Of a stretch of DNA of 64,000 nt, positions 1 to 64,000 are shown piece by piece. A program made the translations under genes and the position numbers. The DNA comes from Promineifilum sp. (GTDB taxonomy: Bacteria; Chloroflexota; Anaerolineae; Promineifilales; Promineifilaceae). Positions within the stretch are counted from its first letter, which is position 1; the number at the start of each line of letters is the position of its first letter. The stretch is from positions 1 to 64,000 of the forward strand of contig JAGOZU010000005.1 in NCBI GenBank assembly GCA_018058545.1, written 5' to 3'. The notes under the pieces were generated by a model, which saw only the letters and a list, made by a program, of their open reading frames with translations, did not search any database and was not told the origin of the DNA.

Positions 1-2
1 CA

Positions 3-1382
<1,380 letters not shown>

Positions 1383-1456
1383 TTTGTATATCGCTCTAGC
1401 TTTCCTATAATGAATCCTGGAGCGTCCGTAACTCGACGCCGAGGAGAACAAAATAT

Positions 1457-2122
1457 ATGAATGAACTTTTGGGGTTCGCCCCCCTCATGGATGATGACGA
1501 CGATGACGACATGCCCGAGATCGAGCCGGTCGAGGTTCCGGACGAGGATGATGACGACAAGCCGAACAAAAACGGCGATCATCCCCGCTCTATGGATGAC
1601 CGCCTGTTAAAGAATCGCACGATTCTCATTTATGGCCCCATCGACATGAATCTGGCCATGGATGTGACCAGGCGATTGTTGGTCATGGATGCTGAGTCAC
1701 ATGATGAGATCCGTATCTTCATCAATTCGCCTGGCGGTCATGTTGAATCCGGCGATACCATCTTTGATATGATTCGATTCGTCCAGTCGCCGGTGAAGGT
1801 TATTGGAACGGGTTGGGTCGCCAGCGCGGGCGCGTTGATCTATGCCGCGGCCGAGCTGGAAAATCGCTACAGCTTGCCGAACACCCGCTTCCTGCTGCAC
1901 CAGCCGGCCGGCGGGGCTACCGGGCAGGCGTCTGATATTGCCATTGAAGCCCAGGAGATTCTCAAAATGCGCCGCCGTCTCAATGAGATCTTTGCCCGCC
2001 AGACGGGCCAATCCATTGAGAAGGTGGAGGAAGACACCGACCGCAATTTCTGGATGTCGGCCGGGCAAGCCAAGGATTATGGATTAGTCGGCCGGATTAT
2101 TGCTTCTGTCGACGAACTCTAG
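1457..2122 (+). CDS. clpP: ClpP-family serine protease with acidic N-terminal extension
   Basis: This is a ClpP-fold peptidase that normally forms a tetradecameric barrel fed by a AAA+ unfoldase such as ClpX or ClpC. All three catalytic residues can be seen: Ser in GWVASAGA (about residue 123), His in FLLHQPAGG (about 148) and Asp in EEDTDRNFW (about 193). The core from residue 45 on matches ClpP. The first 45 residues are unusual: two runs rich in Asp and Glu (12-18 and 29-34) replace the short axial-loop propeptide. GAGGAG at 1441-1446 supports the start. No Clp ATPase is in the window. A stable hairpin follows the stop. It could be a second, non-housekeeping ClpP paralogue; membership of the family is secure. 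Confidence 0.9.
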   Translation: MNELLGFAPLMDDDDDDDMPEIEPVEVPDEDDDDKPNKNGDHPRSMDDRLLKNRTILIYGPIDMNLAMDVTRRLLVMDAESHDEIRIFINSPGGHVESGDTIFDMIRFVQSPVKVIGTGWVASAGALIYAAAELENRYSLPNTRFLLHQPAGGATGQASDIAIEAQEILKMRRRLNEIFARQTGQSIEKVEEDTDRNFWMSAGQAKDYGLVGRIIASVDEL

Positions 2123-2144
2123 TCTGACGAGAGACTGCAGATTT

Positions 2145-2170
2145 GAAGGGGCGCGCGAGTGCCCCTTCTT
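2145..2170 (+). terminator. Rho-independent terminator after clpP
   Basis: A perfect 8-bp stem (GAAGGGGC at 2145-2152 with GCCCCTTC at 2161-2168) closes an 8-nt loop 22 bp after the clpP stop and is followed by TTGAT. The U-tract is weak, so termination is likely but not certain. Confidence 0.65.
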
Positions 2171-2208
2171 GATCCCTCGATTGGCCAGGATGGCGCCGGG
2201 GGAAACCT

Positions 2209-2697
2209 ATGAAAACGCTGTTACTATTACGCCACGCCAAGTCAAGTTGGAGCGACGGCAACCTCTCTGACTATGACCGGCCGCTGAACGAGCGCGGCCG
2301 GCATGATGCGCCTCGCATGGGCAAGCTGCTCAACTCGCTCGATCTTGTCCCCGATCTGATTCTTACCTCTTCGGCCAAACGGGCCGCTATGACGGCCGAT
2401 CGCGTGGCCGAGTCTTCATCGTTCGACGGCGAGATTCTTTACACGCGGGACCTCTACCTGGCCGATCCGGAAACTTATATCGATCTGGCTCGTGGAACGA
2501 ATGACGATATCGCCATCCTGATGATGGTCGGCCATAATCCAGGTATTGAGGAACTGGTCGAACAACTCGGCGGCCGTGACGAAACGATGTCAACGGCTGC
2601 TCTGGCTTGCATACGATTGTCCATCGAGAGTTGGCGGGACATCGATTTGGACGAGACGTACGAACTTGTCGGAGTCTGGCGGCCAAAAGAACTCTAG
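2209..2697 (+). CDS. SixA-like histidine phosphatase
   Basis: This small 162-residue protein belongs to the histidine phosphatase (phosphoglycerate-mutase-like) superfamily, SixA branch, whose founding member dephosphorylates phosphohistidine in signalling proteins. The N-terminal LLRHAKSSW carries the nucleophilic His and its Arg partner, DYDRPLNERG matches the family, and VGHNPGIEEL supplies the second catalytic His. There is no signal peptide, so it should be cytosolic. A GGGGGAAA stretch precedes the ATG. It lies alone between the clpP terminator and a convergent gene. The substrate cannot be read from sequence; it may act on a phosphorelay or on a small molecule. Confidence 0.85.
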   Translation: MKTLLLLRHAKSSWSDGNLSDYDRPLNERGRHDAPRMGKLLNSLDLVPDLILTSSAKRAAMTADRVAESSSFDGEILYTRDLYLADPETYIDLARGTNDDIAILMMVGHNPGIEELVEQLGGRDETMSTAALACIRLSIESWRDIDLDETYELVGVWRPKEL

Positions 2698-2758
2698 CCG
2701 CTACAAGGATAACCTCTGACTCTCCTACAACTTGTACGACTTGGGAGCAACAATCACG

Positions 2759-5700
2759 TCAACTCTCCAGATGGACGTGGAGTTTGCTGATACTTTTGTT
2801 TTGAGCCACCCATTCCCCGACCAGACCGATGCGCAACTCATAGAGAGCCTTTCCCTCTTCCATGACTTCGCGCATGATATCGCGCTCGACCAGCGCGTTG
2901 AGGGCGTGTGTCACTTCGGTTGGGTCCAATTCGATGCTGTATGACTGGAGGTGCTCGGCGAAAACTTCCGGGTGCAGAGGTTCGTTACGATCCATCAGAT
3001 GAGCTGCGGCGGCCAGCACCGCCCTTTCGGCCAGGTTCGCCCGTTGCCAGATGTAGGCGAAATGCACCTCGCCCAGCCGCAGCATCTCATCCAGGGCTAC
3101 GTTCACGTCGGAGATGGTCACATAGCCTGTTTTCTGCTGATTAGCTCGCTTGACCAGCGTATAGCAGACGAGTTGGAGGAAGTAGGGATGGCCGGCTGTG
3201 ACGCGCAAAATTTTATCGATCGCCAGGTCATCATAGATGATGTTCGGAGCAACCGGATCGCAAATGAGACGCGATGCTGCCTCCTCGCTCAGGAAATCGA
3301 TCTTGCGATAGAGGGCTATATTGAACAGGACCGACCAGTAATCGGCGCTCATTTCCTCCAGACGGCGCGTTCCGACGAAGACGAACCCCAGCCCGGGGCT
3401 ATGCTGCATGAGGTGGCGCATGTAGGGGAAGAACGTGCGTGGCAGGATGCCGTCCGCGACCATGGACTCGAACGCCTCAAATTCATCGAAGACTAGTAAC
3501 AGGATCGTGTCTGCAGGCAGTGATTGACGCACGGCCGGCAGAAACTCGCGTTGGAACACACGCGCCGGATCCGCCTGCCACCCATCGTATTCGGGCACGT
3601 CGATATTGTTCCCTTTGCTGTTCAATGCGTCGGCTATATGCCAGGCAAACTCCTGCAATAGCGCCGGCATGCCGGGCGACACGCCGAGCGATTGGCAATC
3701 AATGTAAACCGGCAATAGTTGCGGCGGCAGATAATCCTCCAGCCGCAAGAGAAGTGATGTTTTTCCGGTGCGTCGCTGTCCCACCAGCATGAACACGTTT
3801 CGTTGACTCTGCATCCCGGCATGTTCAGCGATGAAGTCGAACAGCTCCTCGCGGCCGAAAAACAGCGAACTGTCCTTACGCAAGGGTGTCCCCGGAAGAT
3901 AGGGGTTGGCCGTCGGGGTAAACTCTCGGACAGGCGGCAATAAATAGACCATGTCGCCGAATGCCGCGGTCTTGCCGTGGAGATTACGGTCGTCATAGGT
4001 CAATGACATCGCCACCCGAAAACGTTCTTCCGCCTGTGGCTCGATGACGAACCGCACCTGCCGTGTCCGGCCGGACGGGAGAAACGGGATGATTTGCGGC
4101 TCCGAACGGATCAGATAGGCAGGATTCTCATCCAGTACGGCAATGATATTTTCGGCCGCCGCGCGCCCGGAGTTACGAATTTCCATTGCCACGTACGTGC
4201 TGCCGTTGGGCGCCAATCGTTTGGTCTTTAGTGTCACCTCCAGTTCGGCGCGGCCGCGCTGATCTTCGATCTCGGCCGTCAGCAATCCCGCCCATCGACG
4301 CGTGATAGCACGTACCAATGTTCGATCGATGCTGGAGGGGTATTTGTCCAGTTGCTCCTGCACCTGTCGCAGTCGGACGGCAGCCTGATTGAGATAGACC
4401 AGTCGATCATCGGCCGCATCGACGCGTTCGCTGTCGCGCATGTTCGTCAGCACCGGCAGGAGCGATTCCAGGATTGGTGACCACTCCTTACGCTCCGCGA
4501 GCGCGGTCAGGACGTGGGCAAATTGCGGTCGTAACAAGCTTAATTCGGTGATGGAAGGAGCTTCGAGTAAGGCCTGGCCGGTCTTTAATATGAGCCGCCG
4601 ATGATATAGCCCATCCCAATTCCTGTCAGAGTTAGCGGCGTCATCCAGAACACGGGTGATGATCGGTAGCCCCGCCTGAGGCCGGTTGCCCAGCAGGAAT
4701 AGTCCGTCGGCCAGGTTGGCAACGTTCTGATCTCCGGCTTGCCGGGCGCGATTAGCCAGCTGCAGCAGGAAGTCCGGCGATCCGCTTTCCAAAGCATATC
4801 TTTGTTCGAGCTTTGATAGGGTGTTTTCCGGCTCTTGGGCCAATTGCTTGTAAAACCGGGCGGCCTGAGCTGCCGGCGTTTGTTCCTGTCGCATGAACAG
4901 GACCAGACCGGCCAGCACCAGAAACCCGAGTGACGCACTGGCGACCAGCAAGGACTCGTTCGTCGATGCGCCGGCGACGACTTCCGGGCCAAGCGGCGGC
5001 GTGATATACCCGCGGTAGAATCCGTCGCTGAAACGAAAGCGATAATTGATCCGGCTAGTGCCTTCGAGAGGGATGACACCCGGCCAAAATAACTGTCCGT
5101 TTCCGGTGGGCAGTCGCTGTTCTGACTGAGGAACCCATGAATCGCTGGTTTCATCATGCAGTTCCAGTTGGACGGCAACCGCATCATTCTCCACGTCCTG
5201 GACTGAAACACCGATCGAGAACTGGCCTCGTTCCACTTCCACGGTCGGTTTTGTCAACAATGGAGGCCGGTTTTCCTCTTCCCGGAATAGGCGGACCAAG
5301 CCATTTTGGGTTACAGCCAGCAAATCAGGGGACTGTCGCGAGGTGCGCTTCAGCAGCGCTACATCGAATACGCTGCTGGTTAGCGATAGTTCAAGGATGC
5401 GGCGCGGGCTTCGCGTTTGCAGTTGCTCATAGAGGCGGATGTTGCCGTCACGCGAACCGACCAGGCCGGTATCCGGTCGCCCGTCCTGATTTAGATCAGC
5501 CCAGCCCAGAGCCTGGATATTGCCCAGTTCGCCGATCGACCAGGTTATGGTCGGCCGGTTATCAACCAGGTTCAATTGTTCCAGCGCTCCGTCTTCAGTT
5601 GCTATCATGAATGAGGCGATATTTTCCTGAAATGCTTCCGCCGCCCCTGCACTGGTGAGTCTGACAATATTCGGAGGTGTGAATAATGACACGGGCCAAT

Positions 5701-7777
5701 CCCATTGACTCATTTCAAGCCCTTGATAGTTGAGGCCGTGTACGCGGCCATCTGCAGTGAAGGCGACTACCCTGACAGCCATTTCCGGCCCACCCGGCAG
5801 GCTGATATGGTAAAGCGCCTTGATGTCGCTATCCAGGGTGGCGAATGGCGATGAGGAGACGCCGTCGTTAGATAGATCCAGTTGGATGAGTTCACGATCT
5901 CCTGCGGCGATAAGTGAGTTTAACCCCGCAGGGCCATTATCCAACAAGGCTATATGCCGGACTCCACCGGCCAGATCGGTCGCGGGGAATTCCCATCGCC
6001 TGTTTCCGTCAAGATCGTAGGCGATAATCTGGCCGTCCAGTGTGCCGATCAGGATAGTGGACATCGCTGACCCAAGACGATCATCAACCGCTAATGACGT
6101 CACTTGCCCGGGGATGATAGTCTCCCATATGCGTTCGCCGGTGGTCTCGCGAAGCTCCAGTCGGCTATTGGTTCTCGTCGTCTCACTGGAAGGATCCGCC
6201 GCTGTCCGTTCACGCCTGACGACGACGATTTGGGGTGGGGCAGTCAGGGAATGACGGATCGTATGAAGATAGGCAATCTCTTTTCCAGGCGCATTGAGCC
6301 AGAGGATCGTGCTGTCCAGACCCAGGCCGTGTAGCCGGCCGTCGCGCGTGCCAACGACTATCTCCTCTTCGCCATCTTCGTCCAAATCAGCGACCAGCAA
6401 GGCGGTCGGCGCGGCATTGAGCGTGTACTCCCACTCCTTGATATATTCGCTGTCTCCCACACCCAGACCGAATAGTTGCAAGGTCGCAAAGCGCGGCAGC
6501 AATAACTCGTAATGCCCGTCGTGGTTCACGTCTGTCAGTTGGGTGAGATCGGGCAAATCAGTGTCATTTATCTTGGCTAATGTCTGACCGTTATTTCCCA
6601 GAAGATAGATGTCGGCTAACTGGGTCGAATTGGGTAGAGGCTCCAGTATCACGCCCAGTGGAGCTCGCCCTTCCATCGCTCCACCATTGGCTGGCATCAG
6701 TGCCAGAATCGCGCGATTGCCGTCCTTGGCCATTTGATTAGTCCACAGACGACGACCTTCGCGGGAATAGGCGATGACGCTGCCGGCAGCCGTGCCGACG
6801 ACGAGAGCGGGTCCATTGGGCAATTCGACAAATGTGGTGCTGACGATAGGTCGGTTGACCGTCCGGAACCAGGTTGATACACCGTCGGGCGAATAGAGCT
6901 CCAACTGGCCGAAATTGGTGCCGACGGCGATATAACTGGTCTTGGCGTCGAATGGCGCTTCAGTCAGCGTCGTGACGCGCCGTGAGATGGGTTGGCGCCA
7001 GGCGATGGTGTAATTATCCAGATAGATGATTTCACTGAAGCGTCGGGGGGTAAAAAGCCCCATGACGATTTCATCTGTGCCGTCACCGTCGAAGTCGGCG
7101 ACGATTATCTGGGGGTTCACATTGATATTGGGGTTTTCCTGGCCCGCAAATTGCCAGATATTTTCCCCAGCGGCGTTATAAGCCAGCAATTGGCCGGATG
7201 CCAGAAGCACCAGCAGATCGCCGTTCCCATCGGACTGGAAATCCAGGGCCTCGATGGCCACGGGACTGGTGTTGTCCGGGAGAGAGATTCGCCAGACCGG
7301 ATCGCCGGCCGAATCCAGAACCATCAGGTAACCCGTGCCTGCCACGGCGATCTCCTTTTCGGGCGATTGGTTGTCGAGGATGTCGACAACCCCGATAGCG
7401 GCTACCGGATCGGAGTTGAAATGCGTCCACACCTGACTGCCGTCGGCGAGCAAAAGCGTGAGTTGTCCGTTTTCATCGAGGACGAGAAACTCATCGACTC
7501 CATCGCCGGTGACATCGGCGGTCACGATTGTGTCCAGTCGTCCAGACGCCGCGTATTGCCAAAAGCTTTGCAGGCGGCTCCGATCCTGGGCGGCCACGTC
7601 GGTGGTGGCCGGCAGGGATAGTGACAGGTATAGAAGAAATAAAGCGGGCCACAGGCGCAACAGGAAACGACGATTGCTGGAGGGCGTCGCATGAACGTGG
7701 AGAGCACCCTGGACGGGCACCAGGGTAGTGGGAGGCACCGGCTTGATCCGGTTATTCTTCCGGCGCGCGGAGGGCAT
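2759..7777 (-). CDS. Membrane STAND-type ATPase with extracytoplasmic FG-GAP/beta-propeller sensor region
   Basis: This is a 1672-residue membrane protein of unrecognised specific function. Residues about 38-56 form a signal anchor. From about 65 to 850 there are many repeats of the type D-x-D-x-D-G-x-D/E (for example VTGDGVDEFLVLDENG, DLDEDGEEEIVVGT), typical of FG-GAP/PQQ propeller blades, followed by an Ig-like segment. A transmembrane helix lies near 935-957. The inside part has a helical TPR-like region, a beta-sandwich (about 1185-1285) and a STAND/AAA_16-type ATPase starting NPYLPGTPL...FFGREEL, with Walker A GQRRTGKT near 1332 and Walker B LLLVFDEFE. I chose ATG 7777 because GAGGAG precedes it; a longer frame starts at 7813. 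It overlaps the upstream ATPase gene by 26 nt, which suggests translational coupling and joint function. Confidence 0.8.
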   Translation of the reverse strand: MPSARRKNNRIKPVPPTTLVPVQGALHVHATPSSNRRFLLRLWPALFLLYLSLSLPATTDVAAQDRSRLQSFWQYAASGRLDTIVTADVTGDGVDEFLVLDENGQLTLLLADGSQVWTHFNSDPVAAIGVVDILDNQSPEKEIAVAGTGYLMVLDSAGDPVWRISLPDNTSPVAIEALDFQSDGNGDLLVLLASGQLLAYNAAGENIWQFAGQENPNINVNPQIIVADFDGDGTDEIVMGLFTPRRFSEIIYLDNYTIAWRQPISRRVTTLTEAPFDAKTSYIAVGTNFGQLELYSPDGVSTWFRTVNRPIVSTTFVELPNGPALVVGTAAGSVIAYSREGRRLWTNQMAKDGNRAILALMPANGGAMEGRAPLGVILEPLPNSTQLADIYLLGNNGQTLAKINDTDLPDLTQLTDVNHDGHYELLLPRFATLQLFGLGVGDSEYIKEWEYTLNAAPTALLVADLDEDGEEEIVVGTRDGRLHGLGLDSTILWLNAPGKEIAYLHTIRHSLTAPPQIVVVRRERTAADPSSETTRTNSRLELRETTGERIWETIIPGQVTSLAVDDRLGSAMSTILIGTLDGQIIAYDLDGNRRWEFPATDLAGGVRHIALLDNGPAGLNSLIAAGDRELIQLDLSNDGVSSSPFATLDSDIKALYHISLPGGPEMAVRVVAFTADGRVHGLNYQGLEMSQWDWPVSLFTPPNIVRLTSAGAAEAFQENIASFMIATEDGALEQLNLVDNRPTITWSIGELGNIQALGWADLNQDGRPDTGLVGSRDGNIRLYEQLQTRSPRRILELSLTSSVFDVALLKRTSRQSPDLLAVTQNGLVRLFREEENRPPLLTKPTVEVERGQFSIGVSVQDVENDAVAVQLELHDETSDSWVPQSEQRLPTGNGQLFWPGVIPLEGTSRINYRFRFSDGFYRGYITPPLGPEVVAGASTNESLLVASASLGFLVLAGLVLFMRQEQTPAAQAARFYKQLAQEPENTLSKLEQRYALESGSPDFLLQLANRARQAGDQNVANLADGLFLLGNRPQAGLPIITRVLDDAANSDRNWDGLYHRRLILKTGQALLEAPSITELSLLRPQFAHVLTALAERKEWSPILESLLPVLTNMRDSERVDAADDRLVYLNQAAVRLRQVQEQLDKYPSSIDRTLVRAITRRWAGLLTAEIEDQRGRAELEVTLKTKRLAPNGSTYVAMEIRNSGRAAAENIIAVLDENPAYLIRSEPQIIPFLPSGRTRQVRFVIEPQAEERFRVAMSLTYDDRNLHGKTAAFGDMVYLLPPVREFTPTANPYLPGTPLRKDSSLFFGREELFDFIAEHAGMQSQRNVFMLVGQRRTGKTSLLLRLEDYLPPQLLPVYIDCQSLGVSPGMPALLQEFAWHIADALNSKGNNIDVPEYDGWQADPARVFQREFLPAVRQSLPADTILLLVFDEFEAFESMVADGILPRTFFPYMRHLMQHSPGLGFVFVGTRRLEEMSADYWSVLFNIALYRKIDFLSEEAASRLICDPVAPNIIYDDLAIDKILRVTAGHPYFLQLVCYTLVKRANQQKTGYVTISDVNVALDEMLRLGEVHFAYIWQRANLAERAVLAAAAHLMDRNEPLHPEVFAEHLQSYSIELDPTEVTHALNALVERDIMREVMEEGKALYELRIGLVGEWVAQNKSISKLHVHLES

Positions 7778-9152
7778 AACCCACTCCTCGTTCGCTGACG
7801 ATCCAGTTTCCATATGGATCGATGGCTCTGCGCAAGCGTTTGATCAGAGTTTTTAGGCGGTCAGGGTCGTCGACCAAAACGTCGCCCCAAACGGTCAGCT
7901 CCAGATCCTCGCCACGGACAACCTGGCCGGCGTGGAGACACATTCGCACCAGGATGCTGAACTGCGATGTCGTCAGGCTTAGCTCGCGGCCGTTGCCCCA
8001 AACCTGATGACGCTGTTCGTCGATGACGAAAGGCCCGGCCTGCACCAGTCCTGGCACATCCTGCCGCCGCACGAAGCGACGCAAGATCTCGCTACTATAA
8101 TAATACTTCTCATCGACCCGTTGCAGCAGACATTGTTGCTCCAGCTGCCTCAGGCTTTCGATGGGGCCGTCGGCAATAGCCAGCACATGCTGTTCTTCGG
8201 GTGTTAAATTCTGCCATAAATAGCTGAGATGTGATTCCGCCTCTATTTCCACAGGATGGTCAAGAAGGGAGAAGTCTCGCTCGGCGATGTTCAGGCTGTC
8301 GTCTGCCTTAATGTCCTCGTTGATAACAGCCTGAATGGCATGATAGCCGGCGATATGCAGGAAGAACGGATGCAAACCCGCCAATTCGATCAGGTAATTC
8401 ACCATTTTCGGTGAAAGCTTGACCGAGGTTTGTGTTAGCCGTTGGCGAAATAGCTCGCGCGCCTCAACCTCGCTGAACAGTCCGAGCGGCAGCGTGACGA
8501 AGATATTGAAGAAAGGCGAACTGAGGACGGCTTCCTCAGCCGTGATGGCGAACAATGGCCGCTGGCTTGCCGTCAAAAAGGCCAAGCCATATTTGGTAGT
8601 CAACCCGCGCAAACGAGCAAAGAAATAGGGCGACAGGTGTCGATTGGCAGCCAGTAGTTCGAATTCATCCAGCAGTACTACGACGGCCGTCCCTCGTTGA
8701 TGTACTTTTTGCAGGGCGCGGTCCAGCGCACGATAAGTGCCTGGCTCAGTTGTCATTTCGAGACCCAGGCCGGCATGTTCGGCCGCCTCCAGGAGCCCGC
8801 TGAGCAACAACTCGTAGACCTCTTCGGGTGGCGAACCGGCCAATTCCTGGCAGTCGAGCATTATGAATAGATAGTCCGATTCATTGAGCCGGAATGAGGA
8901 ACGCACTGTAAGCTGGCACAGGTGCAGGAGAAGAGAACTCTTGCCGATTCGGCGCGGGCCGATGAGCGATACGCTTTGACCATTCCGCAAGAGGCCCAAA
9001 ATCTGGTTGATTTCAGCCTCTCGGCCGACGAAATCCTCGATGTGCCGGATGGCTCCACGATGGAAAAACGGATTATCTGCACCCATGACAAACCTATTGT
9101 AATGCCGAACGATGTGAAAGGGTAGCTGAGATATGTCCCATTCCACGTTCAC
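7752..9152 (-). CDS. STAND-type ATPase fused to OmpR/PhoB-type winged-helix DNA-binding domain
   Basis: This is a 466-residue cytosolic protein. A FVGREAEI motif opens a STAND-type NTPase with Walker A GPRRIGKS at 65-72 and Walker B VVVLLDEFE at 157-165; a helical arm follows. The C-terminal 100 residues form an OmpR/PhoB-like winged helix (LSLTTSQFSILVRMCLHAGQ, then ELTVWGD and LIKRLRRAIDP, ending in the VSERGVGYAL wing). It therefore looks like an ATP-switched transcription factor. The start used here is GTG 9152; ATG 9086 is an alternative without a good ribosome-binding site. Its 3' end overlaps the membrane STAND ATPase, whose ATPase part has the same order of motifs, so the two may oligomerise or signal to each other. 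The ligand and target promoters are unknown. Confidence 0.82.
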   Translation of the reverse strand: MNVEWDISQLPFHIVRHYNRFVMGADNPFFHRGAIRHIEDFVGREAEINQILGLLRNGQSVSLIGPRRIGKSSLLLHLCQLTVRSSFRLNESDYLFIMLDCQELAGSPPEEVYELLLSGLLEAAEHAGLGLEMTTEPGTYRALDRALQKVHQRGTAVVVLLDEFELLAANRHLSPYFFARLRGLTTKYGLAFLTASQRPLFAITAEEAVLSSPFFNIFVTLPLGLFSEVEARELFRQRLTQTSVKLSPKMVNYLIELAGLHPFFLHIAGYHAIQAVINEDIKADDSLNIAERDFSLLDHPVEIEAESHLSYLWQNLTPEEQHVLAIADGPIESLRQLEQQCLLQRVDEKYYYSSEILRRFVRRQDVPGLVQAGPFVIDEQRHQVWGNGRELSLTTSQFSILVRMCLHAGQVVRGEDLELTVWGDVLVDDPDRLKTLIKRLRRAIDPYGNWIVSERGVGYALRAPEE

Positions 9153-9209
9153 TATAATAGATCGCTAACATCCTTGTCTCAGACCGCCTGCGCACGTACA
9201 ATCGAACAA

Positions 9210-10508
9210 ATGACCGATGAATTGGGCAGCCTCCTTCGCCGTCTGGGTGTTACCAAAGGGGCACGACATATCCGGCCGGCCTCTGTTCCCATAACCGGAG
9301 GTCGATTTACACTCAATGAGGCACCTGATTCGCCACCCCCGCTTGAACAACTCCTGCCGGGTGGCCGGCTGATGGGATCGGATGAGGGCGCCTGTTTCGT
9401 CGTCGATCATGTTTATCCGCTACATTATCGTCACGGAGATGATACCTTGGCCGATCTGCTGGTGGTCGGCCCGGCCGCAGCCGAACCATATCGGCTTGAA
9501 GACCGGCTCGTGGGAGATGATTTCCGTAATTTCCTATTTCTGGACACTGAGACGACAGGCCTGGCCGGCGCCGGCACCCTGGCCTTCATGGTTGGCGTGG
9601 CCTACTTTGAGCCGCACACCACGATAATCGATGGTCGGACGGAAGAGGGGGATGTGCTGGTCGTCCGGCAATATTTCCTGCGTGACCAGGATGACGAGCC
9701 GGAGATGCTCCGTCAACTGGATGATATCCTGGCGGATAAAGTGGGCCTAATCACTTTTAACGGCAAGTCCTTTGATGTACCGCTGCTGGGCAACCGTTAT
9801 CTGATGAATCGCCGGCGCGGCCGCTTGCCGGAAATGCCCCATATCGATCTGTTGGCTCCGTCGCGCCGCCTTTACCGGGCACGTCTTGGTTCCTGTGCCC
9901 TGGGTTCACTGGAACAGAGCTTGCTTGGCTTGCATCGGACGCAGGACGACGTGCCGGGATGGTTAATTCCCTCGCTTTACTTCGATTACCTGCGCTCGGG
10001 CGATGCGCGGCGATTGACTGGGGTCTTTTATCATAACGAAATGGATATGTTATCGATGGTCACCCTGGCCTCGCGTATCTTTCGCCAACTGGCGGCTTCC
10101 CGCTGTGATGACCCGCTCGACCAATTGAGCCTCGGCCGCTGGCAGGTCGGCCTGGGACTGCACGATCTGGCCGAGGATACACTACGGTCGTCGCTGGATG
10201 GCGATCTCCCACTTGAAGCCTATCACCAGGCGCTCCATGAGTTGGGGAAGCTTTACAAGCAGCGGGATCGCCGTGAGGATGCCGTCGTTGCCTGGCAGCA
10301 AATTGCTTCGACCAGCACCGATGATGTGGCTGCCCATCTTGAATTGGCCAAGTATTATGAATGGCGCGAAGTCGATGTGGCCGCCGCCATACAGTGGACG
10401 CGTCGGGCGATGGCTCTCGTCGAGCGATGGCCGTTGACGCCTCGCTCCCGCCTCGCACATGCCGAATTACGCCATCGCCTGGAGCGTTTGGAGAAGAAGG
10501 CGGCCTGA
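9210..10508 (+). CDS. YprB-like RNase H-fold (DEDD) exonuclease with TPR-like tail
   Basis: This protein resembles Bacillus YprB and other RNase_H_2 proteins. FLFLDTETTGLAG carries the DxE exonuclease motif, LITFNGKSFDVPLL holds the next conserved Asp, MPHIDLLAPSRR and the later HNEMDMLSM segment complete the DEDD set. The last 120 residues are helical and TPR-like (LHELGKLYKQRDRREDAVVAWQQIA). The substrate is unknown; a nucleic-acid exonuclease role is inferred from the fold. I report ATG 9210; TTG 9174 in the same frame is a possible earlier start. A TATAAT at 9153-9158 on this strand probably belongs to its promoter. It is transcribed divergently from the STAND-winged-helix gene. Confidence 0.78.
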   Translation: MTDELGSLLRRLGVTKGARHIRPASVPITGGRFTLNEAPDSPPPLEQLLPGGRLMGSDEGACFVVDHVYPLHYRHGDDTLADLLVVGPAAAEPYRLEDRLVGDDFRNFLFLDTETTGLAGAGTLAFMVGVAYFEPHTTIIDGRTEEGDVLVVRQYFLRDQDDEPEMLRQLDDILADKVGLITFNGKSFDVPLLGNRYLMNRRRGRLPEMPHIDLLAPSRRLYRARLGSCALGSLEQSLLGLHRTQDDVPGWLIPSLYFDYLRSGDARRLTGVFYHNEMDMLSMVTLASRIFRQLAASRCDDPLDQLSLGRWQVGLGLHDLAEDTLRSSLDGDLPLEAYHQALHELGKLYKQRDRREDAVVAWQQIASTSTDDVAAHLELAKYYEWREVDVAAAIQWTRRAMALVERWPLTPRSRLAHAELRHRLERLEKKAA

Positions 10509-10518
10509 TTCTCCTCTG

Positions 10519-10527
10519 TGATAGAAT
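10519..10527 (+). promoter_or_regulatory. Extended -10 element for trmFO (predicted leaderless mRNA)
   Basis: TGA-TAGAAT is an extended -10 whose last base is only 6 nt before the trmFO ATG at 10534. Transcription should begin at or next to the start codon, so the mRNA would lack a ribosome-binding site. No -35 match is visible, which is normal for extended -10 promoters. Confidence 0.55.
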
Positions 10528-10533
10528 ACCTCC

Positions 10534-11865
10534 ATGACCAATGAACTCATTGTCGTCGGCGGTGGACTGGCCGGATCGGAGGCCGCTTGGCAGGCGGCCG
10601 AAGCGGGTGTCGACGTTATTCTTTACGAGATGCGTCCGCGTGTTCAGACTCCGGCTCACGAAACACCGTGGTTGGCAGAACTGGTTTGCAGCAATTCGCT
10701 TGGCTCTGATTTGCCGCACAAGGCTCCGGGACTGTTGAAGGCTGAGTTGCGTGGACTGGGATCGCTTATTTTGACCTGCGCGGCCGAGACGGCCGTCCCC
10801 GCCGGCTCGTCGCTGGCTGTTGACCGAGAAGCCTTCGCCCGGTTGGTGACCGAACGCATTGCCAGCCATCCACGTATTTCTCTGGTCGAAGAAGAAATGA
10901 TAGCCATACCTCAGACGCCGGTCATCATCGCCAGCGGGCCGCTTACATCATCGGCGTTGGCTGCAGATATCGGCCGTCTGACCGGCGAGGATCATCTCTA
11001 TTTTTATGACGCTGTCTCGCCGATCGTGCAGGCTGAAACCATTGATATGTCCATCGCCTTCCGGCAGTCCCGCTATGATCGAGGGGAACAGGAAGAAGGT
11101 GACTACATCAATTGCCCCATGACCCGGGAGGAGTACGAGACCTTCGTGGATGCCCTCATGGCGGCCGAGACTATCACTTTGAAGCAATTTGAGCGCGAAG
11201 ATCCTCATTTCTTCGAGGGCTGCATGCCTGTCGAGGCGTTGGCTGCGCGCGGTCATGATGCCCTGGCGTTCGGTCCCATGCGCCCCGTTGGCCTCATCGA
11301 TCCGCGCACCGGCCGACGGCCGTATGCGGTGGTTCAATTACGACAGGACAATCTCGTTGGTACGCTCTATAACATGGTCGGCTTCCAGACCAATCTGCGC
11401 TGGCCCGAACAGAAGCGCGTGCTCCGGCTTATCCCCGGCCTGGCCGGCGCTGAATTTGCCCGCTACGGGATGATGCACCGCAATACCTACATCAACTCCC
11501 CCGCCATGCTCCAGCCGACGATGCAATACCGCAATCGTGCCGATCTGTTTTTTGCCGGGCAGATCGTTGGGGTGGAGGGGTATGTCGGCAATGCGGGAAC
11601 GGGTCTGTTGGCCGGAATCAACGCCGCTCGTTTCCTGCATGGCCGCCATCCGGTTATCATGCCGCCAACAACGATGCTGGGTGCGCTGAGCCACTACGTC
11701 ACCCATGCGGCGGCGAAGGACTTCCAGCCCATGAAGGCCAACTTCGGGATTCTGCCGCCGTTACCGCCTCGACCGGGTAAGGAAGACCGTGGACGTTATT
11801 ATTCGGAGCGCGCCTTGACCGCATTGCGTCGCTTTGCGCGTGAGCATGGCCTGGGATACGATTAG
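10534..11865 (+). CDS. trmFO: TrmFO, folate/FAD-dependent tRNA m5U54 methyltransferase
   Basis: This enzyme methylates U54 in the T-loop of tRNA with methylenetetrahydrofolate and FAD, the route used by many Gram-positive and deep-branching bacteria in place of TrmA. The N-terminal [15 protein letters not shown] is the FAD dinucleotide-binding motif, and [47 protein letters not shown] and [19 protein letters not shown] are TrmFO signatures. At 443 residues it has the usual length. The start has no Shine-Dalgarno sequence but lies 6 nt after a -10 box. It follows the YprB-like gene by 25 bp. Confidence 0.96.
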
Positions 11866-11952
11866 CAAGCTGCCGTCGCCGCCCAATACACCTGAAGTTG
11901 ACCATAATACCTGTTGCCGACCCGTCTGCGAGCGGGCATTATTGAGGAGAGT

Positions 11953-13566
11953 ATGGAAATCCCAGTTGAGGCTACTGTCACGTCGGCTGTCGTCTACCCG
12001 GATCGAGCCAAGGTAACCAGCAACGGCCGTTGCGAAATGACGGAGGGTATGCACCAAATCATCATCGGAGAGTTGCCCTTGGCGATTGATCCGGAATCCG
12101 TCCGCGCCACCGGACGGGGCACGGCTCGGGTGCGTTTGCGCAGCGTGGATGTGCATCGTCGCCACTACGTGCAAGCGCCATCGGAGGCGGTGGTCGCCCT
12201 GGAGAAGGAGATCGAGCGGGTCTCGGCTGAATTAGGGGCGCTCGACGATCGCGCGGCCGTTAAACAGGCATCGATTGATCACCTGGACGGCATGCGCAAG
12301 GCCACCGATAACTATGCTTGGGGGTTGGCGCGTGGCCGAACTACTGTTGAGAACCAGACCGTGCTCATGCGTTTTTTCGAAGAGGAAGATGCCCGACTAC
12401 GCGCCGATCGACGGGAGTTGGGTGAAGAGCAACGTACTCGTCAGGATGAGTTAACCAAGCTTAAGGCCGAGCTGGATCAGCTTCATTCGGCGCGTCCGCG
12501 ACAACGCTACGAGGCTCGGCTGGAAGTTGAAGCGCTCTCGTCGGGTGATTTTGAGGTTGAACTAAGCTACGTTGTCCATTCCGCAGGCTGGCGACCGTTG
12601 TACGACATGCGCCTGCATGAGTCAGGTGGCCAGACTGTAGTCGCCGTCACCAGTCTGGCCGAGATCACCCAGAATACGGGGCAAGATTGGAAAGGCGTAC
12701 AGCTATCGGTATCCACGGCCCGCCCGGCGCTTAACCAGCGTGTACCGGAGATCAAACCATGGTACATCAATGAGTACCAGCCGCCTCAGCCACGGATGGC
12801 CAGATCGCACCCGATGGCCAAGAGCGCGCGACTGGATATGATGGAATCGGCTGCGGCCGATGAAACCATGGCCATGCCGGCTATGATGGCCGCGGCCGCG
12901 CCTGTGCCGATGGAGGCCGAGATCGAGGTGGCTGCCACGCAAGAGAGCGGAACGGCCGTCACGTTCACCATTTCCGGCAGCGTTGATATCCCCGGTGACG
13001 GCACGCCCAAGAAATTGACTGTTGGACAGGCCGAATTGCCGCCGGAACTCGATTTCCTGGCTGTACCGCGCCATACCGAGGCGGTCTATCGTCGTGCCAC
13101 GCTGACGAATATCCTTGGCGCACCTATGCTGCCTGGACCAGTTAATCTCTATGTCGGCGAAGAATATATCGGTCGGAATCATCTCGACTATATCCCTGCC
13201 GGTGGAGAGGCGAAACTCATCCTGGGCACGGAAGAACGGATCACTGTCAAACGGGAGCTGGTTCGCCGGGATGTGGACAAGCGTCTGTTGCGCGACCAGC
13301 GCCAGCTCGTGTACGGGTACGAGATCAAGCTGGAGAACTTGCTGGCGACGTCGGTTCGCATCATCGTTGAGGATCAATATCCCGTCTCGCGCCACGACCA
13401 GATCAAGGTTCGGCTCGATCTCACCAGCCCGGAGCCGATGGATCGTTCGGAGCTGCATATTCTGAAGTGGCAGCTTGACCTGGCCCCGGCCGAGAAGAAA
13501 AGCATTCGTTACGAATATCAGGTCGAACATCCCCGCGCGATGAATGTCGCCGGGCTGGTTGATTGA
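11953..13566 (+). CDS. DUF4139/mucoidy-inhibitor-like protein
   Basis: This 537-residue protein fits the MuiA/DUF4139 family: an N-terminal beta-rich part beginning TVTSAVVYPDRAKVTSNGRC, a coiled coil (about 75-170), then the DUF4139 region starting near ELSYVVHSAGWRPLYDMRL and ending with LKWQLDLAPAEKKSIRYEYQVEHP. The biochemical role of the family is unknown. An insert rich in Met, Ala and acidic residues (about 280-340, with MAMPAMMAAAAPVPMEAE) interrupts the domain and is probably disordered. No signal peptide is seen. I chose ATG 11953 because TTGAGGAG precedes it; a longer frame begins at 11914. It is 23 bp upstream of hflX and likely co-transcribed with it. Confidence 0.8.
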   Translation: MEIPVEATVTSAVVYPDRAKVTSNGRCEMTEGMHQIIIGELPLAIDPESVRATGRGTARVRLRSVDVHRRHYVQAPSEAVVALEKEIERVSAELGALDDRAAVKQASIDHLDGMRKATDNYAWGLARGRTTVENQTVLMRFFEEEDARLRADRRELGEEQRTRQDELTKLKAELDQLHSARPRQRYEARLEVEALSSGDFEVELSYVVHSAGWRPLYDMRLHESGGQTVVAVTSLAEITQNTGQDWKGVQLSVSTARPALNQRVPEIKPWYINEYQPPQPRMARSHPMAKSARLDMMESAAADETMAMPAMMAAAAPVPMEAEIEVAATQESGTAVTFTISGSVDIPGDGTPKKLTVGQAELPPELDFLAVPRHTEAVYRRATLTNILGAPMLPGPVNLYVGEEYIGRNHLDYIPAGGEAKLILGTEERITVKRELVRRDVDKRLLRDQRQLVYGYEIKLENLLATSVRIIVEDQYPVSRHDQIKVRLDLTSPEPMDRSELHILKWQLDLAPAEKKSIRYEYQVEHPRAMNVAGLVD

Positions 13567-13589
13567 GCGGATAGCCGCTAACTGCAGAA

Positions 13590-14933
13590 TTGGAGAAAAA
13601 GCCTACGACAGCAAAAGAGTATTTTACTTCCTCACCTCAGGAACGGGCGTTCCTGGTTGGCACGGAATTACGGGATAGCCATCCATTATTACCTGTGGAA
13701 GACAGCCTGGAGGAGTTGGCGCGACTGGCGGACACGGCCGGGATCGATGTCGTCGGTCAGGCGATCCAGCGTTTCAACAAGCCCAACAGCGCGACCTATA
13801 TCGGTCCGGGTAAGGTCGAAGAGGTCAAAATCCTTGTTGAGGAGTTTGAAGCGGGCGTCATCATCTTCGACGATGAACTGTCGCCACGACACCAGCGGGA
13901 GTTGGAGGCGGCTTTTGGCGAGAATGTGAAGGTTCTCGATCGCACCGCGCTCATTCTCGACATCTTCGCCCAGCATGCCCAGACGCGCGAAGGCAAGCTG
14001 CAGGTGGAATTGGCCCAGCTGGAGTACCGGCTACCTCGCCTCACCCGAATGTGGACGCATCTTGCGCGACAGGCCGGTGGGCGTGCGGGTGGTGCGACAG
14101 GTGGCGTGGGCTTGCGCGGTCCCGGTGAGACCCAATTGGAGGTCGACCGCCGGGAGATCAACCGTCGTATCTCGCAGATTAAGGTGGAGCTAGAGAGCGT
14201 CCGCGCCCATCGTGAGCGACATCGCTCGAAGCGCCAGCAAACAGAGTTGAAGGTTGTGGCTATCGTCGGTTACACTAACGCCGGCAAGTCCACACTCCTG
14301 AATACGCTCAGCGGTATCGACCCCGACTCCCCCTCGGCCGTGCTGGCTGCCGACCAACTATTCGCCACACTCGACCCGACGACACGACGGATCGTCATGC
14401 CCGGCGGCCGCGAGGTCCTTTTCACCGACACGGTGGGCTTCATCCAGAAGCTGCCGGCGCAGATCGTCGCTGCCTTTCGTGCCACGTTGGAGGAGATCGC
14501 CGATGCCGACATGTTGCTCCATGTCGTTGATATGACCCATCCCAATGCCCTGGAGCAGATCGAGGCTGTAGAGGATACGTTGGCTGAACTGGAAGCCGAT
14601 CATCTGCCGATGGTCGTCGCCCTGAACAAGGTCGATATGCTGACTGACCCGGAGGCTATCCGGCAACAACTCGATCTGGATGTTCCGTCGGCGCTCGTTT
14701 CAGCCAAATCGGGCCGTGGAATCGACGAATTGCTCATTCTGATCGAGGCGACGATGGTTGGCCTGCTGGAACCAATCGAGATCCATCTTCCTTATCAGCG
14801 GGGTGACCTTCTCTCGTTGCTCCACGAGCGCGGCCAGGTTGATCAGGAGAAACATACGGAATCAGGCATCCATGTCTTCGGTCGCGTTCCGGCCCGCATG
14901 GTTCCTATATTTGAACCCTACAGGGCTACATGA
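13590..14933 (+). CDS. hflX: GTPase HflX, ribosome-associated
   Basis: HflX is a GTPase that binds the 50S subunit and splits stalled ribosomes. The N-terminal HflX domain includes QRFNKPNSATYIGPGKVEEV and a coiled coil, the Gly-rich linker GGRAGGATGGVGLRGPGETQ is typical, and the G domain shows G1 GYTNAGKST, G3 DTVGF, G4 NKVD and G5 SAKSG. The length of 447 residues is normal. The start must be TTG 13590, because an in-frame stop lies just upstream at 13572-13574 and no ATG or GTG begins the conserved region. The stop overlaps the start of the M20 peptidase gene (ATGA), so the two are translationally coupled. Confidence 0.95.
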   Translation: MEKKPTTAKEYFTSSPQERAFLVGTELRDSHPLLPVEDSLEELARLADTAGIDVVGQAIQRFNKPNSATYIGPGKVEEVKILVEEFEAGVIIFDDELSPRHQRELEAAFGENVKVLDRTALILDIFAQHAQTREGKLQVELAQLEYRLPRLTRMWTHLARQAGGRAGGATGGVGLRGPGETQLEVDRREINRRISQIKVELESVRAHRERHRSKRQQTELKVVAIVGYTNAGKSTLLNTLSGIDPDSPSAVLAADQLFATLDPTTRRIVMPGGREVLFTDTVGFIQKLPAQIVAAFRATLEEIADADMLLHVVDMTHPNALEQIEAVEDTLAELEADHLPMVVALNKVDMLTDPEAIRQQLDLDVPSALVSAKSGRGIDELLILIEATMVGLLEPIEIHLPYQRGDLLSLLHERGQVDQEKHTESGIHVFGRVPARMVPIFEPYRAT

Positions 14934-16102
14934 ACGATATTTCCGCCATTTCACGCCGACCGAAGGTCCGCGCAGCACTGGAAGGATTCCGTGACGGTCT
15001 GGATTCCGCGGTCGATCAGATCATCGCCATCCAGCAGATACCGTCACCTACCTTTGCCGAGGAAATGCGTGCCCGCTACATCGAAGGCCGGTTTCGGGCC
15101 ATTGGTTTGAAGGATGTGGCCCGCGACGAGGCAGGTAACGTCTATGGCCGACTGCCCGGACGAGACGCCGACCGGGAGCCGCTGGTTCTTTCCGCCCACT
15201 TGGACACGGTTTTCGCGGCCGGAACCGATCTGACCGTTAGGCGTGAGGGGCAGTTCGTTCACGGGCCGGGAATTGGCGACAATTCTACCGGGGTGGCCGG
15301 GCTTTTGCTGGTCGCGCAGGCAATCATTGAACATCGGTTGCCACATGCGGCCGATATCCATTTTGTCGCCAATGGTGGCGAGGAAGGGCTTGGCGACCTC
15401 TATGGTATGCGAGCCGTTGTCGAACGCTTCGGCGGCCGGGCGACCTATGTTGTCGTCGAGGGCGGGCTATTCGGTCGGCTGGTCCATCAGGCCGTCGGCT
15501 CGAGTCGCTATCGCGTCGAGATTATCGCGCCGGGAGGCCACTCCTGGGGTGGATTCGGCACACCCAGCGCCATCCACGTTATGGGCCGCCTCATCGCAGC
15601 CATTGACGATTTGACCGTGCCGGAAGCCCCGCGAACGACCTATAATGTCGGGGTTGTTGAAGGCGGTATCTCGATCAACTCCATCGCCAACTCGGCCCGG
15701 CTGTGGCTTGATCTCCGGTCGGAGGGGGCTGATGAATTGTCACGTCTGGTCGGTCAGGTGCACGAGATAGTTGAGCGGATGAATCAAAAATATAGGGACG
15801 ACGGCGATGCTGTGCAGATTGAGATGATCCAGGTTGGCGATCGACCGGCGGGCAGCATTGAGCGACAATCGCCGGTTGTGGCTTATGCGGAGGCCGCTCT
15901 GGAGTTGGTTGCCGCCGAGGAGATCCGCTATCTTGCCAGCAGCACCGACGCCAATATTCCACTGAGCCTGGGGTATCAGGCTGTATGTTTGGGGTTGACC
16001 CATTCCGGAAACGCCCACCGACCCGATGAATTTATCGATGTTACCAATCTTCCTGCCGGATTGAGCCAATTGCTGCTGGTGACGCTGGCTGTGGCCGGCT
16101 GA
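14930..16102 (+). CDS. M20-family metallopeptidase
   Basis: This is a 390-residue zinc peptidase/deacylase of the M20/M25/M40 clan (similar to peptidase T, ArgE and carboxypeptidase G2). Metal ligands can be read from AHLDTVF (His90, Asp92) and GIGDNSTG (Asp117), and the catalytic and ligand Glu residues from NGGEEGLGD (Glu151-152). The Gly-rich GGHSWGGFG marks the lid/dimerisation domain. There is no signal peptide, so it acts in the cytosol, perhaps on di- or tripeptides or acylated amino acids; the substrate cannot be told. It starts inside the hflX stop codon and ends 45 bp before the acyl-CoA dehydrogenase. Confidence 0.88.
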   Translation: MNDISAISRRPKVRAALEGFRDGLDSAVDQIIAIQQIPSPTFAEEMRARYIEGRFRAIGLKDVARDEAGNVYGRLPGRDADREPLVLSAHLDTVFAAGTDLTVRREGQFVHGPGIGDNSTGVAGLLLVAQAIIEHRLPHAADIHFVANGGEEGLGDLYGMRAVVERFGGRATYVVVEGGLFGRLVHQAVGSSRYRVEIIAPGGHSWGGFGTPSAIHVMGRLIAAIDDLTVPEAPRTTYNVGVVEGGISINSIANSARLWLDLRSEGADELSRLVGQVHEIVERMNQKYRDDGDAVQIEMIQVGDRPAGSIERQSPVVAYAEAALELVAAEEIRYLASSTDANIPLSLGYQAVCLGLTHSGNAHRPDEFIDVTNLPAGLSQLLLVTLAVAG

Positions 16103-16147
16103 ACGTAATAAAGCTCTCTGAAGCACTATAAAAGAGGGATTAGACAC

Positions 16148-17290
16148 ATGGAATTTGAACTGAATGAAGAACAACGCGCGCTGCGCGACGTTGTCCATGA
16201 TTTCGTAGCTGCCGAAGTGCGCTCGCGAGCGCGGCATACGGACGAGGCGAGTGAATTCAACTGGGCGGCTACCCGCAAGATGGGGCCGCTCGGTTTGTTA
16301 GGGCTGGAAGTGCCCGAGAAGTATGGCGGCGCGGCGCTCGACGCCATTAGCGTGGCCATCGTTATCGAGGAGCTTGGCTGGGGTTGCGGCTCCACGGCTC
16401 TGGCCATCGCCGCCCATAACGGCCTCGGCCTCGGCCCTATTGTTGCCTATGGCAGTGAAGAGCAAAAACAGCGCTGGTTGCCCCATCTGACTAGCGGGCA
16501 GGGCAAGCTGGCTTGCCTCAGCCTGACCGAGCCGGGCGCGGGTTCTGATCTTAAGGGTGGCGTCCGCACCCGTGCTGTTAAAGATGGGAATTCCTGGGTC
16601 ATCGACGGCGCTAAGATGTGGATGACCAATGCCTCGATATCTGATCTGATGGTCGTTCTGTGCCGCACGGGCGACAACGGCAGCAACGTGTTGAGCCACA
16701 TCCTCGTCCCCACCGATACCCCCGGCGTCATCATCGGCCCGCCGGAAAAAAAGATGGGGCTTCACGGATCGCCCACTCATGCCGTCACATTCGACCGGGT
16801 ACGCGTTCCCGCTGAGAACCTACTGGGTATCGAGGGACGTGGGTTGCAGCAGACGATGACGACGTTGGACAGCGGTCGCGTCGGCATCGGTGCGCTGGCC
16901 CTAGGTCTGGCCCGGGCGGCCTATGAGGAAGCCATCAAGTACGCCCAGACACGGGAAGCTTTCGGACAGCCCATCGCCAACTTCCAGGCCATCCAATGGA
17001 TGCTGGCCGATGCTGCCACGGAGATCGAGGCGGCCCGACTGATGGTCCATAAGGCAGCCTGGCTCAAAGGTCTGGGACGGCCGTACGGCCAAATGGCCTC
17101 GATGGCCAAGCTGTTTGCCACCGAGGTTAGCGAGCGAGTCTGCCGCAACGCCATCCAGATTCACGGCGGTTATGGCTACAGTTCCGAGTTCGAAGTCGAA
17201 CGTATGTACCGTGACACTCGCCTGATGACCATCGGCGAGGGAACGAGCGAGATTCAGCGAATGGTCATCGCCCGGCATATTCTGGCTTAG
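16148..17290 (+). CDS. Acyl-CoA dehydrogenase
   Basis: This FAD enzyme oxidises acyl-CoA to enoyl-CoA and passes electrons to electron-transfer flavoprotein. At 380 residues it has the standard three-domain layout. Signatures are CLSLTEPGAGSDLKG with WVIDGAKMWMTN (FAD/substrate loop), REAFGQPIANFQAIQ, QIHGGYGYSSEFEVERMYRD and the C-terminal GEGTSEIQRMVIARHIL, whose first Glu is the catalytic base of short- and medium-chain members. AAGAGGGA precedes the ATG. Chain-length specificity is not clear, but a short- or branched-chain substrate is likely from the position of the Glu. Only 13 bp separate its stop from a convergent gene. Confidence 0.93.
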   Translation: MEFELNEEQRALRDVVHDFVAAEVRSRARHTDEASEFNWAATRKMGPLGLLGLEVPEKYGGAALDAISVAIVIEELGWGCGSTALAIAAHNGLGLGPIVAYGSEEQKQRWLPHLTSGQGKLACLSLTEPGAGSDLKGGVRTRAVKDGNSWVIDGAKMWMTNASISDLMVVLCRTGDNGSNVLSHILVPTDTPGVIIGPPEKKMGLHGSPTHAVTFDRVRVPAENLLGIEGRGLQQTMTTLDSGRVGIGALALGLARAAYEEAIKYAQTREAFGQPIANFQAIQWMLADAATEIEAARLMVHKAAWLKGLGRPYGQMASMAKLFATEVSERVCRNAIQIHGGYGYSSEFEVERMYRDTRLMTIGEGTSEIQRMVIARHILA

Positions 17291-17303
17291 AGGACGGATC
17301 CCT

Positions 17304-18779
17304 CTAGGGCATTGAACGAGGCCGTGGGAAGGGTGTGGCCCAATCTTCCCTGTTCAACTCCAGCAGTGTCGGCGGATTGGGGGAGAACAGGAAGGGATCG
17401 ATCCGGCCGATGCCAGGATCGATGATGTAATAGTGACTGGCGGCGAAATTGGTCAACGGTTCAATGAGTCGTTGGGTCTGGTCGTCTATGTCGCAACACC
17501 ACGGGCCTCCCAGATACCAAATAGCCGCTCCCAGGACTTCGGGGTAAGCAGCATAGAGCCATGACGCCCAGGCGATATCCTCAAGCGCTTCTTCAGGTTC
17601 GGGGACCGCGCCGTACTCCCAGCCCCATTCGGTGATTAGAACGGTTGGTCGCGGTATGCCATGCCGGTCGGCCGTGTCGAACAAGGCCTGAAGGCGGCCG
17701 ACCAGATAGGGATAGGGGATATGTGGCGGATCGGGCGTGGGAAACACGCAAGGCGGCGCGATGCAGTCGATGGTCAGGCTGTACTCATGCAGAGCCACGG
17801 CGACCTGATCCCTGTGCTCTCCGGCATAGCGCAGAAATTCGAGCATGGCCGGATCTTCCCAGTCGTTGGGGTTGACCAGTGTGGTTGACGCAGTCGGCCA
17901 ATCGCCTACCTCCGGCACCCCCGTGGAAAATGCTAACGCGGCATACTTGTAACCCTCGGCCACGGCCAGCTTGGCTGTGGCCAAAGAGAAGCGTCCCAGT
18001 CGCTCGATCTGCAGGTTGCCGTCGAATCCGTCGCGCCCTGGTTCATTCAATGTCTCGAGCCAGAAATACTTCTTATCCAGTTCCTTGGGAAGCGCATCCC
18101 GATTAGCTTGCCAGCTCAACTCGGCCGCTTCTTCGGGAGTTAGACTCAGATCGTAATAGATGTCCTCAAAGCCCTTATCGGTCGAGCGATAGACGAGAAC
18201 ATGAGGCACGTAGCGTCCTTCGGCCTCGTTTTCCATCATTATCTCCTGCACTTCCCAGATCACCCCGCCGTTGTCGACACTCTTCACGAAGACAGGCACA
18301 CCAGCGTCGTTAAGCCTGCGGACATAATTACCCCAGCCGTTGGCGTTGCCGCTCGGCCCGCGATGAAAGCCGATCTTGACGAAGGCGATGTCCAATCCCT
18401 GAGCCTGAGCCGTGGCTCGGGCCGCCTCGAAATCCACCGGCTGGGCGGCGACGACGATCGTCGGCGCGGGCAAGGGAGGGCCTAATGTGGCGACTGCAAC
18501 GGGCGTCTCTAAGGGTATCGGCATCGTGTCGTGGACACTACCAAATGCTGCAGGGATGTAACCGGCCGGAGTGCCGGCGATCGCTGGGGGGCCCTCGTTA
18601 CCGCCCGCAGCATCGGCCACGAGCGAGGCGACCGTCGGCAACGGCTGGAAGGCGGTCGTCATAGTCGTGAGGGTCGTGCAGCCGGCGATGGCCGACATCA
18701 GGGCAACTGAAAGAAAAACAAGGATAGTAGAAGGTCGCTCGTGGCGATTCAGCAAGGTGAAAAGGTCAGATAATTTCAA
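17304..18779 (-). CDS. Lipoprotein with GH-A-like glycosidase barrel
   Basis: This 491-residue secreted lipoprotein has a signal peptide ending in the lipobox SAIAGC and a Pro/Ala-rich linker (about 50-110). The rest resembles a clan GH-A TIM barrel: LETLNEPGRDG would carry the acid/base Glu after strand 4 and TVLITEWGWEYG the nucleophile Glu after strand 7. I cannot name a GH family, and polysaccharide hydrolysis is inferred from these two motifs only. Translation starts at TTG 18779, supported by GGAGAAG 7 nt upstream. It is a single gene between two convergent/divergent neighbours. Confidence 0.66.
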   Translation of the reverse strand: MKLSDLFTLLNRHERPSTILVFLSVALMSAIAGCTTLTTMTTAFQPLPTVASLVADAAGGNEGPPAIAGTPAGYIPAAFGSVHDTMPIPLETPVAVATLGPPLPAPTIVVAAQPVDFEAARATAQAQGLDIAFVKIGFHRGPSGNANGWGNYVRRLNDAGVPVFVKSVDNGGVIWEVQEIMMENEAEGRYVPHVLVYRSTDKGFEDIYYDLSLTPEEAAELSWQANRDALPKELDKKYFWLETLNEPGRDGFDGNLQIERLGRFSLATAKLAVAEGYKYAALAFSTGVPEVGDWPTASTTLVNPNDWEDPAMLEFLRYAGEHRDQVAVALHEYSLTIDCIAPPCVFPTPDPPHIPYPYLVGRLQALFDTADRHGIPRPTVLITEWGWEYGAVPEPEEALEDIAWASWLYAAYPEVLGAAIWYLGGPWCCDIDDQTQRLIEPLTNFAASHYYIIDPGIGRIDPFLFSPNPPTLLELNREDWATPFPRPRSMP

Positions 18780-18999
18780 TCTACTTCTCCTGAATTGCTC
18801 ATGGGGCAGGTAGATTTTTGGCAGAGCGGTCTATAATCATTGTGTTCACTGCCAACGCCGATGTCGGTCATAGGTTCAAGCTTAACCCTTAAGAACCGCA
18901 TTATCGAGAAGTACTATACCGCAGTTTTTGCATTTTGGGGCAAGGCCAATGTAAAAAATAAGATCGGGCCGCACTTCGCTCATTTCACGATAATTTGGC

Positions 19000-19005
19000 T
19001 ATAAT
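19000..19005 (+). promoter_or_regulatory. -10 box of the ATP-grasp gene (predicted leaderless mRNA)
   Basis: A perfect TATAAT ends 6 nt before the ATG at 19012, so the transcript should start at the initiation codon. The surrounding 18780-19011 gap otherwise holds only the TTG-started lipoprotein gene's upstream region, with a possible TATAGA -10 on the minus strand at 18831-18836. Confidence 0.6.
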
Positions 19006-19011
19006 CGCCTT

Positions 19012-20316
19012 ATGTCTATCGATGATGATACTGTGAAGGACGATACCCGCGGCCGCATTATGCTGCTGACCACTGTGCGTTCCTACCGGCTGGAAGCGTT
19101 TCGGGCCGCGGCCGAACATCTCGGTATTGAGGTCGTTACTGGCGTCGATTTGCCCGATGAACTGGCGGGTCAGTGGCCCGACGCCCTGCCTCTGACATTC
19201 GCCGATGTAGATGAGTCAACCCATCGTATCGTCAATCACGCCGCCGCCCATCCCTTGTCGGCGGTGATGGCCGTCGATGATAGCGGCAGCCTCGTCGCTG
19301 CCTCCGCCTCGGCTGTATTAATGCTACCCCACAACGATCCTGCTGCCGCCGAGGCCGCTCGCGATAAATGGGTGATGCGCAGCCGCTTGCGTGACGGCGG
19401 GGTGGCCGTGCCCTGGTTTCGCCTGTTCTCCACGGCCGACGATCCAGCCGAGGTTGCTGCCCTCGCCCCCTATCCTTGCGTCATCAAGCCGGTCAATCTT
19501 AACGGCAGTCGTGGCGTCATCCGGGCCGATTCCCCGGAAGAACTGATGAGCGCCATCGACCGGCTAAAGCGCCTCATCGGCCGTGAGTCGGCCGAACCGC
19601 GTCCTTACCTGGTGGAGAGTTTCCTGCCCGGTTTCGAGGTTGCGCTGGAAGGTATGCTCGACAATGGCGAACTGACAGTGCTGGCTTTGTTTGATAAACC
19701 TGATCCGCTGGACGGGCCTTTTTTTGAGGAGACGATCTATATCACGCCCTCCCGCCTGCCACCGGCTACGCAGGCTGCTATCGAGACCACTACGGCCGCG
19801 GCCGCCCGCGCTCTGGGCCTGCGGGTCGGACCGATTCACGCTGAAATGCGTGTCAACGACCAGGGCGTGTGGATCCTGGAAGTAGCCGGCCGCTCCATCG
19901 GCGGGCTGTGCTCGCAGGTCTTGCGCTTTGGCGTGAACGACACACTGGAGGAGCTAATCGTGCGGCAGGCGGCGGGGCTGCCTCTGGGCGACACGCAACG
20001 GCGCGACCGCGCGGCTGGCGTGATGATGATCCCTATTCCGCAAGCGGGACTGTTTCGAGGTGTGACAGGTGTCGAGGAGGCGCTGGCTTTGCCGCTTGTC
20101 GACGACATCGAGATCACCGCTCGGCCAAACTACCCGATCGTGCCACTGCCGGAAGGCGACAGCTATCTGGGATTTATATTCGCTCGCGGCGATACGCCGG
20201 AAAGGGTTGAGGCGGCCCTGCGTGAGGCACATGAACGCCTGTCTTTTACCATCGATCCGCTACTGCCCATCCTGCCGATGGGGCTAGCGGTCGAAAGTAT
20301 CAATTTAGTGGAATGA
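19012..20316 (+). CDS. ATP-grasp carboxylate-amine ligase
   Basis: This 434-residue protein has the ATP-grasp layout of PurK, carbamoyl-phosphate synthase and BacD-like L-amino-acid ligases. It shows a pre-grasp N-terminal domain, RDKWVMRSRLRDGGVAVPWF, the ATP-binding CVIKPVNLNGSRGV segment, the LVESFLPGFEVALEG strand and the metal-binding HAEMRVND...WILEVAGRSIGG. Such enzymes join a carboxylate to an amine through an acyl phosphate. The substrate is not evident; there is no peptide-biosynthesis cluster around it. The gene lacks a ribosome-binding site and sits 6 nt after a -10 box. It converges on the 2-oxoglutarate dehydrogenase E2 gene. Confidence 0.82.
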   Translation: MSIDDDTVKDDTRGRIMLLTTVRSYRLEAFRAAAEHLGIEVVTGVDLPDELAGQWPDALPLTFADVDESTHRIVNHAAAHPLSAVMAVDDSGSLVAASASAVLMLPHNDPAAAEAARDKWVMRSRLRDGGVAVPWFRLFSTADDPAEVAALAPYPCVIKPVNLNGSRGVIRADSPEELMSAIDRLKRLIGRESAEPRPYLVESFLPGFEVALEGMLDNGELTVLALFDKPDPLDGPFFEETIYITPSRLPPATQAAIETTTAAAARALGLRVGPIHAEMRVNDQGVWILEVAGRSIGGLCSQVLRFGVNDTLEELIVRQAAGLPLGDTQRRDRAAGVMMIPIPQAGLFRGVTGVEEALALPLVDDIEITARPNYPIVPLPEGDSYLGFIFARGDTPERVEAALREAHERLSFTIDPLLPILPMGLAVESINLVE

Positions 20317-20346
20317 TTGAGCAGGGCGCATTGCTCCACGGACCGG

Positions 20347-21576
20347 TTATCCTTCCAGCAACAACGCCTCCGGGTCTTCCATCAGCTCTTTCACTCGCAC
20401 CAGGAACTGGACTGCCTCGCGGCCGTCGACGATCCGGTGATCGTAGCTAAGGGCTACGTACATCATCGAACGGATGACGACCTGGCCGTCGCGCACAACC
20501 GGCCGCTCCTGAATATTGTGCAGCCCCAGGATACCCACTTGAGGCGGGTTGAGGATGGGCGTGCTTAGCATTGAGCCGAAGATGCCGCCGTTGGTGATCG
20601 TGAATGATCCGCCGCGCAGATCTTCCAGCGACAGAGTGCCTTCCCGGGATTTGACGGCAAAGTCTCGCACCTCTGTCTCGATTGCTGCGAATGATCGGCG
20701 ATCGGCATCGCGAATGACCGGCACGACCAGGCCGTCTTCGGCGCCGACGGCGATGCCGATGTCGTAATAATGTTTCAACACCATCTCGTCGCCCTGAATC
20801 TCGGCGTTGAGACGCGGAAAGGCCTTCAGCGCGCCGATGACCGCCTTCACGAAGAAGGACGTGAATCCCAGCTTGACGTCGTGACGCTTGACGAATTCTT
20901 CCTGCCGCCGCTTCCGCAGGTCCATCACCGGGCCCATGTCGATCTCGTTGAATGTCGTCAGCATGGCCGCGGTGTGCTGGGCCTCCACCAGGCGCGCGGC
21001 GATGGTGCGGCGGCGACGCGACATGCGAACGCGCTCCTCACGGCCGTCATCCCCGGTGGACGATAACAGAGACGGCGGTGGTGGTGGCGGCGGCGCTACG
21101 GCCCGGACGAGCGAAGGCGTTGGTTCCTCTTTTGTTTCCACTCGCGTGGCGATGTCCTGTTTGGTAACGCGACCGCCAGCCCCACTGCCGGTCACCTGGC
21201 TCAGATCGACACCCTCGGCCTCGGCCATACGCCGCGCGACGGGTGTCGCCTTCTCTTTTTCAGGTGTGCTCGTCCCTTCTTCCACTACGGAAGGAGAGGT
21301 TGCGTGTGTCTCAACCTGATGGGAGGCCGATGAAGCTCCATTGGCGTCGATCACGCCCAATACGTCGCCGATATGCACGTCGCTGCCTGCGGGTTGCAGG
21401 ATCCTCGTCACGGCGCCGGCGGCCGTGGCCCCGACCTCGACATCGACCTTATCCGTCTCCAACTCCACGACGACGTCACCGATCTTCACCGTGTCGCCGA
21501 CTTTCACGCGCCATTCGCCGACCGTCGCCTCGACGACTGATTCACCCAGCTCGGGCACAACAATTTCTGTAGTCAT
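20347..21576 (-). CDS. sucB: Dihydrolipoyl succinyltransferase (2-oxoglutarate dehydrogenase E2)
   Basis: This is the E2 core of 2-oxoglutarate dehydrogenase, which moves succinyl groups from lipoate to CoA in the TCA cycle. The 409-residue protein has a lipoyl domain with the modified Lys in [11 protein letters not shown], an E3-binding domain ([19 protein letters not shown]...[11 protein letters not shown]), a Pro-rich linker and a catalytic domain with the active-site [12 protein letters not shown] near the end. The first codon overlaps the sucA stop by 4 nt. Pairing with an E1 of the SucA type, not with a pyruvate dehydrogenase E1, fixes the assignment. The E3 (lipoamide dehydrogenase) gene is not in the window. 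Confidence 0.95.
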
Positions 21577-24401
21577 TCGTTTATTACCTCTTGGGGAAGC
21601 TCATAGGCCCGATCCAGCAGAGTCGTTTGATGCATCATGTGCATGCTCATTGAGCCTTCGGCCGGGCTGGCTCGACGCGGCCGAGAAACAAGAATTAGCG
21701 GCAATCGACCGTCAAGCAGTCGTTGCAGCCGCTGACTGATTGAGTCCCATCCTCCGGCGTTAGCCGGCTCTTCCTGCAGCCAGACAACCTCGGCCGCATT
21801 GGGGTAGCCGGCGATGATGGCTGCGATTTCGTCCGTGGGGAGCGGATATAGCTGCTCCACACGCACCAGGGCGATATCAGTTCGCTCCTTGCGCCGGGGG
21901 TCACTGATCATATCGATATAGATTTTACCACTGCACAGGATGATCCGCCGGACCTCAGTGCTATTCTGCATAGCCTGTGCGTCGTCAATTGCGGGCTGCC
22001 AGCTTCCCTCGGCCAGTTCGCGCAGGGATGAGTATACTTTTGGATTCCTGAGCAAACTCTTGGGCGTCAGAACTACCAGCGGCAGCGGGTCGGTCTTCAG
22101 CAAGGCGGCCTGGCGGCGGAGCAGATGGAAATATTGCGCCGCCGTGGTGGCGTTAGCGATGCGGATATTCGTCTCGGCCGCTAGCTGGAGGAAACGCTCC
22201 GGCCGGCCGGTTGAATGATCCGGTCCCTGGCCTTCGTGGCCGTGGGGTAACAGCAACACCAGCGAGGAAGTCTGCTCCCATTTGGCGTTGCCGGAGACAA
22301 CGAACTCATCGATGACGGCTTGCGCGGTGTTGGCGAAGTCGCCGTATTGCGCCTCCCAAACCACCAGTCGGTCGGGGCACTGAACCGTATAGCCATATTC
22401 GAAGCCGATGGTTGCGGCTTCCGACAGCGGACTGTTGCGCACCTCGAAGGCGGCTTGGGCGTGGGGGATGTTTTGCAGAGGAACGTAGATCGATCCCGTG
22501 CTTTCATCGCGTAACAACGCGTGACGCTGACTGAAGGTGCCGCGCTCTACGTCTTCGCCAGTCAGGCGAATGGCCGTGCCGTCCACCAGGATGGTAGCCA
22601 TCGCCAACGCTTCGGCCGTAGCCCAGTCGACTGCGACAGCATCAGGATCGGCCGAGGCTTCCCGACGTCGTTCCAGTGTGCGGGCCAGCTTCTTGTTGAG
22701 TTGAAAGCCGTTGGGAAGCGCGAGGAGAGCCTCATTCAGTTCGACCAGAAGATCGGCCGGGACCGACGTTCGAGCGGTGCGGGCAGCTCCGCCTGGAGGC
22801 GGTGGCAGTTGTGGCTCCAAAGTGGCCGCAGGCTCATCGGGCAGCCCTTCAAAGATCTCGTTGAAGACATCCAGTTGCTCTTGCAGCATTTGTTCGCCCC
22901 GCCCGGGTTCGAGAAGCCCGCGTCTCTCCAGGTCGGCCGCCCAAAGCTTGCGCACGGTGGGATGCTCGTCGATCTTCGCGTACATTCGCGGTTGGGTGAA
23001 TCGTGGCTCATCTCCCTCGTTATGGCCATAACGACGGTAGCCGACAAGATCGATGACGAAGTCGGTCTGGAACTTCTCGCGATAGGCGCAGGCCAGGCGC
23101 GCCACCTCGACGCAAGCCTCGGGATCATCGGCGTTGACATGGACGATAGGGACTTTGAATCCCTTGGCCAGGTCGCTGGCATAGAGCGTGCTACGACCTT
23201 CCCATTGGGAAGTCGTGAAGCCGACCTGGTTATTGGCGATGATGTGGATCGCCCCGCCGATGCGATAGCCGCGCAGTCGTTGCAGGTTTAGTGTTTCGGC
23301 TACGATTCCTTGCCCCGGGAAAGAGGCGTCGCCGTGGATAAGGATGGGCAAGACCTCGTGAGCATCGAAGGCCGGCCGACCCGGTTTTTCCACCCGCGTC
23401 CCGGCCGCTCGAGCCATGCCCATGACTACCGGGTTGACATGCTCCAAATGGCTGGGATTAGGAGCCATCGTCACGACAAGATTCACCGGGCTGCCTTCAT
23501 TCATGGAGCGAATTGCTCCGGCGTGATACTTCACATCGCCTGTCCAGCCCAGGTATTCGCGCGCGCCGTGCTCCTCGCCGACCGTGTCGCGGAACTCCTG
23601 AAAGATCTCGGCGTACGGCTTGCTAAGGATGTGAGCCAGCACGTTGAGGCGGCCGCGATGAGCCATGCCTATCAGGATATTATAGATATCGGCCTGGGCC
23701 GATTCGCCGAGCATGATGTCGAGCATGGGGACCATCATGTCCAGTCCCTCAACGGAAAAGCGTGTCTTGCCGGGAAATATGCGATGGAGAAAATGTTCCA
23801 AGGCTTCGACCTTGGTCAGCTGACGCATTAGCACTGCCGGGTCTAACGGGTCGTTAGGTGGTCTGAACCGACGACTCTCAGCTGCTTCGCGTAACCATGC
23901 GCGTTCTTCAGGTAACCGCATATGATCATAGTCATAGCCAATCGTGGAGGAGTAGATTTGCCGCAGGCGGTCGATTGCCTCGTGGGCGTTCGTCGCTCCA
24001 TCGGCCGCGGGACCGCCGATGAGAGAGGCGGGAAGCGAGGCCAGATCGGATTCGCTAATGCCGTGGGCGGATGGCTGGAGATCGGGATCGCCTGGCGGAT
24101 TGGCCAATCCCAGCGGATCGATGTTGGCAGCGAGATGACCGTATTCGCGAATGGCCGTTGCCAGGTTGATTGCACCGGTCAGTTTCTCGGTTGCCGGTAA
24201 GAGAAGTTCAGGCGCACCTGTTATCGATGTCGAGACGTGGCCGTCACCAGAGACAGGAACGTCTATGGCATCCGGAGGCCGCCAATGCTCAAACGCCGCC
24301 CGGGTGGCGGCGTCTACACTATTTGGGTCTTTTTGAAATTTCTCGTAAAGCTCAAGGACATAGCCGGCGTTCGGCCCGTGAAACTCGTGCCATAGATCCA
24401 T
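21573..24401 (-). CDS. sucA: 2-oxoglutarate dehydrogenase E1 component
   Basis: This thiamine-diphosphate enzyme decarboxylates 2-oxoglutarate and succinylates the lipoyl group of E2. The 942-residue length matches SucA. It begins [24 protein letters not shown], the segment that binds the E2/E3 complex, and contains [64 protein letters not shown] and the C-terminal [24 protein letters not shown]. It is the first gene of a two-gene operon with sucB. A TGC-TATCAT extended -10 sits 6 nt before the ATG, so the mRNA is predicted to be leaderless. Confidence 0.96.
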
Positions 24402-24407
24402 GAGAGG

Positions 24408-24416
24408 ATGATAGCA
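24408..24416 (-). promoter_or_regulatory. Extended -10 of the sucAB operon
   Basis: Read on the minus strand, TGC-TATCAT is followed by 6 nt and then the sucA ATG. No -35 is seen, as expected for an extended -10. It predicts a leaderless sucA transcript. Confidence 0.55.
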
Positions 24417-24475
24417 AGTTTTCCAGAGGCGGCCACCACATTTCTAGGCCGCATACTTGCCCATATAGTGTGGGT

Positions 24476-24703
24476 TCAGTTTGTGCTGATGCCTACCCAG
24501 AAATGGTGGGGGAGAACCGTGCAGGTCCTTTCGATTTTCACTGGGCCGACCCTTTTTTCATCCTCGGTAAACGAGGCGGTGTTGACGAGACACAGATCGG
24601 GCGTATCGCCGTACTTTTGACGGTAATAATCGACTGCTCGTTCAACTTTCTCATCGAAGGCGCGTCGAGTGTCAGCATCGAACCAAAGCATTCCAGTTTT
24701 CAT
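24476..24703 (-). CDS. Small 75-residue protein in the LexA/FtsK-like cassette
   Basis: I do not recognise a named family. The protein begins MKTGMLWFDADTRRAFDEKV, continues with an amphipathic helix and YYRQKYGDTPDLCLVN, and ends in KIERTCTVLPHHFWVGIST. It has no signal peptide or membrane segment and looks like a compact alpha/beta domain. The start is ATG 24703 with a GTGAGGAAC ribosome-binding site; a GTG four codons upstream is less likely. It lies 47 bp after the stop of the FtsK-like gene on the same strand and is probably in the same SOS-controlled transcript. A nucleic-acid or FtsK-linked role is only a guess from context. Confidence 0.68.
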   Translation of the reverse strand: MKTGMLWFDADTRRAFDEKVERAVDYYRQKYGDTPDLCLVNTASFTEDEKRVGPVKIERTCTVLPHHFWVGISTN

Positions 24704-24740
24704 GATGTTCCTCACTTCTTATGCCGGGTTCCAATCTCTT

Positions 24741-24760
24741 CAGCAGGTATTTACCTGCTG
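24741..24760 (-). repeat. Perfect intercistronic inverted repeat at the end of the FtsK-like gene
   Basis: CAGCAGGTA (24741-24749) and TACCTGCTG (24752-24760) form a 9-bp perfect hairpin that includes the TAA stop at 24751-24753. Outer CCGGG/CCCGG arms near 24724 and 24764 could extend it. No U-tract follows on the minus strand, so it is more likely an RNA stability or processing element, or a protein-binding palindrome, than a terminator. Confidence 0.55.
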
Positions 24761-25962
24761 ATGCCCGGGATGATGTTCGTTTTATCTTCCTGAATATCAA
24801 TATCGCCTTCACGAACTTTGAACGTGCACGCTTTTTGTGATTGCAGTTTTAATCGCGGCCGATCGCTAAAGGAACGTGCCAATAGCCGGGGGGATTGCGC
24901 TTCAATCAACCTGGAGAGTTTTAAGTGCAAATCGTAATCGCCGATGTAGGCAGCCTGGAAATAGCGGACTTCCTCACCGGTGACGGACAGGAAATCGCCC
25001 GAACCTTGGAGGAGCAATGCATTGTCCACTGCAACTCCGACTAATCTCCTCATGGCGACAACGTCGCCTGATCGCCCGACAATGTGCCTTGTAACCCCGG
25101 CGCGGATGATCGATTCAAGACCGGGATGGTCAATCCTGTCAGTGGCCATCACCAGATGAATGCCTGCCCGGTTGCCATATTGAAGCAAGCGCAGCAAATC
25201 ATCCCTTGCTTCATGATCCGCGCTTTCAAGATAAGTCAGGACATGGTCGATGAGCACGACGATATGCGGCAATCGGACCCGTTCGCGCCAGCGGTAAGTC
25301 ATCTCCTCTGCTAAAAAATGGATGATGTTTTCGCATGCCTCAATACCCAGTGAAGGATCGGTTAGCATGTGAGGTAAATATGCCAGGGGCAATAAGGATG
25401 AGGGCCGGGCAGATTTGCCCACCTCGGCCGGGTCCATGATTTGAAGCTGACAATCGGCCTGACGGTTGGTCAGGGCAAATCCAACGCCAATGGTTCGCAG
25501 AAGCGAGGTCTTGCCTGCACCACGCTCCCCGGAAATTAGAATATGACCGGCATCCGGAAATCCGGCAATTGGTGATAACGACAAATCCATTGGATCATCG
25601 CTTCCGGTCAACCCGATGGGAATGGTGAGAAAAGGGATATTAGGCGTGGACGCCAGCAATTCAAGTAGCGGTACAGGGGCAACATCGGGTTGAGGCAGGT
25701 GCAGTTGCCAGCGTCCGCTTTCTTTTCTTAACGAAATATTGCTGACTCCCAGTGCTCTCAGCAGATCATCCTTCAGATTACCGGCAAGTTCCAATCCAGT
25801 GACGAGTCGAGTTTGTAGGTCAAAACTGGTAACATGTGACCTGACCGAACCACCGGATACTGTGGCCGGGATTTGATGTTGTTCGAGTACCCGGTTTATT
25901 CGTTGGGTTTGGATTTCCAGTTGATGGCGCAAGATCGCCTCCGATTGTGATTTTCCTTCCAT
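24751..25962 (-). CDS. FtsK/SpoIIIE-core-like ATPase under LexA control, altered Walker B
   Basis: This 403-residue protein matches the FtsK motor core without membrane segments or the C-terminal gamma domain. Residues 30-105 resemble the FtsK alpha domain (SHVTSFDLQTRLVTGLEL, then KDDLLRALGVSNISLRK). The RecA fold has Walker A GERGAGKT at 145-152, a Walker B strand IVVLIDHVLTYL near 234, NRAGIHLVMATDRID (FtsK ATQRP region) and GSGDFLSVTGEEVRYFQAAYI (FtsK GDMLY and exit motifs). The catalytic Walker B Glu of FtsK (IDE) is His here, so ATP hydrolysis may be weak or lost. A LexA box and -10 lie just upstream. It is followed by the 75-aa gene. Role: probably a DNA-bound motor or scaffold acting after DNA damage; this is inference. 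Confidence 0.8.
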   Translation of the reverse strand: MEGKSQSEAILRHQLEIQTQRINRVLEQHQIPATVSGGSVRSHVTSFDLQTRLVTGLELAGNLKDDLLRALGVSNISLRKESGRWQLHLPQPDVAPVPLLELLASTPNIPFLTIPIGLTGSDDPMDLSLSPIAGFPDAGHILISGERGAGKTSLLRTIGVGFALTNRQADCQLQIMDPAEVGKSARPSSLLPLAYLPHMLTDPSLGIEACENIIHFLAEEMTYRWRERVRLPHIVVLIDHVLTYLESADHEARDDLLRLLQYGNRAGIHLVMATDRIDHPGLESIIRAGVTRHIVGRSGDVVAMRRLVGVAVDNALLLQGSGDFLSVTGEEVRYFQAAYIGDYDLHLKLSRLIEAQSPRLLARSFSDRPRLKLQSQKACTFKVREGDIDIQEDKTNIIPGISR

Positions 25963-25980
25963 GTACCGTTCCGAGCTATC

Positions 25981-26000
25981 AGTTTACGAACATATGTTCT
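25981..26000 (-). promoter_or_regulatory. LexA box and -10 of the FtsK-like gene
   Basis: CGAACATATGTTCT at 25987-26000 matches the Gram-positive LexA (SOS) box with one change in the last base. A TAAACT -10 candidate (minus strand, 25981-25986) touches it, 18 nt before the ATG at 25962. Bound LexA would cover the spacer between -35 and -10, so the gene should be induced by DNA damage. Confidence 0.78.
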
Positions 26001-26011
26001 TATCTGGTGAG

Positions 26012-26040
26012 GAAAAAAAGGCGACCTCTTAAGATCGCCT
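26012..26040 (-). terminator. Rho-independent terminator of lexA
   Basis: On the minus strand the stem AGGCGA/TCGCCT (arms at 26035-26040 and 26019-26024) is followed by seven U residues (26013-26019). It lies 18 bp after the lexA stop and separates lexA from the FtsK-like gene, so each has its own LexA-controlled promoter. Confidence 0.88.
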
Positions 26041-26058
26041 CAGTTAATTGCATTCAGG

Positions 26059-26736
26059 TCAATGTGTCTGCCGCAGCACCATTAACACCCGTCCCTGAAT
26101 TTGAACTTCGGCCGGATCGACGTAGATGGCGTCCATCGTCGGATTGGCTGGTTGCAGCCTAATCTTCTTGCCTTCGTTGTAGAAGTGCTTGAGGGTGGTC
26201 GTGTCGTTTCGTAGCCAGACGGCGACCATATCACCGTTGCGGGCCTCATATTGGGGTTTGAGGATGACGATATCTCCGTCGTTGACCATAGCGTCGATCA
26301 TCGAATCGCCTCGGACTCGCAGAGCGAACAGGCCCTCGGGTTTTTCAGATAGCATCGAACGGCTCAACTCGACGGCGTCTTCTTCATCGTAAGTGGGGAA
26401 GGTCGTCACCGGAAGACCGGCGACGATGTCGCCGGCTAAGGGGATTCTGACGAGACGGTCGATGGCATCCCGGATAGAAGTGGCCGCGATGCCGAGTGAC
26501 AGGCCGTATTGCCTGGCTTTTTGTGTCAGGCGAAGACCGCGGGAGACATCGGGATCTCGGTCGAGATAGCCTTTATCTTCCAGTTTGCCGAGATTATAAT
26601 TCACGACAGAGGTAGAATTGATGCCGACAGCCTTGCCAATCTCGCGGATTGTTGGCGGGCGGCCATTTTCATCCATGTAACCGCTCGTGAACTCCAGGAT
26701 ATTCTGCTGGCGTTTGGATAATGGCTTTTCGCTCAT
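26059..26736 (-). CDS. lexA: SOS repressor LexA
   Basis: LexA represses DNA-damage genes and cleaves itself when activated by RecA filaments. The 225-residue protein has an N-terminal winged helix (LSKRQQNILEFTSGYMDENG...PTIREIGKAVGIN), the cleavage site Ala106-Gly107 in DIVAGLPV, the nucleophile Ser145 in VRGDSMIDAM and the general-base Lys183 in TTTLKHFY. All catalytic residues are present. GGAGT precedes the ATG. A perfect LexA box lies within its own promoter (negative feedback). The gene is divergent from ggt and ends in a strong terminator. Confidence 0.97.
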   Translation of the reverse strand: MSEKPLSKRQQNILEFTSGYMDENGRPPTIREIGKAVGINSTSVVNYNLGKLEDKGYLDRDPDVSRGLRLTQKARQYGLSLGIAATSIRDAIDRLVRIPLAGDIVAGLPVTTFPTYDEEDAVELSRSMLSEKPEGLFALRVRGDSMIDAMVNDGDIVILKPQYEARNGDMVAVWLRNDTTTLKHFYNEGKKIRLQPANPTMDAIYVDPAEVQIQGRVLMVLRQTH

Positions 26737-26803
26737 GTATTCTACTCCTTTTGTCCAAGCGGTAGGTACCGGTCAGGGATCAGGAATCCGCTCATTTGTT
26801 CGG

Positions 26804-26833
26804 AGTATAACACGAACACATGTTCGCTGTCAA
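26804..26833 (-). promoter_or_regulatory. lexA promoter with perfect LexA operator
   Basis: On the minus strand TTGACA (26828-26833) and TATACT (26804-26809) are 18 bp apart. The palindrome CGAACACATGTTCG at 26813-26826 fills this spacer, so LexA binding would block RNA polymerase. The operator is also 21 bp upstream of the divergent ggt start and might affect that gene. A TTGTTCGG half-site lies just downstream near 26797. Confidence 0.9.
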
Positions 26834-26847
26834 GGGGTTTAAAAATA

Positions 26848-28455
26848 ATGAAATATTCCGATTATTCTTTTCCTTCAAGGCGATCGGCTGTTGTGGCCCG
26901 GCACGGGATGGTGGCCACGAGCCAGCCGCTGGCGGCTCAGGCCGGGCTGGATGTCCTGAAGGCAGGGGGCAATGCTATTGATGCAGCCGTGGCCACGGTG
27001 GCAACCCTATGTGTGGTGGAGCCTTGCTCAACGGGAATTGGCGGAGATGCCTTCGCTCTCATTTGGTCCGCGAAAGAGGGACGTCTGTTTGGACTGAATG
27101 CTAGTGGGCCGGCTCCGTCGGCACTGACCGCTGATTATTTGCGCAAGAGAGGTTACTCATCGATTCCGGTTCATGGTGGTTTGCCGGTTACCGTTCCCGG
27201 CAGCCTGCGAGGCTGGCAATTGGCGTTGGAGCGATTCGGTTTGATGGGGCTGGATACGCTATTGGCACGGCCGATCGATTACGCTCGTCAGGGATTTCCG
27301 GTCAGCCCTGTCATTGCTGCGGCCTGGCGGAAATCGCAGGAACTTCTCAGCCGGCTGCCGGATTCGCGGCGAGTGTGGTTGCCCGGCGGCCGTGCACCTC
27401 GTTCTACTGAGGTGTTTAGTAACCCTGAATTTGCCACCACGCTGGAGGCTCTGGCCGATAAAGGTTACGACGCATTCTATTTCGGCGACATCGCGGCCCA
27501 GATCGTTGCTGCCGTGAGTGCTGACGACGGCGTGCTGAGCGAGGAAGACCTGTCAGCTTATCGGGCCGAGTGGGTAGAGCCGATCTCCATTGACTATCGC
27601 AATGGGTTTGCCTTCCATGAGATCCCGCCCAATGGTCAGGGGCTGGCTGCACTGTTGGCGCTCAATATCGTTCGCGGCTTTGATTTGGGCCATATACCGT
27701 ATGGTTCGGCTGACTATTATCACATTCTGATCGAGGCCATGAAGCTGGGGTTTGCTGATGCCCATGCTTATATCGCCGACCCTCGTCAGGCCTATGTGCC
27801 GGTGGATAGTCTGCTGAGTGGTCGCTATACCCGTGATCGGCGAGGGCTGATTAGTGGAGATGTGGCCCTTAAGCCTCGGCCCGGTCAACCCGACAGCAAA
27901 GGCGATACTGTCTATCTGACCGTGGCTGATGAAGCCGGCAATATGGTGAGCTGGATTCAAAGCCTCTACATGGGCTTCGGTAGCGGCATTACTGCTGGGC
28001 AAACAGGCATCCAGTTGCAGAATCGGGGGGCTAATTTTTCGCTGGAGCCAGGACATCCCAACGAGGTGGCGCCAGGCAAGCGGCCGTATCATACGATTAT
28101 TCCCGGATTTATCACCCATGATGATCGCCCGTGGTCAAGTTACGGCGTCATGGGTGGCTTCATGCAGCCTCAGGGACACCTACAGGTGGGGGTTAATCTG
28201 GTCGATTTCAGCATGGACCCGCAGGCGGCATTGGACGCGCCGCGATTTAACTGGTTGCAGGGGTTGGAGGTTGCTCTGGAATCGGGGATTGGGGAGCGGG
28301 TACGCGAAAACCTTGCACGGAGGGGCCATGTGCTGCGGCCATCGAATGAACCGCTGCATTTCGGTGGAGGCCAGGTCATTCTGCGTGATCCTGATTCAGG
28401 CGTTTATATCGGCGGCAGCGAGCCACGCAATGACGGGGTGGCCGTGGGATGGTGA
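26848..28455 (+). CDS. ggt: Gamma-glutamyltransferase
   Basis: This N-terminal-nucleophile hydrolase cleaves or transfers the gamma-glutamyl group of glutathione and related peptides and matures by self-cleavage into two chains. The 535-residue protein shows ARHGMVATSQPLAAQAGLDVLKAGGNAIDAAVA, CVVEPCSTGIGGDAF, and the small-subunit start DTVYLTVADEAGN, whose Thr is the expected nucleophile. Later motifs are PGKRPYHTIIPGF and GVMGGFMQPQGHLQV. No signal peptide is evident, so a cytosolic location is possible, unlike the periplasmic E. coli enzyme. AAGGGG at 26833-26838 may act as ribosome-binding site. It shares the upstream region with lexA. Confidence 0.93.
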   Translation: MKYSDYSFPSRRSAVVARHGMVATSQPLAAQAGLDVLKAGGNAIDAAVATVATLCVVEPCSTGIGGDAFALIWSAKEGRLFGLNASGPAPSALTADYLRKRGYSSIPVHGGLPVTVPGSLRGWQLALERFGLMGLDTLLARPIDYARQGFPVSPVIAAAWRKSQELLSRLPDSRRVWLPGGRAPRSTEVFSNPEFATTLEALADKGYDAFYFGDIAAQIVAAVSADDGVLSEEDLSAYRAEWVEPISIDYRNGFAFHEIPPNGQGLAALLALNIVRGFDLGHIPYGSADYYHILIEAMKLGFADAHAYIADPRQAYVPVDSLLSGRYTRDRRGLISGDVALKPRPGQPDSKGDTVYLTVADEAGNMVSWIQSLYMGFGSGITAGQTGIQLQNRGANFSLEPGHPNEVAPGKRPYHTIIPGFITHDDRPWSSYGVMGGFMQPQGHLQVGVNLVDFSMDPQAALDAPRFNWLQGLEVALESGIGERVRENLARRGHVLRPSNEPLHFGGGQVILRDPDSGVYIGGSEPRNDGVAVGW

Positions 28456-28468
28456 TCCGGATCAAAGC

Positions 28469-28488
28469 GAGGTAGTGTGCATTACCTC
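28469..28488. terminator. Hairpin between convergent ggt and glycosidase genes
   Basis: GAGGTA (28469-28474) pairs with TACCTC (28483-28488) across an 8-nt loop in the 49-bp gap between two convergent genes. No long T-run follows on either side, so it is only a candidate bidirectional terminator. Confidence 0.4.
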
Positions 28489-28504
28489 TCTATAGATCAA
28501 CCTG

Positions 28505-30367
28505 CTATCTCGTCTGCTGCAAGATGATCGGTCCTTGGTTGATGGAAGGAAGCCATAATGCTCCGCCCTGAACGACGAACATCTCGCCTGACAATATATC
28601 TGTGAAATGAGTGCCGTCCATGATCCCGCCGGAGGCTACCGGAAGGGCACCTGTCGGTCGTGGTGTTTCTCCTCGATGAGCCACGATGATTATCCGATCG
28701 TCCCGGGTTTCCCGCTGGTAAGCTATAGTCTCCGGTTCCAGCAGGAGAATCTGGAACCCGCCCCGCCGCAAGGCCATTGAGTGCTGTCGAAGGCGAATCA
28801 TGCCTCGATAAAATTCGTGTAGTTCTTTATCCCAACGGCTTTCTTCCCAGACCATACAGCCTCGCGACGATAACTCTGGGGTATCCACCATGCCGATCTC
28901 ATCGCCGTAATAAAGACCAGGCACGCCGGGAAAGGTCAATAAAACGGTTGTCGCCAGCCGATGCAGGGCATCGTTCCCTTTTAGTACCGACCGGATACGT
29001 GGCGTATCGTGGCTATCGAGAAGGTTGAATTGCCGTATGGCGACGACCCAGGGAACGACCGCCAGTCGGCTCAACCATGTCTCGGCCATAGCTGCTGTTG
29101 ACCAATGCGGTGCGGTCAATGGCTCAGAGAAACCGTGCGCGCTTTGCGCATAGCCATTTAACCAATACCACAGCGGGTGGGTGAAGCCGCCATAATTCAT
29201 CACGCCGTCCCATTGGTCACCCTGCAGCTGGTTGGTGGCGTCGAAGAAGTTCTCTCCAATGAGATAGGCATCTGGTTGTGTCTCCTTAACAGCATGGCGG
29301 ATGCCGCGGCTGATCTCCACCCCCAGTTGCGTCGGACCCTGTCGCCCCAGCATATTGGCCACATCGACCCGCCAGCCATCGGCCGAGAAGGGCGGCCGTA
29401 ACCATCGGCGGAATACCGCGTCTGTTGTTTCGTAGATGCGACGGCGCAATTCAAGGCTGCTGTAGTTGAACTTGGGGAGTGACCAGACACCCAACCATGT
29501 CGCATAGTCATTCGGGTGTTGTCGGAAGGTGAAGAACTCCGCTTCCCTGGAATTGGGATCTTGCAGCGCGGTCTGGAACCAGGGATGCCAGAAGCCGCAG
29601 TGGTTGGGTACGATATCCAGAATGTAGCGCATTCCGCGGGCGTCGAGCGCTTTTCGCAGGGAGATGAGCGCCTCATCGCCACCGAAGTGGGGATCGACGT
29701 GGTCATAATCGGCTACGTCGTATTTGTGATTGGACAGCGCGCGGAAGACAGGATTCAGATAGAGGGCATTGATACCCAGATCGGCCAGATAGTCGAGTCG
29801 AGCCTCGATGCCGGCCAGATCGCCGCCATAGAAAACCAGCGGGAAGGGCTGGTCAGGATCGGGCGGCGTCTCCCAGGGATAAGTGGCAGGACGTCGGCCA
29901 CGGTACTCGTAATCTTGAGGTTGCGGGTCGTTGGTCGGATCGCCGTTGGCGAAGCGATCGGGGAATATCTGATAGAAAACGGCCGTTTCCAGCCAATCCG
30001 GGGTGCTGTAATCGGCCAGGATGCGGAAGTCAGTCGCGTCCAGCGGCACATGGGCCGTCGGCCCGGCGGCCGAGTATTGCCACAACCCGTCGGCCGAGTC
30101 GATGATGAAGCGGTAGTTGGTCACCGGCTCGTTGATGAGCAGGTCGATCTCCCACCATTGCACTGGTGGCTCCGTTGCCCCTGGTTGCATTGGCGTCAAG
30201 GCCTGCTCTCCATCCGGAAAAGTGCGCAGGATGACCCGGCGGAAAGGGGCGGTAGATGATGCCCGGATGCGCAGCCTGACCGTCTCACCCATGCGGGGAT
30301 AAAGTTGGGAGACATATTTCTCGGAGCCGTCGTGGTGGACAGATTGCAGCCAGGAAGGTTCGTTCAT
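28505..30367 (-). CDS. GH13 alpha-glycosidase (neopullulanase/maltogenic amylase type)
   Basis: This 620-residue protein hydrolyses alpha-glucans or cyclodextrins. An N-terminal beta-sandwich of the CBM34 type (MNEPSWLQSVHHDG...VRLRIRASSTAPFRRVILR) leads into the GH13 barrel: AVFYQIFPDRFANGDP, LDIVPNHCGFWHPWF (region I), DGWRVDVANM (nucleophile Asp), LIGENFFDA (acid/base Glu) and NLLDSHDTPRIRS (third Asp). All catalytic residues are present. There is no signal peptide, so cytosolic maltodextrin breakdown is likely. The start at ATG 30367 has CAGGAAT upstream; the frame is open 93 bp further. It follows uspA by 58 bp. Confidence 0.9.
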   Translation of the reverse strand: MNEPSWLQSVHHDGSEKYVSQLYPRMGETVRLRIRASSTAPFRRVILRTFPDGEQALTPMQPGATEPPVQWWEIDLLINEPVTNYRFIIDSADGLWQYSAAGPTAHVPLDATDFRILADYSTPDWLETAVFYQIFPDRFANGDPTNDPQPQDYEYRGRRPATYPWETPPDPDQPFPLVFYGGDLAGIEARLDYLADLGINALYLNPVFRALSNHKYDVADYDHVDPHFGGDEALISLRKALDARGMRYILDIVPNHCGFWHPWFQTALQDPNSREAEFFTFRQHPNDYATWLGVWSLPKFNYSSLELRRRIYETTDAVFRRWLRPPFSADGWRVDVANMLGRQGPTQLGVEISRGIRHAVKETQPDAYLIGENFFDATNQLQGDQWDGVMNYGGFTHPLWYWLNGYAQSAHGFSEPLTAPHWSTAAMAETWLSRLAVVPWVVAIRQFNLLDSHDTPRIRSVLKGNDALHRLATTVLLTFPGVPGLYYGDEIGMVDTPELSSRGCMVWEESRWDKELHEFYRGMIRLRQHSMALRRGGFQILLLEPETIAYQRETRDDRIIIVAHRGETPRPTGALPVASGGIMDGTHFTDILSGEMFVVQGGALWLPSINQGPIILQQTR

Positions 30368-30425
30368 GGAATTCCTGTGGATTGGGATGATCCCGACGTG
30401 CGGGATTAGGTGAAAAAAGTTAACG

Positions 30426-30878
30426 CTATTGGGCGCGAACAATAAGCAGAGGCCGATCAATGCGTTGCAGCACGCCCCCGGCCACGCTACCGTAATAGAC
30501 GTCGGTTAGCCCACCACGGCCGTGGCTGGCCATGGCGATCAGATCAACTTCGAGCTGCCGGGCCACGCGCATGATCGTGGTGACCACCGGACCATATTCA
30601 ACTAATCCTCGCGCAACAATGCCTTTTTTATCCATGTGTTCGACCACTCTGTCCAGATAGTGGCGCGCCTCACCCATCTGATCGTTGACTTCCGCCGGGG
30701 TCATTTGCGGCAGGGAATCATAGATATCCCCTTTGGGCAACCCAACAAGGTGAGGCAATTCCATCACGTGAAGTAAAACGACGGCCGACTTGAATAGCAT
30801 CGCCAGTCCTTCAACATGAGGCAAAACAGACTCGGCCAGCTCTGAGCCGTCGAGTGGGACTAGTATGGTCTGATACAT
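30426..30878 (-). CDS. Universal stress protein (UspA family)
   Basis: The 150-residue protein begins MYQTILVPLDGSELAESVLPH, a classic UspA start, and ends with the nucleotide-binding segment IAMASHGRGGLTDVYYGSVAGGVLQRIDRPLLIV (G-x2-G-x9-G-S type motif). It probably binds ATP. The acceptance of ATG 30878 rests on GGGAG upstream; the frame is open 30 bp further. Its function in stress is unknown. It lies between azlD and the glycosidase gene on the same strand. Confidence 0.92.
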   Translation of the reverse strand: MYQTILVPLDGSELAESVLPHVEGLAMLFKSAVVLLHVMELPHLVGLPKGDIYDSLPQMTPAEVNDQMGEARHYLDRVVEHMDKKGIVARGLVEYGPVVTTIMRVARQLEVDLIAMASHGRGGLTDVYYGSVAGGVLQRIDRPLLIVRAQ

Positions 30879-30968
30879 CGCGTCTCCCGTGCAGTTTTGG
30901 CGCTGCACACCTCCAACTTTACGCCGTTGAGGCGATTTGGTAAAGGGGCATGGGAAGGAGGATTATAT

Positions 30969-31307
30969 TCATAACAAAGCCTGCAAAATCCACAGTAAGC
31001 CCAATCCTACGCCGACAGTCAGCAATATATTCCTCGTTCGCCAGGCCACTACGGCCGCCATGACACCCGCCAGCAACCGCTCGTTGCTCAATGACATATC
31101 AAGCGAGCCGCCCGGCAGAAGCAATTCCGGCATGATGATGGCCGATAACACCGCCGCAGGCACGTAACGCAAGGCGCGAAGCATCCAGGGAGCCAATGTT
31201 ACGCTCTCCGGCAACAGGAAGAGCGACAGGCGAATCGAAAAGGTGATCAGGCCCATGCCCAAGATGGCCAGCGCCATCGTCAAGGTCTCCGGATTTATAT
31301 TGATCAT
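30969..31307 (-). CDS. azlD: AzlD, branched-chain amino acid exporter small subunit
   Basis: This 112-residue protein has three or four hydrophobic helices and the AzlD-type signature GMGLITFSIRLSLFLLPE...RALRYVPAAVLSAIIMPELL. AzlD pairs with AzlC to export branched-chain amino acids or analogues. Its ATG overlaps the azlC stop by 4 nt, which fixes the pairing. Confidence 0.92.
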   Translation of the reverse strand: MININPETLTMALAILGMGLITFSIRLSLFLLPESVTLAPWMLRALRYVPAAVLSAIIMPELLLPGGSLDMSLSNERLLAGVMAAVVAWRTRNILLTVGVGLGLLWILQALL

Positions 31308-32038
31308 GTTCCTGATTCCTCTTGCGGGATCGTCGCGGGTTGTCGAACGGGATTAAACCGCTCCAGCGCCAGACCCACGAGGATGCCGGCCAGCGCGGCT
31401 GCCATCAATCCCAGTTGGTAAGGGAGGTCATGGGCGACGACGGCCGTCACACCCGCGGTGACGGCCGCGCCGATATGTGGTCGGTCGCGCAATGCCGGTA
31501 CCACGATAGCGATGAACGTCACCGGTAGTGCGAAGTCCAGCGACCAGCTTGGTGGAATCCGCGCCCCCAACAGAATGCCCAGCGCCGTCGTCACTTGCCA
31601 CGATATCCACAGCATTAGTCCAGCTCCCAGGTAGAACCAGTGGCGGATTGCTGCTGAGGATTCGCCGCCGGTGTAATGGAGGATCGTGACGGCATAGGCC
31701 TCATCCGTCAGCAGATAAGCAAGTAATAACCTCCAGCGCAGCGGCAAGGATCGCACGTGTTCGGCCAGCGATGCGCTGTAGAGCATATGGCGCAAATTAA
31801 CGATGAATGTCGTTGTCAGCAAAACCAGAAAAGGCGTGCCCACACCCATCAATCCTGCGGCGATGAATTGCGCCGACCCGGCAAAAATAATGATCGACAT
31901 CGATTGAGCAAGTAATGGAGGGATGCCCGCAGTGACGGCTATCGCGCCGAAGATCATCCCGAAGGGGATGACGCCCACGACGATGGGCAGTTCGGCTTTC
32001 GCGCCGGCGAGAAGAGCTTGACGCTGGAAATTATCCAT
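31304..32038 (-). CDS. azlC: AzlC, branched-chain amino acid exporter large subunit
   Basis: This is a 244-residue polytopic inner-membrane protein (about six or seven helices) of the AzlC/YgaZ family. Typical features are the N-terminal GAKAELPIVVGVIPFGMIFGAIAVTAG, SAQFIAAGLMGVG and NLRHMLYSASLAEHV. With AzlD it forms an exporter for branched-chain amino acids. No clear ribosome-binding site is visible at ATG 32038. It is transcribed after the C11-like lipoprotein gene and before azlD. Confidence 0.93.
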   Translation of the reverse strand: MDNFQRQALLAGAKAELPIVVGVIPFGMIFGAIAVTAGIPPLLAQSMSIIIFAGSAQFIAAGLMGVGTPFLVLLTTTFIVNLRHMLYSASLAEHVRSLPLRWRLLLAYLLTDEAYAVTILHYTGGESSAAIRHWFYLGAGLMLWISWQVTTALGILLGARIPPSWSLDFALPVTFIAIVVPALRDRPHIGAAVTAGVTAVVAHDLPYQLGLMAAALAGILVGLALERFNPVRQPATIPQEESGT

Positions 32039-32085
32039 GATGAATCATCGTGACAGAAAAAAGCATCATTTGCCGAATGGCGAGA

Positions 32086-35082
32086 TCAACCAGAGGGGGC
32101 GGTTGGGATGCGCTCAATGGAGGCGGCCAATGGGAAAAAGACCGATTGCATAATATCTTCCGCGGGGCTTGGCGCCTCGGCCCAGACAGCGATCTCTCGA
32201 TCGCCATCGCGACGGCTCAACAGGATGCCATCAACGATTGAACCGCCGGCATCGGTATAACGAAAGTTGTTTTGCTCCCATACATGGCCAGCGTAGAACA
32301 AGCTTTGCGGCTCTTCGGCCGTGAAACCGGCCACGCCTTCCGACGCCGTTTGCAGCAGACTCGCCATTGCCTCGGCCGATGTTCGCCCAGCCGGCAAAAT
32401 TCTGGCGGCCACGAATGTCTGCGCGCCACCTGTAAAGCGGTGCCAGTCATTGAATTCCTGATAATCATAGGCAATTGGATGCTTCAGGTGAAACCCGGCC
32501 ACATCCAACACCGCCCATTGTTCCGGCCCGAATCCCAATCGCTCGGGCAGGAATTGCCAGTTGGTGGCAATTGTGTCAATGATAGCCAGCGAGTTGGATT
32601 CACTATCACGGGGCGCGTCCATATCGACCACGTAGCCGGTGCCGTCCTTGACAAAGGACAGGAACATGCCGGTTCGTGGACCTCGTTCGGCGCTGTCGTA
32701 GCCGTAAGCTGTGCGCTTCCCCTCGACGGCGGGATCGATTCCGACAGTAACAGGCTCTTCCAGCAGGATGCTAACCTCGCCGAATGTGCCCAGAACCTCA
32801 CCCTGTAAGGTTGTCGCATCGCCTGCCCAGTTGGGATAATAACGAACCTGTAACTGCGCAGAGTTCTCGGCATCGCTGGTGTACGTGACGCCTTCCTGAG
32901 CAATGGGCGGCAGCCAATCGGCCGGATAGAGAAATTGGACATTGTTTTCCACGTCGACGAAGGCTCGGAATCCCGGCGCCGTGACAGGATCGATAGTCAG
33001 CGGTCGTGTCACCGTGAGCGGCGATTCACCCAACGCGCGAGCCGCGATCCCGACTGAATAGCGCCCGTCGGGCAGCGGCCGAGTGCTGCGATAGATGGCC
33101 TCGGTCTCGTCAAAAATCAGGGCCACGCCCGGCTCCTGGGTCACACTACCGTCGGGATTCATAATCGTCACTGTCGGCTGAAAGACACCGCCTGCCGCCG
33201 GTCTGATCTCGCCGAACAGTCGGGCGCCGTCGTTTTCGGCTGCTGCCCAAAGTCGGAACGAATTGGTGGCGTCCGGTTTGAATACAGCCGTTGCTTCGAT
33301 GCTGTGCCCCGGGTTTCGCCAATAGACACCCCCCGCGGTCGACAAAGCTCCGATCGGCGACGGATCGACTGACCTCAGCGGCACAAAGTCCCCCGCTCCA
33401 ACCTGGTCAGCGAGATAGGCGGCGGTTGCATCCCAGACGATTAGCGATTCCTGGCGACCGTCCGCCCATAAAGCAGTGTTCGTGCCTCCCGGCAGGGTCC
33501 ATGTGGATGGCTGAACGACCTCGTATTGCCGGAGAACGCGCCGCCCGTCGGCCGCTTCCTGATAGGCAACCAAAGCGGCTTCATCCAGGCGCTGGCCAAC
33601 CATCTCGGAGCGCATCAGGGCCGGATTGGCGATATTGACCGATTGGCGCGGACCGCCGTCCACAGTTACCAGCGGCTGCTGAATTGGGGCGGGGGCTTGC
33701 GTCGCCAGATAGCCGGCCCAGGCAGAGAGTCGGCTAGAATGAGGATAAAGCGGATCCATCGACTGCGCGTTGGCAGGCCAATAGATCGCGATACCTCGAC
33801 CGTAAGGGATGCCTTGACCGTGATCATACGCGACAAGCGAATCAGTGACGGCCTGACTGACGGCCGTGGCTGCATTTTGCAGTTCCCCCGGAAGCGCATA
33901 TTCGGCGATAAGAGCCGCGGCGTGTTGCAGGTCGATGGCCGCGATTCGTTCGACATCGGCCAACGCCGACCCTGCGTAGCGCTGGGCTCCACGGCGAGCT
34001 TCGGCGGCGATCGCTCCGTGTAGTGACGGGTCATCTGAGAGGGATGCCGCCATCGTTTCGACGGCTGCTGTCAATGTGGGGACTTTGGATAGATCCATGG
34101 CCGCCAGGCCAACATGTTCATCGCCCTCAATTTGACGTTGATAATTGACGTAGGCCGTCACCAGATCGCCGGCAAATTGTCGGCCGGTGACCAGCGGATT
34201 GGCGTTGAGTTGGGTGATCACCGCCTGAAAGTCCCACGAAGAACCCGGCATCAATCCGGCCGAGGCGACAGCATAAGCGCCGTAGGGCTGAATGACCTGC
34301 AGCACATCGATCTGGCTCATCAATCCGGCGGCAAACCCGATGACTTCGAACTGAATACCGCCAGTCTGATTATAAGTCGCGGCCAACGCCTGATCGATAT
34401 CGGACAGACTAAGCCGGTCGTTTGCGACGTCGGTGCCGGTCACCTCATCGAAGCAACACCCCTGCCAGCCCCCGCCGAAATCGCCCATAATCAGGGCATA
34501 TCGGTTGGCGGGATAGGTGGTCATGCCCCAAACCAGAAAGTCGGCCAGGATGGCCGGATCACCCGTGTTTGTCTCACCCAGTGCGCTGACTGCCTCGGAC
34601 GCCAGTCGGTTGCTGTCGTTATCGGGCGCGATCAGGTAGCGGAAGGTATCGACGTAACCGGTCGGATTTCCTTCCGACCAGTCTACCTGGGCCACGACAC
34701 GCACCTGGTCGGTCAGGCCGGCCGACTCCATCTCGTTTAGGTCATCCCAAACGAAAGACGCTTGTCCGTTATCAGTCCCGGAGTAATAGAGGATCGTCCA
34801 GGCGGGACGCGAGGAATCATAGGTTGCCGTCGGCTGGACGACGGGTTGGCCGCCTGACGAATCCGGCAATCCTGGCGGGGCGGTTGCGAGCGGAGCCTCG
34901 ATTGTTGTGCCCAGGATCATCGGCGTGGCGGCTGGTGGTGTCAACTGGGATAGTCGCCCACCGGGATCGCAGCCGGCCAGTAACACGACCAGGAGCAGGA
35001 TGACAATTGCCGCGACCGGCGTGGCGCTGTAGCTTGACCTCGATGAGATATGCCGGCGAAGGCTAATACGTCGGGACATCAT
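32086..35082 (-). CDS. Lipoprotein with clostripain (C11) fold lacking the catalytic His and Cys
   Basis: This 998-residue lipoprotein has a signal peptide with lipobox LLAGC near residue 37. Residues about 90-420 follow the clostripain family (AWTILYYSGTDNG, DLNEMESAGLTDQVRVVAQVDW, TYPANRYALIMGDFGGGWQG, FEVIGFAAGLMSQIDVLQ). In active members the last two motifs read DHGGGW and FDACLM; here they are DFGGGW and FAAGLM, so both catalytic residues are gone. The rest is beta-rich (about 480-760) and a C-terminal alpha/beta region that may bind something at the surface. It is best called a pseudoprotease. It heads the azlC-azlD-uspA-glycosidase run; a 47-bp gap separates it from azlC. Confidence 0.8.
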   Translation of the reverse strand: MMSRRISLRRHISSRSSYSATPVAAIVILLLVVLLAGCDPGGRLSQLTPPAATPMILGTTIEAPLATAPPGLPDSSGGQPVVQPTATYDSSRPAWTILYYSGTDNGQASFVWDDLNEMESAGLTDQVRVVAQVDWSEGNPTGYVDTFRYLIAPDNDSNRLASEAVSALGETNTGDPAILADFLVWGMTTYPANRYALIMGDFGGGWQGCCFDEVTGTDVANDRLSLSDIDQALAATYNQTGGIQFEVIGFAAGLMSQIDVLQVIQPYGAYAVASAGLMPGSSWDFQAVITQLNANPLVTGRQFAGDLVTAYVNYQRQIEGDEHVGLAAMDLSKVPTLTAAVETMAASLSDDPSLHGAIAAEARRGAQRYAGSALADVERIAAIDLQHAAALIAEYALPGELQNAATAVSQAVTDSLVAYDHGQGIPYGRGIAIYWPANAQSMDPLYPHSSRLSAWAGYLATQAPAPIQQPLVTVDGGPRQSVNIANPALMRSEMVGQRLDEAALVAYQEAADGRRVLRQYEVVQPSTWTLPGGTNTALWADGRQESLIVWDATAAYLADQVGAGDFVPLRSVDPSPIGALSTAGGVYWRNPGHSIEATAVFKPDATNSFRLWAAAENDGARLFGEIRPAAGGVFQPTVTIMNPDGSVTQEPGVALIFDETEAIYRSTRPLPDGRYSVGIAARALGESPLTVTRPLTIDPVTAPGFRAFVDVENNVQFLYPADWLPPIAQEGVTYTSDAENSAQLQVRYYPNWAGDATTLQGEVLGTFGEVSILLEEPVTVGIDPAVEGKRTAYGYDSAERGPRTGMFLSFVKDGTGYVVDMDAPRDSESNSLAIIDTIATNWQFLPERLGFGPEQWAVLDVAGFHLKHPIAYDYQEFNDWHRFTGGAQTFVAARILPAGRTSAEAMASLLQTASEGVAGFTAEEPQSLFYAGHVWEQNNFRYTDAGGSIVDGILLSRRDGDREIAVWAEAPSPAEDIMQSVFFPLAASIERIPTAPSG

Positions 35083-35396
35083 TAGACAAAATTACGATAG
35101 CATTAGGTACAACGTGTTGCAACACCCAATATTACCATAAGAAAGCTCTTGCTGCCCGTCGCCCTGCCGCTTGATTGAAGAGTCGATAACATCCCTGCCC
35201 CTGCCACTCGATGCCCGTAGTATTTCAGTAGTTGCCAATAACATAACGCAGGATTAATATCATTTGCTCCGGCAAGATGATCCTCCGATCAGAAATCCGG
35301 AATACTGTGGATTCCTGGGCAAGCCTGATCAAGCCCTCACCAGGCTTTGCAATCGGATGTAAACAAGATACGATCAGCCCTCCGTAATCAGACCTC
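35083..35396. other. 314-bp divergent intergenic region with 12-bp palindrome
   Basis: This gap separates the C11-like gene (-) from the PHP gene (+) and must carry both promoters. GTGTTGCAACAC at 35114-35125 is a perfect 12-bp palindrome 31 bp upstream of the C11-like start and is a possible operator. AAGCCTG...CAGGCTT (about 35320-35347) can form a hairpin. No small gene or RNA gene was recognised. Confidence 0.5.
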
Positions 35397-36506
35397 ATGA
35401 TCGATAATTGGCACAGTTACAGCGGCAACATGCATATCCACACTCGCTACTCAGATGGCGAGAAATTGCACGCTGCCATCGCCCAGGACGCCATCTCAGC
35501 CGGGCTTGATTTCATCATCATCACTGACCACAATGTGTATGTCACCGGGGTCGAAGGGTATTATCGGAACGAGCGCGGTCGTGTTTTGTTGTTGACGGGA
35601 GAGGAGGTCCACAATGTTCGGCGGCAGCCGCAAGCCAGTCATTTCCTGGCCTATGGGGCGAGCAAGGAATTAGCGGCCTACGCTCCCAATCCGCAGACCC
35701 TAATTGACGAAACTCTTGGCGCGGGAGGTCTCGGCTTTCTGGCTCACCCGCATGAAGAGGAACTGACGGTGATCAACTCGCCTGATCTCGGCTGGCATGA
35801 TTGGGATATCGAGGGTTTCAGCGGTCTCGAAATCTGGAATTATATGTCGGGCTTTAAGAATGTGGTGGCTCGTCGGCTGGCGGATTTACGCTGGAAGAAC
35901 AAACTGATCACTCGCCTCGTCGCCCTGCGCATGACTCTCCACCCCGAACGCCATTTGGACGGTCCTGAGCCAAGCACAGTGGCTGCCTGGGATAATTTCC
36001 TGGCCGAAGGTAAGCGCATCGTCGCCATCGGCAATAGCGATGCCCACGGCACTCCGATGCGCTTCGGCCCGATGCGTCGTGAGATTTATCCCTATGAGTT
36101 CCTGTTCCGGGCCGTCAATACCCATGTCTTGCTTAGGGAGCCGCTGAACGGCGAAGTTGAGCGCGATCGCCGGTTGCTGTTGCGAGCAATCGGCCGCGGC
36201 AATTGCTGGGTTGGCTATGATATGGCTGAGCCGACGTGCGACTTTCGATTTACCGTCCAGGGGGCTACAAATGGGATCATGGGCGATGAGATGCCCTTCG
36301 GCATGGGGGCAACCCTGCAGGTTCGCGCCCCCGTTCGTTGCCGCATACGAATCATCAGACACGGTAAAGTCATGGCTGAGGTCGAGCGCGAGAGCAATCT
36401 GACATACATCCCCGATGGGCCAGGGGCGTATCGCGTCGAGTGCCTGCTACCCTATGAAGGCCGTGAACGAGGCTGGATCTATAGTAACCCGATCTATTTG
36501 CGTTAA
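35397..36506 (+). CDS. PHP-domain metallohydrolase
   Basis: This 369-residue protein has the polymerase/histidinol phosphatase (PHP) fold. Metal-binding motifs are HIHTRYSDGE (motif 1), ITDHNVY (motif 2), TGEEVHN, FLAHPHEEEL and GNSDAHGTPM near the end of the domain. Members hydrolyse phosphoesters (histidinol-P, nucleoside 3',5'-bisphosphates and others), so the exact substrate is open. The last 90 residues are a small beta domain (RFTVQGATNGIMGDEMPF). There is no signal peptide and no clear ribosome-binding site. It stands alone and converges on the SEDS-PBP gene. Confidence 0.86.
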   Translation: MIDNWHSYSGNMHIHTRYSDGEKLHAAIAQDAISAGLDFIIITDHNVYVTGVEGYYRNERGRVLLLTGEEVHNVRRQPQASHFLAYGASKELAAYAPNPQTLIDETLGAGGLGFLAHPHEEELTVINSPDLGWHDWDIEGFSGLEIWNYMSGFKNVVARRLADLRWKNKLITRLVALRMTLHPERHLDGPEPSTVAAWDNFLAEGKRIVAIGNSDAHGTPMRFGPMRREIYPYEFLFRAVNTHVLLREPLNGEVERDRRLLLRAIGRGNCWVGYDMAEPTCDFRFTVQGATNGIMGDEMPFGMGATLQVRAPVRCRIRIIRHGKVMAEVERESNLTYIPDGPGAYRVECLLPYEGRERGWIYSNPIYLR

Positions 36507-36531
36507 AGAAGCCACACTGTAGGCTGTAATT

Positions 36532-39345
36532 TTACGGTTCGGTCGTCAGATTCAGGATATCGCGCCCTATCCTTTCAGCCGAATCTACGCGAGCCGCACC
36601 CTCCAGAACCAAAGCAACCACAAATCGCGGTTTAGCCGAGGGAGCCATTCCAAGGTACCAACTGTTGCGACTCCCGTCCGGCCCGGCCAACACCGAAACC
36701 GCGAACTCTCGCACTCCGGCGACCTCCGGCCAGACGGCGCGAGTTTCCAAGGCTGTTTGGGGCAATACAACCGGCTGAGCCGAGGGGCTGGCGCCGGCGG
36801 GAAGGGTTGCCCATTGCCCATTTGTCTCGCTGATGGCTTCCACAAGTCGCGGGCCGGGTAGCCGCCCATCCCCCGCCAACACCGCCGTCGCCAGAGCGGC
36901 TTGAAGTGGAGTGACGGTGAGGGATGATTGTCCGATGGCTGCCAGTCCTGCATCGGTCGTTGCAGTCGCGTTGCTGTTTGTGGGAATCGGCAGATCAGGC
37001 TGCCCGTGCAACCCGAATCGGTTGAAGATCATGTCCAGGGTTTCTGCCCCCAACCGGTGGCCGAGATCGTAGAGCGGTCGTGGGCAGCGCATGTAGATCA
37101 TCTCCGCCCAAGTATGCGTCAACGTCGCTACCTCATCCCGCGGGGTCATGCATCGCTGCACCTGTCCATCGATAACGATGGGCAGGAAGGGATTGGTCAC
37201 CGGGTCCTCCCATTTCAGCTTTTCGCTCTCGATGGCCGAGGCCACAATCATCGGCTGGAGGATTAACCCCGGTTGGTAGAGGCCTTGGGCTGCGCGGTCG
37301 AATAGCGGTCCCGGATCGTCGGCTGTTAGCGATTCAAACTGCTCGTCGATCTTGTTGGGGTCGTAACCCGGCAGGCTGACTATCGCCCTTACCTCGGCTA
37401 TCGCCTCTCCGTCGATCTCCACCAGCTCCAGTAATACCAGCCCACCCGTTAGATCATTCTCGGCCATTAATGTCGTTGCGGCAGCTTGCAAATCCCCGTC
37501 CAGTGTCAACCGCACATCGTTGCCGGCCTGGGGTTCGTTGAGCAGCTCCCTGATTGCTCGCGCCCAATGGGTATCATCACGCCCGCGCAGGTGGGCGTCA
37601 AAGGCGTTCTCAATGCCTGCCGTGCCGAATCGCCAACTGTAATAGCCCACGGCCGGGCCGGCTTCCGGGATTGGGTAAATGCGCATTGGACGATCGCCTG
37701 CCGCTGGTGACCCACCTATGGCGGGCGACTCAGCCAGTATGGCGCCGTCCTTGTCCAGGATTCGGCCGCGCAGCACACGTCTCTCCGCCTCCACCAAACG
37801 TGGATTGTCCACACGGGCCAGCAAGGAGATGCCGCGGATCATCGTCCAGTAAGTCAGGGTGAGGGCGACGACGCTGAAGATGAGCAACAACAGGATGCCC
37901 AGGTGTTCCAGCCTGCGGGCCAACCCTCTATCGGCCGGCGGTGCAGGAGGCGCGGGGTCGGCCGCGGCCGACAGAAAGAGCAGCAGGCCGATGGCCATAC
38001 TGCTGACGAGAAGCGAGCTACCTCCGTAGCTGACGAAAGGCAGCGTGATGCCGGTTAACGGTAACAGCCGGGTCGTTCCCCCCATGATTAGGAACGCCTG
38101 CACGCTCAACAAGGTGACCAGCCCGGCCCCCAGGTAGGCGTGGAAGAAGTTCGGCCGCGCTCCCCGGATAGACAGTAAGGTAGTTCGAAGTCCTCGCCCG
38201 GCCAGGATGGCGAAGCAGGCGACCACTGTCAGGCTGCCCACTTCGCCCCACTCCTCGGCCACGGCCGCCAGCGCGAAGTCGGAGTGCACCACGGGAATAT
38301 AGTCCGGAAATCCCTGGCCGATCCCTTTTCCGATAATCCCGCCTGCCGCTTGGGCATAGAGCGCCTGAACGATCTGATAGGCCCGGTCACTCACGTTCGG
38401 CCATGGGTTTAGCCAGCTTAGAATTCGTGGGGCTACCACCGTATCGAAGGCGAAGAAGGCGAACACCCCCGCCAGCAACAACAAGATTAGGCCGCTCCAA
38501 ACATAGAGCCATTCGCCGGTGGCCAGATAAACCAGAGTGACGAAGACAATGAAAAATAGTGCTGCCGCCCCTAGATCCTGCTGCCATACCAACAAGAGAA
38601 TCGTGAAGCCCCACATGACCAGCAGCGGCCCCAGGAAGGGTAAATGGCGCAGAAAAGCGCCAATCGCGAATGATCGTCCCTTGCTATTTTCGTGAACGGC
38701 CTCCCGCCGGAAATTATGGAGCGGTGCCTGCTCGGTGAAGTAACTGGCCAGGAAGATAACCAGCAATAGCTTGAGTAGTTCCGATGGCTGGAAATAGACC
38801 CTGCCTAAAAAGGGGAACGGAACCGGCAGCCATAGGGCTATCCCGCTGCCGCCGGGATTAACCCCAAACAGGAGCGTCACAGCCAGCAATACTATACCGC
38901 CCAGAAGCAGCACATAGCGATAACGCAGCAGCGGCTGCAGAGTACGCGGGATGATGACGACGGCCAGCATAGCCACCGTGGCAAGGGTGAACCACAATGT
39001 CTGCCGCCCCAGAAAGTTGGGGGCCAGCCTGTCCTGCAGCAGTAGCCCCCAACCGGCCAATAACGCGAAAACCGGCAGCAAGAAGGGGTCGCGCGTCGGG
39101 CGGAAGATTCGAATGGTAAGATGGGCGGCTGTCACAACGACCAGCCAACACGCGGGGGCGAAGAGATGCGACCAGGTGATGGTTGACTCACGCAGGAAGC
39201 TATAGGCGACGGCGTTGCTGAAGATGAAGGCGGCAGCAGCCAGCAACAACGCCGCCTCACGGACGTCTCGCCGGCTGTCGCGCTCCTCAAGAGTCTGGCC
39301 GGACCAATGCCTCCAGGCAATGACTCCGGATCGAACGAACGACAT
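36532..39345 (-). CDS. SEDS (FtsW/RodA-like) protein fused to a degenerate class B PBP domain
   Basis: The first 470 residues of this 937-residue protein form a SEDS glycan polymerase: about ten helices, QPSELLKLLLVIFLASYF, QQDLGAAALFF, IPVVHSDFALAAVAEEWG (with the Asp proposed as catalytic in RodA/FtsW) and GITLPFVSYGGSSLL. After a further helix comes a class B PBP part: RGRILDKDGAILAES, then the transpeptidase fold. All three active-site motifs are lost: the SxxK position reads GLYQPGLILQP (near 690), SxN reads MRCPRP (near 753) and KTG reads GPDG (near 885). It can probably polymerise glycan but not cross-link. The start overlaps the mtnP stop (TAATG). Confidence 0.85.
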   Translation of the reverse strand: MSFVRSGVIAWRHWSGQTLEERDSRRDVREAALLLAAAAFIFSNAVAYSFLRESTITWSHLFAPACWLVVVTAAHLTIRIFRPTRDPFLLPVFALLAGWGLLLQDRLAPNFLGRQTLWFTLATVAMLAVVIIPRTLQPLLRYRYVLLLGGIVLLAVTLLFGVNPGGSGIALWLPVPFPFLGRVYFQPSELLKLLLVIFLASYFTEQAPLHNFRREAVHENSKGRSFAIGAFLRHLPFLGPLLVMWGFTILLLVWQQDLGAAALFFIVFVTLVYLATGEWLYVWSGLILLLLAGVFAFFAFDTVVAPRILSWLNPWPNVSDRAYQIVQALYAQAAGGIIGKGIGQGFPDYIPVVHSDFALAAVAEEWGEVGSLTVVACFAILAGRGLRTTLLSIRGARPNFFHAYLGAGLVTLLSVQAFLIMGGTTRLLPLTGITLPFVSYGGSSLLVSSMAIGLLLFLSAAADPAPPAPPADRGLARRLEHLGILLLLIFSVVALTLTYWTMIRGISLLARVDNPRLVEAERRVLRGRILDKDGAILAESPAIGGSPAAGDRPMRIYPIPEAGPAVGYYSWRFGTAGIENAFDAHLRGRDDTHWARAIRELLNEPQAGNDVRLTLDGDLQAAATTLMAENDLTGGLVLLELVEIDGEAIAEVRAIVSLPGYDPNKIDEQFESLTADDPGPLFDRAAQGLYQPGLILQPMIVASAIESEKLKWEDPVTNPFLPIVIDGQVQRCMTPRDEVATLTHTWAEMIYMRCPRPLYDLGHRLGAETLDMIFNRFGLHGQPDLPIPTNSNATATTDAGLAAIGQSSLTVTPLQAALATAVLAGDGRLPGPRLVEAISETNGQWATLPAGASPSAQPVVLPQTALETRAVWPEVAGVREFAVSVLAGPDGSRNSWYLGMAPSAKPRFVVALVLEGAARVDSAERIGRDILNLTTEP

Positions 39346-40214
39346 TAGCCCAGGTATCGGCCGACAAGCGGTCGCAAGGTTTTCAGCGTCGTGGCAGGGA
39401 GGTGAGCACGATCGGTGATGAGCGCGTCTTTAAGTCCGCTGTGGGCCGGGAATTCGCCCTCCCACTCCCCTTGTCGTTCCACCAACAGGCTTATGGCGGT
39501 TTGGGCCATCGCCGTGTTGGCGGACAGGGTTCGGATGACCATCTCGACGGTGACATGAGCCTCATTCTCATGCCAGCAATCGTAATCGGTGACATGGGCC
39601 ATGCAGGCATAGGACATTTCAGCTTCGGCCGCCAGAAACGCTTCCGGGCTGGTAGTCATGCCGATGATGCTCATTCCCCATTGGCGATAGATCTCCGACT
39701 CGCCTTTAGTACTGAAACGGGGGCCTTCGATGGTGATGAACGTGCCCGCGCGATGAATACGGCCGCCTGCGTCGACGACGGCTTTGGCCAAGGCCGCGCT
39801 AAGGTGCGGGCAGAATGGATGCGCTGCGGATAGGTGAGCCACTACGCCCGCTCCGAAGAAACTGGTCGGTCGAATACCCCTGGTGAAGTCAAATAGCTGG
39901 TCGGGCACGACGATATCGCCAGGAGAAAAATCCTCTCGCAAGGAGCCGCAGGCGCTGACGGAGATGACGTACTTCACCCCCAACGTCTTCAGGGCAAAGA
40001 TGTTCGCCCGATAGGGAACCTCGGTCGGTGTCAGTACGTGTCCCCGTCCATGACGCGGCAAGAAAGCGATGCGACGGCCGTGGAGCGTACCGACAGTGAT
40101 GCTGTCTGAAGGTTTCCCAAATGGCGTGTCAATATCGTGCGATTCGATGTCGGATAATCCCGACATATTGTAAAGTCCGCTGCCGCCGATCACGGCCAGT
40201 TCTATATCAGCCAT
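39345..40214 (-). CDS. mtnP: S-methyl-5'-thioadenosine phosphorylase
   Basis: This cytosolic 289-residue enzyme splits methylthioadenosine with phosphate into adenine and methylthioribose-1-phosphate (methionine salvage). Motifs are VIGGSGLYNMSGL, FLPRHGRGHVLTPTEVPYRANI (phosphate and substrate loop), VISVSACGSL, ITIEGPRFSTKGESEIYRQWG and GMTTSPEAFLAAEAEMSYA, as in human MTAP. AGAGGGT lies upstream of ATG 40214. It is 1 nt overlapped by the SEDS-PBP gene, so the two form an operon. Confidence 0.94.
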   Translation of the reverse strand: MADIELAVIGGSGLYNMSGLSDIESHDIDTPFGKPSDSITVGTLHGRRIAFLPRHGRGHVLTPTEVPYRANIFALKTLGVKYVISVSACGSLREDFSPGDIVVPDQLFDFTRGIRPTSFFGAGVVAHLSAAHPFCPHLSAALAKAVVDAGGRIHRAGTFITIEGPRFSTKGESEIYRQWGMSIIGMTTSPEAFLAAEAEMSYACMAHVTDYDCWHENEAHVTVEMVIRTLSANTAMAQTAISLLVERQGEWEGEFPAHSGLKDALITDRAHLPATTLKTLRPLVGRYLG

Positions 40215-40522
40215 GCAATTACCCTCTGATGAAACTCCAGTTTATGATAATGGTGTCTGCCTGTGTCGCCGTATTCTCAAGGCAACCAAAGCTCGCGACT
40301 CGTTTATACCATAATCTTTTCGGCTGGTCGCTCGCTGGAGGCAAGGCGTTGGACAATTGCATAATCACCGGGATGAATCTGTTCGCCCGATAATAATTGA
40401 GGAATAGTTTTGTTGAACTATATATGATAATGGTCTATCATCCTCATGACAGGTTAAGCTTGCGATCATAATTCTGTAGACCTGTTGATATCCTTGATAC
40501 TTTTGATAGCGGAGGAACTTAT
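40215..40522. other. 308-bp divergent intergenic region
   Basis: The gap lies between mtnP (-) and the DUF4332 membrane protein gene (+). It is AT-richer than its neighbours. The 12-mer TATGATAATGGT occurs at 40243-40254 and again at 40423-40434, and a TGATA...TATCA inverted repeat overlaps the second copy. These may be promoter or operator parts. AGCGGAGGAA just before 40523 is a ribosome-binding site. No gene was recognised. Confidence 0.45.
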
Positions 40523-41881
40523 ATGAAATTTTTGATCGCCTTATTGACGGCAGCGACCGGCATCATGCATGTGCTGGTTGGATTTCATTTGATCGACGGT
40601 GGTGGGCCAGGGCCAGGAATCAACTTGTTGCTGGCGCTTAACGGTATCGGCTATTTGGTCTTGCTGGTGCTGTTCTGGAGGGCATCCGGCAACGGCGGAA
40701 CCATACGATGGATTCTGTTGGCTTATACGTTGATTACTCTCTTTGGCTACTTTTTCTTGGGAGCGGGCTTCGCTGGCGGAACCACTCCGCTGGTCATCAA
40801 GGCTATTGAACTACTCCTGGCTATTCTTCTGTTTCTCTATCGCGGTCCGGAACCGGCGGTGAGCGCTCGTCCGGCGGCTCGCGTTTCTTCTCCCAAGGTG
40901 GAGACAGGCGCGGCCGATCTGTCGGGTGTCGGTAGTCGGGCGGGTGGTGCGGCGGTTGATCTGGCTGGTGATGCCTCAGCGGCTGCGACTGCGGCGGCCG
41001 TCGGAATCAGTGCAGCAGCCGATCGCACTGGTGGTGCCGTAGCTGCAGTGGCTGATGACGCTGTAGACGCAGCGGGCGACGCAGCCTCCGATGTAGCCGA
41101 TGCGGCGGGTGATGCCGTGGATACCGCAAGCGATGTGGCCACTGACTTGGCCTCTGACGTAGCCGATGCGGCCGGTGATGCTGTTGATGCAGCATCTGGC
41201 GCGGCCTCTGGCGTAACCGATGCGGCTGGTGACGCAGTGGATGCCGCGGCCGGCGCAGCCTCCGACGTGGCCGATGCGGCCGGCGATGCTGTGGACGCTG
41301 CCGGAGATGCCATTCGCGGTGGAGCGGCTGCTGTCGCTTCAGCTGCTGATGATGCAGTAGAGGCCGTTGCTGATGCCGTCGATGGCGCTCAGACCCAAAG
41401 CGAGCCTCATGGGGAGGATTTCGCCGCCGAATTGAGGGAATACTTCCGGACGTCCTTTGGCTCCGGCTCGGAATATAGTAAGCCTATCGAATACATCGAG
41501 GGTATTGGCGCGGTCTACGGTCAGAAGCTGCGCGCTATCGACATCAGCACCGTGTTGGACCTGATCGTCAACGGCGCGACCCGCCGCGGCCGCAAGGATC
41601 TGTCCGATCGCTCCGGAATCTCCCCAAGCCTGATTTTGACCTGGGTCAATCACGTCGATCTGTTCCGCATCAAGGGTGTGGCTCAAGAGTATGCCGACTT
41701 GCTTGAGGAAGCCGGCGTTGATACCGTGGTCGAACTTGCCAAGCGCAACCCGGCCAATCTCCACAAGCGCATGATCGAGGTCAACGAGCAGAAGGCGCTT
41801 GTTCGCCGTACTCCCCATGCCTCCGAGGTGGTGAAGTGGATCGACCAAGCCAAGGAGTTGCGGCGCGTAATTCACTACTAG
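40523..41881 (+). CDS. Membrane protein with Ala/Asp LEA-like repeats and C-terminal HhH (DUF4332) domain
   Basis: This 452-residue protein has four hydrophobic helices in residues 1-110, then a long low-complexity region (about 135-290) of repeated units such as DVADAAGDAVDAASGAASG, rich in Ala, Asp, Gly and Val, which resembles LEA or histone-H1-like amphipathic helices. The last 140 residues carry a DUF4332-type tandem helix-hairpin-helix: IEYIEGIGAVYGQKLRAIDI, then a second LFRIKGVAQEYADLLEEAGV. This fold binds DNA or proteins. The repeats are strongly acidic, so a direct DNA role of that part is unlikely; it may be a spacer. Strong ribosome-binding site GGAGG. Function not known. Confidence 0.72.
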   Translation: MKFLIALLTAATGIMHVLVGFHLIDGGGPGPGINLLLALNGIGYLVLLVLFWRASGNGGTIRWILLAYTLITLFGYFFLGAGFAGGTTPLVIKAIELLLAILLFLYRGPEPAVSARPAARVSSPKVETGAADLSGVGSRAGGAAVDLAGDASAAATAAAVGISAAADRTGGAVAAVADDAVDAAGDAASDVADAAGDAVDTASDVATDLASDVADAAGDAVDAASGAASGVTDAAGDAVDAAAGAASDVADAAGDAVDAAGDAIRGGAAAVASAADDAVEAVADAVDGAQTQSEPHGEDFAAELREYFRTSFGSGSEYSKPIEYIEGIGAVYGQKLRAIDISTVLDLIVNGATRRGRKDLSDRSGISPSLILTWVNHVDLFRIKGVAQEYADLLEEAGVDTVVELAKRNPANLHKRMIEVNEQKALVRRTPHASEVVKWIDQAKELRRVIHY

Positions 41882-41902
41882 AATCAGGCCATATCGAGGC
41901 TG

Positions 41903-41975
41903 ACCGGCGGTTTTGTTTTGCCGGTTGAAGGCAGTTGATCGATTAAATGGGCCTCCCTCGCCGGAGGCTCATTTG
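41903..41975 (+). terminator. Tandem hairpins after the DUF4332 gene
   Basis: The first hairpin is ACCGGC (41903-41908) with GCCGGT (41920-41925). The second is stronger: ATGGGCCTCC (41947-41956) with GGAGGCTCAT (41963-41972), 10 bp with one G-U pair and a 6-nt loop, followed by TTGT. The second is probably the terminator. Confidence 0.65.
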
Positions 41976-41993
41976 TATTAAGCGACCCTCGAC

Positions 41994-42022
41994 TTGTTGG
42001 TTGGGTCGTGCTCTGATAAACT
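41994..42022 (+). promoter_or_regulatory. Promoter of the PKD-CAP gene
   Basis: TTGTTG (41994-41999) and TAAACT (42017-42022) are 17 bp apart. The ATG at 42032 follows the -10 by 9 nt, so the leader would be at most a few nucleotides. Confidence 0.5.
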
Positions 42023-42031
42023 GCGGGCATT

Positions 42032-44308
42032 ATGGTCTCCAGGCAGCGCCTGTTTGTCGTCGTTAGCTTGATGGTGTTGGTTGGGGCCGCCTCGTTGGTT
42101 TGGCGGCCGACGTCTTCGGCCGTCCTCTATTCAGGCTATGCTCGCGCCGATACCGGGCCGCTCACCCTGGAAATCACGGTCGATCCCCCCATCGGTTCGC
42201 CCGGCGACACCTTGCGAGTCAATGCGCGAGTCACCAATCATAGCCCTCAACCGCTGACCCCATCCATCGTCATCCAATTGCCGAGTGGGCTTTCGGGCAA
42301 TGTTTACGCTCTGCCGCCGGGCGCGACCTTTAATTTGCAGGAATCTCGCATCGACTGGTTGCCGGTTGTCCCCAATGGCGCGGCCGTTGAATTCAACCTT
42401 GATGTGGTTATTCAGTCGGCCGATGTCCTGACACCTGAGCGTGACGTTATCGGTATTCTGCGACATCAGGGAAATGAGAGCCGGACAGCATCTCAGGTGT
42501 GGCTGGGAATTCCGCCTCTCGTCGGCTCCGTTCTGGCCCAGGAGCAGGCGACTGTCGGACGGCCTGTTCGCTTGCATGCCGATATCGCTGGGCCAGGTCC
42601 ATTGACTGTAGTTTGGGATTTAGGTGACGGCCGCCGCCTGCCGATAGCCGAGCCTGAAGTGGCCTTTCCTGCCGCCGGCAACTATAACATCTCTGTCGAA
42701 GTCTCCAATCCCGGCGGAAGCGTTACCCGGCAAATCAATCTGATCGTCCTGCCTGTACCCCTGGCGTCTTTTCGGCCTGATGACGATACGCCGGCAGTTG
42801 GGCAACCGGTGACATTCATCAACAGAAGTGGCGGGCAACCCCCGCTCAATGTATTCTGGGACTTTGGCGATGGCACGACGCTCGTAGGGCAGCAAGAACC
42901 TACTCACACCTACAGTCGTGGCGGCGCCTATCGGGTCAGATTGACCATTGAGAACGGCATCGGCCGTTCGGAAGCCATCCAGGATATCGTTGTAGGTGTG
43001 GCACCCATCGCCGATATGGTTATTCCCGACCGGACGGCCGTCGGCCAACCCCTTGTTGGGCAAGCCTTTAGCGAGGACGGAGCCACGCGAATCACCTGGG
43101 ATATGGGCGACGGCCGTAGCTACGAAGGCCCGAACGTCAGCCACCAGTATCGACGGCCGGGCGATTATTACGTCACGATGACCGCTGATAACGGCCATGG
43201 GCTGACGCAAGTCGGAAAATGGGTTCATGTCGATAGCGGCATTTCAACTCTGTTTCTGCCTCTGGCGACCTTGTTAATCGGGGGCGAGTCCGTTGGGCTG
43301 AACGTGGAGGATCCGGCCGAACTCATCCTGGATCCGGCTGTTGAAAGACTGGACGGCGTATTCACTCTCGACCCCATCCCGTTTCCTAACGGCACATCCC
43401 TGGCCGAGCAATTGTTCGCCTATCTGAATGCTGCTCGCGCTCGCTTTGAATTGCCACCGTTGACCTATAACTATGAACTTAGTAGCGCGGCTCAAGATCA
43501 TGCCCGCGACAAAGCTAGGTTCCCCGACAACCCCCACGTCGGAACGGACGGCACTACGGCCGCTGAACGACTGTTGCGCAGCAGCTACCGGGGCGGCTAC
43601 GCCGGTGAGGCGACGGCTTGGGGATTCTCCGACCCGCGTTTGGCCGTCGAGTTCTGGATCAATAGTGACTCGCACCGGCCGATCCTGCTCAATCGCATCA
43701 CCAACGATGTCGGCGTCGGCTACCTGGAGGATTACGCCTCGGCCAATGTCTGGCACTGGACGGCCGAATTCGGCGTCAGCTACGGCGCGCCGATTCGAGC
43801 CACGTTGCGTGCCCAATATCCGTTGGCCGGCCATACCGCGCTCGATACGGACGTGGTTAACTATAGTTGGGTTTGGCCTCTACGGCCGGCTTCCGGGGAG
43901 CGCTTCACGGTCTACCTGGTGTCGGGAGAGCGGTATGTCTCTCTTGGCAGCATTGCCCAGCCGGTTTATGGCAGCCTGTATACCCTTTCCATTGATGCTC
44001 GTCGAGTCATCGGCGCTCAAGCGACTACCACGACGCGAGCGATCGGCTATGATTGGGTGGTTCGTCTGGAAAGTGGAACGGGGCAAGTCCTCGCCGAGAG
44101 CGAGCGTCGACTGATCTCCTTTATGCCCGATCCGGCCGCGACCCTGCCGCTGGCGACTGCTGTCCCAACCTTGCCGATTGTAACGGCTACGCCTAATACC
44201 GCTCCGCCAGTCGTGTCACCGTCACCGGTTCCCACCGAGGTGCCACCTACTTCCGAGCTGCCGCCGGTCATCATCACTGCCACACCAAGACCTACAATGG
44301 CGCCGTAG
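42032..44308 (+). CDS. Secreted PKD-repeat protein with CAP (SCP-like) domain
   Basis: This 758-residue exported protein begins with a signal anchor (RLFVVVSLMVLVGAASLVW). A CARDB/Ig-like domain (about 45-170) is followed by three PKD-type domains, each with the WDFGDG-like motif (VVWDLGDGRR, VFWDFGDGTT, ITWDMGDGRS). A CAP domain follows near 455-600: LFAYLNAARARFELPPLTYN, HARDKARFPDNPHVG, YAGEATAWGFSDPRLAVEFWINSDSH and NDVGVGYLEDY. The C-terminal tail is rich in Pro and Thr. CAP proteins are secreted and often act on the envelope, with no single known enzymatic activity. It has no ribosome-binding site. Confidence 0.84.
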   Translation: MVSRQRLFVVVSLMVLVGAASLVWRPTSSAVLYSGYARADTGPLTLEITVDPPIGSPGDTLRVNARVTNHSPQPLTPSIVIQLPSGLSGNVYALPPGATFNLQESRIDWLPVVPNGAAVEFNLDVVIQSADVLTPERDVIGILRHQGNESRTASQVWLGIPPLVGSVLAQEQATVGRPVRLHADIAGPGPLTVVWDLGDGRRLPIAEPEVAFPAAGNYNISVEVSNPGGSVTRQINLIVLPVPLASFRPDDDTPAVGQPVTFINRSGGQPPLNVFWDFGDGTTLVGQQEPTHTYSRGGAYRVRLTIENGIGRSEAIQDIVVGVAPIADMVIPDRTAVGQPLVGQAFSEDGATRITWDMGDGRSYEGPNVSHQYRRPGDYYVTMTADNGHGLTQVGKWVHVDSGISTLFLPLATLLIGGESVGLNVEDPAELILDPAVERLDGVFTLDPIPFPNGTSLAEQLFAYLNAARARFELPPLTYNYELSSAAQDHARDKARFPDNPHVGTDGTTAAERLLRSSYRGGYAGEATAWGFSDPRLAVEFWINSDSHRPILLNRITNDVGVGYLEDYASANVWHWTAEFGVSYGAPIRATLRAQYPLAGHTALDTDVVNYSWVWPLRPASGERFTVYLVSGERYVSLGSIAQPVYGSLYTLSIDARRVIGAQATTTTRAIGYDWVVRLESGTGQVLAESERRLISFMPDPAATLPLATAVPTLPIVTATPNTAPPVVSPSPVPTEVPPTSELPPVIITATPRPTMAP

Positions 44309-44342
44309 CTGGCCCAGGGTAGCGAGAGGGGTTCGGCAGCCC

Positions 44343-44371
44343 TTGCGACAAAACCGCCACCGTTCTACAAT
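44343..44371 (+). promoter_or_regulatory. Promoter of the Ser/Thr kinase gene
   Basis: TTGCGA (44343-44348) and TACAAT (44366-44371) are 17 bp apart. The ATG at 44381 is 9 nt after the -10, so the mRNA has almost no leader. Confidence 0.6.
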
Positions 44372-44380
44372 TCAATCTAT

Positions 44381-45523
44381 ATGACGGAAGAGCAAATCGT
44401 CCTCAATGGACGTTATCGCCTTATCGACCGTATCGGTACCGGCGGTATGTCGGTGGTCTATCGGGGCCAGGACTTGTCGTTGGGCCGGATCGTGGCTGTT
44501 AAGGTCCTGCATGAGAACCTGACCGATGACGAGGGCTTTCTGCGCCGGTTCCAGCGCGAGGCTCATGCCGCAGCGAATCTGTCACACCCCAATATCGTCA
44601 CGGTGCATGATATCGGCCAGGACGGCAACCGGTATTACATCGTCATGGAGTTTGTCGACGGCCATACTCTGAAGCAGCTGATTCGCTTGCAGAATCAGCA
44701 GGGGCGGCCGCTCCCTATCGACCAGGCTCTCGACCTGGGGATACAAATCTGTGCCGGTATCGGCTACGCCCACCGCGCCAACCTGATCCATTGCGACGTC
44801 AAATCGCAGAATATCCTCATTACCCGCGATGGTCGCGTCAAGGTGGCCGATTTCGGTATCGCCCGCGCCATGAGCGAGGCTACCCAGCATACCGTCGACA
44901 GCCAGATATGGGGCACACCCCATTACTTTGCGCCCGAGCAAGCCGCTGGGCAGGGTGCTACCCCGGCATCGGATGTATACGCCATCGGGGTGGTTCTCTT
45001 TGAATTGTTGACCGGCCGCTTGCCTTTTCAGGCCGAAACCCACACCGCCCTGGCGCTCAAACATATCCAGGAAGCCCCACCCAAGGCATCCGAGTTCAAT
45101 CCTTTGGTGCCGCCGCAGTTGGATCAAATCCTGCTAAAAGTCATGTCCAAGGAGCCGGCGGCTCGCTATCGAACCGGCGATCAATTCGGTCGAATCCTCA
45201 GCGCCTACCGTGAGAGCAGCCTGCAAGTGACCGGTCCTGTTTCTATCCCCGATATTGAGACGCCCGCCTACGAGCAATCGACGAGCGTCTATCCTCGGCC
45301 GCACGGCGGTACCTATCCCGCTGACGCGGAGATCGTCATTCATCCCGGTGCGGCGGCCGCCGAATCCACCCGCCCCGGCGTTATTCTGCCTCCCAGGTAT
45401 CAATCCCGGGAGCAGGCCACTGAGCGGGATTGGTTGGCGATCGCCCTTGGCGTGTTGGCGGTTGCCGCCTTGCTGGGTCTCATCCCCCTGTGGTACTTTG
45501 TATTCCTGGCCTATCGTGGTTAA
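44381..45523 (+). CDS. Membrane-anchored PknB-type Ser/Thr protein kinase with HCD motif
   Basis: This 380-residue protein has an N-terminal kinase domain (RYRLIDRIGTGGMSVVYRG, VAVKVL with Lys41, Glu60 in RFQREAHAA, DFGIARA at 157) and one C-terminal helix (about 350-377) with almost no outside part. The catalytic loop reads LIHCDVKSQN: the Arg of HRD is Cys, so it is a non-RD kinase and may not need activation-loop phosphorylation. It lacks PASTA repeats, so it probably responds inside the cell. Its gene is 36 bp before ftsH. Substrates are unknown. Confidence 0.9.
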   Translation: MTEEQIVLNGRYRLIDRIGTGGMSVVYRGQDLSLGRIVAVKVLHENLTDDEGFLRRFQREAHAAANLSHPNIVTVHDIGQDGNRYYIVMEFVDGHTLKQLIRLQNQQGRPLPIDQALDLGIQICAGIGYAHRANLIHCDVKSQNILITRDGRVKVADFGIARAMSEATQHTVDSQIWGTPHYFAPEQAAGQGATPASDVYAIGVVLFELLTGRLPFQAETHTALALKHIQEAPPKASEFNPLVPPQLDQILLKVMSKEPAARYRTGDQFGRILSAYRESSLQVTGPVSIPDIETPAYEQSTSVYPRPHGGTYPADAEIVIHPGAAAAESTRPGVILPPRYQSREQATERDWLAIALGVLAVAALLGLIPLWYFVFLAYRG

Positions 45524-45559
45524 AATATTCAAATACACGGCGGCGGGCCGGAGGAACAC

Positions 45560-47512
<1,953 letters not shown>

Positions 47513-47552
47513 TCGTCCGGTCGTCGAGCGGTAATTCACCCTATCTGTTGTT

Positions 47553-49532
47553 ATGTCTGCAAACGGCGGTATGGCGCAACTATTCGGCTATGTCAATGAT
47601 GTTCTTCAATCCATCATTGTCATATTCGGTACAGCGGTTGTTCTCTACAATGTGCCGCGGTTTTCCCGGGGGAGCGTGCCGCGGGCATTCTCGTCGCTCG
47701 TTGGGCTGGTCGTCCTTGTTTATCTGACTGAGTTGCTTGTCAGCCGGGCGATCGTTCCCGATTCCACCGATCTTTTGCTTCGCTTGGGCTGGATCGGCGT
47801 GGCCATGGTGCCGGCCGCTCAATTTCACCTGTCCGATGCGCTCCTGGCGACGACCGGCAAGCTCTCCCGGCGGCGGCGCAATTTAGTTATCGCCGGATAT
47901 CTGATCGGTGCGGCATTTGCCTTGCTGGGATTGTTCAGCGATCTTGTTGTTGGGCCACCTTCGCCACTCGCCCCAACTCCACGACTCACCAGCGGCCCGA
48001 TATTCCCGTTCTTTGCCACTTATTATTGGTCTGTGACTGCCGGCAGTGTGTACAATGTTTGGCGGGCGCGCCAACGCTGTCTGACGACTACGACGCGACA
48101 TCGTATGACCACCACTCTGATTGCCATTCTGGCTGCGCCACTTGGCGTGTTCCCGTATACCGTGTGGGTGGGTGATTCGACGGCCGATATCCCCGTCCTA
48201 CTGTGGCCGGTCCTTATCATCGGCAACTTCATCGTCAGCCTTCTCTTCGCTGTTCTGACTTCGCAACTTGTTTATTTCGGCTCGACATCGCCCGACCGTG
48301 TGGTTCGCGTGCGGCTCTATAAATATATGGCTCGGGTGCCTCTGGCGGCCACTATTGTTCTGTTGGTCTTTGTCCTTGTCAGCCGAGCGCCACCCATCTT
48401 CGGCTTGCCTAATCAGGTTATATTGGGGTTTGCCGTCGTGGCCACGGTCATGATCGTCGAATGGATTATCCACCAGTATAAAAAGACCTTCGAGCGCGCC
48501 TTCCAATTAGACGACGATCCGGACGTGCGTCGTATCCAGGCCCTGAGCGAACGCTTGCTGACTACCAGTGACCTCAGGCAATTTCTGGAATCCGTTCTGG
48601 CGGCCACTTGCGAGGCTGTTCGTACCCCGACAGCTTTTGTCGCCGGCCTTACCCCCGCCGGCCCCAGGCTCGAAGCCGTGGTCGGCCCTCTGGAAGATCT
48701 GCCGAGCGAGGAGCTACACAAATTATCATTGCCGGTGAGTGGCATTGAAGAGGCGGCTAACGGTGGCGATCCCATTGATGATTTTTTCATCTGGGGCAAT
48801 TACTGGATTCAGCCTCTCTATAACGAAAACAGCAGCCTGCTCTTGGGCATACTGGGAATGCGCGCTCGTGCCTCGGAACCGGATTTGACCCCGGGCGAGC
48901 TTGAGCTATTGAGCCGACTGCGGATTCAGGCCGCGGCTGCGCTTGAAGATCGACTCCTGCAGCAGGAGGTATTCGCGGCCGTGGAAGGCATCCTGCCGGA
49001 GATCACCGCCCTGCAAGAGCGTCGCAGCGCGGCAACCTACGGCGGGTTGCCGGCGCTGACGGCCCAATCCCAGATCGTCCATGAAGAGATATTGCAGGAC
49101 CCTGAATTCAGCAATATGGTTCGCGAAGCGCTGACCCACTATTGGGGAGGGCCAAAATTGACTGAAAGCCCCCTCTTGCAACTGGAAGTGGTGCAACGGG
49201 AGATGGGCGAGCATGACAACAACCCGGTCAGCGCTTTACGTGCCATCTTGGCCGAGGCGATTGAGCAGCAGAAACCGGATGGTCAACGCAGCTTGACGAC
49301 GACGGAGTGGATTCTTTACAACATCCTGGACCTCAAATTCGTCCAGGGCCGTCGGGTGCGCGATGTCGCCCGGCGACTGGCGATGAGCGAATCCGATCTC
49401 TATCGCAAGCAGCGCGTGGCAATCGAAAACGTGGCCCGAACCATTGCTACGATGGAACGCGCCACCCTTGATGAGAATGAGGGATCCTTTGAACATCTCG
49501 TCGCCATCGATTCCGGCGTCGTTGCCGGCTGA
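47553..49532 (+). CDS. Polytopic membrane protein with GAF-like and C-terminal HTH domains
   Basis: This 659-residue protein has about nine helices in residues 10-310, similar in style to 7TM sensor N-termini of histidine kinases. A GAF-like domain follows (about 335-470: RIQALSERLLTTSDLRQFLE, WIQPLYNENSSLLLGILGM, LELLSRLRIQAAAALEDR), then a helical region. Near the end, DLKFVQGRRVRDVARRLAMSESDLYRKQRVAIENVA looks like a sigma-region-4-type helix-turn-helix. No histidine kinase domain is present. It could be a membrane-bound one-component regulator or a co-regulator. ATG 47571 is an alternative start. It lies between ftsH and lysA, 40 bp after ftsH. Confidence 0.72.
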   Translation: MSANGGMAQLFGYVNDVLQSIIVIFGTAVVLYNVPRFSRGSVPRAFSSLVGLVVLVYLTELLVSRAIVPDSTDLLLRLGWIGVAMVPAAQFHLSDALLATTGKLSRRRRNLVIAGYLIGAAFALLGLFSDLVVGPPSPLAPTPRLTSGPIFPFFATYYWSVTAGSVYNVWRARQRCLTTTTRHRMTTTLIAILAAPLGVFPYTVWVGDSTADIPVLLWPVLIIGNFIVSLLFAVLTSQLVYFGSTSPDRVVRVRLYKYMARVPLAATIVLLVFVLVSRAPPIFGLPNQVILGFAVVATVMIVEWIIHQYKKTFERAFQLDDDPDVRRIQALSERLLTTSDLRQFLESVLAATCEAVRTPTAFVAGLTPAGPRLEAVVGPLEDLPSEELHKLSLPVSGIEEAANGGDPIDDFFIWGNYWIQPLYNENSSLLLGILGMRARASEPDLTPGELELLSRLRIQAAAALEDRLLQQEVFAAVEGILPEITALQERRSAATYGGLPALTAQSQIVHEEILQDPEFSNMVREALTHYWGGPKLTESPLLQLEVVQREMGEHDNNPVSALRAILAEAIEQQKPDGQRSLTTTEWILYNILDLKFVQGRRVRDVARRLAMSESDLYRKQRVAIENVARTIATMERATLDENEGSFEHLVAIDSGVVAG

Positions 49533-50772
49533 TTTTCCTTTTGCCTATCGCTCCGGCGAGCTTTTCTGTGAGGACGTGCCGCTGGCCTCCATCGCCTCGG
49601 CCGTCGATACCCCGGTTTACGTCTACAGCCACGCCGAGATCGTCTCTCGCGCAAGAGCCTATTTGGATACGGCCGCGGAAATGATTGGCGCGGCCGCACT
49701 CGTTTGCTACGCCGTTAAGGCCAACGCCAACCCGACTATCCTGCAACTGCTGGGTCAGGTTGGGGCTGGAGCTGATGTGACCAGTGGTGGGGAGTTATAT
49801 TTGGCTCTCCATGCGGGCATCGACCCGGGCAAGATCATCTTCTCAGGCGTTGGCAAGAGGTCGGTCGAAATCGTCGAGGCTCTGGAGGCCGGTATTCGGG
49901 CGATCCATGTCGAATCGGAGATGGAGTTGTCAGCAGTGGCGGTCGAGGCGGAGCGGCTAGGCGTCATCGCGTCAATCGGAGTTCGCGTCAACCCCAACAT
50001 CAGCGCGGAGACACATCCCTACATCAGCACCGGGCTGCACGGCCACAAGTTTGGCGTGCCGCGCGAGCGTGCCGTGGCCATGCTGCGCTGGGCCGCGAGT
50101 CACCCCTGGTTGCAGCCGGTTGGTCTGGCGTCCCATATCGGCTCGCAAATCATCGATCTCGATCCGTTTGGTCAGGCTGTCCACTTTCTGGTTGAGCTGG
50201 CCGACGAACTGAAGGACGAGGGCATAAACCTGACCTACATCGATGCCGGCGGGGGGTTGGGCATCGACTATGACGGTCCTGCGCCGAACGCGGCCGACTG
50301 GATTCGAGCGATTGGCCCTATCGTTGGGGAGCGCAGCTATGGATTGGTGGTTGAGCCGGGTCGATCCATCGTCGGCCGTTCGGGGGCGTTACTAACCCGT
50401 GTCGTCTACCTCAAGGAGCAGGGGGCTAAGCAGTTTGTTATCACCGACGCGGGTATGACCGATCTCATTCGACCGGCACTCTATCAGGCCTATCATCCCA
50501 TCTTGCCGGTGATGGAGACCGAGGGTGAGTCGGTTACGGTTGATGTCGTTGGCCCGGTTTGTGAATCGAGCGACTTTCTGGCCCGAGAGCGCGCCTTGCC
50601 GCCGGTTGACTGCGGCGATCTGTTAGCCGTCCTCCATGCCGGTGCATACGGGTTCGTCATGAGCTCCAACTACAATGGGCGACTCCGCCCGGCCGAGGTG
50701 CTGGTTGAGGGAGATTCCTTCCGGATTATTCGTAACCGACAGACGTATGAAGCGCTGCTAAGCGAGACTTAG
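49477..50772 (+). CDS. lysA: Diaminopimelate decarboxylase
   Basis: This PLP enzyme makes lysine from meso-diaminopimelate in the cytosol. CYAVKANANPTILQLL has the PLP Lys; HKFGVPRERAV, GLASHIGSQIID, YIDAGGGLGIDY, EPGRSIVGRSGALLTRV, DLIRPALYQAYHPI and GPVCESSDFLA complete the family. About 430 residues, usual length. The start is uncertain: ATG 49477 is used, and the gene overlaps the end of the membrane regulator by 56 nt in another frame; ATG 49471 and ATG 49444 are also in frame. The hairpin after the stop suggests a terminator. Confidence 0.93.
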   Translation: MRDPLNISSPSIPASLPADFPFAYRSGELFCEDVPLASIASAVDTPVYVYSHAEIVSRARAYLDTAAEMIGAAALVCYAVKANANPTILQLLGQVGAGADVTSGGELYLALHAGIDPGKIIFSGVGKRSVEIVEALEAGIRAIHVESEMELSAVAVEAERLGVIASIGVRVNPNISAETHPYISTGLHGHKFGVPRERAVAMLRWAASHPWLQPVGLASHIGSQIIDLDPFGQAVHFLVELADELKDEGINLTYIDAGGGLGIDYDGPAPNAADWIRAIGPIVGERSYGLVVEPGRSIVGRSGALLTRVVYLKEQGAKQFVITDAGMTDLIRPALYQAYHPILPVMETEGESVTVDVVGPVCESSDFLARERALPPVDCGDLLAVLHAGAYGFVMSSNYNGRLRPAEVLVEGDSFRIIRNRQTYEALLSET

Positions 50773-50778
50773 CCAGAG

Positions 50779-50825
50779 CAGCGGTTTTAGCCCACTTTCC
50801 TATGTGGATAAACCCGCCGCTGTTT
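50779..50825. terminator. Bidirectional terminator-like hairpin between lysA and DUF971 gene
   Basis: CAGCGG (50779-50784) pairs with CCGCTG (50817-50822), and inner GTTTTAGCCCAC/GTGGATAAAC can extend the stem. TTT follows on the plus strand. It lies between convergent genes and probably serves lysA. Confidence 0.5.
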
Positions 50826-50829
50826 GATG

Positions 50830-51156
50830 TCACTCTTCGAAACACGCCTTGTAGAGATAGTCCCAGCTGTAGATGCCCGAATCATGCCCGTCGCTCCAAA
50901 CGAAATTGATGGCATAGCTGCCGACGGCCGTCGCCGCCTCCAGGTTGAGGGCATCGTTTTTGGACTTCGCCAGTAGCAACTTGTCGGCCGGCCGCCCCAT
51001 ATGATCATGGCCGCCCTGGCATAGCACGCAGGGACATACGGCTCGTAGCCCGGCGAAGGTGTATCGACATTCCCGACCGTCGCTCCATTGAATTATTAAT
51101 ATCCGCTGTTCCCGATCGGCGGTTACATTAGTTGGTCTGATTTTGCTTGTCATCAT
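50830..51156 (-). CDS. DUF971-family protein
   Basis: This 108-residue protein has the DUF971 (gamma-butyrobetaine-hydroxylase N-terminal-like) pattern: WSDGRECRYTFAGLRAVCPCVLCQGG and the late SYAINFVWSDGHDSGIYSWDYL. The Cys residues in CPCVLC could bind a metal. Members occur near Fe-S and redox genes; function unknown. It follows valS by 63 bp on the same strand and may be co-transcribed. Confidence 0.88.
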   Translation of the reverse strand: MMTSKIRPTNVTADREQRILIIQWSDGRECRYTFAGLRAVCPCVLCQGGHDHMGRPADKLLLAKSKNDALNLEAATAVGSYAINFVWSDGHDSGIYSWDYLYKACFEE

Positions 51157-51185
51157 ATTTTCATCGCGCTTGTATCAAGAATTGA

Positions 51186-51210
51186 GGTAACCGGCACGAC
51201 GCCGGCTACC
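51186..51210 (-). terminator. Hairpin after valS
   Basis: GGTAACCGGC (51186-51195) pairs with GCCGGCTACC (51201-51210): a 10-bp stem with one G-U pair and a 5-nt loop, 9 bp past the valS stop. There is no strong U-tract, so it could be a weak terminator or an mRNA-stabilising hairpin between valS and the DUF971 gene. Confidence 0.5.
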
Positions 51211-51219
51211 TGATCATTC

Positions 51220-53886
51220 TTATACCAGATTCGCCAGCCGCTCCTGGATCTCTCGTCGACCCGCTTCCAGATCGGTCAGCTTTTCCCTTTCTTTTTGAAC
51301 TACAACTTCCGGCGCTTTCTCGGCGAAGGGGCTGTTCAGCAAGCCGATCAGCCGCTGGATCTGCTTGCCCAGTTCTTCCTCTTCTTTCCCCAGCCGCGCC
51401 CGTTCCGCCGACAGATCGACCATCCCCGCCAATGGCAGGTAGCAGGTGATGGAGCCCAGGGCCAGCGTCACCGCTTGCGCCGGTGGTGTGACCGAGGCTG
51501 CGATTGTTAACTCGTTGTCATCCAGTCGCGCCAGGGTGGCCAGTAACGGTCGTTGGGCTTCCATCTGCTCGAGCTTCTCCCCTGCGGCGATGATGGCCGG
51601 AATGTAGCGGGCCGGTTCCACGCCTTGTTCGGCGCGGGCATTACGGATGCGGCGAATGAGTTCACGCAGTAGTTCGAAGTCAGCCGTCGCCGCCGGGTCG
51701 TCCAGGATCGGCCGCGGCCAATCGGCGACGATCAGCGCATCAGGCCAACCCCCGGCCGGGTCGATGCCGGCGCCGACGGCCGCGGAGCGCAACTGCTGCC
51801 ACGTCTCCTCTGTCACGAAGGGAATAAACGGATGCAACAGACGGAGCGTGTGATCCAGCACTGTTTTCAGTACAGATAAGGAGGCCCATGCCGACGCGCC
51901 CCCCGCGTTCATCTGTACCTTGGCGATTTCCACATACCAGTCGGCGAAGTCGTTCCAAAGGAAATCGTAGATTTGCCGCCCCGCCTCGCCAAACAAATAG
52001 CCGTCCATCAGCCGGTCGACATTGGCGATAGTCTGTCCCAGGCGACTCAGAATCCAGCGATCAACTGTACTGTAGGCGACCGTCACATCGTCCGGTCGGG
52101 TGGTCGCGTCGGCTCGCTCGAAACTGCGCGTGATGAAGCGGGCCACATTCCAGATCTTGTTGCCGAAATTGCGGTTGCTTTCCACCCGTTCAATGGCCAG
52201 GTTCAGATCATGACCTGGTGTGCCGCCGGTGAGCAAGGTAAAACGCAGCGCGTCTGCGCCGTATTGGTCGATGACATCGAGCGGATCGGTTACGTTGCCG
52301 GTCGTCTTGCTCATCTTGCGACCGTTCCCGTCGCGTACCAGGCCATGCAGGTAGACGGTGTGGAACGGGATGTCGTTGGTGAACAGTGTTGCCGCCATCA
52401 CCATACGAGCCACCCAGAAGAACAGAATGTCATAACCGGTTTCCATTACATCTGTTGGATAGAATCGGGTCAGGTCGGCCGTCTGCTCCGGCCAGCCGAG
52501 AGTAGAGAAAGGCCACAGACCGCTGCTGAACCAGGTGTCCAGCACGTCGGGATCCTGAACCAACTGCGCGCTACCACATTGTTCGCAGGCTGACGGATCG
52601 GTTGTGGTCACTGTTTGGTGGCCGCAATCATCGCACGTCCATACAGGGATGCGGTGACCCCACCACAATTGCCGGCTGATGCACCAGGGGTGAATGTTCT
52701 CCAGCCAATTGTCCCAGGTCTTGACAAAGTGGTCGGGCACAATGTTGATACGGCCGCTATGAACGGCAGTCAGGGCCATGTCGGCCATCGGCTTGGTGTT
52801 GACAAACCATTGCTTGCTGATCATCGGCTCGATGATCTCACCGCCGCGCTGGCTGCGCGGGACATTCAAGGCATAGGGTTCGGTTTTGATTGTCAGTCCC
52901 GCCGCTTCCATGTCAGCCCATAGCCTTCGACGTGCTTCCTCGCGCGTCAGCCCGGCATATGGCCCGGCAGCCTGGCTCATCGTCGCGTCCTTGTTCATGA
53001 CGTTGATGATCGCCAGGTTGTGGCGCTTGCCGATCTCGAAGTCGTTCAGGTCGTGGCCGGGCGTGATCTTCAGCGCTCCGGTGCCGAAGGCCATCTCGAC
53101 ATAGCTGTCGGCGATGATCGGTATCTCGCGATCCAGCATCGGCACCAGAGCTGTCCGCCCCACAAGCTCGGCGAAACGACCATCGCTTGGATGTACGGCA
53201 ACGGCCGTATCCCCGAGGATCGTCTCTGGCCGCGTCGTCGCCACCGGCAGGTAGTCGCCGCCCGCGATCGGGTATTTGAAGTAATAGAGCAATCCTTGCT
53301 CTTCCTTGTATTCGACTTCCAGGTCGGAGACGGCCGTCTGGAGACCGGGCGACCAGTTGACCAGGTATTCATCCTGATAGATTAGACCCATGCGATAGAG
53401 CCTCACGAAAGCCTCGCGCACGGCCGCCGACAGCCCCTCATCCAGCGTGAAGCGTTCCCGATCCCAGTCGCAAGAGGCCCCCAGTCGGCGCAATTGACGG
53501 GTGATGTGGCTACCGTATTTCTCTTTCCATTCCCACGTGCGACGCAAGAACTCATCGCGACCAACCTCCAACCGTGATGTCCCCTCGCTGCGCAGCAGCT
53601 TCTCCACCTGTAGTTGAGTGGCAATCCCGGCGTGGTCGACACCCGGCACCCATAAGGCGGCTCGCCCTTGCATCCGCGCCCGACGGATCATCAGGTCCTC
53701 AAGGGCGACGAACATCGCGTGACCCATATGCAGTTCGCCGGTGACATTGGGTGGGGGGATGGAGATAACGAACGGTTTGGCGTCGTCGGGCCGTGCCTCA
53801 GGCTTGAACCAGCCGTTTTCTTCCCACCACTGGTAGAGGCGCTCTTCCGTAGCGCTGAAGTCGTAGGCTTTTGGCATTTCACTCAT
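51220..53886 (-). CDS. valS: Valyl-tRNA synthetase
   Basis: This class I aminoacyl-tRNA synthetase charges tRNA-Val. The 888-residue protein has the HIGH-type motif NVTGELHMGHAMFVAL, the editing (CP1) domain (VATTRPETILGDTAVAVHP), KMSKT in GNGRKMSKTTGNVTDP, the anticodon-binding domain (DFADWYVEIAKVQM) and the C-terminal coiled coil typical of ValRS. A zinc-finger-like CDDCGHQTVTTTDPSACEQCG is present in the insertion. A T-box leader upstream means that valS is induced by uncharged tRNA-Val. Confidence 0.97.
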   Translation of the reverse strand: MSEMPKAYDFSATEERLYQWWEENGWFKPEARPDDAKPFVISIPPPNVTGELHMGHAMFVALEDLMIRRARMQGRAALWVPGVDHAGIATQLQVEKLLRSEGTSRLEVGRDEFLRRTWEWKEKYGSHITRQLRRLGASCDWDRERFTLDEGLSAAVREAFVRLYRMGLIYQDEYLVNWSPGLQTAVSDLEVEYKEEQGLLYYFKYPIAGGDYLPVATTRPETILGDTAVAVHPSDGRFAELVGRTALVPMLDREIPIIADSYVEMAFGTGALKITPGHDLNDFEIGKRHNLAIINVMNKDATMSQAAGPYAGLTREEARRRLWADMEAAGLTIKTEPYALNVPRSQRGGEIIEPMISKQWFVNTKPMADMALTAVHSGRINIVPDHFVKTWDNWLENIHPWCISRQLWWGHRIPVWTCDDCGHQTVTTTDPSACEQCGSAQLVQDPDVLDTWFSSGLWPFSTLGWPEQTADLTRFYPTDVMETGYDILFFWVARMVMAATLFTNDIPFHTVYLHGLVRDGNGRKMSKTTGNVTDPLDVIDQYGADALRFTLLTGGTPGHDLNLAIERVESNRNFGNKIWNVARFITRSFERADATTRPDDVTVAYSTVDRWILSRLGQTIANVDRLMDGYLFGEAGRQIYDFLWNDFADWYVEIAKVQMNAGGASAWASLSVLKTVLDHTLRLLHPFIPFVTEETWQQLRSAAVGAGIDPAGGWPDALIVADWPRPILDDPAATADFELLRELIRRIRNARAEQGVEPARYIPAIIAAGEKLEQMEAQRPLLATLARLDDNELTIAASVTPPAQAVTLALGSITCYLPLAGMVDLSAERARLGKEEEELGKQIQRLIGLLNSPFAEKAPEVVVQKEREKLTDLEAGRREIQERLANLV

Positions 53887-53962
53887 GGCTAAATCCTTGT
53901 AATATGATTCCGTCTTCTCTCAATCGTTAATAATGACCGGTGAAATCCGCAAACGATCCCGG

Positions 53963-54222
53963 AAAAGAAAAGCGCTCTCGCCAATCAAGGACGAGAGCGC
54001 AACGCTCACGCGGTACCACCTTGCTTCCGATCCAGCCGGATCGACGCTTGTGTCAGCGCTAACGGGCTGCCCCGCTTCCGCTTACTGGTTTCGGCGGAAG
54101 AACTCCCGGGCGACTTCAGCTACTTTGCTCCGGTCAAGGCTCTCAGTCAGGGCCATGACTCTCTGTCGGGCAGGCGGGTGGCTTACTACTCCCGTTCACA
54201 GTCAATCATCTATTTGATTATC
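53963..54222 (-). ncRNA. T-box riboswitch of valS with terminator
   Basis: On the minus strand the leader holds the conserved T-box AAGGTGGTACCGCG (54009-54022), whose UGGU can pair with the ACCA end of uncharged tRNA, and an ACAGAGAG-type Stem I loop (near 54160). Its terminator is a perfect 9-bp stem, GCGCTCTCG/CGAGAGCGC (arms 53992-54000 and 53972-53980), followed by a U-rich tract (53963-53971). Valine specifier candidates are GUC in GAAGUCG and GUA in AAAGUAG; I cannot decide between them. This leader acts at the level of termination. The region 53887-53962 up to the valS start holds no further feature. Confidence 0.92.
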
Positions 54223-55461
54223 AGCCTGAGTATAATCGGAATGAGGACGGTGTGCAACCGTCTGCAACAGGACCGCTGCCAGTGGTGAATACAGGATGAT
54301 GCGCCACAGAGCCGAATAGCGTTCCACGCGCCAATCCATCAGAGGTATTTGCCCAAAGATATTTAGCGGCAGAATTAACAGGCAAGCGATGTTTAACGGC
54401 CGAGGGTTGAGGGCTGCCAACTCGTGCGGGTCGGCCAATCGGCAAGCCACCCAGGATATCAACATGGCGACGAAAATCGGATAGGTCCAAATTCGGGGCG
54501 TGTCCCAGGCGATGAGATGCAGGAGGAGAGGCAGGAAGGGAAGGAGGATGCCTACTATTCTGAGACGGCGCGAGATGTTGCTCGCGCGCAGGACATCATG
54601 GGCGAAAAACACAATGACGAGGGTGACGGGTACAATGGTTGCCATCAGATAGGGATCGAACAAGCGCCCCCAAACTCGCGGACTTTGTGACTGAAATTGA
54701 GCCACAAATGATTTGGCAAACGAACGGGGTACGATGACTTCCTGGTCGTACTGGATGAAGGGGAAAGCTTTCAGGTGGGTGACCAGCGCTCTTTCCAGGT
54801 TTCCAGCGTCGACGGCATAGGATTGGTAGAAGAACAGAGCGATAAAAGCGACCAGCGGCAGGAGGAACGGGGTCAATTGCATCCAGGCGAACCGTTTCTT
54901 ATTGGCATTGAAAGGCATTAACCCGACCCAGAGGACAACCGGAAAACCGAGGATAAAGATCGTCTCATGCACGAATAGGCCAAGCGTGAGGACGAGTGCG
55001 GCCGCCCACATTCGGCCGCGCAAGGCCAGGGCGGTGGCGATGATGCTCAGTATCATGATCTGGCCATCCGAATAACCGTTGAGATGGCCGCTCATGACGA
55101 TGAATGGCGACGTGAGAAAGACGGCTATGATGAGGACGGCCGTTGTTGAGAACGTGCTTCGCTGCAAGATGGACCAGCATATAGCCAGCAGAGCGATGGA
55201 GAAGAGTGCCGTGATGACAAATGAGACGGCTGTGATGATCGACTCAGCCTGGGTCGGGGCGAGTGAAATCAGCGGTTTCAGCATTGTTCCCGCCAATCCT
55301 CGTTTGATCAGACCGAAATCATAGCTGATGAGCCAATGGGCTTCGGCCCAATCGTTCGGCCGCCGCAGGCCACGCATTAAGGTCACGCCGAATGCCCACA
55401 ACAGGCCAAGTGTGATCAGATAGCGCGTTCGGCGTTGCTTAGTCATCGTTTGCCGAATCAA
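54202..55461 (-). CDS. Polytopic membrane protein, unknown function
   Basis: This 419-residue protein has about ten hydrophobic helices and no motif I recognise. A conserved-looking stretch is WAEAHWLISYDFGLIKRGLAGTM after helix 1, with FLTSPFIVMSGHLNGYSDGQIMILSIIATALALRGR and LFVHETIFILGFPVVLW later. The pattern of short outside loops and a long C-terminal part recalls GT-C type glycosyltransferases or polyprenyl-linked sugar enzymes, but no catalytic motif proves this. ATG 55446 is an alternative start. It lies between valS and the cyclophilin gene on the same strand. Confidence 0.65.
   Translation of the reverse strand: MIRQTMTKQRRTRYLITLGLLWAFGVTLMRGLRRPNDWAEAHWLISYDFGLIKRGLAGTMLKPLISLAPTQAESIITAVSFVITALFSIALLAICWSILQRSTFSTTAVLIIAVFLTSPFIVMSGHLNGYSDGQIMILSIIATALALRGRMWAAALVLTLGLFVHETIFILGFPVVLWVGLMPFNANKKRFAWMQLTPFLLPLVAFIALFFYQSYAVDAGNLERALVTHLKAFPFIQYDQEVIVPRSFAKSFVAQFQSQSPRVWGRLFDPYLMATIVPVTLVIVFFAHDVLRASNISRRLRIVGILLPFLPLLLHLIAWDTPRIWTYPIFVAMLISWVACRLADPHELAALNPRPLNIACLLILPLNIFGQIPLMDWRVERYSALWRIILYSPLAAVLLQTVAHRPHSDYTQADNQIDD
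54229..54234 (-). promoter_or_regulatory. -10 box of the valS T-box transcript
   Basis: TATACT on the minus strand lies 7 nt before the expected T-box transcript start. It is inside the 3' end of the upstream membrane-protein gene, so the valS promoter overlaps that gene's last codons. Confidence 0.5.
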
Positions 55462-55490
55462 TGAGCAGTATCTCGCGATGGCCAGATTAG

Positions 55491-56237
55491 CTATTGTTCG
55501 AGAATCACGATTTCATCAATGATATCTCCCAATCCGGTCGCGGATCCCGGATCGCGCAACGTGATGGCGCTCAGGACGTCGTCACCCTCTACCAGCTCAC
55601 CGAAGATGGTATGAGCGCCATTCAGGTGAGGGGTCGGCACAAAGGTGATGAAGAACTGGCTGCCATTTGTGTTAGGGCCGGCGTTGGCCATCGCCAACAG
55701 ACCGCGCCGGTCGAATGTCAGGCCATTGTTCGTTTCGTCTTCAAACATATAGCCGGGGCCGCCGCTCCCCGTGCCTGTTGGATCACCCCCCTGGGCCATG
55801 AAATCCGCCAGCACGCGATGGAATGTCGTCCCGTCGTAGTAACCCTGGTTGGCCAGGTAGATGAAATTGTTGACGGTCATGGGGGCGGCGTCGTCGAACA
55901 GATCGAAACGCATCTCTTTGCCGTTCGCCATGCGAAAGATAGCCTGGAAATCCTTTGTCGTATCGATGACCATCTCGGGTGGGCTGGTGTAATAATCAGC
56001 TCGCTCGGTGGGATCAAGAGATGCCAACGGTCGTTCGCCGGTGATTTCCGTTCCGGTGAATTCATCCGTCGCCCCGTCGCTCCGGCCTCGGAAGAATGAG
56101 AGAGCCAGCACTGCCCCAAGCGCTACGATGACTATACCGGCGATAATCATATTGCGTTGTTTGGCTTGTTGACGCCGCTGCTCTTCTTGCTTGCGCCGAT
56201 CTGAAACGGATGGGGTTTGTCCTTGTTTTTTCGTCAT
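55491..56237 (-). CDS. Membrane-anchored cyclophilin-type peptidyl-prolyl isomerase
   Basis: A 248-residue protein with a basic, Gln-rich N-terminus, one helix (about 30-47) and a cyclophilin domain outside the membrane. Active-site and family motifs are TTFHRVLADFMAQGGDPTGTG (Arg of FHRV), LAMANAGPNTNGSQFFITF and HLNGAHTIFGELVEG. It probably assists folding of exported proteins. The start ATG has GGCAGGTT upstream. Last gene of a run with a cytochrome and the polysaccharide genes. Confidence 0.92.
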   Translation of the reverse strand: MTKKQGQTPSVSDRRKQEEQRRQQAKQRNMIIAGIVIVALGAVLALSFFRGRSDGATDEFTGTEITGERPLASLDPTERADYYTSPPEMVIDTTKDFQAIFRMANGKEMRFDLFDDAAPMTVNNFIYLANQGYYDGTTFHRVLADFMAQGGDPTGTGSGGPGYMFEDETNNGLTFDRRGLLAMANAGPNTNGSQFFITFVPTPHLNGAHTIFGELVEGDDVLSAITLRDPGSATGLGDIIDEIVILEQ

Positions 56238-56290
56238 AACCTGCCAATCTCCTCAAAAACTTGATACCTTAAAAGCCATGCCGGCCATTA

Positions 56291-58147
56291 CTATCTGCCA
56301 CCCGTCCAGGGAATGAAATTAAGGTTAGGTGCCGGGAACTCGGCTCTGGCTACCAATTCCGGCGGGCTTTTATTGTCGTCCCACATCTGCCCCAAAGTCT
56401 CTCCGTCGGCACCGCCCTGCTCGCGCAGGAAGTCGATATAGTCGCTGGACGAGAGCTGATAATAGAGTGTCACGACGACGCGCTCCGTTTCGGGGGGCAG
56501 GTTGTATTGGGTGTCGTCCCAATATTGCCCGTCGGCGTATGTCACGCCCACCGGCCTCAGGCCCGGTCGGTCGAATGCCGCCACCGTGTAGCCCCGCGGC
56601 GGGATGCGGTTATCCTTGATGGTCGTGTTGTTCAGAGCGAAATGGAAGGTCGGTCCGGCTTCCATGCCAACCAGGTCAGCCAACTCCGGCGTCAACCCTT
56701 GCTCAACCTCGTAAACCTTGATGTCGGCATCCTTGGTCAGCAGACCCGTCGACTCATTATAGGCACCCGATTCATAGATGAGAGCCTCGTTCGAATCATA
56801 AGCCCGGACGTTGAGCCATAGGCGTCGCCCTTCGGGATAGCCGGTGGGCAGCTTATGGCCGGTCTCGTTCGTCACGCGCACAGTAAGGACATCGTCCTCC
56901 AGATTCAGGTTTAATGAGGCTGCCCTGGCTAACATGCTCTGGGCTTCCAAAGTCGTTTGATTGAGCGCTCCTGTCTCATTGTCTGGAGCACGCAACCGCC
57001 ACCGTTGATCCTGCAGGATTTGTGGTACCCATGAATTGCCGCCGGCGAAAACATGGGCGGGGAGGCAACCGTTGGTATTACAGTTGCGAATGACGGGACT
57101 GATGATCGATGCCTTGCCGACCTGTCGAACCATATGGCAGTCCTGGCAAGATGAGACCATGCCGTCAAGCTTAGCCCCGGCGAACTGCGGCGCAAATACA
57201 CCGCCATTCGCATAATCACTATTCAGCCATTCTTCATACGTTCTTTCAACGGGGAACAAGTCATCCTTGCCAAATGATTCCGCGGGTGTATTTGTTTCAT
57301 TAGGCCAATATTGCGGCTCGCCGCCATTCGGTGGGTTCTCGTTCCAGCTCAGCAGAGGGTTATCAACGTTGTGACAACTGCCGCATAGTCGTGAGGCAGT
57401 CAGTGGGTCATTCTGGCCTTGAAATTTGGCCTGGAATGCGGTATGAGGGCCGAAGTTGGGTAGGGAGAAAGGGCCGCGCCTGTTGTCTTCGGGGTCGAGG
57501 ATCAGCATTGCCGAGCCGAAGTGATCAGTCGGTGGCGGGTTAGTCAGCGCGGCACGGACGATCTCATCACGTTCAGCTGCTTCGTCATCGGCCCCGGCGA
57601 CGGGATCGACCATACGATGGCATACCTCGCAGGCTAATCCCGCACTAATATCAACCTCTGTGAGCGCGCTGCCGTCCGCCGGATCGCTGCGACCTTCATA
57701 CCAGCCCTTGGGCGTGTGGCAGCGGAGACAAAACTCTCCTGCATCGACGGCATCGTTCTGGGCTACGGCGAAAGCGGCCCAGAACACGGGATCGCGCCCC
57801 GCCTGACCCATCATGCTGCCGCGCCAGCCTTTGTAGATAGAAGGTCCGGCAGGATTGCCATGACAACCGCTGCACCCCTCCGGGTTGACGATAGGGTGGA
57901 CGAGCGTCCCAGGTTGTGTGCCCGGAAAAAAGAAGTCCTCCCGGGTGGTGGGCAACGGCAGATTTGTGGACGCGCGTTTCTGGGATGTAGTGATATTTTC
58001 TTTCTCTTCCTTTGCCGCTACCCGACCGATGACAGACGCCAGCATGATCAACGCCACCAGGATGAGCGCCGGCCCAATGGCCAGACGGTAGCGAGTTGGT
58101 TGGCTTTCCTGATCACTGAGATTTCGGGGATTATGATCTTTGTTCAT
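56291..58147 (-). CDS. Membrane-anchored pentaheme cytochrome c-family protein
   Basis: This 618-residue protein has an N-terminal anchor (21-42) and five CxxCH heme-binding motifs: CSGCH (92), CLRCH (140), CEVCH (173), CGSCH (255) and CQDCH (334). These point to a cytochrome c family protein outside the membrane. The C-terminal 200 residues form a beta-rich domain (LNLNLEDDVLTVRVTNETGHKLPTGYPEGRRLWLNVRAYDS). It may carry electrons to or from a periplasmic or surface partner; the partner is not in the window. It overlaps the WecA-like gene by 17 nt. Confidence 0.85.
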   Translation of the reverse strand: MNKDHNPRNLSDQESQPTRYRLAIGPALILVALIMLASVIGRVAAKEEKENITTSQKRASTNLPLPTTREDFFFPGTQPGTLVHPIVNPEGCSGCHGNPAGPSIYKGWRGSMMGQAGRDPVFWAAFAVAQNDAVDAGEFCLRCHTPKGWYEGRSDPADGSALTEVDISAGLACEVCHRMVDPVAGADDEAAERDEIVRAALTNPPPTDHFGSAMLILDPEDNRRGPFSLPNFGPHTAFQAKFQGQNDPLTASRLCGSCHNVDNPLLSWNENPPNGGEPQYWPNETNTPAESFGKDDLFPVERTYEEWLNSDYANGGVFAPQFAGAKLDGMVSSCQDCHMVRQVGKASIISPVIRNCNTNGCLPAHVFAGGNSWVPQILQDQRWRLRAPDNETGALNQTTLEAQSMLARAASLNLNLEDDVLTVRVTNETGHKLPTGYPEGRRLWLNVRAYDSNEALIYESGAYNESTGLLTKDADIKVYEVEQGLTPELADLVGMEAGPTFHFALNNTTIKDNRIPPRGYTVAAFDRPGLRPVGVTYADGQYWDDTQYNLPPETERVVVTLYYQLSSSDYIDFLREQGGADGETLGQMWDDNKSPPELVARAEFPAPNLNFIPWTGGR

Positions 58148-59150
58148 TTATTTCTCTCAACTTCCACTGACGCTCCAGCCATACGATGGCTCCCAGACCA
58201 AGGATGACGGCGGCAACACCGACAGCGTATCCCTCGATGATCGTCGCGCGGGTTATGAACAATGCCATCATACCCATAATGCCGCTGAACAGGTAGAGGA
58301 TAAGGACGGTTTCCCGTGACGAGAAGCCCAGTTGAACGAGGCGATGGCTTGTATGATCACGACCGGCTGTTGCGGGGCTGATGCCACGTCGCAGGCGGGA
58401 CAGAAAGACAAGGCACATGTCGAAAATGGGCAGGCCGAACAAAAAGATCGGCACCATCCAGGTGACGAAATTGGAGTTATCGGGAAACCGCAATTGGATG
58501 CCCATCACGGCCAGCAGGAAACCCAGAAACATCGTGCCCACGTCGCCCATAAAGATTTGCGCGGGGGGAAAATTATAGCGCAGGAAACCAAGGCAAGCGC
58601 CCAATACGCCGGCCGCCAGTGCCGAGACAAGGAATTGGCCGTTGAACAGCGCCAGCAACAAGATGAACGAACTCATGACGGCCGAAATTCCCGCGCTCAG
58701 GCCGTCCATATTGTCCAGAAAGTTGATTGCATTGGTAATCCCCAGCACCCAGAGCAGGGTAATGGCATAGTTGACCGGCTCCGGCACGGGCAAACGGACC
58801 CGGATGCCGAAGTATGCCAGGATGAAAAAGCCCAGGATCTGGCCGCTCAGTTTAACCCAGGCGGGCAGGGGCCGATAGTCATCGATCAGTCCCATCAGCG
58901 CGACGACGGACGTTGCCAGCATCACGCCGATAACGGTGGGATGCGGATTGCCGCGATAGTAGATGATGATGCCGATGATCGCCCCCAGGAAGATGGCTGC
59001 TCCACCCAGCAGCGGGGTAGGAGTCTGATGAGACTTGCGAGCCGACGGGGCGTCGACGAATCCGAGAGCCAGTGCCGCCCGCCTCACCCACGGGATGCTA
59101 ACGGAAGTCGTAGTCAGAGCAATGAGAAAGATGACGATGAAGGCCAGCAT
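58131..59150 (-). CDS. WecA/MraY-family undecaprenyl-phosphate sugar-1-phosphate transferase
   Basis: This 339-residue polytopic enzyme transfers a sugar-1-phosphate (usually GlcNAc-1-P) to undecaprenyl phosphate and starts surface glycan synthesis. Family motifs are DAPSARKSHQTPTPLLGG, MGLIDD, NAINFLDNMDGLSAG, FMGDVGTMFLGFLLA and the C-terminal PIFDMCLVFLSRLRRGISP with HTSHRLVQLG. About ten membrane helices are expected. Substrate could be GlcNAc, GalNAc or MurNAc-pentapeptide; lack of MraY motifs makes WecA-type more likely. It lies between the TPR-ligase and the cytochrome gene. Confidence 0.9.
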   Translation of the reverse strand: MLAFIVIFLIALTTTSVSIPWVRRAALALGFVDAPSARKSHQTPTPLLGGAAIFLGAIIGIIIYYRGNPHPTVIGVMLATSVVALMGLIDDYRPLPAWVKLSGQILGFFILAYFGIRVRLPVPEPVNYAITLLWVLGITNAINFLDNMDGLSAGISAVMSSFILLLALFNGQFLVSALAAGVLGACLGFLRYNFPPAQIFMGDVGTMFLGFLLAVMGIQLRFPDNSNFVTWMVPIFLFGLPIFDMCLVFLSRLRRGISPATAGRDHTSHRLVQLGFSSRETVLILYLFSGIMGMMALFITRATIIEGYAVGVAAVILGLGAIVWLERQWKLREINEQRS

Positions 59151-59194
59151 AATAGTCTCAATGCTCTGCAGGACGGGTCAGGTATAGGGTGGGC

Positions 59195-62100
59195 CTAATC
59201 CCCACCCAGACTGCTCAGGAATTCCTCGATTTGTTTGGCTGTTGTTTCCCCCGCGATTTCCAGGGCGCGCTGGGCCAGTTCGCGGGCTTCGGTTGTATTG
59301 CCCATTCCGGCGGCGATCTGTGCCGCCAGGAAATCCATCTCGGACGTCGGTACAACTAGTGGATCGTTGTGGGCTTGCGCGCTTTCCATGGCGGCCTGAG
59401 CTTCGTCGAATTGGCCGAGCTGACGATGAATTTCCGCCAATTGAATCCAGGCCCGGACGTTGCCTGGGTTGATGTCCAGAGCCATGTCCAGGCTTGCGGC
59501 CGCTCGCCGGAAGTAGTTATCCCGCTTCGCCTCCGATTTACTCCCACAGAGGGTCAGAGCATCGGCCCGAGCCAGATGGGTCTGAGCGTAAAACGGGTCG
59601 ATGGTCGCCGCCTCATCGTAGAGCGCCAGCGCCCGGTCGCAGTCGCCCATCACGTCGAGTATCAGGCGAGCGTACTCGTTACGAATGACTGAGTTTTGGG
59701 GGCTGAGTGTCAGGGCCGTCTCATAATATCGCGCAGCGAGGTTCAGGCGTTCGGTGCGTTCGGCCGTGTCGTCGATGGCTGCGTACCAGCGCGTATTCAG
59801 CCGGGCCAGATTGGCGGTATGGTCGGTGTTAAGCGGATTGATAGCCTGTGCCCGCAGCAGTAATCCTTCGGCCCGCGTTAATAGCTGTGTTTGTTCGGCC
59901 GGAACTTCAGTGATCGCCGCCCGTTCCAGATAGGCGCGACCCAGGAAGAGATCGTAAAAATCTTCGTTTGGCGCGCGGTTTATGGCGGCTTCATAAATGG
60001 CGATAGCCGTGTCCCAGAGTTCGCGCCGGACGGCGGGATCGGCCCCGACGGCTTTCGTCGCCTGATCATCAAAGGGCTTGGCTCGCTTGAAGATCATGTC
60101 TGCCTGAACCGGCCTTACATTTGTTTGCGAGACCAGAAACAAGGCGACGAACAACATCACGGTCAGGCCGGCGAAGGCCAAGATCGGTGGGGCAGCAGTT
60201 CGCGGCAGCCGTCCGCTTCTCAATCCTGGCCAACTGATGGCGAATGACAGCAAAAATGTGATCAGAAATAGAAAGACATAGAAGTAAGTGAGCAACTCGC
60301 CCGCCTGTACCGATTCCAGCATGCGCAACGTGATTGTTGATTCAACCGGCCCGCGACCGCGATAAAACAACATTGTCCGGTAGTTGAAGGCGTGAATGTA
60401 GATAGCCAGGAAGCCGCCGAGTAGTGAGATGAGCAGGATGCCGGCAGTAGGCAGTAGTGATTGCCGCCAACGGCCGTCCCAGAGTAACCTCAGAGCGATC
60501 GCTCCTCCGACAAACATCAGCGCACCCGGCAGGAAACCCCGGGAGATGAGGACGGGCATGGCCAGACTTATGAGCGCAACTGCCAGAACCCCACCGATAG
60601 TCCTCGCGGTAGTCCTGCCGGCAAACAGCAGGACAGCGACCGCGGTGCACACGAACGCGCCGATGAGTCCCAGACTGAGACCCAGCGCGATCGTCGTCGT
60701 AGCAGCAGGGATCAGGAATCGTGCGGCGACACCGGTTAGCGCCAGGGCGAGGAAAAGAGCGGCCGCGCCTTGCCTCTGCCTGCCGGGTAGGTCTGACCCC
60801 GGGGAGGGAAATCGCAATTCCCCGTTTTTGACCATTTCCGACAGAAAAACCAGCCAGACAAGCGCCCAGGAGAGGACAATTACCAGCATGATGAACGGCC
60901 AATCGATGAAACCTTGGCGCGCGTTCTGCAACAAGGATTGACGGAATACCTCAGTCGCGGATAGATCGCCCGGCGCGGCGATGATTTTTCCCGGCGGAAG
61001 AGCGTAAGAGGTGAAGCCGTAACCCAGCACGCCCAACATGAGAATGATCAACAATGCCGGAACCCATAGCGCCTGCCATCCGGTGCGTGCCACCGGCTCA
61101 CTGGTGGAGGAGGCGCGTCGCTTGCGTTTTCCGCTTTTGGTCGCCGGGACCGGTTCGGGCGTTGCTTCCGCCTCAATCTCGACCATGGCGTCCTGCCGGT
61201 TGCCGAGAGCAACCATTAGGGCAACAAAAGCGAAGAAATAGAGCCGGGTGACCGAGATGGCAATGCCAAAATGAATCTCAACGTAATGGGCCAACACCGC
61301 GGCGATTAGGGCGTTCATCAGCAATCGATCAGGGGCGAAAGGCGAGCCTTGGGGTTCCGAGTAGCCGGCAGAATTCTCGCTCGGGTGGCCAAACAAAGCA
61401 TGATAGATGAGGTAGATGACGACTCCCAGGATGACTCCGACCGGCACAGCCACGCCCAAGTAGACGGGATTGATAACTAACATGGCCAGGAGAGAAGCTA
61501 ACAGCGCCCCGCCCGCCCATAGGCCGATCAGGATCCATGTGTCACGCCGAGATCGAACTACCCCCAGATAGCGAAACGCGAAGAGCACGACTGTGAGGTA
61601 CAGGACCTGCCAGGCCAACAGCCCGACCGGCCCGGTGATCACCAGGGAATCGAAAGTTTCATTGTGCGAGCGGTCGGGCGAGGCGTTGCGCGACTCTACA
61701 GTCGCCAATTCCGGCGGATAGACCTTGTTGTAGGCAGTATACATCGTCTCCGGACCATATCCGAGGATCGGCCGCAACCAGTTGAACGGATCCGTCGAAC
61801 CGTCGGGGTACTTCAATGGTTCGTGGGGTGTGATGAGGTCGATAACACCTTCCCAGATGAGCACGCGCACCCGGCCGCTTTTCTCGCGCCCGGTTGCGTT
61901 GCTTGGATCGAGCATCCGGCCAAAGGTGCCGATAGCCGGCAGGTCTCGCCACTCATCCAGCACATCGAACAGACCGCCGATAACAGGCACGCCACGAGAC
62001 CCCGCTGTACGCTCGGTCGGTAAATTAAATAGCAGAAGCCACCCCGCCATCAGGAAGGTCAGGAAAATCCAGCTCATCCAAAGCCATTTCCAGCCCCGGC

Positions 62101-63106
62101 CGGCGGCGATCAGGATAAATATCGCCAACACCGACAGGGCTACAACCCCGAAGAAAAAACCGAAAGCGACCAGTGGCCCGGCCGCGTTGCTGATCGGCTT
62201 GCTCACCAACAGGGCGATCAGTGTCGGTGCGAGAAACAAGAAGGCGGGCAACGCTTCGCGAATGTGGTTGCGGCCAGGGTCGCCCTCGGTCGCGCTCGAG
62301 TTGCGCAGAGACACGAGCAGGACGAGGGTAAAGGAGAATAAACCCACCGCCAGGCCGATCAGCGGTCCTCGACTGCCTGACCAGTAGAGCGTCAATAGCT
62401 GGATGGCCAGGATGAAAATGTAGACCGAGGCGCGAATGATATCGGCCGCGGCCAGCTTCTCATCGCCGAGAATATTGTTGAATGCATCGATGATCCGGCT
62501 CAGCGTCAGGGGGATGACCATGATCAGGTAGCCGGCGATGAAAATAGCATTGCCCATGTGTCCAGCCACGCGGTCCTGGACATTGCCGCCCCACGGCAGC
62601 GGGTCATGGCCGAAGTGCTGAACCATACCATAGAGGGCTACCGGGATGCTGGCGACGATGACCGTGTTGATGACCCGGCGCACTTGTTCGGGCCGGCGGA
62701 TGGTTGCCGCCATGACGCCGAAGAAGGCGATGAAGCTGAGGGTCGTGTAAGTTCCTTGCAGACGCTGATAGGAGCCTGACCAGCTGACCCAAGGGTTGAT
62801 GGAGAAAATTGTCGAAAGCAGGTAGACGAGAATAAGCCCGGCTACCGGCAGTACGAACGGTTTGTGCCAGACTGCATCGGGATTGGAGAAACGGAAGCGG
62901 CCGAGTTCACGCCAGGCCTGCTGATCGATGAGGCGTACGATCCACACCGCCATCATCACCAAAGCGATCGACCTGAGCAAGGCGATCTTGTCCGGCTCGA
63001 AGACGCGCTCGGAATGGATATTGAAAAACAGGGGGGTGACAAGGATGGCGACTAGCCAGCAAGCTTCCAGAAAGGCGTCGCACCAACGAGTGAGTCTGGA
63101 GTCCAT
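59195..63106 (-). CDS. O-antigen-ligase/polymerase-like membrane protein with C-terminal TPR
   Basis: This is a 1303-residue protein with over 20 hydrophobic helices in the first 1000 residues and TPR-like repeats in the last 280 (NPLNTDHTANLARLNTRWY, LYDEAATIDPFYAQTHLARA, AALSLDMALDINPGN). The segment NPWVSWSGSYQRLQGTYTTLSFIAF recalls O-antigen ligase (Wzy_C/WaaL-type) proteins. It may polymerise or ligate surface glycan. ATG 63106 was chosen; a GTG six codons upstream at 63124 is possible. TGT-TATTCT 8 nt before the ATG suggests a leaderless mRNA. Confidence 0.74.
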   Translation of the reverse strand: MDSRLTRWCDAFLEACWLVAILVTPLFFNIHSERVFEPDKIALLRSIALVMMAVWIVRLIDQQAWRELGRFRFSNPDAVWHKPFVLPVAGLILVYLLSTIFSINPWVSWSGSYQRLQGTYTTLSFIAFFGVMAATIRRPEQVRRVINTVIVASIPVALYGMVQHFGHDPLPWGGNVQDRVAGHMGNAIFIAGYLIMVIPLTLSRIIDAFNNILGDEKLAAADIIRASVYIFILAIQLLTLYWSGSRGPLIGLAVGLFSFTLVLLVSLRNSSATEGDPGRNHIREALPAFLFLAPTLIALLVSKPISNAAGPLVAFGFFFGVVALSVLAIFILIAAGRGWKWLWMSWIFLTFLMAGWLLLFNLPTERTAGSRGVPVIGGLFDVLDEWRDLPAIGTFGRMLDPSNATGREKSGRVRVLIWEGVIDLITPHEPLKYPDGSTDPFNWLRPILGYGPETMYTAYNKVYPPELATVESRNASPDRSHNETFDSLVITGPVGLLAWQVLYLTVVLFAFRYLGVVRSRRDTWILIGLWAGGALLASLLAMLVINPVYLGVAVPVGVILGVVIYLIYHALFGHPSENSAGYSEPQGSPFAPDRLLMNALIAAVLAHYVEIHFGIAISVTRLYFFAFVALMVALGNRQDAMVEIEAEATPEPVPATKSGKRKRRASSTSEPVARTGWQALWVPALLIILMLGVLGYGFTSYALPPGKIIAAPGDLSATEVFRQSLLQNARQGFIDWPFIMLVIVLSWALVWLVFLSEMVKNGELRFPSPGSDLPGRQRQGAAALFLALALTGVAARFLIPAATTTIALGLSLGLIGAFVCTAVAVLLFAGRTTARTIGGVLAVALISLAMPVLISRGFLPGALMFVGGAIALRLLWDGRWRQSLLPTAGILLISLLGGFLAIYIHAFNYRTMLFYRGRGPVESTITLRMLESVQAGELLTYFYVFLFLITFLLSFAISWPGLRSGRLPRTAAPPILAFAGLTVMLFVALFLVSQTNVRPVQADMIFKRAKPFDDQATKAVGADPAVRRELWDTAIAIYEAAINRAPNEDFYDLFLGRAYLERAAITEVPAEQTQLLTRAEGLLLRAQAINPLNTDHTANLARLNTRWYAAIDDTAERTERLNLAARYYETALTLSPQNSVIRNEYARLILDVMGDCDRALALYDEAATIDPFYAQTHLARADALTLCGSKSEAKRDNYFRRAAASLDMALDINPGNVRAWIQLAEIHRQLGQFDEAQAAMESAQAHNDPLVVPTSEMDFLAAQIAAGMGNTTEARELAQRALEIAGETTAKQIEEFLSSLGGD

Positions 63107-63114
63107 TGGGCCTA

Positions 63115-63123
63115 AGAATAACA
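63115..63123 (-). promoter_or_regulatory. Extended -10 of the O-antigen-ligase-like gene
   Basis: On the minus strand TGT-TATTCT is followed by 8 nt and then ATG 63106. This supports ATG 63106 as the start and a leaderless or nearly leaderless mRNA. Confidence 0.45.
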
Positions 63124-63183
63124 CAAATCGGCGTGCCGGCGAAATAAGATGCCGGAGAAAACCGCGTACTGGAATCCCGTGCC

Positions 63184-64000
63184 TTATGCCGGAGCTATAT
63201 TCCCTTCGATTGTGTTCACTCGGTCCAGAACATCCTCCCAGCGATAGTTTTGCAGAACGAAATCGCGGCCGGCGCGGCCCAATTGACGCCTTTTCTGCGG
63301 ATCACGCAAGAGGGCGACGATGGCTTCGGATATTTGGACGGCGTCGTCGGCGATGATGAGATGCTTCCCATGTTCAGCTTCCAGCCCTGTGTTGACGTAG
63401 CTCGTCGTCACCACCGGCAGTTCGGCCGCCATGGCCTCGAGCACCTTGTTTTGAACACCTGCTGCGAAACGAAGAGGAGCCACAAACACGGCCGCATCGT
63501 TAAGCGCTGCGTTCAGATCGGTTACGTGACCCAACACACGCACGCCCGGAGCACTTCCCAGAGATTGCACCTGAGTAGCAGGTTCCGCGCCAACCAGATT
63601 CAGGCGTACTCGAGGCTCGGATTGGCGGACAAGGGGCAGGATATCATTGACCAGATATTCGGCCGCGTCGATGTTGTGGGGTACGCCCATATGGCCGACA
63701 AATATCAGGAGCGGATCGCTCGTAAGCCGTCCGGATGGTCGAAAACGCCCGGCATCGACTCCATTAGGCACGACCAGAACCCGCTTGTCTTCCTCATCGC
63801 ACATGATTTGTCGGCGTTCGGCCTTCGATATGAGCCAGGTCTCGTTGAAATGGTCGACAATGTCTCGTTCGTAGCGACGAATGCGTGGCAATTCGAGACG
63901 ATAGATCAGTCGCCATTTGGGATCGCGATAGGGTAGCGAACGCTCGATCTCCGTGGAGATGGCGTCGGTCAGGTCCAGAACGCGATAGGGGCGATGGCGG
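63184..64000 (-). CDS. Glycosyltransferase (GT-B, TIGR03087-like), N-terminus cut by window edge
   Basis: The reading frame is open to base 64000, so the N-terminal part is outside the window. The visible 270 residues fit a GT-B retaining glycosyltransferase of the exosortase-associated type: LDLTDAISTEIER, RYERDIVDHFNETWLISKAERR, VVPNGVDAGRFRP, FVGHMGVPHNIDAAEY, GVRVLGHVTDLNAALNDAAVFVAPLRF and GVQNKVLEAMAAELPVVTT. It should use a nucleotide sugar in glycan assembly. It converges with no gene but precedes the O-antigen-ligase-like gene. Confidence 0.85.
   Translation of the reverse strand, partial: RHRPYRVLDLTDAISTEIERSLPYRDPKWRLIYRLELPRIRRYERDIVDHFNETWLISKAERRQIMCDEEDKRVLVVPNGVDAGRFRPSGRLTSDPLLIFVGHMGVPHNIDAAEYLVNDILPLVRQSEPRVRLNLVGAEPATQVQSLGSAPGVRVLGHVTDLNAALNDAAVFVAPLRFAAGVQNKVLEAMAAELPVVTTSYVNTGLEAEHGKHLIIADDAVQISEAIVALLRDPQKRRQLGRAGRDFVLQNYRWEDVLDRVNTIEGNIAPA

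Follow-up and report, generated by a model that had tools for sequence, protein, structure and literature searches.

Results

Two overlapping genes for STAND ATPases

The window analysed here is the whole stretch of 64,000 nucleotides from Promineifilum sp. (contig JAGOZU010000005.1), a filamentous environmental bacterium of the Anaerolineae (Chloroflexota). Two open reading frames on its minus strand, here called A and B, overlap in such a way that the ATG of B (7777) lies 26 nt inside A. The following features were assigned:

7752-9086, minus: gene A, 444 aa, cytosolic ATPase of nSTAND2 type, with a PhoB/OmpR-type winged helix at the C-terminus
9096-9101, minus: -10-like hexamer of A, TACAAT, 9 nt ahead of ATG 9086; probable leaderless start
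8187-9044, minus: STAND NTPase domain of A (motifs and fold match)
8934-8960, minus: Walker A of A, GPRRIGKSS
7761-8054, minus: winged-helix DNA-binding domain of A
2759-7777, minus: gene B, 1672 aa, predicted membrane-anchored sensor STAND ATPase
7784-7789, minus: Shine-Dalgarno-like GAGGAG of B, 6 nt ahead of ATG 7777, within the end of A
7610-7666, minus: predicted N-terminal hydrophobic export segment of B (hydropathy and positive-inside charges)
4958-7582, minus: predicted extracytoplasmic domain of B, two tandem beta-propellers, then an Ig-like domain
about 5003-5260, minus: putative Ig-like domain of B, from the ectodomain model
4895-4951, minus: predicted transmembrane helix of B, residues 943-961
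4016-4840, minus: cytosolic linker of B, then a possible CARDB/Ig-like stretch (alignment)
2798-3910, minus: STAND NTPase domain of B (AAA_22; motifs DEFE and GHPYF)
3755-3781, minus: Walker A of B, GQRRTGKTS

The overlap is credible in the window because GAGGAG precedes the ATG of B. Among 38 orthologous pairs, called gaps between A and B range from -166 to +170 nt; the 26-nt overlap, which an earlier sequence-only reading had emphasized, is thus present in the window and not conserved, and it is the tight linkage of the two genes that is conserved.

The same reading had let A begin at GTG 9152. This start was rejected, as homologues align only from residue 22-23 of the protein so read; this alignment, together with the position of the -10 hexamer, places the start at ATG 9086. 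A -10-like hexamer stands 6-13 nt upstream of the ATG of A in most orthologues, and the motif TA[CAT]AAT occurs within 22 nt of it in 33 of 44, compared with 8 occurrences in all 178-nt stretches farther upstream. Position and conservation of the hexamer therefore point to a leaderless start of A, between 9152 and 9086. The stretch 9087-9215 holds the divergent promoters of A and of a YprB-like gene (probable ATG 9210); in both, a -10 hexamer seems to precede the ATG by a few bases, which would give leaderless transcripts. A palindrome, proposed as a check for 9153-9209, was not found, and there is no inverted or direct repeat within 9080-9230. Searches for repeats and promoter motifs identified no operator for A, and a regulon search found the conserved A promoter motif a single time in the genome, at A itself.

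Protein A: a STAND ATPase with a winged helix

The assignment of A to STAND-type ATPases with an OmpR-type winged helix is confirmed by Pfam, with matches to nSTAND2 (PF20702; E 4e-16, 59.5 bits at a curated cut-off of 24) and to Trans_reg_C (1.6e-13). Besides Walker A, the protein displays a Walker B (LLDEFE), an invariant F-x-x-L-R as candidate arginine finger, the signature SPFFNIF, and GxHP. The AF2 model (pLDDT 90.7) places the ATPase close to archaeal STAND ATPases and to NLRs (2qen, Z 21.9; RPP1, Z 17.6; CED-4, Z 15.9), with NRC4 also among the matches, and the tail close to PhoP/PhoB DNA-binding domains (Z 15-16, rmsd 1.6-2.5; 2d1v, TMt 0.82). Pfam finds no Response_reg receiver domain in A, the STAND ATPase occupying its place, and A has no membrane segment.

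Protein B: a predicted receptor with a second STAND ATPase

Topology of B was derived by hydropathy. The export segment and the membrane helix proposed earlier were both recovered, the latter (residues 943-961) being conserved among orthologues. Judged by the charges around this second helix, the positive-inside rule assigns the propeller to the outer face in 36 of 36 sequences, and judged by those around the first, in 31 of 36; a cytosolic propeller, which would have spoken against a sensor, is thus not what is predicted, and the FG-GAP/PQQ-like repeats (Pfam FG-GAP_3, 3e-18; PQQ_2, 6e-15) lie on the outer side, as had been proposed. The AF2 model of the ectodomain is all beta (pLDDT 86.9, pTM 0.64). 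Its second propeller (model residues 376-769) matches the 8-bladed propellers Rsa4, Ika8 and BamB with Z 28-33, and repeats and strand pattern suggest a first propeller. The ectodomain contains five calcium-type D-x-x-x-DG motifs.

On the cytosolic side, the linker is probably helical, judging by its sequence. The TPR-like part ascribed to B earlier finds no support, as Pfam returns no TPR family in the linker; a weak CARDB/Ig-like match follows (E 0.11). A second ATPase with the same order of motifs as in A (FGRE, Walker A, Walker B) is indeed present: all three motifs were found, Walker B reading FDEFE, and Pfam matches AAA_22 (1.5e-8). Neither nSTAND2 nor HisKA or HATPase is matched by Pfam in B. 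Mean column identity is 35% in the ectodomain and 63% in the cytosolic part, and this faster divergence of the ectodomain fits the expectation for the ligand-facing part of a sensor.

Both A and B belong to the clade of STAND NTPases, which is defined by the two Walker motifs, a conserved arginine, a GxP motif, and a winged-helix tail; the motifs were checked across 80 A/B pairs, with fold evidence for A and sequence alone for B.

Conservation within the family Promineifilaceae

In 52 genomes of the family A and B were searched for, 46 being assessable for linkage and 6 being non-assessable for contig ends or incompleteness. The genes are adjacent in 40 of the 46 (G000-G002, G004-G006, G008, G010-G016, G018-G027, G029, G030, G032-G034, G036, G038, G039, G041-G047, G049). 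They are unlinked in six (G031, G037, G040, G048, G050, G051), each of which keeps both genes; these fall in three lineages, namely G031, G037 and genus g22. Within g22, A and B stand apart in G040, G048, G050 (63 kb apart on one contig) and G051, and are still linked in G045. No family genome above 90% completeness has one gene alone, single-gene cases occurring only below 90%. Outside the family, an orthologous A/B pair is found in one genome (G107), and a related propeller/winged-helix pair at locus L184.

No constant target gene was found beside the pair, the flanks of which vary from genome to genome in the family. Most often, at 22 of 38 orthologous loci, the neighbour is a gene for a SixA-like phosphatase in convergent orientation, which may be plain synteny; in the window this SixA-like phosphohistidine phosphatase gene lies at 2209-2697, convergent with B.

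A wider class of paired STAND ATPases

When 84,980 genomes were scanned with an alignment of A-type proteins only, regardless of B, 79 loci were kept. At 27 of 29 assessable loci in the family and at 35 of 39 outside, i.e. at 62 of 68 assessable loci, a B-type STAND is encoded on the same strand no more than 3 kb away. The side-by-side conservation on which the idea of a sensor and its partner depended is thereby borne out, these A-only figures being the unbiased measure of linkage, since loci fetched by hand were partly picked for having both genes. Over all distinct loci there are 109 linked pairs, nearly all sequences being metagenome-assembled genomes (MAGs). Linked pairs were also seen in MAGs classified as Gemmatimonadetes (L208), Poribacteria (L212), Acidobacteria (L215, the version of B with a periplasmic-binding ectodomain), Spirochaetales (L219) and Krumholzibacteriota (L223).

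Walker A and D[ED] are present in all 109 linked B proteins and in nearly all A, and 99% of the A proteins and 86% of the B proteins keep a conserved arginine downstream of Walker B. SPFFNIF occurs in A and is absent from B, and nearly all B carry a membrane segment. In one tree, A-type and B-type STANDs split almost cleanly (2 changes, the least possible being 1). Distance matrices of A and B correlate with r 0.86 over 68 non-orthologous pairs, a value that includes shared species history; the best of 2000 permutations reached 0.17.

Outputs and sensors vary. Outside the family (n = 64 proteins), A carries a Ser/Thr kinase in 29, Trans_reg_C in 11, a LuxR HTH in 2, EAD7 in 2, and a sigma-54 activator, CHAT, or a cyclase in 1 each; the output switches at least nine times along the A tree. 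The sensors of B comprise propellers of the FG-GAP, PD40, Reg_prop and Sortilin/BNR kinds, and also Peripla_BP_6, PEGA, CarboxypepD_reg, GAF with multiple membrane segments, TPR, and HEAT, arranged as sensor-TM-STAND or STAND-TM-sensor. The pairing recurs in either gene order, and no A-B fusion protein was found among the fetched loci.

At two loci a single B gene has a winged-helix A on one side and a Ser/Thr-kinase A on the other, all on one strand: L184 (4825-13579), where B has a propeller, and L181 (9998-18873), where it has multiple membrane segments. This suggests one receptor with two outputs. Clusters of several A-type and B-type genes side by side occur at L097 (3112-18677) and L103 (4652-13079), with TPR and Sortilin/BNR parts in B, and A with a kinase or without a recognised output. 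The genome of the window itself (G000) holds a second, much diverged A/B pair (contig C87, L086 5916-8518), one member being an nSTAND2 protein of 546 aa, the other a STAND of 321 aa that lacks a recognised sensor. On contig C177 of the same genome (L087 6597-8033), EAD7 is fused to an nSTAND1 ATPase that has no adjoining B-type partner and is likely a conflict-system protein.

Of 121 evenly drawn Chloroflexota genomes, 4 contain nSTAND2, and of 14 well-known control genomes none does; such pairs may perhaps have been overlooked for that reason.

Discussion

Based on this dataset, we hypothesize that A and B together make up one signalling switch, to which each contributes one STAND ATPase. 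B would be the receptor, the double propeller of which senses something outside the membrane; the signal would pass through the single membrane helix and the linker to the cytosolic STAND ATPase of B. This ATPase would engage that of A, each probably completing the nucleotide site of the other via the conserved arginines, and ATP-dependent assembly of A with B would allow the PhoB-like winged helix of A to attach to DNA and alter transcription. The simplest reading would be that B signals to A by a hetero-assembly that depends on ATP.

A sensor-to-DNA switch of paired STAND ATPases, with B as receptor and A as regulator, is the best explanation in our view, with a probability of about two in three. 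Conserved pairing, matched evolution of the ATPases, intact motifs in both proteins, the topology of B, and swaps of sensors and outputs were all observed here. The earlier idea that an outside sensor signals to DNA through an ATPase pair gains from swaps, linkage and topology, and in the part that concerns contact between A and B, direction of signalling, ATP-driven assembly, ligand, and DNA target it is what we infer. The exchange of sensors and outputs while the A and B STAND cores stay the same lends strong comparative support to the idea of a route from sensor to output, and likewise, at the level of sequence comparison, to what would be a modular system built on STAND ATPase pairs, by analogy with two-component signalling.

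Two-component systems likewise join a membrane sensor to a cytosolic output partner, and they share PhoB winged-helix, LuxR HTH and sigma-54 outputs with the present class; however, Pfam finds no histidine kinase, HATPase or receiver in A and B, which carry STAND ATPases instead. A shares the C-terminal Trans_reg_C with OmpR/PhoB response regulators, while the receiver with its phospho-aspartate is missing. In HTCS hybrid sensors the outer part holds two propellers together with a Y_Y_Y domain, and the ectodomain of Promineifilaceae B resembles it with its tandem propeller and Ig-like domain; HTCS sensors are absent among the fold matches listed for this ectodomain, a listing that proves neither presence nor absence. 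Whether the pairs amount to a general class of bacterial transmembrane signalling alongside two-component systems, in which B as membrane receptor and A as output protein, with sensors and outputs interchangeable, would act by ATP-dependent hetero-assembly and not by phosphotransfer, appears to us an evenly balanced question; the window would then hold the propeller/winged-helix version, and some loci would have two outputs (winged helix and Ser/Thr kinase) per receptor.

Plant sensor/helper NLR pairs also consist of two STAND ATPases, one of which senses and one of which executes, and A matches RPP1 and NRC4 in fold. This is an analogy only, as those pairs are cytosolic immune proteins without membrane receptor or such a transcription output.

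The search of NCBIfam gave no family above cut-off, and the literature search found nothing on point for paired STAND signalling and a single relevant paper on nSTAND2 (Kaur et al., 2021). The statement of the sequence-only reading that no named system has this layout holds for the exact layout; a two-gene nSTAND2 operon of unlike content, however, has been described (Kaur, Iyer, Burroughs, Aravind, 2021, eLife, PMC8195603). In that operon, which is mobile and was read as counter-invader, one of two adjacent STANDs is inactive (eroded) and fused to GT4 or HEPN effectors, and conserved arginines suggest hetero-multimers (PMC8195603). Two adjacent STAND genes, one nSTAND2 match, and conserved arginines are common to both systems. 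A defence function, in which the paired ATPases would detect an invader and trigger an effector, could thus be argued from the nSTAND2 match of A, from the prediction made for the operon with its arginine fingers (PMC8195603), and from EAD7 or CHAT on some distant relatives of A. However, Walker A and B are intact in both proteins here; nuclease, GT4 and HEPN domains are absent from A and B by Pfam, GT4 and HEPN also among the families listed for A and B of the wider class; and an extracytoplasmic sensor on one partner goes with a DNA-binding or kinase output on the other, winged-helix, LuxR and sigma-54 outputs being regulatory. Moreover, the pair is inherited vertically across the family, and plasmid and phage collections returned no STAND match, only the winged helix, so that it does not qualify as mobile; PADLOC matches are weak (best E 0.002) and give no clear assignment. 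We consider a defence system improbable.

MalT, AfsR/SARP and GutR are single-protein STAND regulators, each of which includes its sensor part in its own chain. They resemble A in that a STAND ATPase is joined to an HTH domain; on the other hand, sensor and DNA-binder are two proteins here, each with its own STAND ATPase. That regulators like MalT act as a single protein, and that the pair is unlinked in three lineages, would agree with A being a stand-alone regulator responding to a cytosolic signal, with B as a co-transcribed envelope protein for adhesion or polymer binding and adjacency reflecting shared regulation only. This appears just as improbable as defence, because the same two STAND subfamilies are repeatedly paired with unlike appendages and in either gene order, because A and B diverge in a correlated way, and because adhesion alone would give no reason to conserve an intact ATPase. 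Slightly less probable still is membrane tethering, by which B would sequester A through STAND-STAND contact and then release it, with ATP hydrolysis serving for timing only: intact, paired STANDs and a membrane segment in nearly all B and not in A are in line with it, but kinase and cyclase outputs would not need release, and the present data do not separate release from co-assembly.

To our knowledge, few routes are known that carry a signal across the bacterial membrane to DNA, namely phosphotransfer, membrane-tethered regulators, and release of anti-sigma factors. The A/B pair looks like a little-known modular route for outside signals into the cell, and if the proposed switch holds true, recurring STAND ATPase pairs, among which receptors and outputs are exchanged, would add another route from membrane to DNA. 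Receptors of ligand type, such as the periplasmic-binding-protein version, open the class to direct tests. NLR-like switches are known chiefly from immunity; the pair described here would tie them to everyday signalling.
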